From the NCBI GenBank assembly GCA_013361785.1, contig JABFXK010000019.1:1-41651 (forward strand): a stretch of DNA of 41,651 nucleotides, in the 5' to 3' direction. The notes under the pieces were generated by a model, which worked only from the letters and a program-made list of their open reading frames with translations, was not told where the DNA came from and made no database searches. The position numbers were made by a program, and so were the translations under genes. Shown here in pieces: positions 1 to 41,651 of this stretch. This DNA comes from Sphingomonas sp. GTDB lineage: Bacteria; Pseudomonadota; Alphaproteobacteria; Sphingomonadales; Sphingomonadaceae. How positions within the stretch are numbered: the stretch's first letter is position 1; every line of letters starts with the position of its first letter.

Positions 1-114
1 GCCGCTGCGCGTCCAGATTTGGCACAATCGAGGGCGGCCTAACTTTCGTTAATTATCGTCCGGTAACTATCCTCATTATCCCGCTGCGGTTTAACGGAAA
101 CTTAGCGCGGGCGA

Positions 115-159
115 CTCGCCTCGTCCGCCGGGGGTAATGCATTTTCCACGCGAGGCGAG
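115..159 (+). promoter_or_regulatory. 5'UTR inverted repeat CTCGCCTCG (115-123) / CGAGGCGAG (151-159) overlapping the putative Shine-Dalgarno AGAGGGG (158-164) of the 173 CDS
   Basis: Perfect 9-bp complementary arms read directly from sequence; the 3' arm runs into the purine-rich SD upstream of ATG 173. Confidence 0.4.
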
Positions 160-172
160 AGGGGCAATTATC

Positions 173-1204
173 ATGAAGATCCGTGCATTTCTGGCGGCAA
201 CGGCCGCCTTTTCTTGGTCATTTTCAGCGCCGGCGCTGGCCGGAGCACCGATTACGCCGCCGGCGGCGGACGCTGCTAGCGCCGATACGCTGAACGCGAT
301 GACGGCGCAGTGTAATGCGGCCGCCGCAGTCCACGGTCCGGCAACGGGCCCGAACGACCATTGGACCGGGCAATATGTGACAGGTGACGTGACGCTAGGC
401 TCCGGCCCAACGGAGGTCGTCGGCACCAAGGTCGTTGACACCAGCTCGATCCAACCGCTCGGCACCTATGTGCCGTCGGTGAAGGAAATCCGCGGCAACC
501 CGGTCCGCACGGGCGGCAGCGTCAACATGTTCGGCGAGCAGTGGTCGACCGCGGGATATTATCCCGACAGCACCTACAACTATACCGCCAATTACAATTC
601 GACGTTCGCGCACGCCTTCACGTGCAACATCTATCAGGCGGTCTATCACAAGGGTTACACGATCCCGGGCACGTTTCATCCCGCAGTGCCGCCGCAGGGT
701 TGCTACACCAACCCGGGCCACGCGACTTGCGATTTGACCACTCATTATTGCAACAGCTCGGATGCCCCGGGTTGGGGCACTTCCTACGCGAACAACGACA
801 ACTGTCTGTGGCATGAGATCGTGCCTGGTCAGGCTGCCTACAGCGACCCGGACACTGTCGTTCCCGATTCGTGGGATGCGCCAACGCTTGTTGGCAACGA
901 AGCGGGTGGCTCGGTGAACCAGGACCAGACCGACGTCGGTGTGGCGTCATTCGAACCGCACGGCGGCAGAATCAACGTCACTGGCGAGCATGACGACGGC
1001 CAGGTCGTGATCTGCATTTCGCCGGGTTCGAAGGGCGGATCTTGGAAGGCGCAGAACGGCTATGGCGGCGGCAGCTTCACGGGAAGCGGTACGCCGGCAG
1101 CGCCGGGCTGCAACACGCCGTACTTCAAGATCGCGCCGATCACGACAGGAAGCACGACCAGCCAGGGCACCTTCACTTCGGTGCCGCAGTACAATCTGCC
1201 CTGA
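173..1204 (+). CDS. Secreted hypothetical protein (signal peptide, Tyr/Asn/Gly-rich, several Cys)
   Basis: ORF with N-terminus MKIRAFLAATAAFSWSFSAPALA (signal peptide); AGAGGGG SD upstream; no family recognised. Confidence 0.75.
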   Translation: MKIRAFLAATAAFSWSFSAPALAGAPITPPAADAASADTLNAMTAQCNAAAAVHGPATGPNDHWTGQYVTGDVTLGSGPTEVVGTKVVDTSSIQPLGTYVPSVKEIRGNPVRTGGSVNMFGEQWSTAGYYPDSTYNYTANYNSTFAHAFTCNIYQAVYHKGYTIPGTFHPAVPPQGCYTNPGHATCDLTTHYCNSSDAPGWGTSYANNDNCLWHEIVPGQAAYSDPDTVVPDSWDAPTLVGNEAGGSVNQDQTDVGVASFEPHGGRINVTGEHDDGQVVICISPGSKGGSWKAQNGYGGGSFTGSGTPAAPGCNTPYFKIAPITTGSTTSQGTFTSVPQYNLP

Positions 1205-1230
1205 GCTGATTACTCCAAACTCGCGTGGAC

Positions 1231-1260
1231 ACCCCCGCCTGGCGCAAGCCGGGTGGGGGT
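1231..1260 (+). terminator. Strong hairpin ACCCCCGCCTGGC-GCAA-GCCGGGTGGGGGT (13-bp stem with 2 G-U pairs, GNRA tetraloop), no U-tract
   Basis: Direct complementarity; located 26 nt after the stop codon of the 173-1204 CDS. Confidence 0.45.
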
Positions 1261-1394
1261 AACCCGCGCAAGTTAGTCACTGTAGTTCAGCTGCAACGCT
1301 GTCGGAAAAAGCGGCGTCACGAGCGCGAGCTTAGTGCAGTGTAAGAAGCGTTGGCTGCTGCGCCGTGGTAAGTCCGCGTAAAGGGGACACGAAC

Positions 1395-3875
1395 TTGTCG
1401 CTTGAGTCGGGGGCCGGGGGGCTGCACCACCATCATCATCTTACGCGAGCTTGCGTCGGCTTGCTGTTGGCTAGCGCGGCCGCAACGAGTCACGCGTCCG
1501 CCGCGCAGCCTGCCGCTCAACAGCGAGATCAAGAAGCCATCGTGGTCACTGCACCGGTGTTCCGCGACATCCTGCCCGAACGCAGTCTCGAGCAAGATGC
1601 GATCGAGAGCTACGGCGTCAGCACGATCGACGAGTTGCTCGGCTACATCCAGAGTGAGACAGGCAATGACGCCGACCAGCCGCTGATCCTCGTCAACGGC
1701 CAGCGAATCAACAACGTCAACGAGATCGGCGCCTTCCCCGTGGAAGCGCTGCGCAGCGTGCAGGTGCTGCCGCGCGGATCGGCCGTGCGCGCGGGCGGCC
1801 GCCCAGGACAGCGCGTGATCAGCATCACGCTCAAACGCCGCAGCAGAACTGCGACGCTCACTGCCGCGCACAAGCTTGCCACGGAGGGCGACTGGACTGC
1901 CGAGCGAGGAGAAGCGCTGCTCACCAACGTCAGTGGGAATACGCGAGCTAACCTGTCGCTTCGCGGCGGCCGTGAAGACCCGCTGCTCGAGAGCCAACGG
2001 GGGATCATCCAACCGAGCGTGAGCATCCCGTACGCGCTGACGGGCAACGTCATCGGCTTCCCAAACACGAGCGGCGAGATCGATCCCGCCCTGAGCGCGC
2101 GAGCCGGTCAGATCGTGACGGTGGCGCCGTTGCCGGGAGTTGCCACGCCGAGCCTCGCCGACTTCGCCTCGCATGCAAACGTGCCGGCGGTCACCGATCT
2201 GGGCGAGTTCCGCACATTACGGCCGAGAAGTGGCCATTATGACCTCAACGGCAGCTACGCCGCGCCGATCGCCACTTGGCTCAACTCGTCCACGACGGTC
2301 CGGCTGAGCCGCAACGACTCAAATTCGCTTCGCGGATTGGCCAACGCCATCTTCGTGCTTCCCACGAGCAACGCCGCGTCGCCCTTCTCGCGCGCCGTGG
2401 GCCTCGCCTTTTATGGCAACCATCCATTGCATAGCCGCTCGCGGCTCGTGAGCGCGGAGGTCAACGAGACGCTCAACGCCACGTTCGGCCAGTGGACGGC
2501 GAACGTGAACGCAAGACATACCGATTCGAACGAGACCACGAACATCGAGCGGCAATCCGTGTTTGCACCGATCGTGCTCAATGACAGCACCAACCCGTTC
2601 GTCACGGACCTCGCCAGCACCATCGCTCTAGCGAGTGACCGTACTGGCGCGCACAATATCAATAGCCTTGCACAGATAGTCCTCAACGGCCCCGCCGCGA
2701 AGCTGCCGGCCGGGCCGATCCAGGCGACGGCCGAGGGGCGGCTCGGATGGAACAAGCTGCGCTCAACCAGCACCTTCAGCATCTTCGGGAACGGGACTTT
2801 CCGTCGGAACGAGCAATCGATCCGCGGCGCGCTCGATGTTCCGATTGCCAGCCGCGCTAACAATTTCCTGCCCCAGCTCGGCGAACTCAGCGCTGATGGC
2901 GAATACCAGCGCCTCCATTATTCGGATGCGGGATCGCTGGAACATTACGCAGCGGGGCTGACGTGGGAACCGGCCCAGCTGTTGCGGCTACGGGCCGACA
3001 TTGAGAGAACGGACGTGGCGCCCGCGCTTGAACTGCTGGGCGATCCGGTCTTGGAAACACCCGGCGTCCGCGTATTCGATCCGTTGACCGGCCAAACAGT
3101 GGACGTGACCCAGATTACCGGCGGCAATCGCAATTTGAAGCCGGAGAAGGACACAATCAGGCGCGTGAGTGCGCTTCTCCGGCTGCTCCCTAAACTCAAC
3201 CTGCAGCTCAACGCCGAATATACCGATACCGATCGCCGCAACTTTATCTCATCGCTGCCTGAAGCAAGCGCGGCGGTGGAGCTGGCCTTTCCTGATCGCT
3301 TCATCCGCACCAACGGCGTGCTGACTGCGGTCGACCTCAGGCCGGTCAATTTCAACTCCGAGCGGCAGAAGATGCTGAGGTGGGGACTCAGCATGAACAA
3401 GCGGATCGGCGGCACCGACCCCGCCGGGCCAAACGCCGCAGTGAGCGGCCGCTCGAGGACCCCGCCGACATATTTTCAGCTGACCGCCAACCACACGATC
3501 ATCTTTTCCGACGAAATCGTGATCCGGCCCGGACTCGACAGCGTAGACCTCCTGCGGGGCGGCGCAATCGGGATCGGCGGCGGACGGCCGCGGCATCAGA
3601 TCGACGGCACGGCGGCGATTACGTCAGGCGGGATCGGCGCGCGCATTGGGGTGACGTGGCGCGGCCCGAACGAGCTGCTGAGCCGCTTTAACGGCGTCAC
3701 CGACACGCTGCACTTTTCACCGTTGCTGGCGGTGAATCTGCGCGCCTTCGCCGACGTTCACCGGCTGTTGCCCAAACAGAAATGGACGAAGGGATTCCGC
3801 GTGTCGCTCGACGTCATCAATGCCTTCGACCGCCGCCAGAAGGTCCGCGACTCCCTCGGCAACACGCCTCTGTAG
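1395..3875 (+). CDS. TonB-dependent receptor-like outer membrane protein, truncated by in-frame TAG (frame continues to 3941)
   Basis: Plug-like segment (STIDELLGYIQSE...PLILVNGQRI...VEALRSVQVLPRGSAVRAGGRPGQRVISI) and long beta-barrel-like region; SD AAGGGGA at 1381-1387 favours TTG start 1395; after TAG 3873-3875 the frame reads YQPAYRDPLGRTVEIELRKVF*. Confidence 0.7.
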   Translation: MSLESGAGGLHHHHHLTRACVGLLLASAAATSHASAAQPAAQQRDQEAIVVTAPVFRDILPERSLEQDAIESYGVSTIDELLGYIQSETGNDADQPLILVNGQRINNVNEIGAFPVEALRSVQVLPRGSAVRAGGRPGQRVISITLKRRSRTATLTAAHKLATEGDWTAERGEALLTNVSGNTRANLSLRGGREDPLLESQRGIIQPSVSIPYALTGNVIGFPNTSGEIDPALSARAGQIVTVAPLPGVATPSLADFASHANVPAVTDLGEFRTLRPRSGHYDLNGSYAAPIATWLNSSTTVRLSRNDSNSLRGLANAIFVLPTSNAASPFSRAVGLAFYGNHPLHSRSRLVSAEVNETLNATFGQWTANVNARHTDSNETTNIERQSVFAPIVLNDSTNPFVTDLASTIALASDRTGAHNINSLAQIVLNGPAAKLPAGPIQATAEGRLGWNKLRSTSTFSIFGNGTFRRNEQSIRGALDVPIASRANNFLPQLGELSADGEYQRLHYSDAGSLEHYAAGLTWEPAQLLRLRADIERTDVAPALELLGDPVLETPGVRVFDPLTGQTVDVTQITGGNRNLKPEKDTIRRVSALLRLLPKLNLQLNAEYTDTDRRNFISSLPEASAAVELAFPDRFIRTNGVLTAVDLRPVNFNSERQKMLRWGLSMNKRIGGTDPAGPNAAVSGRSRTPPTYFQLTANHTIIFSDEIVIRPGLDSVDLLRGGAIGIGGGRPRHQIDGTAAITSGGIGARIGVTWRGPNELLSRFNGVTDTLHFSPLLAVNLRAFADVHRLLPKQKWTKGFRVSLDVINAFDRRQKVRDSLGNTPL

Positions 3876-3937
3876 TATCAGCCGGCCTATCGCGATCCGC
3901 TCGGCCGGACGGTCGAAATCGAGCTGCGGAAGGTTTT

Positions 3938-4450
3938 TTAGCTCAGCTCCGTCTCCTCGATCGCGTCGAGCACCGCCTCCGGCGCGACGCGCTGCTTCAT
4001 CTCTTCGATCTCGTGCTGCTCGGCGGTCGACAGGTCCATCCGCTCGGCGATCATCGATACCAGCTCGACGAGCTTGGTGATCTCCGCCTCGGCGAGCAGG
4101 CTGACCTGAAGGTCGAGCTCGGCGCGGCGGTCCGCGGCTGACGCCATGCGGTTCTGAGTGATGAGGATGAAGGTCGAAAGGAAGATCGCCTCGACCGACG
4201 CGATCATCGCCAGGATGACGAACGTGGGATCCCAGGGTCTCACGACCTGAATCCAGCCGAGATTGGCGACGATCCAGAAACCGTAGATGGCCGCGTGGAC
4301 GTAGACGAATATCAGGCTTCCGGTGAAACGGGTGATCGCGCTCGCCAGCCGCTCCTCGAACTTGGCCTTCGCCTCTTCCTCGGCGCGACGGCGGCGAAGA
4401 GCGTCGATGTTGCGCCTGAGCGCGCTGTTCAGGCTGCGATCGTCGGACAT
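3938..4450 (-). CDS. DUF1003 family membrane protein
   Basis: Two TM segments and typical C-terminal pattern ITQNRMASAADRRAELDLQVSLLAEAEI; start MSDDRSL chosen so the CDS does not cross the tRNA. Confidence 0.85.
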   Translation of the reverse strand: MSDDRSLNSALRRNIDALRRRRAEEEAKAKFEERLASAITRFTGSLIFVYVHAAIYGFWIVANLGWIQVVRPWDPTFVILAMIASVEAIFLSTFILITQNRMASAADRRAELDLQVSLLAEAEITKLVELVSMIAERMDLSTAEQHEIEEMKQRVAPEAVLDAIEETELS

Positions 4451-4551
4451 CGGAACTGCCAACGAAGGCGGCCGCAGCAGCGTTCCGGCAAAGACTTGCG
4501 CCTTCTCGCCCGCCCCCCTATGTCGCGCCCCTGCCGTTTTCCGGCACCCGT

Positions 4552-4628
4552 GCGCCCGTAGCTCAGCTGGATAGAGCACCAGACTACGAATCTGGGGGTC
4601 AGAGGTTCGAATCCTTTCGGGCGCGCCA
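4552..4628 (+). tRNA. tRNA-Arg (anticodon ACG)
   Basis: 77-nt cloverleaf GCGCCCG...CCAGA-CTACGAA-TCTGG...GGTTCGAATCC...CGGGCGC-G-CCA. Confidence 0.95.
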
Positions 4629-4650
4629 TTTTCCTTTTACAGCCTTGGCG

Positions 4651-6167
<1,517 letters not shown>

Positions 6168-6255
6168 TCAGGCAAGCGCCGGCGCCCTCACTTGTTCGCC
6201 GTCGCCAACAGTGACATCCTGCGCCGGTGCCGAGGCCTGTCGAAGGGGTGCTGCC

Positions 6256-6699
6256 ATGTCATTCCCACGCGTGCTTGGACTTTGGGCCATTATCGCGGCC
6301 GGTGCCTGCGGTTCCACATACGCAGCCAATATCGGCTCCCCAGCACCAGTCCTCTACCTCAAGGGCACGGAACCTTATTACGCTGGAGGCAAGAACTGGA
6401 TTCGCTACGAATATGACGTGCTCAACAAGGACAAATATGCGCCCGCGATGTTCGCTGCGGCGCCAAGCCTTCCGCCCTGCGGGCTCAACACGAACGCATC
6501 GCGCACCTGGGTCGACATCCTCGATGAGCACGGCAACCGGCTCTACGGATTTTGTGCGCTCGGCTCACCCAGCGATCTCGGCAAGATCTGGGTCTCGTTT
6601 GAGGAAGGCGTGGTGCCTCCGAGCTGGATCTACATCGAGCTGAACGACCGGCAGACGAACACCGTCTATAAATCGAACATGGCCGATACGGTGCTTTAG
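6256..6699 (+). CDS. Conserved hypothetical secreted protein
   Basis: Signal-peptide-like N-terminus MSFPRVLGLWAIIAAGACGSTYA; coherent ORF ending at convergent stop overlap. Confidence 0.65.
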   Translation: MSFPRVLGLWAIIAAGACGSTYAANIGSPAPVLYLKGTEPYYAGGKNWIRYEYDVLNKDKYAPAMFAAAPSLPPCGLNTNASRTWVDILDEHGNRLYGFCALGSPSDLGKIWVSFEEGVVPPSWIYIELNDRQTNTVYKSNMADTVL

Positions 6700-8162
6700 C
6701 CCGCCGGATTGAGCGCCCCGCCCGGCTCTCGCGTCGCAAGCGCTTCCTCGGTGCATTCCTCGCTGTCCGGCCGCTCGCCGACGGTCATCCGGGCCTTCTT
6801 CCAGCCGCCGTGGACATAGAAACCGACCGCGAGCGCCAGGTTGATGAACGATGTGACCGGGAAGCTCGTCCAGATCGCGTCGGCGTGAAGCCAGTGATAG
6901 GTCGCGAAGATGTAGCCGAAGCGCACCGGCACCATTCCGACGGCGAGCACGATCAGCGGTATCCATACCGCGCCGTTCGCGCGGACCGTGCCGAACAGCA
7001 CCATCAGCACCCCGTACAGCAGGAAGTTCCAGGTGGCGATCAGATGGATATGGCGGGCGATCGGTAGCGCCGGGCTGTCACCGCCCATGAACAATGCGAG
7101 CACGGAACGGTCCGCGAGCGTGAGGCCGACGATCATCGCCGCGGTGATCGCCAGCGTCTGATAAATACCGATGCGCGTGATGCGGCCGACGCGGTCCCAC
7201 AGCCCTGCGCCGATATTCTGCGCCGCCATGGCGCTGACCGCCGCGCCCAAGGCCATCGCGGGCATCTGCACATAGGTCCACAGCTGAAGCGCGACCCCGA
7301 AAGCGGCCGTCGTGTCCACGCCCTCGCGGTTGACCAGTCCGATCAGCGCCAGCGCCGACAAGGAGATGATGATCATCTGAAGGCCCATGGGAAAGCCCTT
7401 GACGATGATCGTCTTCATGATCGCGATGTCGCACCACAGGTAGCGCAGCTCTCCGCCGCGCAGCCGCAGCGGCAGGTCCTTGATGTAGATGTAGGCGACG
7501 AGGCCGAAGAGGCTGACGTAATTGCCCACCAGCGTCGACATTGCCGACCCGGCAATGCCCATCCGCGGAAAGGGCCCCCAGCCGCGGATGAAGAAGGGGT
7601 TGAGCCCGCTGTCGAGCACCACCGCGACGACCATGAACCACAAGGGCGTCATGCTGTCGCCCGCGCCGCGAAGCGACATCATCATCAGCGTCAGCAGCAG
7701 AAGCGCCGGCATCGCGAGGAAGATCACGCGAAGGTAAGCGAGCGCGAGCGGGGCGGCGCCGCCCGGAGTTCCGAGCAGCTTCAATATGTCCGCCGACAGG
7801 AAATAGCCGGCGAGGCCGATTCCGATGGAGATCAGCGCGAAGCTGCCCATCGCGGTGCCGAACACCTTGCGGGCATCCTCGACGTCCTTCCGTCCCCAGG
7901 CCTGTCCGACGAGGATCGTCGCGGCCATGCCGAATCCGAACACGAAGGCGGTGAGGAGGAACATCACCATGTTCGCGTTCGACGTCGCGGCGAGCGCGCC
8001 CTCGCCGATGAACCGCCCGACCCAGATCGCGTTGATCGTGCCGTTGAGCGACTGGAGGATCGAGCTGGCGAGCGTCGGAAGCGCGAACTTGAGCAGGGTC
8101 GAGCCGATGTTTCCCTGCGTGAGGTCGCCGCGTGCGCGCTTACGCTGTGCTGCGTCTGCCAT
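6696..8162 (-). CDS. MATE family efflux transporter
   Basis: Multi-TM protein with MATE-like N-terminus (GNIGSTLLKFALPTLASSILQSLNGTINAIWVGRFIGEGALAA). Confidence 0.9.
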   Translation of the reverse strand: MADAAQRKRARGDLTQGNIGSTLLKFALPTLASSILQSLNGTINAIWVGRFIGEGALAATSNANMVMFLLTAFVFGFGMAATILVGQAWGRKDVEDARKVFGTAMGSFALISIGIGLAGYFLSADILKLLGTPGGAAPLALAYLRVIFLAMPALLLLTLMMMSLRGAGDSMTPLWFMVVAVVLDSGLNPFFIRGWGPFPRMGIAGSAMSTLVGNYVSLFGLVAYIYIKDLPLRLRGGELRYLWCDIAIMKTIIVKGFPMGLQMIIISLSALALIGLVNREGVDTTAAFGVALQLWTYVQMPAMALGAAVSAMAAQNIGAGLWDRVGRITRIGIYQTLAITAAMIVGLTLADRSVLALFMGGDSPALPIARHIHLIATWNFLLYGVLMVLFGTVRANGAVWIPLIVLAVGMVPVRFGYIFATYHWLHADAIWTSFPVTSFINLALAVGFYVHGGWKKARMTVGERPDSEECTEEALATREPGGALNPAG

Positions 8163-8173
8163 TTGCTCTCCGC

Positions 8174-10795
8174 CTAGCCGAGCCTCTCCAACGCGGCACG
8201 CAAGCGTTCGGCTTCGGCGGCCTTGGCCTCATGATCCGACCGCGCCTTCTCGACAGCCTCGGGCTTCGCGCGCTCGGTGAAGTTCGGATTGGCGAGGCGT
8301 TGCGCGAGACTGTCGCGCTCGTTTTCGGCAGCAGCGGCGGCCTTGTCCAGGCGCGCCTTTTCGGCGCCCACATCGATGACTCCTTCGAGCGGAAGCGCGA
8401 AGGTCGCTTCATCGACCACCACTTGCGCCGCGCCCGATCCGGGGAAGGTCGAGAGCTGAATAGATTCGAGGCGCGCGAGGCGCGAGACCATGGAGTGATT
8501 GCGGTCCAGCCGGCCGGCCGTCTCGCTGGACGCATCCGCGGCGAAGAGGTTGAGCTTTGCCGACGGCGGGACGTTTAATTCCGTCCGCGCCGACCGCACT
8601 TCGCTGACCAGCCGGACGAGCCAGTCCATCTCCCGCTTCGCGTGCGGATCGACCTGCGCCTGCGGGTCAGGCCATTTGGCCACGATCAGCTCGTACGGGC
8701 GCTCGCCCATGGCGCTCCATAGCTCCTCGGTGATGAACGGCATCAGGGGGTGGAGCATCACCAGGATCTGGTCGAAGGCCCAGGACGCGACGCGCTTGGT
8801 CTCCTCGTCGAACGCGCCCTTCACCAGCTCGACATACCAGTCGCAGAAGGTGCCCCAGACGAAATGGTAGATGGCGTCGGCCATCTCGTCGTAGCGAAGC
8901 TCGTCGAACGCGGCGTTGAGCTTCGCCAGCGTCTCCACCACCTCACCGATGATCCAGCGATTGACCGGCAGCTCCGCCGCAGGCGCGGCAATGCTGTCGC
9001 TGGCGCCGACGCCGTTCATCTGCAGGAAGCGCGCCGCGTTCCAGATCTTGGTCGCAAAGTTGCGGTAGCCCTCGACGCGCTTCTCATCGAGCTTGATGTC
9101 GCGACCCTGGCTTTCCATCGCCGCGAGCGTGAAGCGGAGCGCGTCGGCGCCATATTTATCGATCAGGCCGAGCGGGTCGACGGTGTTGCCCTTCGACTTG
9201 GACATCTTCGCGCCCTGCGCGTCGCGCACCAAGCCGTGGAGGTAGAGCGTCTTCCACGGCGCCTCACCCATGAATTCGATCCCCTGCATCGCCATGCGCG
9301 CATCCCAGAAGAAGAGGATGTCGAAGCCGGAGATCAGCACGTCGTTGGGGTAATGACGCTTCAGGTCCTCGGTCTCCTCGGGCCAGCCGAGCGTCGCGAA
9401 CGGCCACAGCGCCGACGAGAACCAGGTGTCGAGCACGTCCTCGTCCTGGTGGACAGGCTTGCCGCCCGCCTGCGCCCTCGCCTCCTCCTCGGTCTCCGCC
9501 ACGAAAACGTGGCCGTCCTCCGCGTACCACGCCGGGATTCGGTGCCCCCACCAGAGCTGGCGCGAGACGCACCAGGGCTGGATGTTCTCGAGCCAGTTGT
9601 ACCAGGTCTTCTTCCACGTCTCGGGAACGACGCGGATGTCGCCCTTCTTCACCGCCTGGAGCGCGGGAAGCGCGAGCTTGGCGGCGTCGACATACCATTG
9701 GTCGGTGAGCCAGGGCTCAATCACCACGCCCGAGCGGTCGCCGAAGGGGGTCGGGATCACGCGGTCCTCAACGCGGACGAGCGCGCCTTCATCTTCGAGC
9801 TTCGCGACAACGGCTTTGCGCGCGTCCTCTCGGCTGAGCCCGAGCAGGTCCTGCGGAATGAAGCCGTCCTGCGTCTGCACGACGACGGCCTGCGCATCGA
9901 ACATGTTGAGCATGTCGGCGGGCTTGAACCCGGCGCGCTTGCCGACCTCATAATCGTTGAAGTCGTGGCCCGGCGTGATCTTGACCGCGCCGGAGCCGAG
10001 CTCGGGATCGGCATGCTCGTCGGCGATGATCGGGATCAGCCGGCCGGTGATCGGATGCTTGATCTGCTTGCCGATCAGCGCGCGATAGCGCTCGTCCTCG
10101 GGGTGCACCGCCACGGCCATGTCGGCGAGCATCGTCTCGGGGCGCGTGGTCGCCACCTGGATCGCGCCGCTGTCGTCTGCGAGCGGGTAGCTCAAGGTCC
10201 AGAACTTGCCCTGGACGTCCTTGGTCTCGACCTCGAGGTCGCTGATCGCGGTCTGGAACTTCGGGTCCCAGTTCACCAGGCGCTTGTCGCGATAGATGAG
10301 GTCGCGCTTGTAGAGCTCGACGAAGACGTAAGTGACCGCGCGCTGGTAACGCTCGTCCATCGTGAAGCGCTCGTGGCGCCAGTCGCAGCTCGCCCCGAGC
10401 CGTCGGAGCTGCTTGGTGATCGCTCCGCCCGACTGGTTCTTCCAGTCCCACACGATCTCGAGGAACGCCTCGCGCCCGAGTTCCTGCCGCTTCAGCCCCT
10501 GCCCGGCGATCGTCCGCTCGACGACCATCTGCGTCGCGATCCCGGCATGGTCGGTGCCGACCACCCAGAGCGCATCCTTGCCCAACATGCGCTCGCGCCG
10601 GGTCAGCACGTCCTGGAGCGTGTTGTCGAGCGCGTGGCCGATGTGGAGCGACCCGGTGACGTTGGGCGGCGGCATGACGATCGTCCACGGCGTTGCGTCC
10701 GGCCGATCGGGACGGAAGAGGCCGCGACTCTCCCAATGCTCGTACCAGCGCTGCTCGATCGCGGCGGGGTCGAAGGTCTTGGGGAGGTCGGTCAT
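8174..10795 (-). CDS. valS: Valine--tRNA ligase
   Basis: [14 protein letters not shown] (HIGH) and [13 protein letters not shown] (KMSKS) motifs; C-terminal coiled-coil; 873 aa. Confidence 0.98.
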
Positions 10796-10829
10796 TGCCG
10801 CTCGCGCCTAGCGATGCGGCGGTGCAGCA

Positions 10830-12892
10830 TCAACCTCGCTCGCCGTGTCCCGCCTGCACCTGAGCCGCCGGTACGGCATCGGGAACGGGTGAGCCCTGCC
10901 CCATCCACTGCCGCTCCCAGTTGAACACCTCATGGTACCACTGGACCGAGTTCTTCGGCTTCAGCACCCAGTGGTTCTCGTCAGGGAAGATCAGCAGCCG
11001 CGACGGGATATTGCGGCGCTGGAGCGCGGTGAAGGCGGCGATCCCCTGCGTATAGGGGATGCGGAAGTCATGCTCGCTCGTGATGACCAGCTGGGGCGTG
11101 CGCCAATTCGTCACGAAGTTGACCGGGTTCCATTTCTCGAACTCGCCCGGCGCCTCGTAATAAGGATGCCCGCCATGCTCCCATTCGTCGAACCATAGCT
11201 CTTCGCTTTCGTAGGCCATCGCGCGGGCATCGAACACGCCGTCGTGCTGGACGATGCACCTGAACCGGTCATCATATAGCCGCCGTAGGAGCCGCCGAGC
11301 GCGCAGGCATTGTTCGCCTGGAGCTGCGGGTCGTGCGCCGTCGCGTAAGCCAACCCGAGCTTGAGGTCGGTGAGCGGCCAGCCGCCCCAATTCTGGTGGA
11401 TCGCGTCCTGGAAGGCCTGGCCGTAGCCGGTGCTGCCGTGGAAATCGACGCTGACGGCCGCATAGCCGGGCGCGGTGAACAGCCGCGGGTTCCAGCGGTA
11501 GGACCAGCTGTCGTTGAAGCTGCCCTGCGGCCCGCCGTGAACCAGGAAGGAGATCGGCAGCGGCGCGGTGGCGGCCGCCGGCTTCAGCGTCCAGCCCCAG
11601 ACCGTGTCGTTGTTGGCGCCGTTGAAGTTGAACTTGGTGAACGCGACCGGGTCGAGCTCGGCCAGAAGCGCCCCGTTGAGGTTCGTGAGTTGGGTCACCC
11701 GACCGCCGTCGATCCGGTAAATGTCGTCGGGCGCACGGATGCTGTTCATCGTCGCAATCACCGACCCGCCCGGCAGCACGTGGATATTGCCGAAGTTGCC
11801 GTCCCCGGTGAGGCGCGTCACCTGGCCGCTGGCCGCATCGACGCGGAAAACCGGGTTTTCCAGCGTATCCTCGGCGGTGACGAGCAGGCTGCGGCCGTCC
11901 GGCGCCCATTCGATCGATCCGATCGAACGGTCCCACCCTTCTGTCAGCGCGCGCACTCGCCCCGACGCGAGATCGCGGAGCATCAACACCTGCCGGTCGG
12001 ATTCGTAGCCCGGCCGCTTCATCGCCACATAAGCGAGCGTACGGCCGTCGGGCGAGACGGTCGGCAGCGTGTCGGTCGCCTTGTTGGCGGCGGTGAGGTT
12101 CACCGGCTCCCTGGTTCCGCTTTCCGAAACTTCGAAAATGTCGAGGTTGGTCGACAGCGGCTCGATTCTGCCGGCCTCGCGCATCGCGAAGAACAGCGTC
12201 CGCCCGTCAGGCGAGAAGCTCAGCTCTTCCCCTCCGCCGAACGGCTTCGAAGGCGCGTCGCCGACGAGGTTGCCTGTGAGCGGAAGGCCCGGGCCGGCAA
12301 GCTTGCCGCCTTGCACCGTGAAACCGAACAGCCGCGATTTGACACCGGGCACTTCCCACGTGTCCCAGTGCCGAACGAACAGTTGGTCATAGGTGCGGCC
12401 GGAGCCGATCGCCTTTGCCGGGGCTATGCTCGCGCAGTTGAGGTCAGGACAGCGCAGATCACGGTCGGCCCATACCACGACGCGATCCCCGCTCGGGGCG
12501 ACTTTGAAGCCGCCGATATCGCCCTTGAACGCGCTGACCTGAACCGGAGCGGCGCCGAGGCGCATCCGGAACAGCTGGTCCTGGTCGCCGACCGGCATCA
12601 GGAACCACAGCGACCCGTCCGAACCGAATGCCGCGTCGTGACCCTTTTGGGCGCCGGTGATCGGCCTTGGCTGTGCCCCGGCTTTGGTCAAGTCGAGCAG
12701 CTCGAGCGTGTTGACCCGCTTGTTCTTGCTCCAGTCGGTGCTGGAGACGGTGAACACGGCCCAGTGTCCGTCCGGCGAGACGTCGGGCGAGCCGAGACGG
12801 TGCAGCGACTGGAGATCGATGGCAGTCATCGGACGCGCAGCGGCGGGTGAGGCAATGATTGCGGCGGCGAGGAGAAGCGGGGCTTTGGTCAT
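10830..12892 (-). pseudogene. S9 family peptidase (prolyl oligopeptidase/acylaminoacyl-peptidase-like), disrupted by out-of-frame deletion at about 11263-11270
   Basis: N-terminal signal peptide and propeller-like repeats plus GGSYGGYMM in one frame; FRCIVQHDGVFDARAMAYESEELWFDEW...ENHWV in the next frame. Confidence 0.85.
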
Positions 12893-12929
12893 GACGCAGG
12901 CGTAGCAAAGCCACCGCGCGTCGCAAAGA

Positions 12930-13355
12930 TTAGAGCGGCCGGCCCGTGATCCGAGTGATCTCGCGCTTCACATGATCCTCGACCATCTGCGGCAGGTGCT
13001 CGTCGAGCCAGCTCTTGAGCATCGGCCGGAGCATTTCGCGGACCATGTCCTCGAGCGGGTTCGTGGGCGGCGCGGCGGGAATGCTGGCGGCGATGGTCTG
13101 CAGCTCCTCCAGCGCATGGCGACTCTGCCCGGCGACCTCCTCGTCAATCAGCGGCGGCCCCAGATCGACTGGAGGGGCCAGCGGCTCATTGAGCTCGAGG
13201 ACATCCTCGTCCGCGCTCGATTCCTCGGGAAGCGGCTCGTCCTCAATGCTGTCCACCGGCAAGGCGGCCGCGCGCAACTCCTTCTCCTCGGCGATCACTT
13301 TCTTGATCGAGGCGAGGATGTCTTCCATCGAAGGTTCGCGGCCGGGCGACTGCAT
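12930..13355 (-). CDS. DUF2497 / PopZ-family polar organizing protein-like
   Basis: N-terminal PSMEDILASIKKVIAEE and C-terminal LRPMLKSWLDEHLPQMVEDHVKREI typical of DUF2497/PopZ. Confidence 0.88.
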   Translation of the reverse strand: MQSPGREPSMEDILASIKKVIAEEKELRAAALPVDSIEDEPLPEESSADEDVLELNEPLAPPVDLGPPLIDEEVAGQSRHALEELQTIAASIPAAPPTNPLEDMVREMLRPMLKSWLDEHLPQMVEDHVKREITRITGRPL

Positions 13356-13413
13356 AAAGCGACGATAGCTTCAATGCCGCCGCGGAGTCACGCGCGACGT
13401 GGCGATTGCGAGC

Positions 13414-14964
13414 TCAATGGCCCGGTTGCGAGCTCGTCGACGCTGGCGGCGGAGGAATGCCCGGGCCCGTTGGCACGGGTGTCACTACGGTGGAGGCGGG
13501 AGGCGCCGGATTATCGAGCGCCGGGATAATCTGCGGGACGACGACCGGGTTGGCGGGCATCTCCTGCGGGCTCACCGTCCTCGTCGCGCCAGGCACATGC
13601 GCCGGATCGGTCACCCAATCATTCCAGTTATTGGCCACGCGCCGGTAATTGCCGAGCGGATCGTAGAGCGGACCGCCGTCGAGGCCGAGGTCCTGCGCCT
13701 GCGCCTGGCCCATGGCATTGAGGAGCTGGAAGCCGGCGACATAGGCATTGCGCTTGGCGGTCACCAGCGCGACCTGGGAGTTCAACAGGTCCTGCTCGGC
13801 GTTCAGCACTTCGATGATCGTTCGCGTGCCGACGCTCTGCTCGGCCCGGTTGCCCTCGAGCGCGAGCTCGTTGGCCTGGACGGCGACGGTCTGCGCCTGG
13901 ATCGCCTGCTGCGCCGCTTCATAATTGAAGAAGGCCGCGCGCGTCTGCTGGACGACCGCGCGCTCTGTGCCGACGACCTGCTCGCGCAGCTGCCCCTGCT
14001 GGGCCTGCGCCTGGCGGATCCGAGCAGCGGGGAGACCGCCCTGGAAGATCGGAATCGAAGCGCCGAGGCCGACCGAAGTCTGCGTTCCCGTGTTCGGAAA
14101 ACCCGCCGGAGCATTGCCGGCGAGGTTCGCCGCGTAACTGCCGTTGGCCTGCGCCGACAGCGTCGGCAGGCGGCTCGCCTTCACAACATTGACATCGTAA
14201 CCCGCGGCGATCTCCTGGCGATTGATCGCGACTAGGTCGGGATTGTCGGCAAGCGCGATCCGCACGGCTTCGTCGGCGGTCGCTGGAAGCGGCGGAAGCG
14301 GCGGCGGGAGCGCGAGATCGCCCGGCGGATGACCAATCACCTGGCGGTAGGTTGCCTCGCTCGCCGCCGCATTGCCCTGCGCCGTCGCGAGCTGGGCAAA
14401 GCCGAGCTGGAGCCGAGCCTCAGACTGCGCGACGTCGGTGCGAGTCAGGTCGCCGATCTGGTAACGATCGCGCGTCGCGTCGAGGTTGGTCTGGAGCACC
14501 TTTACGTTGTTCTGATTCAGCTCGACGATGGCTCGGTCGCGGATCACATCCATGTAGGCCGACACCGCGTTGGTGAAGACGTCGCCTTCGACGGCGCTGA
14601 GCGTCGCCCGTCCGGCTTCGACCCTCGTTTCGGCAGCGCGGACCTCGTTCCTAACGCGGCCGCCGTTGAATAAAGGGTAGCTGACCGTCACCCCAGCCGT
14701 CAGAGACGGTCCCTTGCCGCCGGTCGAGAGGACGCCGGTCTGGCTGATGTCGCGGTTGAGCCCGACCGTTCCGCTCACCTGCGGGCGGCCGGCCGCTTTC
14801 GCGATCGCGACGGTCGCGTCGGTCGCTTCGAGAGTCTGCCGCTGGGCGGTCAGCGTTGGGTTGGTCTGATAGGCCGAGACGAGCGCTTCGCGCAGCGTGT
14901 CGGCGCCGGCCGCGCCAGCCATCAAGGCGGCGATCAGCGAACCGGTAAGAAGCTTGCGAACCAC
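13414..14964 (-). CDS. tolC: TolC family outer membrane efflux protein
   Basis: TLREALVSAYQTNPTL, repeated OEP-type helical domains, EGNRAEQSVGTRTIIEVLNAEQDLLNSQ; GTG start at VRKLLTGSLIAALMAGAAGA. Confidence 0.92.
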   Translation of the reverse strand: MVRKLLTGSLIAALMAGAAGADTLREALVSAYQTNPTLTAQRQTLEATDATVAIAKAAGRPQVSGTVGLNRDISQTGVLSTGGKGPSLTAGVTVSYPLFNGGRVRNEVRAAETRVEAGRATLSAVEGDVFTNAVSAYMDVIRDRAIVELNQNNVKVLQTNLDATRDRYQIGDLTRTDVAQSEARLQLGFAQLATAQGNAAASEATYRQVIGHPPGDLALPPPLPPLPATADEAVRIALADNPDLVAINRQEIAAGYDVNVVKASRLPTLSAQANGSYAANLAGNAPAGFPNTGTQTSVGLGASIPIFQGGLPAARIRQAQAQQGQLREQVVGTERAVVQQTRAAFFNYEAAQQAIQAQTVAVQANELALEGNRAEQSVGTRTIIEVLNAEQDLLNSQVALVTAKRNAYVAGFQLLNAMGQAQAQDLGLDGGPLYDPLGNYRRVANNWNDWVTDPAHVPGATRTVSPQEMPANPVVVPQIIPALDNPAPPASTVVTPVPTGPGIPPPPASTSSQPGH

Positions 14965-14980
14965 TCTGGAAGAACCCTCT

Positions 14981-15631
14981 TTAGAAAGTGAAAGCCTTCG
15001 GGCGAACGAAACCGGGAAGCACCGGAACGCCCGCATCGCTCAGTGACAAATAGCCGAATGCCCCGCCGGCCTTTCGGCCAACAATCAGGCGCGTGATTCC
15101 GCGGTCGACGAGAGCCGTGCCCAGTCGGCCGCCGTTGGCGAGCTGATCGACGATCGCGTCGGGAATATATTCGACCGCTCCATCGATCAGGATCTGATCA
15201 TAGGGCGCGGCCTTGTCGAAGCCGGCCTCGAGCATCCCCTCGACAACCTCGACGGCGTTCTCGCGCGCCGCTGCCGCAAGCTCGGGCGAGCTCTCGAGCG
15301 CGGTCACCACCAGGCCCATCGCCCCGAGGACGGCGGCCGAATAGCCGGTGCCCGCGCCGACAACGAGCGCTCGCTCGCCCCGCACGGGCATCATCTGCAT
15401 CAGGAGCGACCCAAGCACCGCCGGCGCGGGCAAGAAGCGCCTATCGCCCATCGACACCGCGCGATCGACATAAGCGAGCGGGCGGGTCTGGGGCGGCAGG
15501 AACTTCTCGCGCGGAACGCTGCCCATTGCGTCGAGCACCGCCGGGTCGCTCACGCCCTGAGGCCGAAGCTGATTCTCGACCATGGCCGCGCGCGCAGCAG
15601 CAAAATCGGGGATCGCACTGTGAGCGGTCAT
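14981..15631 (-). CDS. Protein-L-isoaspartate O-methyltransferase family protein
   Basis: MVENQLRPQGVSDPAVLDAM...VPREKFLP...LVVGAGTGYSAAVL SAM-binding motif. Confidence 0.9.
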   Translation of the reverse strand: MTAHSAIPDFAAARAAMVENQLRPQGVSDPAVLDAMGSVPREKFLPPQTRPLAYVDRAVSMGDRRFLPAPAVLGSLLMQMMPVRGERALVVGAGTGYSAAVLGAMGLVVTALESSPELAAAARENAVEVVEGMLEAGFDKAAPYDQILIDGAVEYIPDAIVDQLANGGRLGTALVDRGITRLIVGRKAGGAFGYLSLSDAGVPVLPGFVRPKAFTF

Positions 15632-15764
15632 AGCTGTTATATGCCGATAATACAGTTAAAGTTCAAGTTTGTCCTCGGTCACGCCACGAACGCAACCGGG
15701 TGGACGCTCATATCGGCAGCTTGTGGCAAGGCCAACCGCCATTCATCGAAAGACGAGCAGCAGA

Positions 15765-16238
15765 TCAGTTGCGCTGCCGCCTCGGGCGCCGTCGCGGCCT
15801 TGAGCCCTTGCCGCGCAGCAGATGGATGACAAGCACCAGCGGAACCGCAATGCCGGCGAGCCAGTGCACCAGGCTGAACCATGAGCGAAGCGCATCGGCG
15901 GTCGAATAATAGAGCGCGAGCCCGGTCGCGGCGAGGAACAGGCTCACTCCGACCAGCAGCAGTCCGCTCGGCCGGTTTCGGTGAGAACTCCACCCGAGGC
16001 GCATGTGCACCGGCGTCAGCATCGCAGCGACGATGACGAACGCGTACGCGACAATCCCGTGAAGCATCAAAAGCCATGGAAGCGCAGGATTGGGTTCCGG
16101 GCCGAATTCGCCCTGTACCTTGGCAAAGCGATCGAGCAGCAGCCATGCGACGCCGGTGAGCAACAGGACGGCGGTGGTCAGATAGATCAGCCACTCGTGC
16201 CAGCCGGGCAACTTGAGATTGAAGCTCGGCCGTTTCAT
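15765..16238 (-). CDS. Small 4-TM b-type-cytochrome-like membrane protein (DUF4405/cytochrome b561-like)
   Basis: Four hydrophobic segments with His residues in or next to membrane spans (WHEW, LHG, PVHM, LVHW, VIHLL); ATGA overlap with apbE. Confidence 0.65.
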   Translation of the reverse strand: MKRPSFNLKLPGWHEWLIYLTTAVLLLTGVAWLLLDRFAKVQGEFGPEPNPALPWLLMLHGIVAYAFVIVAAMLTPVHMRLGWSSHRNRPSGLLLVGVSLFLAATGLALYYSTADALRSWFSLVHWLAGIAVPLVLVIHLLRGKGSRPRRRPRRQRN

Positions 16239-17044
16239 GCGGCGAGGCGCTCAATCGTTTCGATCGAGCCTGACCGCGTAATGACCAGACCGTCGCCACC
16301 AACCAGCGACAGGCAGTGCGAGGCGCGGTCGCTGCGCGAAATCAGCACCTTCACCAGCGCATCGGCGTCGATGCAGGTTGGCGCGCGGACGCTCGCCGAC
16401 AGGTAGGTTGCATCGCGGTCAGGTAAATGGCTGCCCGTGCCGTCGGGCAGAAGCCCGCTGGTGGCGACCGCATCGTCGCGGACGATGAGCTCGACGATCT
16501 CGCGGCGGGTGTGTCCATGCGGGATCGCCGCGCGCCATTCCCGTCCGAAGCCCGCGAGATCGCCGCCGGCGTTGATGAGGCCGTAGTCGGCCCCGCAAGA
16601 GCGAAGTGCCTCGACGGCTCGATCGACCGCAAAGCCCTTCGCAATCCCGCCAACATCGACACACGCGGCCTTGGCCAGCCGCACCGTATTGCCGTCGAGC
16701 TGAAGCTCCGCCCAATTGCCTGCCTGCGCCTCCGGCTGATCGGCAGGGCGGGGGAGATAGCCGCCCGCCAAAGCCAGCTTCCCGGCACGAACGACATCGA
16801 ATGCGCCGTCGCTCTGCTGCGACCAGAATTGCGCGCGCCGGAGCACGGCGACGGTCCAGTCGTCCACTTCGACGCTCACTCGATGCGCAAACCGGTTGAT
16901 CCGCGAAACGTCGCTCTCGGGCTCATGTGCGCTCATCAGCCGATGAACCCGCTCGACAGCGGCGTATGCCCTCTCGATCGCAGCTTCGCCGCCCGCCGAG
17001 ATCTCGACGAACGTGCCGAGCAGCGGACGGCAGCGGCTAAGCAT
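16235..17044 (-). CDS. apbE: FAD:protein FMN transferase (ApbE)
   Basis: RPLLGTFVEI, ACVDVGGIAKGFAVDRA, INAGGDL motifs. Confidence 0.92.
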   Translation of the reverse strand: MLSRCRPLLGTFVEISAGGEAAIERAYAAVERVHRLMSAHEPESDVSRINRFAHRVSVEVDDWTVAVLRRAQFWSQQSDGAFDVVRAGKLALAGGYLPRPADQPEAQAGNWAELQLDGNTVRLAKAACVDVGGIAKGFAVDRAVEALRSCGADYGLINAGGDLAGFGREWRAAIPHGHTRREIVELIVRDDAVATSGLLPDGTGSHLPDRDATYLSASVRAPTCIDADALVKVLISRSDRASHCLSLVGGDGLVITRSGSIETIERLAA

Positions 17045-17588
17045 TCCTGAGCAGCAGCTGATAGGTCGCGAGCAGGCGCCGGATTCCGTCGGTCACGTGA
17101 CGGCTCGAGAGCGTCGCGCCCGAAATGTTCTTGATGTCCTTGCCGAGCTGCAACGCGGCGCCGAAGCGCTTGCCGACGAACTGCTGGCGCCACGCCGCAT
17201 TGCGGATCTCGCCCCCGTAAGTCTCGCGATATTCCAGAATCTCGACGCGCTTCACCGCGCCGTCCGGAGTGAGCGCGACCGCATAGGTGATGTAGTCATG
17301 CTTCCCGACCACTCGGTCGACGATGAACCACCCGGCGCGGACGTTTCCCTGGCGCGCGTCCCAGACGTGGAGGACATTGTCGAAGCTGCCGACATGCGAC
17401 GCGCTGGCGATCGCCTTGCGCTGGGCGGGCGTTAACACGAGTTCGTGGGCGACGAAGCGCGAACCTGGGAACATCGCCTGCTGCGCCTGCTCGACCGACA
17501 TATAGACGGTGGCAAGAACGGACGCGGGGACGACCGCGGCGGCAGCCCCCGGAATGACAATGAACCAGCTCCGACCTGCTCTACTCAT
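17037..17588 (-). CDS. FMN-binding domain protein, membrane-anchored or exported, with ApbE-type flavinylation motif SGAT (Thr159, codon 17112-17114)
   Basis: N-terminal hydrophobic segment; DIKNISGATLSSRHVTDGIRRLL matches the flavinylation motif context; next to apbE. Confidence 0.88.
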   Translation of the reverse strand: MSRAGRSWFIVIPGAAAAVVPASVLATVYMSVEQAQQAMFPGSRFVAHELVLTPAQRKAIASASHVGSFDNVLHVWDARQGNVRAGWFIVDRVVGKHDYITYAVALTPDGAVKRVEILEYRETYGGEIRNAAWRQQFVGKRFGAALQLGKDIKNISGATLSSRHVTDGIRRLLATYQLLLRNA

Positions 17589-18457
17589 CAGAATTCGTAC
17601 CCAAAAATGACCCTGAACTCACGCTTTTCGAATTCGTCGAGAGCACGGCCCCCGCGCGGGCTCGGAGAGCCGAACAGCTGCGGCTGATAGCTCGCCGTCA
17701 CCCACCATTTCTTTGCCGCATAGTGGATCGTCGGACCGCCGAACACGGCATAGGTCTCGCGGTGCAAGCCATGCGTGAAGTCGGGATAGACGCTGGAGTA
17801 GCGCCCCTCGAGTCCTGCGAACCAGCCGGGAGCGACCCGGTATGCGACGCCGGTCGTCACGTGCAGCTTGAGTTCTTTCTCCCACTCGCTCTCGCGCGCG
17901 CCGGTCTCCTCGTCGATCTCTTTTTCGTGTTCCCACTCCGGCTCGAACACGAAGTTCGTCGCCCAGATGAGGCGGTCGTCGAGGAAGTTCTTCTGGAGGA
18001 TCGCTTTCAGTTCGAGCTCATATTCGGTGCCCTTCTCCCCTTCAACGCTGTGGATTCGCGACCAGGCCGGCTCGGCGTAAAGCGTCAGTCCGACGCCGTC
18101 TTTGTACGGGCTGAGGACATTATATTTGATCTCCGAGGAAAGCCCCTGAAGCGCGAAGTTGCGGTGGACGTCCTCGAAGTCGGGCTCGAGACCGCGGATG
18201 TGGTGGCTGCCAAGGTTGAGATAGCCGGATAGCGTCAGCCGGTCCGTGAAACCGTGCTCGATCTCGATCCGGTAATCCTGGGCATCATAATGCCCCGTCT
18301 CCTTGCCTCGGCGGTCGGTCGCCCACAGCTCGATCTCGGTCTCGCCCTTCGGCATCGGCTCGGCTGAGTAGGTGTAGCCGAAATAGCGCTCGTCCGCCTG
18401 CGCCGGAGCCGACGCAAGAGCTGCCACGCCGAACGCGAAGACCCATATATTCCTCAC
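17588..18457 (-). CDS. Outer-membrane beta-barrel-like protein (resembles DUF6662 proteins)
   Basis: Signal peptide MRNIWVFAFGVAALASAPAQA; alternating beta-strand pattern; C-terminal aromatic (IFGYEF); GTG start; TGATG junction with the FMN-binding gene. Confidence 0.65.
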   Translation of the reverse strand: MRNIWVFAFGVAALASAPAQADERYFGYTYSAEPMPKGETEIELWATDRRGKETGHYDAQDYRIEIEHGFTDRLTLSGYLNLGSHHIRGLEPDFEDVHRNFALQGLSSEIKYNVLSPYKDGVGLTLYAEPAWSRIHSVEGEKGTEYELELKAILQKNFLDDRLIWATNFVFEPEWEHEKEIDEETGARESEWEKELKLHVTTGVAYRVAPGWFAGLEGRYSSVYPDFTHGLHRETYAVFGGPTIHYAAKKWWVTASYQPQLFGSPSPRGGRALDEFEKREFRVIFGYEF

Positions 18458-18495
18458 CAGTGAACCCCTTTTCTTCTGAACTGTTCTGGTCTGCT

Positions 18496-18519
18496 AATGC
18501 GAGTAATTTGCAATTGCAA
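18496..18519 (-). promoter_or_regulatory. Palindromic element AATGCGAGTAATTTGCAATTGCAA (Fur-like TGCGAGT-A-ATTTGCA plus perfect palindrome TTGCAATTGCAA)
   Basis: Direct inverted repeats, about 40-60 nt upstream of the 18457 start of the flavinylation operon. Confidence 0.4.
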
Positions 18520-18592
18520 CATGAGTACACGCCCGCGGATGCCGGCATTCGGCTTGACCGCGGGGCCAAGCTCGCCGAAAGGCGGCGCACCA

Positions 18593-18666
18593 GGCCCGAT
18601 GGCGGAGTGGTTACGCAGAGGACTGCAAATCCTTGCACGCCGGTTCGATTCCGGCTCGGGCCTCCA
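18593..18666 (+). tRNA. tRNA-Cys (anticodon GCA)
   Basis: 74-nt cloverleaf GGCCCGA...GAGGA-CTGCAAA-TCCTT...GGTTCGATTCC...TCGGGCC-T-CCA. Confidence 0.95.
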
Positions 18667-18713
18667 CTTTCGCTCGCAGACGAAACCCTCTGCTCTCAGG
18701 CGTAAAGGCGGCG

Positions 18714-20114
18714 ATGACCGATAGTCCTCTTGCGAAGCCCGTCGGGTCGGTGCTCGACCTGATCGGCTCGACGCCGATGGTCGAGCTCAAGCATCTCGAC
18801 ACCGGCCCCTGCCGTCTGTTCATCAAGCTCGAAAGCCAGAACCCCGGCGGGTCGATCAAGGACCGCATTGCCTTGTCGATGATCGACGCGGCCGAGCAGG
18901 ACGGCACACTGAAACCGGGCGGGACGATCATCGAGGCGACCGCCGGCAACACCGGCCTCGCGCTGGCGCTCGTCGGCGTCCTGAAAGGCTACCGGATCAT
19001 CCTGGTCGTGCCGGACAAGATGGCGCGGGAGAAGGTCCAGCACCTGCGTGCGCTCGGCGCGGACGTGCGCATCACCCGCTCGGACGTCGGGAAGGGCGAC
19101 CCCGAATATTATCAGGACGTCGCGGAAAGAATCGCGCGGGAGACCGGTGCCTACTTCGTCAACCAGTTCGGAAACCCCAACAATCCGCTCGCCCATTATC
19201 GCACGACGGCACCCGAGATTTTCGAGCAGATGCACGGGGACGTCGATGCGATCGTCGTCGGCGTCGGCTCGGGCGGCACGCTGTCCGGCATCGGCCGCTA
19301 CTTCGCCCAACATTCGCCCAAGACCCGGATGGTGCTCGCCGATCCCGTCGGGTCGATCCTTGCGCATTATGTGAAGACCGGCGAACTGGCCGAAGCGGGG
19401 TCGTGGAATGTCGAGGGGATCGGCGAGGACTTCATTCCCGACAATGCCGACCTCGCTCTCGTCAGCGAGGCCTATTACGTCTCCGACCGCGAGAGCATGG
19501 AGGCGGCGCGCGAGCTGCTGATGCGCGAGGGCATCCTCGCCGGCTCATCGACGGGCACGCTGTTAGCCGCGGCGCTGGGCTTCTGCCGCGAGCAGACCGA
19601 GCCGCTGCGCGTCGTCACTCTGGCCTGTGACACCGGCGCGAAATATCTGTCGAAAGTCTACAGCGATTCCTGGCTCGCGGAGCAGGGACTCGCCGATCGG
19701 CCGATCCATGGAGACCTCCGCGACCTCATCCCCCGCAAGCTGTCCGAAGGCAGCGTCGTTTCGATCAGCCCGTCGGACACTCTGCTGTCGGCTTACAACC
19801 GGATGCGGCAGGCGGACGTCTCGCAGCTCCCCGTGATCGACAACGGCCATCTCGTCGGAATCCTCGACGAAAGCGACATCCTGAAGGGTGTGGACAATGA
19901 GGAGCTGGCGCGCGAGGCCCGTTTCGGACAGCCGGTGGATTCGGTGATGACGACCCACCTCAAGACCCTGCAGGTGAGCGAGCCGATTGACTCGCTGCTG
20001 CCGATCTTCGAACGCGAGGAAGTGGCGCTGATCATGGACGGCAGCGAATTCGTCGGCGTGATCACCCGCGTCGATCTGATCAACTATCTGCGCCTGCACC
20101 CAAAGCCCGACTGA
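18714..20114 (+). CDS. Cystathionine beta-synthase (PLP domain plus two CBS repeats)
   Basis: LESQNPGGSIKDRIA PLP-Lys motif, TAGNTGLALA, GSGGTLSGIGRY; C-terminal CBS pair (LPVIDNGHLVGILDESDIL...FVGVITRVDLINYL). Confidence 0.93.
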   Translation: MTDSPLAKPVGSVLDLIGSTPMVELKHLDTGPCRLFIKLESQNPGGSIKDRIALSMIDAAEQDGTLKPGGTIIEATAGNTGLALALVGVLKGYRIILVVPDKMAREKVQHLRALGADVRITRSDVGKGDPEYYQDVAERIARETGAYFVNQFGNPNNPLAHYRTTAPEIFEQMHGDVDAIVVGVGSGGTLSGIGRYFAQHSPKTRMVLADPVGSILAHYVKTGELAEAGSWNVEGIGEDFIPDNADLALVSEAYYVSDRESMEAARELLMREGILAGSSTGTLLAAALGFCREQTEPLRVVTLACDTGAKYLSKVYSDSWLAEQGLADRPIHGDLRDLIPRKLSEGSVVSISPSDTLLSAYNRMRQADVSQLPVIDNGHLVGILDESDILKGVDNEELAREARFGQPVDSVMTTHLKTLQVSEPIDSLLPIFEREEVALIMDGSEFVGVITRVDLINYLRLHPKPD

Positions 20115-20124
20115 GGTCCCGACA

Positions 20125-21297
20125 ATGGCCGAACTGCCCAACCGTCTGCGTTTCTCGACGCGCGTGATCCACGCCGGCCAGCATCCCGACCCGACCACCG
20201 GAGCGGTGATGATGCCGATCTACGCGACGTCGACCTATGCGCAGGAAAGCCCGGGGGTGAACAAGGGCTATGCCTATGCGCGCGGGAGCAATCCGACCCG
20301 AGAGGCCTTCCAGCGGGTCGTCGCCGACCTCGAGAATGGAGCCGACGCTTTCGCGTTCGCGTCGGGCATGGCGGCTGCCTCGACCATCCTAGACTTGCTG
20401 GACTCGGACTCGCATGTCCTTGCCGGCGACGACCTCTACGGCGGCACATACCGGCTGTTCGAGCGGGTCCGCCGGCGCTCGGCCGGGCACGACTTCTCCT
20501 ACGTCGATTTCTCCGACCTCGGTTCGGTCGAAGCGGCGATAAAACCCAACACGCGGATGCTGTGGGTCGAAACGCCAACCAACCCGCTGATGAAGCTTGC
20601 CGACCTTGAGGCGCTCGCGCGGATCGCCAAGGCGCACAACCTGATCGCGGTCGCCGACAATACGTTCGCCACGCCGTGGATCCAGCGCCCGCTCGACCTC
20701 GGGTTCGATCTCGTGCTCCACTCCGTGACGAAATATCTGAACGGCCATTCGGACATGATCGGCGGAGCCGTCGTCGCCCGCACCGACGAGCTCGCGAAGG
20801 AGCTTAAGTTCCTGCAGAACTCGATCGGCGGGATCATGGGCCCGTTCGACGCCTTTCTCGCCAACCGCGGCGTGAAGACCTTGGCCGTCCGAATGCAGCG
20901 CCACTGCGATAATGCGATGAAGGTCGCGCGCTGGCTCGAGTCGAACCCGAGCGTGGCGAAAGTTTGGTATCCCGGCCTCGAAAGCCACCCGCAGCACGAG
21001 CTCGCCAAGCGGCAGATGCACGGCTTCGGCGGAATGCTCTCCTGCCTCATCGACGGCGACCTCGAGCGGACGCGGCGGGTCATGGAGCGCTTCCAGATCT
21101 TTACCGTCGCCGAATCCCTCGGAGGCGTCGAAAGCCTCGTGAATCATCCGGCGATCATGACCCATGCGTCGGTTCCCAAGGAAGTGCGCGAGCCCCGCGG
21201 GATCACCGACAACCTGATCCGCTTCTCGGTCGGTATCGAGGATTCCGACGATCTCATCGCCGATCTCGAACAGGCGTTCGCGGGGGCGAAGGTATGA
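20125..21297 (+). CDS. Cystathionine gamma-lyase/synthase family PLP enzyme
   Basis: YARGSNPTREAFQRVVADLENGADAFAFASGMAA, SVTKYLNGHSDMIGG PLP-Lys motif, ESLGGVESLVNHPAIMTHA. Confidence 0.95.
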   Translation: MAELPNRLRFSTRVIHAGQHPDPTTGAVMMPIYATSTYAQESPGVNKGYAYARGSNPTREAFQRVVADLENGADAFAFASGMAAASTILDLLDSDSHVLAGDDLYGGTYRLFERVRRRSAGHDFSYVDFSDLGSVEAAIKPNTRMLWVETPTNPLMKLADLEALARIAKAHNLIAVADNTFATPWIQRPLDLGFDLVLHSVTKYLNGHSDMIGGAVVARTDELAKELKFLQNSIGGIMGPFDAFLANRGVKTLAVRMQRHCDNAMKVARWLESNPSVAKVWYPGLESHPQHELAKRQMHGFGGMLSCLIDGDLERTRRVMERFQIFTVAESLGGVESLVNHPAIMTHASVPKEVREPRGITDNLIRFSVGIEDSDDLIADLEQAFAGAKV

Positions 21298-21923
21298 CCG
21301 AAAAAGAGCCGCCCAAGTCCAAGCTCCGGCGGGTCCGGATCCTCGTCTGGATCATCGTCCTGCTCGCGATCGCGGGGATCGCCGCGCTTCTGCTTATCCA
21401 GCGCGTGACCGTCCATCCGCCGCAGGCGACGACGGGCGCCGCTCCGTCGAGCTTCGGCGGTCCGTTCTCACTAATTGACGGCAACGGCAAACCCTTCTCC
21501 AGCGAGAAGCTGCTCGGCAAGCCCTACGCCATCTATTTCGGCTTCACCCGCTGCGGCGACGTCTGCCCGACGACGCTCTCGCGGATGGTCAAGCTGCGCA
21601 ATGAGGTCGGGGGCCTCTCGAAGTTCAACATTGTCTTCGTCACCATCGACCCGAGCCACGACGGGCCCAAGCAGGTCGGCCAATATGCGACCCTGTTCAA
21701 TTCGCCGATCATCGGCCTTACCGGCTCGCAGGCTCAGATCGACCAGGTGAAGAAGCAGTACGGCATTTACGCCGAGCCGTCGCCGCATCCGATGGCCGGC
21801 AAGGAGATGATGCACAGCGCGATTGTCGAGCTGTTCGACCCCGACGGCAATTTCGTGGCGGCGATCTCTCCGGACGAGCCCGATTCCGACGCTCTTGCCA
21901 AGCTCAAGAAGCTGGTCGCCTGA
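21294..21923 (+). CDS. SCO1/SenC family copper-binding thioredoxin-fold protein
   Basis: GFTRCGDVCPTTL CxxxC motif, FVTIDPSHD, distal His (EMMHSAIVEL); single N-terminal TM; ATGA overlap. Confidence 0.93.
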   Translation: MTEKEPPKSKLRRVRILVWIIVLLAIAGIAALLLIQRVTVHPPQATTGAAPSSFGGPFSLIDGNGKPFSSEKLLGKPYAIYFGFTRCGDVCPTTLSRMVKLRNEVGGLSKFNIVFVTIDPSHDGPKQVGQYATLFNSPIIGLTGSQAQIDQVKKQYGIYAEPSPHPMAGKEMMHSAIVELFDPDGNFVAAISPDEPDSDALAKLKKLVA

Positions 21924-21925
21924 GG

Positions 21926-23314
21926 TTGACACCGTCGCCGCATTACCGCGCCGACCCGCGAATCCTCTCCCTCGGTACCGATTTCTACGATCCCGTCGAG
22001 CCGGCGCCATTTCCCAGATGCGAACCGCGCTTCGTCAACCAGCGCTGGGCAGAGCGAGTCGGACTCGGTGATCTAGAGCCCGCTCGCTGGGCGCAGCATT
22101 TCTGCCGGTTCGAACCGCTCCCGGCCAACCTCGAACAGCCGCTCGCGCTTCGCTACCACGGGCATCAGTTCCGCGTGTACAATCCGGAGATCGGCGACGG
22201 CCGAGGCTTCACCTTTGCCCAGCTCCGTGATGACCGGGACCGTCTGCTCGACCTCGGCACCAAGGGTTCGGGACAGACTCCGTACAGCCGTCACGCGGAC
22301 GGCCGCCTGACGCTCAAGGGCGGGGTTCGCGAGGTTCTCGCGACCGAGATGCTCGAGGCGCTCGGCGTCAATACCTCGAAGAGCTTCGCGTTGTTCGAGA
22401 CGGGCGAGCAGCTCGAGCGCGGCGACGAGCCCTCCCCCACCCGCTCGTCGGTGCTGACCCGGCTCAGCCATGGGCACATCCGCATCGGCACCTTCCAGCG
22501 CCTCGCATTCTTCGGCGACGTCGAGAACATCAACAAGCTGGTGCGCTACTGCCTCGACAACCTCTACGACGAACAGCCCTCAGATGATGACGCCGCAAAT
22601 GCGCTTCGGCTGTTCGATCTGGCGAGCAGCGCGACGGCCATCCTCGCCGCATCCTACATGGCGGCGGGCTTCGTCCACGGTGTGCTCAACAGCGACAATA
22701 TCAGCATCACCGGCGAGAGCTTCGATTATGGCCCGTGGCGCTTTACGCCCGACTGGGACCCGGAGTTCACCGCAGCCTATTTCGACCATTACGGCCTCTA
22801 CGCCTTCGGGCGGCAGCCGGAGGCGATCCACTGGGACCTCGCGCAGCTCGCCGGCTGCCTGTCGCTAGTCGCCGAAGCGCCGCCGCTGTCGGACCTGCTG
22901 AACGACTGGAGTGCGCGCTTCGAGCAGGCGCTGGTCGCGGCGATGCTTCGGCGGCTTGGCATTGCTCCTGGCGCGAATGACCGCGAGATTGCCGCTGCCC
23001 TCATCAAGGCGCTTGCGACGCGGGCGCAGCCGATCGACCGGATCTTCTTCGACTGGCGCGGCGGGCGTGATCCCGGCACAGAAGCTTATCCTGCGGAGGA
23101 GTTCCGCGCGCTCGCGCATCTGCTTGCCGGGCGCGAGACGGTGCGGTCGCATGCCTATTGGTCCGACCCTGCGCCATGCTCGATGCACATCGAGGAGGTC
23201 GAGGCGATCTGGTCGGCAATCGCGGAGCGCGACGACTGGCGGCCGTTCGAGGACAAGGTTACAGCCGTGCGCAGAATGGGCGAAGCGATGGAGCAAGATG
23301 CACCGGCAGCTTGA
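21926..23314 (+). CDS. selO: Protein adenylyltransferase SelO (YdiU family)
   Basis: LRYHGHQF...LRDDRDRLLDLGTKGSGQTPYSRHADGRLTLKGGVREVLATEML...FVHGVLNSDNISITGESFDYGPWRF; TTG start. Confidence 0.93.
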   Translation: MTPSPHYRADPRILSLGTDFYDPVEPAPFPRCEPRFVNQRWAERVGLGDLEPARWAQHFCRFEPLPANLEQPLALRYHGHQFRVYNPEIGDGRGFTFAQLRDDRDRLLDLGTKGSGQTPYSRHADGRLTLKGGVREVLATEMLEALGVNTSKSFALFETGEQLERGDEPSPTRSSVLTRLSHGHIRIGTFQRLAFFGDVENINKLVRYCLDNLYDEQPSDDDAANALRLFDLASSATAILAASYMAAGFVHGVLNSDNISITGESFDYGPWRFTPDWDPEFTAAYFDHYGLYAFGRQPEAIHWDLAQLAGCLSLVAEAPPLSDLLNDWSARFEQALVAAMLRRLGIAPGANDREIAAALIKALATRAQPIDRIFFDWRGGRDPGTEAYPAEEFRALAHLLAGRETVRSHAYWSDPAPCSMHIEEVEAIWSAIAERDDWRPFEDKVTAVRRMGEAMEQDAPAA

Positions 23315-24773
23315 CGAAGCCGAGCCCGTCGTGGACCGCGCTCTCGTGACCGAGACGCTCGTTTCCACCAACCCTGCAACCGGCGAGGAAATCTGGTCCG
23401 GCAAGACCGGCGATGCCGCGGCCGAAGTGGCGGCGGCGCGCGCCGCATGGCCGGCGTGGGCCGCCCATTCGCACGCCTATCGCATCGAAGCGCTCCGCCG
23501 CTTCGCCAACGTCGTGCGCAAGAAGCAGGACGAGTTTGCCGAGCTGATCGCACACGAGACCGGGAAACCTTTCTGGGAGGCGCGGACCGAAGTCGGCGCG
23601 GTGGTCAACAAGGTCGAAATCTCGGTCGACGCTTATGCCGAGCGGAGTCCGCAGCGGAAGATGGAAGCCGCGCTCGGCAACCGCATCGCGGTGCGCCACA
23701 AGCCGCATGGTGTGCTCGCCGTTCTCGGCCCGTACAATTTCCCGGCGCACCTCCCGAACGGGCATATCGTCCCGGCGCTGATCGCCGGCAACGCGGTAGT
23801 CTTCAAGCCGTCGGAGAAGACTCCCGCCACGGGCGAATTCCTCGTCCGCTGCTTCCATGAAGCCACGATCCCGGACGGCGTGGTCCGGCTGCTGATCGGG
23901 GGCCCGGAGCAGGGCCGCGCACTTGCCGCTCAACCGGGCATCGACGGTCTACTGTTCACCGGCTCGGCGCGCGCCGGCATGGCGCTGCACAAGCAGTTCG
24001 CCGAGACCCCGCAGAAAATCCTCGCGCTCGAGCTCGGAGGCAACAACCCGCTGGTAGTCTGGCACGCGAAGGACGTCGAAGCGGCCGCGACCATCGCCGT
24101 ACAGTCGGCCTACCTTACGGCGGGGCAGCGCTGCACCGCGGCTCGGCGGCTGATCGTCGAGGACGGCAAGGAAGGGCCGCTGCTCGACGCGATTTGCGCG
24201 ACGCTCGATCGAGTCATCGTCGACCATCCGTTCGCGGACCCGCAACCGTTCATGGGTCCGGTGATCGACAATGCCGCTGCCGACCATGTGCAGGAGCAAT
24301 GGCTCGACCTTATGATGAAGGGCGGAAAGCCGCTCCGGCGGCTCGACCGGCCCTTCGAGGAGCGGCCCTATCTGACGCCGGCGCTGATCGACGTCACCGA
24401 GGTCAAGGACAGGCCCGACGCGGAAATCTTCGGCCCGGTGCTGCAGGTCATCCGGGTCAAGGATTTCGACGCCGCGATCGATGAGGCCAACAACACCCGC
24501 TACGGCCTCGCGGCGAGCCTCGTCGGCGGCACGCCCGAGCTTTACGACAAATTCTGGGCGAACGTCCGCGCCGGAGTCATCAACCGCAACAAGCCGACTA
24601 ACGGAGCCCCGTCGAACGCTCCGTTCGGCGGCGTCGGCATCTCGGGCAACCATCGGCCGAGCGCGTTCTACGCCGCGGACTATTCCGCCTATCCCGTGAC
24701 CAGCAGTGAAGCCGACCGCCCTCGCGCGGCGATCGGCGAGGGCCTGCGCGACCCGAACATGCAAGAAGATTGA
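23298..24773 (+). CDS. astD: N-succinylglutamate 5-semialdehyde dehydrogenase-like aldehyde dehydrogenase
   Basis: ALDH fold motifs GPYNFPAHLPNGHIVPALIAGNAVVFKPSEKTP, LELGGNNPLVVW, QRCTAARRL; overlaps selO by 17 nt. Confidence 0.88.
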   Translation: MHRQLDEAEPVVDRALVTETLVSTNPATGEEIWSGKTGDAAAEVAAARAAWPAWAAHSHAYRIEALRRFANVVRKKQDEFAELIAHETGKPFWEARTEVGAVVNKVEISVDAYAERSPQRKMEAALGNRIAVRHKPHGVLAVLGPYNFPAHLPNGHIVPALIAGNAVVFKPSEKTPATGEFLVRCFHEATIPDGVVRLLIGGPEQGRALAAQPGIDGLLFTGSARAGMALHKQFAETPQKILALELGGNNPLVVWHAKDVEAAATIAVQSAYLTAGQRCTAARRLIVEDGKEGPLLDAICATLDRVIVDHPFADPQPFMGPVIDNAAADHVQEQWLDLMMKGGKPLRRLDRPFEERPYLTPALIDVTEVKDRPDAEIFGPVLQVIRVKDFDAAIDEANNTRYGLAASLVGGTPELYDKFWANVRAGVINRNKPTNGAPSNAPFGGVGISGNHRPSAFYAADYSAYPVTSSEADRPRAAIGEGLRDPNMQED

Positions 24774-24820
24774 TTGATCAGCCATGGATCGGTTGAGCCG
24801 ATCCTCGCGTTCAAGGCCGG

Positions 24821-26272
24821 ATGAAAACCAAACTGATCGGCCCGGCGCTCGCCCTGGCCCTGTCCACGACTGCTCTGGTCGCTTGTTCCCAGGGCGGCAG
24901 CTCCAACCAGAACGCCTCGTCGACCGCCCAACCCTCGGGCATCACGCTCAGCGGCAAAGCCGAAAAGCAGATTCGCGACGCGATCACCAACGGGGCGCCG
25001 GCAAACGGACTGAAACCCGAGCTGTTCCTGCAGGGCGGCGAAACTGGCGAAGCGCTCGCGCAAGCCGCGCTGAAATACGCCTCGGCTCTCGCCGACGGCT
25101 ACTCGGATCCGACTCAACTGCACGAGGTCTATACGATTCCGCATCCGAAGACGGACGTGCGCTCGGGGCTTCAGCAGGCATTGCAGAAGGGCGACGTTGC
25201 CGACTGGCTCAACTCGCTTACGCCGCAGACCGACGAATATAAGGCGCTGAGCGCCGCTTTTCTCAAATATGTGAAGCTCGCGAACCAGGCGAACCAGCAG
25301 GCGATCCCCGACGACAAGCCGATCAAGCCTGGTGCGCGCGACCCGCGCATTCCGGCGATCGTCGCCGTGCTCCAGTCGGGCGGCTATATCCCGGATGCCC
25401 AAATGGGGGCGGCACCGGCAACGGCTTACACGCCCAAGCTGGTCGCGGCGGTGAAGCAGTTTCAGTCGGATTCGGGCACGAAACCGGATGGGGTGCTCGG
25501 CAAACAGACAATCGACGCGTTGAGCAGCGGCCCCGCTGCCCGCGCGCGGCAACTGGCCATCGCCATGGAGCGACTGCGGTGGCTTCCGCGGACTCCCCCC
25601 GCGACGCGCATCGACGTCAACACCGCCGCGTCGTTCCTCGACTATTGGCGCGACGGGCAGCACCTCGATCATCGAAAGGTGATCAACGGACAGCCCGACA
25701 AGCCCACCCCCCAGCTCCAGGCGCCGTTGTTCCAGCTCGTCGCCAATCCTGTCTGGAGAATCCCGGAAGGGATCGCCGCAAAGGAGCTGGCGACGAAGAG
25801 TCCCGCCTGGCTCGCCGCCAACGGCTACACCCAACAGGACGGCAAGTGGATCCAGCAATCAGGACCGAAGAATTCGCTCGGACTGGTCAAGTTCGACATG
25901 CGCGACGACGAGGCGATCTATCTTCACGATACGCCCGCGAAGGCAATATTCGCCTTACCTGACCGTCACCGCAGCCACGGCTGCGTGCGGGTTGAAAACG
26001 CCATGGAGTTCGCGACCGCCCTGGCGCAGCAGGAAGACGTCCTCGACAAGTTTCAGCAGGCGACGCAGCAGGACGAGGAGACGTTCGTCAAGCTGCCGAA
26101 CGAGATTCCCGTCCGCCTGCTCTATCACACTGCATTCTGGGACGGGTCGCGGATCCAGTTCAGGCCGGACGTGTACGGCTGGGATGTCAACATCGCCAAG
26201 GCGCTTCACTTCGCGCCCGGCACGCCCGAGAAGATCCAGCAGCCGGAGAGCAGCGAGGATATCGGGCCGTAA
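24821..26272 (+). CDS. L,D-transpeptidase (YkuD domain) lipoprotein with peptidoglycan-binding domain
   Basis: Lipobox TALVACS; VAAVKQFQSDSGTKPDGVLGKQTIDAL; catalytic HRSHGCVRVENAMEFA. Confidence 0.93.
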   Translation: MKTKLIGPALALALSTTALVACSQGGSSNQNASSTAQPSGITLSGKAEKQIRDAITNGAPANGLKPELFLQGGETGEALAQAALKYASALADGYSDPTQLHEVYTIPHPKTDVRSGLQQALQKGDVADWLNSLTPQTDEYKALSAAFLKYVKLANQANQQAIPDDKPIKPGARDPRIPAIVAVLQSGGYIPDAQMGAAPATAYTPKLVAAVKQFQSDSGTKPDGVLGKQTIDALSSGPAARARQLAIAMERLRWLPRTPPATRIDVNTAASFLDYWRDGQHLDHRKVINGQPDKPTPQLQAPLFQLVANPVWRIPEGIAAKELATKSPAWLAANGYTQQDGKWIQQSGPKNSLGLVKFDMRDDEAIYLHDTPAKAIFALPDRHRSHGCVRVENAMEFATALAQQEDVLDKFQQATQQDEETFVKLPNEIPVRLLYHTAFWDGSRIQFRPDVYGWDVNIAKALHFAPGTPEKIQQPESSEDIGP

Positions 26273-26281
26273 GAACGAGTA

Positions 26282-26308
26282 AGGGCGCCGACCCGTCGGC
26301 GGCGCCCT
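26282..26308. terminator. Hairpin AGGGCGCCG-ACCCGTCGG-CGGCGCCCT between convergent genes
   Basis: Perfect 9-bp stem in the 58-nt gap between the L,D-transpeptidase and dnaB stops; possible bidirectional terminator, no clear T-tract. Confidence 0.55.
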
Positions 26309-26330
26309 CACCCCCTCCCCTCCCAAGGTT

Positions 26331-27818
26331 CTAGGAGCGTACTTCCGGCAGGTACGATTCGTCCGCCGCGTCGGTGAACTTGGTGATCCGGCTGTCGAAC
26401 TTGAGGTGGACCTTGCCGGTGGCGCCGTGGCGCTGCTTGGCCACGATCACTTCCGCGCGGCCGTAAGCGCGGCCCATCTGCTCCTGCCATTCGGCGAAAT
26501 CGGGATGGTCCTCGGCCGGTTGCTTGGCGGCGAGATAATAATCCTCGCGATAGATGAAGAGCACGATGTCGGCGTCCTGCTCAATCGAGCCCGATTCGCG
26601 CAGGTCGGACAGCTGCGGGCGCTTGTCCTCGCGCTGCTCGACGGCGCGGCTGAGCTGCGACAGGCCGATGACCGGCACGTCGAGCTCCTTGGCGAGCTGC
26701 TTCAAGCCGCGGCTGATCTCGGAGATTTCCTGGACACGGTTGACGTCGCTCGACTTGGACGAGCCCTGCAGCAGCTGCAGGTAGTCGACCACGACCAGAC
26801 CGATGCCCTTCTGCCGCTTGAGGCGGCGGGCGCGGGTGCGCAGCGCGGCGATCGTCAGGCCGGGTGTGTCGTCAATGTACAGCGGCAGGCTCTGAAGCTC
26901 CGCGGCGGCGCGCGCGAGATGGCGGAACTCCTGCTGGCTGATCCGCCCCATGCGGAGATTCTCGGAGCTGATGCCCGACTGCTCGGCGAGAATACGGGTG
27001 GCGAGCTGGTCGGCCGACATTTCGAGGCTGAACAGCGCAGCTGGAGCTCCGGCCGACTTGCTCGCCTCGATACCGTCCTCGGCGTCGTTGAGGAAGCGCT
27101 GAGCGGCGGCGAAAGCGATATTCGTCCCGAGCGCGCTCTTGCCCATACCCGGGCGCCCGGCGACGATGATCAGGTCCGATTTGTGAAGGCCGCCGATCTT
27201 GGCATTCAAGCTTTCGAGGCCGGTGGTGAAGCCTGAAAGATGGCCGCCGCTATTGAGCGCGCGCTCGGCCATCTCCAGCGCTTCCTTGGTGGCGTCGGAG
27301 AAGGACTTGGCCTTGCCCTCGGCTCCCCCCTCCTCGGCCACCTTGTACAGCTCGGTCTCGGCGCGCTCGATTTGAGCGAGGGGGGCAACGTCCTCACTCG
27401 TGTCGAGCGCGCCTTCGACCAGGTCGCGACCTACGCCAATCAGTGCACGGAGCAACGCCAGATCATAGATCTGCTGGGCGAAGTCCCTTGCCCCGATTAC
27501 GGCCGCGCCCGATCCAGTCAATTGCGCCAAATAAGCCGCGCCGCCAACTTCTTTTATCGATTCATCCGCCTCGAAAAGTGGCCGCAACGTCACAGGATTC
27601 GCCACTCGGTTCGAATCCGTAAGCTTTAGAATGGCTTCGTAGATGCGCCCGTGGAGCGGCTCGAAAAAATGGTGCGATTTTAATTTGAGCTGGATGTCCT
27701 CAATGAGGCGGTTGTCGATCATCAGCGCGCCCAAAAGCGCGGCTTCGGCTTCGACATTCTGCGGCAGGACCTGGGGAGATTCGGACGCGGACTCGGCGAT
27801 GCGGATGACTTCGGCCAT
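26331..27818 (-). CDS. dnaB: Replicative DNA helicase DnaB
   Basis: PQNVEAEAALLGALMID, Walker A GRPGMGKSALGTNIA, VVVDYLQLLQ, LSQLSRAVEQREDKRPQLSDLRESGSIEQDAD. Confidence 0.98.
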   Translation of the reverse strand: MAEVIRIAESASESPQVLPQNVEAEAALLGALMIDNRLIEDIQLKLKSHHFFEPLHGRIYEAILKLTDSNRVANPVTLRPLFEADESIKEVGGAAYLAQLTGSGAAVIGARDFAQQIYDLALLRALIGVGRDLVEGALDTSEDVAPLAQIERAETELYKVAEEGGAEGKAKSFSDATKEALEMAERALNSGGHLSGFTTGLESLNAKIGGLHKSDLIIVAGRPGMGKSALGTNIAFAAAQRFLNDAEDGIEASKSAGAPAALFSLEMSADQLATRILAEQSGISSENLRMGRISQQEFRHLARAAAELQSLPLYIDDTPGLTIAALRTRARRLKRQKGIGLVVVDYLQLLQGSSKSSDVNRVQEISEISRGLKQLAKELDVPVIGLSQLSRAVEQREDKRPQLSDLRESGSIEQDADIVLFIYREDYYLAAKQPAEDHPDFAEWQEQMGRAYGRAEVIVAKQRHGATGKVHLKFDSRITKFTDAADESYLPEVRS

Positions 27819-27999
27819 GCAAGGCTCCTACGCTCGTGCGGCCCCACATCAAGCGAGGCAGAAATAGCACAGTTGTGGATAGGTTGTGCACGAATCGCAC
27901 GATCGTTCGCAGGAAGTCCCGAATTCGCGACGTCGCGCCCATCCACAGAAATAATCGAAGCGAATTGATGGGTGCGGACCGGCTCGTTACGCACTCCAC

Positions 28000-28554
28000 A
28001 TGGCCATTCTGTCCGACCGCTGGATTCGCGAGGCTGCGCAGAAGCAGGGCATGATCGAGCCGTTCGTCGAGGCGCAGCGGCGCGAGGGCTGCATCAGCTA
28101 CGGCCTGTCCTCCTACGGCTACGACGCGCGCGTGTCGGACGAGTTCAAGATCTTCACCAACGTCGACAATGCGATCGTCGACCCCAAGGACTTCGCCCAC
28201 AACAGCTTCGTCGACCGGAAGACCGACGTCTGCATCATCCCGCCCAACAGCTTCTGCCTCGCCCACACGGTCGAATATTTCCGGATTCCGCGCGACGTGC
28301 TGGTGATCTGCCTTGGCAAGTCGACCTATGCGCGCTGCGGGATCATCGTGAACGTGACGCCGCTCGAGCCCGGCTGGGAGGGGCATGTGACGCTCGAATT
28401 CTCGAACACCACGCCGCTGCCCGCGAAAGTCTATGCCAACGAGGGGGCGTGCCAGTTCCTGTTCCTCCAGGGCAACGAGCCGTGTGAGGTGAGCTACGCC
28501 GACCGCGCCGGTAAATATATGGGCCAGAAGGGCGTGACCTTGCCGAAGCTGTGA
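28000..28554 (+). CDS. dcd: dCTP deaminase
   Basis: [13 protein letters not shown]...[62 protein letters not shown]. Confidence 0.97.
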
Positions 28555-29774
28555 CTCTCGACGAAGCCGATCGCCTTGACGCCGCCGACCCGCTCGCCTC
28601 CGCGCGGGAGCGGTTCTGCCTTCCCGATGGCGTAATATACCTAGACGGGAACTCGCTGGGCGCGCTGCCGAAGTCCGCTCCCTCTGCACTCGCGACCACC
28701 GCCGAGCGGCAGTGGGGCGCGGACCTGATCGCGAGCTGGAACAAAAATCGGTGGATCGACTGGCCCGTGGAAATCGCAGCGAAGCTCGCGCGGATCGTCG
28801 GCGCCAGGCCGAACGAGCTGCTGATCGCCGATTCGACCAGTGTGTGCCTGTTCAAGCTGCTTGCCGCCGCCGTGCGCGCTCGCCCGGGCCGCCGCACGAT
28901 CCTCAGTCACCGGGCGAATTTCCCCACGGACCTCTATGTCGCGCAGGGCCTCGCCGACATGCTCGCAGTGGAGGTGAAAGCTGTCGCGCCGGACGAGGTG
29001 CTCGACGCGATCGACGGCGACACTGCCGTCGTGAGTCTGACGCATGTCGACTACCGGTCGGCTTCGATCTACGACATGCGCGCCATCAACGAAGCGGCCC
29101 ATGAGGCGGGCGCGCTCACCGTATGGGACCTATCGCACAGCGCCGGAGCGGTCGAGCTCGACCTCGGCGGCAGCGGCTGCGACCTCGCGGTCGGGTGCGG
29201 ATATAAATATCTGACCGGCGGGCCGGGCGCGCCGGCCTTCATCTATGTCGCGGAGCGGCTGCAGGACGAGCTCGCCAATCCGCTCCAAGGGTGGATGGGC
29301 CATGCCGAGCCCTTCGCCTTCGTCGACGATTACCGGCCGGCGAGCGGAATGCTCAAATTTCTGACAGGCACGCCCTCGGTGCTCTCGCTCGCGGCGCTCG
29401 ATGCCGGGATCACCACCTTCGATGGCATTTCGATGTCCGACATCGAGGCCAAGTCGCGCAAGCTGTCGCAGCTGTTTGTTGACGAGGTCGAAGCGCGCTC
29501 CGGCAACGAGGTCCGCCTCGCCTCACCGCGCGACCCGACGCAGCGCGGCAGCCACGTCGTCTTCGCCCATCCGGAGGGATACGCAGTGATGCAGGCGCTG
29601 ATCGCGCGCGGAGTGATCGGCGATTTCCGAGCGCCCGACCTGATGCGCTTCGGCTTCACCCCGCTCTACACGCGTTATGTCGATGTCGTCGGGGCCGCCG
29701 AAATCCTCGCCGAGATCCTAGCAAGCCGCGAATGGGACCAGCCGCGCTTCAAGGCGCGCGCCAAGGTCACCTGA
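28551..29774 (+). CDS. kynU: Kynureninase
   Basis: [48 protein letters not shown] start/stop overlap with dcd. Confidence 0.94.
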
Positions 29775-30177
29775 TCGGCTCGTTCCTCCTGCGCAGATTG
29801 TCAATCGCCCAGGCGCCCGGCCCGGCGGCGGCGAGGTAGAGGAAGACGAAGCAATAGAGGATCGCGGCTTCGCCCATGTTCACCGCGGGATAAAAGCCTT
29901 TCGGGAAGTGGACCATGAAATAGGCCACGGCCATCTCACCCGCTGCGACGAACGCGGCAATCCGTGTGAACAGGCCGAGGGTCACGAGGATGCTGGTCAC
30001 CAGCTCGATGATGCCGGCAATCCAGAGGAAGCTTCCGGGATGCTGCAGCCCCGGTTGCCCCCCAGGCGGGAAGCCGGCGAGCTTGATCACGGCATGCTCG
30101 AGAAACAGCAGGCCGATGACGATCCGCAAGATGGCGCGGACCTCCGCCTGCCAGCGCGAAAGCCAGGGTAGTTCCAT
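29767..30177 (-). CDS. DoxX family membrane protein
   Basis: RIVIGLLFLEHAVIKLAGFP...GIIELVTSILVTLGLFTRIAAFVAAGEMAVAYFM. Confidence 0.9.
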   Translation of the reverse strand: MELPWLSRWQAEVRAILRIVIGLLFLEHAVIKLAGFPPGGQPGLQHPGSFLWIAGIIELVTSILVTLGLFTRIAAFVAAGEMAVAYFMVHFPKGFYPAVNMGEAAILYCFVFLYLAAAGPGAWAIDNLRRRNEPIR

Positions 30178-30236
30178 GCGATCCTCCGCCGAGTTGGTCG
30201 CCTGAGGTAGGTGATCGGTTCATCGCCCGCCAAGTG

Positions 30237-30857
30237 TCAGGCGTGTTCCTTGGCTTTCGCCGCCTGACTCGCATGCGCACTATCCTCGGCGAGCGCGGCG
30301 CGAGAGCGGTGGATCATGTCGACCCAGTCGTGGAATGCGTGGGCAAGCGTGGTGACCAGCTCCTTCAGCGGACCGTCCTTGAGCTGTCCGTTCGCGTCGA
30401 AGCTGTCGTCGCTGACATGGCCGAGATAGGCCTCGGGCTGCTGCATCACGGGCATGTTGAGGAACACGCAGGTCTGGCGTATCTGGTGGTTCGCGCCGAA
30501 GCCGCCGATGCTGCCCGGCGAGACGGTGACGATCGCGGCGGGCTTCTTGTCGAACACGCTCTGGCCATAGGGGCGGGAGCCGACGTCGATCGCATTCTTG
30601 AGCACGCCGGGGATGCCGCGGTTGTACTCGGGGCTGACGAACAGCACGCCGTCCGCAGGCCGGATCTGCTCGCGGAAGCGCTTCCATTGGTCGGGCGGGT
30701 TGGAGTCGAGGTCCTGGTTGTAGAGCGGCAGGTCGCCGATTTCGACCATCGAGCAATCGAGATTGTCGCCGCGGATGCCGCAGATCGCGCGCGCCATTTT
30801 GCGGTTGAGGCTGCCCTCGCGAAGGCTGCCGACGATGATCGCGATCTTGTAGGCCAT
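30237..30857 (-). CDS. NADPH-dependent FMN reductase family protein
   Basis: IIVGSLREGSLNRKMA and VSPEYNRGIPGVLKNAIDV flavodoxin-like motifs. Confidence 0.92.
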   Translation of the reverse strand: MAYKIAIIVGSLREGSLNRKMARAICGIRGDNLDCSMVEIGDLPLYNQDLDSNPPDQWKRFREQIRPADGVLFVSPEYNRGIPGVLKNAIDVGSRPYGQSVFDKKPAAIVTVSPGSIGGFGANHQIRQTCVFLNMPVMQQPEAYLGHVSDDSFDANGQLKDGPLKELVTTLAHAFHDWVDMIHRSRAALAEDSAHASQAAKAKEHA

Positions 30858-30877
30858 GGTGCCGCTCCTCCGCCGGC

Positions 30878-31216
30878 TCAATGGCCGGCGATGCCGTTGG
30901 TTGCGACTCCGATGCCGAGAAGCGGCAATAAAAGGACGATCAGCAATATGACGATGATCGCCAGAAGCGCGATCTTCACCCGCTGGTGACGCTGGGTGAG
31001 GTCCACGTCATAAGCCACGACGTCAAGCCAGTAACGGCCAGGCGCCGCCTCGCGGATGATTCCGCGATCGAGCATCCGCTCGAACTGACGCTGCTCGATG
31101 AGCCGGGACGGCTCGAACGCGATGGCTCGGTCGGGCCGCACCGCGTCCTGGCTGAAAAACTGATGCTGGACGTCGCGTCTGGCTCTCGCGATTGCAGCGG
31201 CAGCGCCCGTCGCCAT
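30878..31216 (-). CDS. Hypothetical protein with one or two C-terminal TM segments
   Basis: Coherent ORF; C-terminal KIALLAIIVILLIVLLLPLLGIGVA. Confidence 0.65.
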   Translation of the reverse strand: MATGAAAAIARARRDVQHQFFSQDAVRPDRAIAFEPSRLIEQRQFERMLDRGIIREAAPGRYWLDVVAYDVDLTQRHQRVKIALLAIIVILLIVLLLPLLGIGVATNGIAGH

Positions 31217-31246
31217 GTCCCCTTCTCCTCGAAAATGCGATTTCCT

Positions 31247-33526
31247 TTAGCGCGTTTTGCCGTCGTGGCGAATGTTTGGCGGCCTGCCACGCCGGCCGCC
31301 GGAGCGCACACGGTCGCGCCGCTCGGGCGTGGCGCGGGCGCTGCCGTGGTGGTCGGGCAGTTCGAAGCGCAATGAGCCGGACACCGGGTTGGACTCCGCG
31401 ATCCGCAGCCTCACCTTCTGGCCGAGCCGGTAGGTGGTTCCGCTATTCTCGCCGACCAGCTGCTGCGCCTTGTCGTCGTAGCGGAAATATTCTTCGCCGA
31501 TGGTCGAGACCGGCACCAATCCGTCGCCGCCGAACTCCACGACCGTGGCGAAAAAACCAAACGGCTGCACGCCGGTGATCCGGCACAGCACCACCTGCCC
31601 GACCTGATCGGCGAGATAGGCCGCGACGTAGCGGTCAACCGTCTCGCGCTCCGCCTCCATCGCCCGCCGCTCGAGCCGCGAAATCTGCTCGCCAATCTCC
31701 TCGACCTTCTCGGCGTCCGCCGGCGGAAGGCCGCCCTCGCCGAGCTTGTAAGCGCTGACCAAAGCGCGATGCACCAGCAGGTCGGCGTAGCGGCGGATCG
31801 GCGAGGTGAAATGGGCGTAGGTCGGAAGCGCGAGGCCGAAATGACCGAGCCGCTCGGGCCCATAGCGCGCCTGCATCTGGGTCCGAAGCAGCTGCTCCAT
31901 GATCTCCGGCCGGTTATCGGAATCTCCGACGCGCTCGAGGATCTGGTTGAACGTCGACGGCCTGATCACCTGGCCGAGCGTGAAGGCGATCCCGAACGTC
32001 TCGAGATAGTCCTTCAGCGCCTCGAGCTTTTCGCGGCTGGGCGGTTCGTGGACGCGGTACATGACCGGCGATTTCTTCGCTTCGAGCGCACGCGCCGCCG
32101 CAACGTTGGCAGCGATCATGAAATCCTCGACGAGCCGATGTGCATCGAGCCGCTCCCGGGGCGCGACGGATTCGATGCGCCCTTTCTCGTCGAGGACCAC
32201 CTGCCGCTCGGGAAGATCGAGCTCGAGCGGCTCGCGGCGTTCGCGCGCGGCAAGCAGCGCGCGCCAGCAGCCCCACAAAGGCTTCAGCGCCGCATCGACG
32301 AGTTCGTTCGGGACGGCCCCCTCGACCTCCGGCATCCAGCAAACCGGCGATTCAACTTCGACGCGCTCCTCGTGCGAAGCGTCGATCGCGGCCTGCGCGT
32401 CCTCGTACGCAATGTTGGCCGCGACTCGGATCTTCGCCCGAGTGAAGCGCCAGCCCTTGAGCGTGCCGTCCTTGGCGACGGTGAGATGGCAGGCGAGCGC
32501 CGCCCGGTCCTCGCCTTCCTTGAGCGAGCAGATGTCGGCCGACAGCTCCTCCGGAAGCATCGGCACGACCCGGTCGGGGAAATAGACGCTGTTGCCTCGG
32601 GCCCGCGCCGCCTTGTCGAGCGCGCTGTCGGGCCGGACGTAAAAGCTGACGTCGGCAATGGCGACGATCGCCTTCCAGCCGCCCTTGTTGTCATCGGCAT
32701 CGTCGCGCGCGGCCCAGATCGCATCGTCATGGTCGCGCGCGTCGGCGGGGTCGATCGCGACGATCGGCAGGTGAGTCAGATCCTCGCGTTCGCCGAGCGG
32801 CTGCTTCGCGACCCGCTTCGCCTCCTCGATCGCGGCATCGCTGAACTCGTGCGGAAGCTCGTACTTGTGGATGGCGATGAGGCTGAAGCTCTTCGGCGCG
32901 AACGGGTCGCCGAGCACCGCGTCGACGCGCGCGCTGACCCGCCCGCGCTGGCCGGACACTTCGCACAGGACGAGATCGCCGGCCTCGCCTTCTCCGACGT
33001 CGCTAATCGGCAGCTCGCGCCGCTCCTTCTTCTCGACCGGCGACAGCCAGAAACGCGTGCCTTCCTGCCGGAGCACGCCGAGCACGAGCTCCTGTTTCTT
33101 CGCCAGTTTCTTCAGCGGATGCGCGACGAACCTGTCGCCGCGCTCCTCGGTTCGGGCGAGCACCCGGTCTCCGATGCCGAGCGCGCCGCGCCGTTGCTTC
33201 TCGATGATCCGCAGCTTCGGCGGAGCAACGTCCGCTTCCCAATGCTCCGGCTGGCCGAACACGTGGCCGCTATCATCGACGTCGACGATCTTCAGCACCG
33301 TCACGCGCGGGATTCCGCCGACCTGGTTGAAGGCGCGGCCTCGCGAGGTCTCGATCACCCCCTCGTCGGCCATGTCGTTGAGGAGCTTCTTGAGCTGGAT
33401 CTTCGCGTCGCCGCGGATTCCGAACGCTCGCGCGATCTCGCGCTTGCCCGCCGGCTGGTCCGACGTCGCGATGAAGTCGAGAATCTGCTTGCGGCTGGGA
33501 AGCTCGGCGGAGCGCTTGCGGGGCAT
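31247..33526 (-). CDS. rnr: Ribonuclease R
   Basis: RNB signatures IAIDPADARDHDDAIWA, HFTSPIRRYADLLVHRAL; C-terminal S1 and basic tail. Confidence 0.97.
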   Translation of the reverse strand: MPRKRSAELPSRKQILDFIATSDQPAGKREIARAFGIRGDAKIQLKKLLNDMADEGVIETSRGRAFNQVGGIPRVTVLKIVDVDDSGHVFGQPEHWEADVAPPKLRIIEKQRRGALGIGDRVLARTEERGDRFVAHPLKKLAKKQELVLGVLRQEGTRFWLSPVEKKERRELPISDVGEGEAGDLVLCEVSGQRGRVSARVDAVLGDPFAPKSFSLIAIHKYELPHEFSDAAIEEAKRVAKQPLGEREDLTHLPIVAIDPADARDHDDAIWAARDDADDNKGGWKAIVAIADVSFYVRPDSALDKAARARGNSVYFPDRVVPMLPEELSADICSLKEGEDRAALACHLTVAKDGTLKGWRFTRAKIRVAANIAYEDAQAAIDASHEERVEVESPVCWMPEVEGAVPNELVDAALKPLWGCWRALLAARERREPLELDLPERQVVLDEKGRIESVAPRERLDAHRLVEDFMIAANVAAARALEAKKSPVMYRVHEPPSREKLEALKDYLETFGIAFTLGQVIRPSTFNQILERVGDSDNRPEIMEQLLRTQMQARYGPERLGHFGLALPTYAHFTSPIRRYADLLVHRALVSAYKLGEGGLPPADAEKVEEIGEQISRLERRAMEAERETVDRYVAAYLADQVGQVVLCRITGVQPFGFFATVVEFGGDGLVPVSTIGEEYFRYDDKAQQLVGENSGTTYRLGQKVRLRIAESNPVSGSLRFELPDHHGSARATPERRDRVRSGGRRGRPPNIRHDGKTR

Positions 33527-33545
33527 GGCGAGGCCCTAAACGCGC

Positions 33546-33809
33546 CTAGCGCAGCTGGCTATCCTTGCTCCCGCGCCGGTTGATGGTCGAGTGGACAACC
33601 GCCTTGTCGCGTTCGGACTGGCAGCCGACGCAGGTGCGCACGCCGGGGAGCGCCTCGCGCCTTTTCTTCGGGATCGGCTCGCCGCAATCGTCGCATTCCT
33701 CCGCGCTCTCGCCCTTCGGGGTCAACGCGCGGGCGCGAAGGACGGCGTCCTTCACGGTGTCGTCGATCTGGTCCTGAACCGCGCCGTCGCGCGTCCATCC
33801 GCCGGCCAT
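33546..33809 (-). CDS. TraR/DksA C4-type zinc finger protein
   Basis: CDDCGEPIPKKRREALPGVRTCVGCQSERD. Confidence 0.92.
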   Translation of the reverse strand: MAGGWTRDGAVQDQIDDTVKDAVLRARALTPKGESAEECDDCGEPIPKKRREALPGVRTCVGCQSERDKAVVHSTINRRGSKDSQLR

Positions 33810-33828
33810 TGCTGCTCCCTTCGGAACC

Positions 33829-34767
33829 CTAGGTGGGGACTGCCGCCTCCGCCGCCAAGGCCGCGCGGCGGTGAAGCCGGTGCTCGCGCCAGACGATCAC
33901 CAGCCCGCTGACGATGATTATCGGCGCGCCCACCCAGATCCACGGCGTCGGGACCTCGCCGAAGATCCACAGGCCGAGCAGCACCGCCCAGAGCAGGCTG
34001 GTGTAGTCCATCGGCATGACCAGCGCGACGGGAGCGAGCCTAAGCGCACCGGTCAGCGTCAGCTGCGCGAACCCGCCGGCAACGGCCATGGCCATGACGA
34101 TCAGCCACGATCGCGCGTTATGCGACCCGGCGAACCAGAGCATCATCAACCCCAGCGGCACCAGCGAGCTCACGGCGAACCAGAAGACGGTGGTCGCCGC
34201 GCGTTCGGTCGCGCCGAGGCGGCGGATGACGATCGTCACCGAGGCAGTCAGCAAAGCGGCGCCAAGCGCCACCGAAGCGCCGAGCAGCGGCACGCTGCCG
34301 CTCCCCGGCTGGACGATGATCAACACGCCGACGAACCCCGCCGCGACCGCGCTCCAGCGCCATTTCCCGGTCGGCTCGCCAAGCACCAGCGCCGCGAGGA
34401 CGACAGCGAAGATCGGGACCGAGAAACCGATCGTCGTCGCCTCGGCCAGCGGAAGCAGGATGAAGGCGAGGAAGTTCGTGCCCATCGCCGCGACTCCGAG
34501 CGCCATCCGCCCGACATGCGCCCACACCCGTTTCGAACGGAGGGAGGCAAATCCAGGGCCGACCGCCACATAGGCAGTGGCGGCAAGCGCCGACCCGCAC
34601 TGGCGATAGAACAGGCTCTCGACGACGTTGACGCCGCGCGTCGAGGCAAGCTTCACCAGCGCGAACATGATCGCGAGGAGAAGCGCGGTCAGAAGCCGGA
34701 GCGCGATTGCGACGAGCGGCTTCTGCTCGACGGGGTTGTCCGTGTCGCGCGTGCCCCCTCGCGCCAT
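33829..34767 (-). CDS. EamA/DMT family transporter
   Basis: Ten-TM-like hydrophobic profile with two EamA repeats (LGEPTGKWRWSAVAAGFVGVLIIV...PMDYTSLLWAVLLGLWIFGEVP). Confidence 0.9.
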   Translation of the reverse strand: MARGGTRDTDNPVEQKPLVAIALRLLTALLLAIMFALVKLASTRGVNVVESLFYRQCGSALAATAYVAVGPGFASLRSKRVWAHVGRMALGVAAMGTNFLAFILLPLAEATTIGFSVPIFAVVLAALVLGEPTGKWRWSAVAAGFVGVLIIVQPGSGSVPLLGASVALGAALLTASVTIVIRRLGATERAATTVFWFAVSSLVPLGLMMLWFAGSHNARSWLIVMAMAVAGGFAQLTLTGALRLAPVALVMPMDYTSLLWAVLLGLWIFGEVPTPWIWVGAPIIIVSGLVIVWREHRLHRRAALAAEAAVPT

Positions 34768-36144
34768 TTATCTCCTCGCGGCGGCGGGCGGCTGCGCGAC
34801 GTAGGGCCGGAACGCGCCGCCCGGCACCGCCGAAGCGATGGGGCTTTCGAACCCGTCTGTGCTGCGCGAGGAAACACCGAACACCCAATCATCGATCCGG
34901 ATGTGGGGCAGGTTCACGAGCGCCATTCCGTTGGTGCAGGAATTGTCCGCGGTTGACGATTCCTGCCACTGGTTGGCGTCCGTCCTCCGCCAACGTAGCA
35001 TGTACCCCGCAGCGCCTGGAACGCATGGCCAGGTGATGGTCGTATCGGTGCTGACGCCGCCCTCGACCTTGGGCGCCGGCGGCGGCGGGGCGCTGGCGAT
35101 GGCGGCGAGGGCGGCGACGTTCAGCTTCGTCATCTTGGCGAGATATGGGAAATCGACGTGGTCGATCGTGTCGCCATAGTGGATTCCGTTCTCGACCCGC
35201 ACGTCCTGGTGCTGCCAGTTGTAATTCTCGACGGCGACCGTGATGCGCGCGGCGGGGAAGCCGAGCTTCAGGAACTCGATATGGTCGCCGCCGCGGCTGA
35301 AGCGGTCGGTGCGCCAGATCTGCCGGACGCTAAGGCCGATGTTCAGCCGATCAGCGAGGCTCGCGAGGAAGCGCGAGATGTTGCGCGACGGCGCGTCATT
35401 CTCGCCGCCGAGGCTGTGGGTCGCGGCCATCAGCTCCGGCTGGCCCTGCGAGCGCGGACCTTCGGAGAGCACCCGCGCATGGGTGGAATCGCACAGGCCG
35501 TCGGAGCCGCAGCTGTTGCCGATAATGTCGTTGTTGAGGTCGGCGATGACGTTCCAGCCCTGCGCCTTCGCATAAGCGGCGATGACCTTTGCCCCGTAGA
35601 GGCCCTGCTCCTCACCGGAATCGAGCGAATAGACGATCGTGCCCGGGAATTTGCGCTTCGACAGGATTCGCGCCGCCTCAAGCACCGCGGATGAGCCCGA
35701 CCCGTCGTCGTTCGCGCCCGGCTCGAACGCATTGGCGTTGAGCGGATCGCTCACGCGGCTGTCGATATGCGCGGTGATGATGACGACGTCGTTGGGCCGC
35801 TCGGTGCCGCGCTGGATCGCGACCGCGTCGCACACGCGCGTCGGCGCCGGGATGCGATCGCCGGTGAAGGTGTCACAGGGGCGGACCGTCTGCAGCCCGT
35901 CGCTCTTGAACTCGCTTTCCGCCCAGTTGAGCGCTGCGCCGATCCCGCGCTTCGGGTCGGTTTGCGAGGAGAGGGTGTGGCGGGTGCCGAAATTCACCAG
36001 CGCCTGGTCATATTGCCTCAGCCGCGCGGCGCTGACCGGCGCGACGAGTGCCCGGAGCCTCGCGTCGACCGATGACGAGGCGCGGTGCGGGGCCGGCGCG
36101 GCGCCGATCAGGCCGACGCACAGCAGGATGGCGATCTTACGCAT
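34768..36144 (-). CDS. M28 family zinc aminopeptidase, secreted, C-terminal FN3-like domain
   Basis: Signal peptide; VIITAHIDSR...NANAFEPGANDDGSGSSAVLEAARIL; SLDSGEEQGLYG; C-terminal TITWPCVPGAAGYMLRWRR. Confidence 0.92.
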   Translation of the reverse strand: MRKIAILLCVGLIGAAPAPHRASSSVDARLRALVAPVSAARLRQYDQALVNFGTRHTLSSQTDPKRGIGAALNWAESEFKSDGLQTVRPCDTFTGDRIPAPTRVCDAVAIQRGTERPNDVVIITAHIDSRVSDPLNANAFEPGANDDGSGSSAVLEAARILSKRKFPGTIVYSLDSGEEQGLYGAKVIAAYAKAQGWNVIADLNNDIIGNSCGSDGLCDSTHARVLSEGPRSQGQPELMAATHSLGGENDAPSRNISRFLASLADRLNIGLSVRQIWRTDRFSRGGDHIEFLKLGFPAARITVAVENYNWQHQDVRVENGIHYGDTIDHVDFPYLAKMTKLNVAALAAIASAPPPPAPKVEGGVSTDTTITWPCVPGAAGYMLRWRRTDANQWQESSTADNSCTNGMALVNLPHIRIDDWVFGVSSRSTDGFESPIASAVPGGAFRPYVAQPPAAARR

Positions 36145-36240
36145 TCGACTCTCCCCTTTGTCGCTCCGGCAACTGGCATTTGCTTGGCGCCGGGTCTAGG
36201 GGAGCGCCAACCCCAAACCAGCAAATTGAGGCGTATCCCC

Positions 36241-37746
36241 ATGTTGCGCAGCATCGACCATTTCATCGGCGGTTCCACCTTCGCATCCGGCGAGCGGCAG
36301 GGCGACGTGTTCGACCCGAACGTCGGCCAGGTCCAGGCGAACGTCCGCTTCGGCACTTCGGCCGATCTCCAGAAGGCCGTCGACGCGGCCAAGGCGGCCC
36401 AGCCCGGCTGGGCGGCCACCAACCCGCAGCGCCGCGCCCGAGTGATGTTCAACTTCCGTGATCTCGTTGAAAAGAACATGGACGATCTCGCGCGGCTGCT
36501 CAGCTCCGAGCACGGAAAGGTGCTCGCGGATGCGCGCGGCGACGTCCAGCGCGGGCTGGAAGTGATCGAATATGCGTGCGGGATCCCGCAGGCGCTCAAA
36601 GGGGAATATACGCAGGGCGCGGGGACCGGAATCGACGTCTATTCGATGCGCCAGCCGATCGGGATCGGTGCGGGAATCACGCCGTTCAATTTCCCGGCGA
36701 TGATCCCGATGTGGATGTTCGGAATGGCGATCGCCTGCGGCAACGCTTTCATCCTCAAGCCGTCCGAGCGCGATCCGAGCGTTCCGGTCCGGCTCGCCGA
36801 ACTGATGAAGGAAGCAGGGCTGCCGGACGGAATCCTCAACGTCGTCCACGGCGACAAGGAAATGGTCGACGCGATCCTCGATCACCCGGACATCGGCGCG
36901 GTCAGCTTCGTCGGAAGCAGCGACATCGCGCAGTATATCTATGCTCGCGGAACCGCGAACGGGAAGCGCGTCCAGGCGATGGGCGGCGCCAAGAACCACG
37001 GTATCGTGATGCCCGATGCCGACCTCGATCAGGTCGTCAACGACCTCGCGGGCGCGGCCTTCGGCTCGGCGGGCGAGCGTTGCATGGCGCTTCCGGTGGT
37101 CGTCCCCGTGGGAGACGAGACCGCCGACAGGCTTCGCCAGAAGCTGATCCCGGCGATCGAAGGGCTCCGCGTCGGGGTGTCGACCGATTCCGAAGCGCAT
37201 TACGGGCCCGTCGTCAGCAAGGCGCACCGGGAGCGGATCGAGAATTACATTCAGATGGGCATCGACGAAGGCGCCGAGCTGGTCGTCGACGGCCGCGGCT
37301 TCATGCTCCAGGGGCATGAGGAGGGATTCTTCATCGGCCCGACCTTCTTCGATCGGGTCACCCCGGACATGAAGAGCTACAAGGACGAGATATTCGGTCC
37401 CGTGCTCCAGATGGTCCGAGTCAAGGATTTCGAGGAGGCGGTGCGGCTTCCGAGCGAGCACGACTATGGCAACGGCGTCGCGATCTTCACCCGCAACGGC
37501 CACGCGGCGCGCGAATTCACGCACCGGGTGAATGTCGGGATGGTCGGCGTCAACGTGCCGATCCCGGTGCCGGTCTCCTATCACAGCTTCGGCGGCTGGA
37601 AGCGCTCGGGCTTCGGCGACATCGGCCAGTACGGGCAGGAGGGCCTGCGCTTCTGGACCAAGAACAAGGTCGTGACGCAGCGATGGCCCGACGGCATCGT
37701 TGATGCGAGCGACAAGGCGGCGTTCCACATCCCGACCTTCGGCTGA
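36241..37746 (+). CDS. mmsA: Methylmalonate-semialdehyde dehydrogenase (CoA-acylating)
   Basis: QPIGIGAGITPFNFPAMIPMWMFGMAIACGNAFILKPSERDPS; GSAGERCMALPVVVPVG; PIPVPVSYHSFGGWKRS. Confidence 0.96.
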   Translation: MLRSIDHFIGGSTFASGERQGDVFDPNVGQVQANVRFGTSADLQKAVDAAKAAQPGWAATNPQRRARVMFNFRDLVEKNMDDLARLLSSEHGKVLADARGDVQRGLEVIEYACGIPQALKGEYTQGAGTGIDVYSMRQPIGIGAGITPFNFPAMIPMWMFGMAIACGNAFILKPSERDPSVPVRLAELMKEAGLPDGILNVVHGDKEMVDAILDHPDIGAVSFVGSSDIAQYIYARGTANGKRVQAMGGAKNHGIVMPDADLDQVVNDLAGAAFGSAGERCMALPVVVPVGDETADRLRQKLIPAIEGLRVGVSTDSEAHYGPVVSKAHRERIENYIQMGIDEGAELVVDGRGFMLQGHEEGFFIGPTFFDRVTPDMKSYKDEIFGPVLQMVRVKDFEEAVRLPSEHDYGNGVAIFTRNGHAAREFTHRVNVGMVGVNVPIPVPVSYHSFGGWKRSGFGDIGQYGQEGLRFWTKNKVVTQRWPDGIVDASDKAAFHIPTFG

Positions 37747-37820
37747 CCTTCGCGGGGTTGTCAGCCGACGAGCCGAGCAGAGTGCATCGAACCACAGGCC
37801 TATGACCGCGTTGAGGCGGC

Positions 37821-38318
37821 ATGCGCTTACGCTTGCCCCTCATCAGCTTCGCCCTCATCGCGGCGATCGCGGCCTGCAGTCGCCAGGAACCCGTCGCGAA
37901 CGGCGCGAATGCCGTCACCGCCGTCCCGCAACAGGCGAATCAGCCCGAGCCCACGCCAGCAGGCGGTCCGCCGACGAATGGCACCAGCGCTGCCTCGCCC
38001 GCTGGACCGGATGAAACCACAGCGGCGATTCCGGCCGCTCTGCAGGGCCGCTGGGGCCTCGCTCCAGCCGACTGCAGCGCTCCGCTGGCGAAAGCCAAAG
38101 GTCTGCTGGTCGTGAATTCGAGCGAGCTGCGCTTCTATGAATCGCGTGCCGTGGCGGGGCCCGACGTGCACACCAGCACCAGCACGATGAGCGGGACTTT
38201 CCACTTCACCGGAGAGGGCCGGAGCTGGGACAAATTCGAAAGCTTGCAACGAAACCGCGACAAGCTGACACGTACCGAGAGCAACCCGACAGCGAGCTAC
38301 ACCTATGCGAAATGCTAA
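37821..38318 (+). CDS. Putative lipoprotein
   Basis: Lipobox IAAIAACS; C-terminal domain IPAALQGRWGLAPADC...ELRFYESRAV. Confidence 0.75.
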   Translation: MRLRLPLISFALIAAIAACSRQEPVANGANAVTAVPQQANQPEPTPAGGPPTNGTSAASPAGPDETTAAIPAALQGRWGLAPADCSAPLAKAKGLLVVNSSELRFYESRAVAGPDVHTSTSTMSGTFHFTGEGRSWDKFESLQRNRDKLTRTESNPTASYTYAKC

Positions 38319-38559
38319 GAGCATCCTCGTCCTGGCCGGCGCCGCCCTGGCACTCGGCGCGTGTCATCAACAGCAGCAGGCGGACCAGAACAACACCCTC
38401 TCGATGGACGAAGGAATCGCCGACAACCAGGTCGCCGCGGGCAATGCCGAGATCGAGACCCTCCCCGCTGACGAAAGCAGCGTCACTCCGTCGAACCAGC
38501 TTCAAAACGGCTCCGACAATCCCGATGTGAACAGCCTCGGCCCCACCAATTCGGAATGA
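38305..38559 (+). CDS. Putative small lipoprotein
   Basis: N-terminus MRNAKSILVLAGAALALGACH (lipobox); overlaps the previous gene by 14 nt. Confidence 0.7.
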   Translation: MRNAKSILVLAGAALALGACHQQQQADQNNTLSMDEGIADNQVAAGNAEIETLPADESSVTPSNQLQNGSDNPDVNSLGPTNSE

Positions 38560-38572
38560 AGGAGCGCGGGAG

Positions 38573-39193
38573 ATGATCCTCTACTATTCGCCGGGAGCCT
38601 GCAGCCAGGCGCCGCATATCATTCTTCACGAGACCGGATTCGACCATGACGCGAAGCGCGTGGACCTGAAGTCGCACACGCTCGAAGACGGACGCTCTTA
38701 TTATGAGGTGAACCCGAAGGGCGCGGTCCCGGCGCTCCAGCTCGACAGCGGCGAGGTGCTGACCGAGAACGCGGTGGTCCTGCAATATCTCGGCGACCGC
38801 GCCTCCTTCGCAGAGGTGCTCCCGCCGCTCGGCGAGTTCCGCCGCTACCGGGTGCTCGAGATGGTCAATTTCATCACCACCGAGCTGCACAAGAGGTTCG
38901 GCTTCCTGTTCAACCCGAACGCGACGGAAGAATTCAAGCAGTTCATCATCACGGACCTCAAAAAGAAGCTCGACTATATCGACGAGCGGCTCGGGCATGG
39001 TCCGTTCCTCATGGGAGAGGATCTGACTCTCCCGGACGCCTATCTCTTCGTCATTGTCGGCTGGGCCGAAAAGATGATCGGGCTCGACCAGTGGCCGAAC
39101 CTCCGCGCCTTCCGCGAGCGCATGATGCAGCGCCCGTCGGTCCGCCACGTGCTGCGTTTCGAAGGATTGCTTCAGGAGGAACCCGCGGGCTAG
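38573..39193 (+). CDS. Glutathione S-transferase
   Basis: MILYYSPGACSQAPHIILHETG...NPKGAVPALQLDSGEVLTENAVVLQYL; GST C-terminal domain. Confidence 0.95.
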   Translation: MILYYSPGACSQAPHIILHETGFDHDAKRVDLKSHTLEDGRSYYEVNPKGAVPALQLDSGEVLTENAVVLQYLGDRASFAEVLPPLGEFRRYRVLEMVNFITTELHKRFGFLFNPNATEEFKQFIITDLKKKLDYIDERLGHGPFLMGEDLTLPDAYLFVIVGWAEKMIGLDQWPNLRAFRERMMQRPSVRHVLRFEGLLQEEPAG

Positions 39194-39205
39194 AGCGCCG
39201 CGGCA

Positions 39206-40348
39206 ATGAGCCAATTCGACCTCACCGACGACCAGCTCCAGATCCAGGAGATGGCGCGAAAATTCACTGCCGACGCAATTACGCCCAATGCGGCGGAGTG
39301 GGACGAGAAGCACATTTTCCCGCGCGACACGATCCGCGAGGCCGCCGAGCTGGGCTTCGGCGCCATCTATGTGAGCGAGGAAAGCGGCGGGATCGGCCTC
39401 GGCCGGCTCGAGGCGGCGTTGATCTTCGAAGCCATGGCCTATGGCTGCCCGTCGACCAGCGCCTTCATCTCGATCCACAACATGGTCTGCTGGATGATCG
39501 ATCGCTTCGGCTCGGCCGAGCTCAAGCAGAAGTACCTGCCGAAGATGATCAGCATGGAGCATATGGGCAGCTATTGCCTCACCGAGCCCTCCTCCGGCTC
39601 GGACGCGGCGGCGCTTAAGACCCGAGCCGTCCTCGACGGCGACCATTATGTGGTCAGCGGCTCCAAGGCCTTCATTTCCGGCGGCGGCGCCAACGACGTG
39701 ATGGTCGCGATGGTCCGCACCGGCGAGGAAGGCCCCAAGGGCATCAGCGCGCTGGTGATCGAAAAGGACATGCCGGGAGTCAGCTTCGGCGCGCAGGAGC
39801 GCAAGCTCGGCTGGCATTCCCAGCCGACATCGCAGGTGAATTTCGACGAGGTCAGGGTGCCCGTCAGCAACCGCGTCGGCGCCGAGGGCGAAGGCTTCCG
39901 AATCGCGATGATGGGTCTCGACGGCGGGCGCATCAACATCGGCGCCTGCTCGCTTGGCGGCGGCCAGCGGTGCCTCGACGAAGCGATCGCCTACACCAAG
40001 GGGCGGCAGCAATTCAGTCAGCCGATCGCCGACTTCCAGAACACGCAGTTCACCCTTGCCGACATGGAGACCGAGCTGCAGGCGGCGCGCCAGCTGCTGT
40101 ACGTCGCAGCGGTGAAGGTCACCGAGAATGCGGCGGACAAGACACGGTTCGCCGCCATGGCGAAGCGTCTCGCGACCGACACAGGCAGTAGCGTGGTCGA
40201 CCGGGCGCTCCAGCTCCACGGCGGCTACGGCTACCTCATGGACTATCCGATCGAGCGCTTCTGGCGCGACCTCAGGGTCCACTCGATCCTGGAAGGCACC
40301 AACCAGATCATGCGCGTGATCGTCAGCCGCGACATGCTCCGCCAGTGA
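39206..40348 (+). CDS. Acyl-CoA dehydrogenase (likely isobutyryl-CoA dehydrogenase)
   Basis: YCLTEPSSGSDAAALKTRA; QLHGGYGYLMDYPIERFWRDLRVHSILEGTNQIMRVIVSR; placed between mmsA and a 3-hydroxyisobutyryl-CoA hydrolase-like gene. Confidence 0.92.
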   Translation: MSQFDLTDDQLQIQEMARKFTADAITPNAAEWDEKHIFPRDTIREAAELGFGAIYVSEESGGIGLGRLEAALIFEAMAYGCPSTSAFISIHNMVCWMIDRFGSAELKQKYLPKMISMEHMGSYCLTEPSSGSDAAALKTRAVLDGDHYVVSGSKAFISGGGANDVMVAMVRTGEEGPKGISALVIEKDMPGVSFGAQERKLGWHSQPTSQVNFDEVRVPVSNRVGAEGEGFRIAMMGLDGGRINIGACSLGGGQRCLDEAIAYTKGRQQFSQPIADFQNTQFTLADMETELQAARQLLYVAAVKVTENAADKTRFAAMAKRLATDTGSSVVDRALQLHGGYGYLMDYPIERFWRDLRVHSILEGTNQIMRVIVSRDMLRQ

Positions 40349-41409
40349 CCGATGACGTCCTGATCAGTGTCGAGCGGGGGATCGGGCGGCTGCGGCTCAA
40401 CCGGCCCAAGGCGATCCACGCGCTCACCACCGCCATGTGCGAGAAGATGAGCGAAGCGCTTCTCGCATGGCTCGACGACGACAATGTCGAGATGGTGGTC
40501 ATCGACCATGCCGAGGGCCGGGGCTTTTGCGCCGGTGGCGACGTCGTGATGCTTGCCCGAAGCGGGAACACCGATGCCGACGAGGCCAAGCGCTTCTTCT
40601 TCGCCGAATACCGGCTCAACCACCTGCTTTTCAGCTATCCCAAGCCGACCTTGGCGATCATGGACGGGATCACGATGGGCGGAGGAGTCGGGATCTCGCT
40701 CCCCTGCTCCTACCGCGTCGCGACCGAGAACACGCGCCTCGCCATGCCCGAGACGAGCATCGGCCTGTTCCCGGACGTCGGCGGCGGCTGGTACCTGTCG
40801 CGGCTGCCGGGCCGTGTCGGTCAGTTCATGGTGCTGACCGGCGCCCGGCTCGACGGCGCCGAGTGCCACTACCTCAACCTTGCTACGCACTATGTCGAAC
40901 AGTCGGGCATCGAGGACCTGGTCGAGCGGCTGATGGTCGCGCCGGGCCGAGCGACAGGCGCGCTCGGCGCCGCCTCCGCTCCGACGCCGGAGGTGAAGAT
41001 CGAGCAGAATCTCGCGTTGATCGCGAGGCTGTTCGCCTCCGACCGGCTCGAGGAGGTGCTTGCCGCGCTGGAGCAGGACGAGAGCGAGTGGGCGCACACC
41101 GAGCTTTCCACCATCCGCACAAAAAGCCCGCTGTCGTGCAAGGTCTCGCTTCGGCTGCTCGCCGACGGCGCTGCGCGCGCCAGCTTCGCGGACGAGATGC
41201 GCGCCGAATATGCGCTCGCCGGCCGAGTCGTCCGCACCCACGACTTCCGCGAGGGCGTTCGCGCAGTCCTGATCGACAAGACGGGCGATCCGCAATGGGA
41301 CCCGCCGACGGCCGAGGAGGTCACGCAAGAAATGCTCGACGTGCTGTTCGCGCCGCTTCCCGCGAGCGAGGAATGGACGCCTTTCCCGGAAGCGGAGACC
41401 GTTGCATGA
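40345..41409 (+). CDS. Enoyl-CoA hydratase/isomerase family protein, probable 3-hydroxyisobutyryl-CoA hydrolase
   Basis: GRGFCAGGDVVMLARSG; GITMGGGVGISLPCSYRVATENTRLAMPETSIGLFPDVGGGWYLSRLPG; GTGA overlap. Confidence 0.92.
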   Translation: MTDDVLISVERGIGRLRLNRPKAIHALTTAMCEKMSEALLAWLDDDNVEMVVIDHAEGRGFCAGGDVVMLARSGNTDADEAKRFFFAEYRLNHLLFSYPKPTLAIMDGITMGGGVGISLPCSYRVATENTRLAMPETSIGLFPDVGGGWYLSRLPGRVGQFMVLTGARLDGAECHYLNLATHYVEQSGIEDLVERLMVAPGRATGALGAASAPTPEVKIEQNLALIARLFASDRLEEVLAALEQDESEWAHTELSTIRTKSPLSCKVSLRLLADGAARASFADEMRAEYALAGRVVRTHDFREGVRAVLIDKTGDPQWDPPTAEEVTQEMLDVLFAPLPASEEWTPFPEAETVA

Positions 41410-41651
41410 GCGACTACACCACCGTCCTGGTCGAGAAGCGCGGCGCGGTGACCCTGGTCACCTTGAACCGGCCGCAGGCGCTCAATGCACTCAACAGCGA
41501 AGTGCTTCGGGAGCTGATCGACGTCTTCGCGGCTTATGATGCAGACGACAGCCAGCGCTGCCTCGTGCTCACCGGGAGCGGCGAGAAGGCGTTCGCCGCG
41601 GGCGCGGACATCAAGGAGATGCAGCCGCAGGGCTTCGCCGACATGTACACT
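41406..41651 (+). CDS. Enoyl-CoA hydratase (partial, runs off window end)
   Basis: ATGA overlap with preceding CDS; translation MSDYTTVLVEKRGAVTLVTLNRPQALNALNSEVLREL...GSGEKAFAAGADIKEM. Confidence 0.92.
   Translation, partial: MSDYTTVLVEKRGAVTLVTLNRPQALNALNSEVLRELIDVFAAYDADDSQRCLVLTGSGEKAFAAGADIKEMQPQGFADMYT

Follow-up and report, generated by a model that had tools for sequence, protein, structure and literature searches.

A conserved four-gene operon of Sphingomonas, proposed to encode an iron-starvation-induced, flavin-based ferric reductase with its own outer-membrane channel

Results

Four overlapping genes behind a Fur-box-like operator

The window, meaning the whole stretch of DNA analysed, comprises 41,651 nucleotides from Sphingomonas sp. 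(GenBank assembly GCA_013361785.1, contig JABFXK010000019.1). Positions 15765–18457 carry four overlapping genes on the minus strand, with reading frames and overlaps as described in an earlier note on this DNA. The first gene (17588–18457, GTG start, 289 residues) belongs to DUF6662 (Pfam PF20367, 1.7e-34). It is followed by an FMN_bind gene (17037–17588, 183 residues; PF04205, 4.5e-11), a gene for ApbE, an FAD:protein FMN transferase (16235–17044, 269 residues; PF02424, 1e-36), and a gene for a predicted four-helix b-type cytochrome (15765–16238, 157 residues; Pfam Ni_hydr_CYTB, 3.5e-7). The DUF6662 and FMN_bind genes overlap in TGATG at 17588, the FMN_bind and apbE genes over 8 nt, and the apbE and cytochrome genes in ATGA. 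The profile searches that the earlier note had proposed were positive for DUF6662, FMN_bind and ApbE and negative for DUF4405, which fell below its cut-off, Ni_hydr_CYTB being matched instead. A Fur-box-like operator, TGCAAATTACTCGCA (18498–18512, minus strand), lies ~40 nt upstream of the GTG start and agrees with the 7-1-7 Fur consensus at 13 of 14 informative positions.

A tRNA-Cys gene (18593–18666, opposite strand) adjoins the start of the operon; this neighbour and the patchy distribution described below could be signs of an acquired segment. By ORF reading, the other flank holds genes for a protein-isoaspartate methyltransferase and a TolC-like protein. The assembly (2.34 Mb, 88% complete, 6% contaminated) contains a second complete copy of the operon with the same gene order on another contig (L001, G000:C136:19033-22269) and a third copy cut by a contig edge (L003, G000:C35:1-1714). 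The two full copies are 73% identical in the barrel, 67% in FMN_bind, 52% in ApbE and 47% in the cytochrome, a divergence well above strain level, though mixed strains in the assembly may explain some of it; the copies are either real paralogues or the product of a mixed bin.

The four genes form a conserved unit

DUF6662 is sparse. At genus level, family searches found it in 8 of 61 genomes, at family level in 8 of 251, at order level in 14 of 401 and at phylum level in 11 of 399, the window's own genome being included each time. An FMN_bind gene adjoins DUF6662 in 36 of the 39 loci from these searches; the exceptions are a gene in genome G036, a gene in G050 and one member of the pair in G937. 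The stand-alone genes in G036 (L018:1438-2322) and G050 (L017:1474-2310) have no FMN_bind, ApbE or cytochrome gene beside them.

In the reverse direction, we collected 80 loci by similarity to the FMN protein. These are the best 80 of 548 matches to a query built from DUF6662-linked proteins, so that counts based on them are biased, as those of the DUF6662 family search are not. All four genes are present in the same order at 69 of these best 80 loci, and the DUF6662 barrel at 72. The 80 loci come from Proteobacteria, Verrucomicrobiota and Acidobacteriota, with a few, possibly misbinned, in bins labelled Omnitrophota, Chlamydiae and Rokubacteria. The flanking genes differ almost completely from locus to locus; the four genes therefore travel as a block, and we dropped conserved neighbours as a clue to function. 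The arrangement recurs far above chance, and the four-gene set is a real conserved unit present in many unrelated bacteria. Isolates that carry it include Luteibacter rhizovicinus, Dyella japonica and Sphingomicrobium nitratireducens. These counts bear out the earlier note, which had read the genes as one functional unit and had asked whether their synteny is conserved.

The DUF6662 protein is a predicted outer-membrane barrel

The product of the first gene matches DUF6662 with 120.1 bits against a cut-off of 27 (Pfam), and 73 of 73 homologues match the same family. It has a signal peptide, an AlphaFold model in the form of a closed barrel of 12 strands (pLDDT 93.3, pTM 0.88) and a C-terminal Phe, a residue also found at the C terminus of 116 DUF6662 homologues. 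The signal peptide, the closed barrel and the aromatic C terminus predict an outer-membrane beta-barrel, in line with the outer-membrane component that the earlier note had proposed. The closest solved folds are FapF, the Pseudomonas putida COG4313 channel and NanC (TM-score 0.5–0.64, identity 10–14%), which share the 12-strand fold at an identity of only ~12%. To our knowledge, none of the three is tied to a flavoprotein operon.

Eight of the best 80 FMN_bind loci (of 548) lack DUF6662, one of which starts at a contig edge. At each of the other seven, a different barrel protein adjoins the unit, directly upstream of FMN_bind in five cases and downstream of the cytochrome in two. In BLAST comparisons these substitute barrels group together; Porin_O_P is matched by five, in one case just under the cut-off. 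Because all seven interior loci without DUF6662 keep another barrel, an outer-membrane channel appears to be part of the design, its type being variable. The earlier note had regarded an outer-membrane protein as an unusual component; in this subfamily a barrel is the rule.

The barrel genes vary further. The substitute Porin_O_P-like proteins, encoded at L051:8052-9317, at L097:9956-11275 and by upstream genes at L073, L075, L088, L091 and L108, have an N-terminal stretch resembling a coiled coil. A Porin_O_P-like protein is encoded in addition to DUF6662 at L055, L061, L062, L064, L070 and L087. Tandem DUF6662 genes stand upstream of FMN_bind mainly in Verrucomicrobiota (L034:5930-7997, L056:4891-6746, L084:3856-5601, L094:5899-7695).

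We propose that DUF6662 forms a channel for small ferric chelates. Transport in the opposite direction has some appeal, since FapF, the closest solved fold, is a secretion channel and Caulobacter riboflavin synthesis is iron- and Fur-responsive (PMC3751524): the barrel would then export a small electron shuttle, such as a flavin, or a peptide, to reduce or mobilise iron outside the cell, with recharging by the flavoprotein. The ~12% identity to FapF, with the COG4313 channel and NanC close behind, the resemblance of the substitute barrels to uptake porins, and the lack of any shuttle or peptide gene conserved beside the unit make this reading very improbable.

A predicted exported flavoprotein and di-heme cytochrome

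The FMN_bind protein carries the SGAT-type flavinylation motif DIKNISGATLSS with Thr159 noted earlier; Thr159 is invariant in 11 homologues, and the SGAT motif is nearly constant across the FMN_bind homologues. Its closest solved relatives are RnfG and NqrC, which likewise have a flavinylated FMN_bind domain with an SGAT-type motif. Those proteins are anchored, whereas the protein encoded here has a cleavable Sec signal (predicted cleavage SVLA|TVYMS), and the unit is free of Rnf and Nqr subunits. Among the best 80 of 548 FMN_bind homologues, 68 have an AxA-type cleavage site ahead of a conserved YLS and none has a lipobox, which argues against the membrane anchor that the earlier note had assigned to this protein. 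We infer that it is exported and flavinylated at Thr159.

The model of the cytochrome (pLDDT 93.3) has helices at residues 12–38, 53–85, 89–111 and 115–144. All 65 homologues keep His60, His78, His125 and His139. His60 (helix 2) and His125 (helix 4) lie towards one end of their helices, His78 and His139 towards the other. This is the usual pattern for two b hemes and predicts a di-heme cytochrome, with both termini and the middle loop placed in the cytoplasm by K and R counts. The domains, the flavinylation motif and the four invariant His thus point to the pairing of a flavinylated FMN_bind protein with a b-type membrane protein that had been suggested from the sequence. The modelled four-helix bundle with its His pairs fits the class of prokaryotic cytochrome b561 and hydrogenase cytochrome b, and E. 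coli hydrogenase-1 cytochrome b accounts for its three highest-ranking fold matches (E-values 0.02–0.05).

The Ni_hydr_CYTB match is just above its cut-off (30.6 versus 30.1 bits), and the DUF4405 match is below (E-value 0.08, 13.9 versus 26.7 bits). DUF4405 cytochromes encoded with apbE are likewise small membrane proteins with four conserved His, but are described as having six helices (PMC11334425), whereas the window protein has four and matches Ni_hydr_CYTB better. We therefore rejected an assignment to DUF4405, which is weakly matched by 30 of the 65 cytochrome homologues (best 2e-5). NCBIfam has no specific family for the cytochrome, and neither Pfam nor NCBIfam finds a PepSY-like, MsrQ-like, NapH-like, DsbD or NQR/RNF-like family in the window protein; one of the 65 homologues matches MsrQ.

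An ApbE with no recognised export signal

The ApbE domain is clear (127.3 bits in Pfam; PDB ApbE relatives at 1e-11). Most homologues have the sequence ADALTK. In characterised ApbEs, a metal-site Thr stands one position later than in ADALTK. Activity of the module's ApbE is predicted from the domain and is not to be assumed.

The protein starts almost directly with the RPLLGT motif, which is preceded by at most 18 residues in 84 of 85 gene models. Fewer than 25 codons separate the preceding stop from this motif in 31 of 64 frames, and the remaining 33, longer frames contain no hydrophobic stretch; no signal peptide or lipidation site was recognised in the window protein or its homologues. The module thus appears to combine an ApbE that lacks an export signal with an exported FMN_bind substrate, a conserved mismatch. 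Either the flavin would be added before export, or ApbE would leave the cytosol by an unrecognised route. We considered and rejected twin-arginine export of the FMN protein, since none of the 80 homologues (the best 80 of 548) has a twin-arginine motif. Cytosolic ApbE is known, but acting on a cytosolic substrate (PMC12052999). In five genomes (G056, G051, G045, G449 and G720) the module's ApbE is the sole ApbE found.

Fur-like boxes are enriched ahead of the operons

Fur-like boxes were scored in the 200 nt ahead of the first gene as 7-1-7 with at least 12 of 14 matches. A box precedes 25 of 72 operons. Among the other genes in these loci the count is 22 of 636, and dinucleotide shuffles give an expectation of 2.1 in 72. 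Fisher's test of operons versus other genes yields P 7e-15, an optimistic value because the consensus was chosen after inspection of a handful of the promoters and because the loci are in part related to one another. The contrast between operons and other genes is large. The box is mainly proteobacterial (22 of 43 operons, versus 3 of 29 in other phyla), so Fur control is not shown everywhere. It also stands ahead of the two stand-alone DUF6662 genes (G036 and G050), linking DUF6662 in its own right to iron. The genes directly adjoining the unit belong to FUR more often than to any other Pfam family, yet in only 3 of 108 cases. Adjacent or close upstream FUR-family genes are seen at L069, L072, L096 and L105, in Acidobacteriota and in bins labelled Chlamydiae and Omnitrophota.

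The 20-nt form TGCRAATTANTCGCATTAGC occurs, with up to three mismatches, at only three sites in the 2.34-Mb genome, and the reversed control gave none. Two of the sites precede the window operon and its second copy; the third is directly ahead of a gene reading as bacterioferritin-associated ferredoxin (bfd), followed by bacterioferritin (bfr). Iron limitation or the absence of Fur raises bfd expression ~40-57 fold in Caulobacter, where a PepSY/DUF2271/ApbE operon is induced as well (PMC3751524). By ORF reading, similar sites in related genomes lie ahead of a TonB-receptor gene in one case and, in another, of a PepSY-type gene accompanied by a TonB receptor. The box and the site shared with bfd-bfr suggest that the operon is induced by iron starvation through Fur, and they favour the link to Fe(III) that the earlier note had drawn.

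Control by a Fur box would favour iron assimilation over respiration to an extracellular acceptor. The earlier note had placed the electron acceptor at or beyond the outer membrane, a reading in which electrons traverse or bypass the outer-membrane protein on their way to an extracellular acceptor and which draws on the co-encoding of a membrane cytochrome, a flavoprotein and an outer-membrane protein. By analogy with known barrels, a 12-strand barrel would be too narrow to hold an FMN domain. Barrels of this kind belong to the size class of small-molecule channels, and large porin-cytochrome conduits are of a bigger class. The unit also encodes no cofactor-binding or extracellular redox protein. 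We consequently give respiration to an extracellular acceptor very little weight and regard an assimilatory ferric reductase as the likelier function.

Fur-box control would also be consistent with a flavoprotein that spares iron by standing in for c-type cytochromes of the periplasm, either in respiration or in redox maintenance, the barrel being unrelated housekeeping; flavin carriers have been proposed as substitutes where iron is poor (PMC8238504). Yet one protein kept in the unit would itself presumably require two hemes, the neighbourhood of the unit includes no conserved terminal reductase, and the constancy of an outer-membrane channel, even where DUF6662 is replaced, would go unexplained. 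We consider this role unlikely.

Discussion

Proposed function

We propose that the operon encodes a flavin-based ferric reductase that serves iron assimilation, is induced by iron starvation and has an outer-membrane channel of its own, and assign this reading a probability of roughly 0.6. When iron is short, Fur would leave the box at 18498–18512 and the four genes would be made. The DUF6662 barrel would admit small Fe(III) chelates to the periplasm. The cytochrome would take electrons from the quinol pool and pass them across the inner membrane, via its two b hemes, to the FMN attached by ApbE to Thr159 of the exported FMN_bind protein. The flavoprotein would then reduce Fe(III) to Fe(II) in the periplasm, freeing iron from the chelator for a separate Fe(II) transporter. 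The quinol donor, the ferric-chelate acceptor, the direction of transport and flavinylation itself are all inferred. The four-gene unit contains no Fe(II) transporter. FeoB is found in 52 of the 61 genus genomes, with or without the module, and no FeoB_C match is present in the window's own incomplete assembly; FeoB and PepSY_TM, both in 52 of 61 genus genomes, were set aside as uninformative correlates of the module.

More tentatively, and with the odds against it, we suggest jointly that DUF6662 represents a new class of outer-membrane channel, induced by iron starvation and feeding a dedicated flavin-based ferric reductase, and that the substrate receives its flavin in the cytosol, ahead of export by Sec. 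Cytosolic attachment is proposed because the module's ApbE lacks the export signal that its substrate has.

Relation to known systems

PepSY/DUF2271/ApbE operons, which Fur represses, have been implicated in the reduction of iron in the periplasm (PMC8238504; PMC12004947). Like the present module, operons of the PepSY/DUF2271/DUF4198/ApbE type (e.g. Caulobacter CC3059-CC3063) combine ApbE, an exported flavinylation substrate and a b-type membrane protein. Fur control, here predicted, and a proposed reduction of periplasmic Fe(III) are also shared (PMC8238504, PMC3751524, PMC12004947). The substrate is DUF2271 there and FMN_bind here; the membrane protein is PepSY there and a four-helix cytochrome of the b561/hydrogenase type here; and a TonB receptor is sometimes present there, in contrast to the small 12-strand barrel here. 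As the substrate domain, the membrane protein and the outer-membrane protein all differ, the module is not a member of the PepSY/DUF2271 group. DUF3570 is another formerly unknown-function family tied to apbE, but is itself flavinylated at two sites (PMC8238504), whereas the DUF6662 consensus has no conserved SGAT-type motif.

Neither DUF6662 nor a small barrel of this kind appears in the main text of the 2021 and 2024 flavinylation surveys, whose supplementary tables may list members without comment. As described in the text of the 2021 survey, genes without a signal peptide were left out, and the module's ApbE would be missed by such a requirement. DUF6662 is named nowhere in the literature searched, and a search of work on Fur together with ApbE or FMN-binding proteins found no report of this four-gene module. 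Fur-box control, substitution by a second porin type and an ApbE that lacks an export signal are new relative to the earlier note.

The analysis provides a testable function for DUF6662, an uncharacterised outer-membrane family, and extends the 2021 and 2024 surveys by a flavinylation system that is predicted to be regulated by iron and to have a channel of its own. Cytosolic attachment of the flavin, if real, would contradict the view that exported proteins receive covalent FMN after export, and the periplasm would then need no supply of FAD. Because the module's ApbE is the sole ApbE found in the five genomes named above, the site of flavinylation is directly testable.
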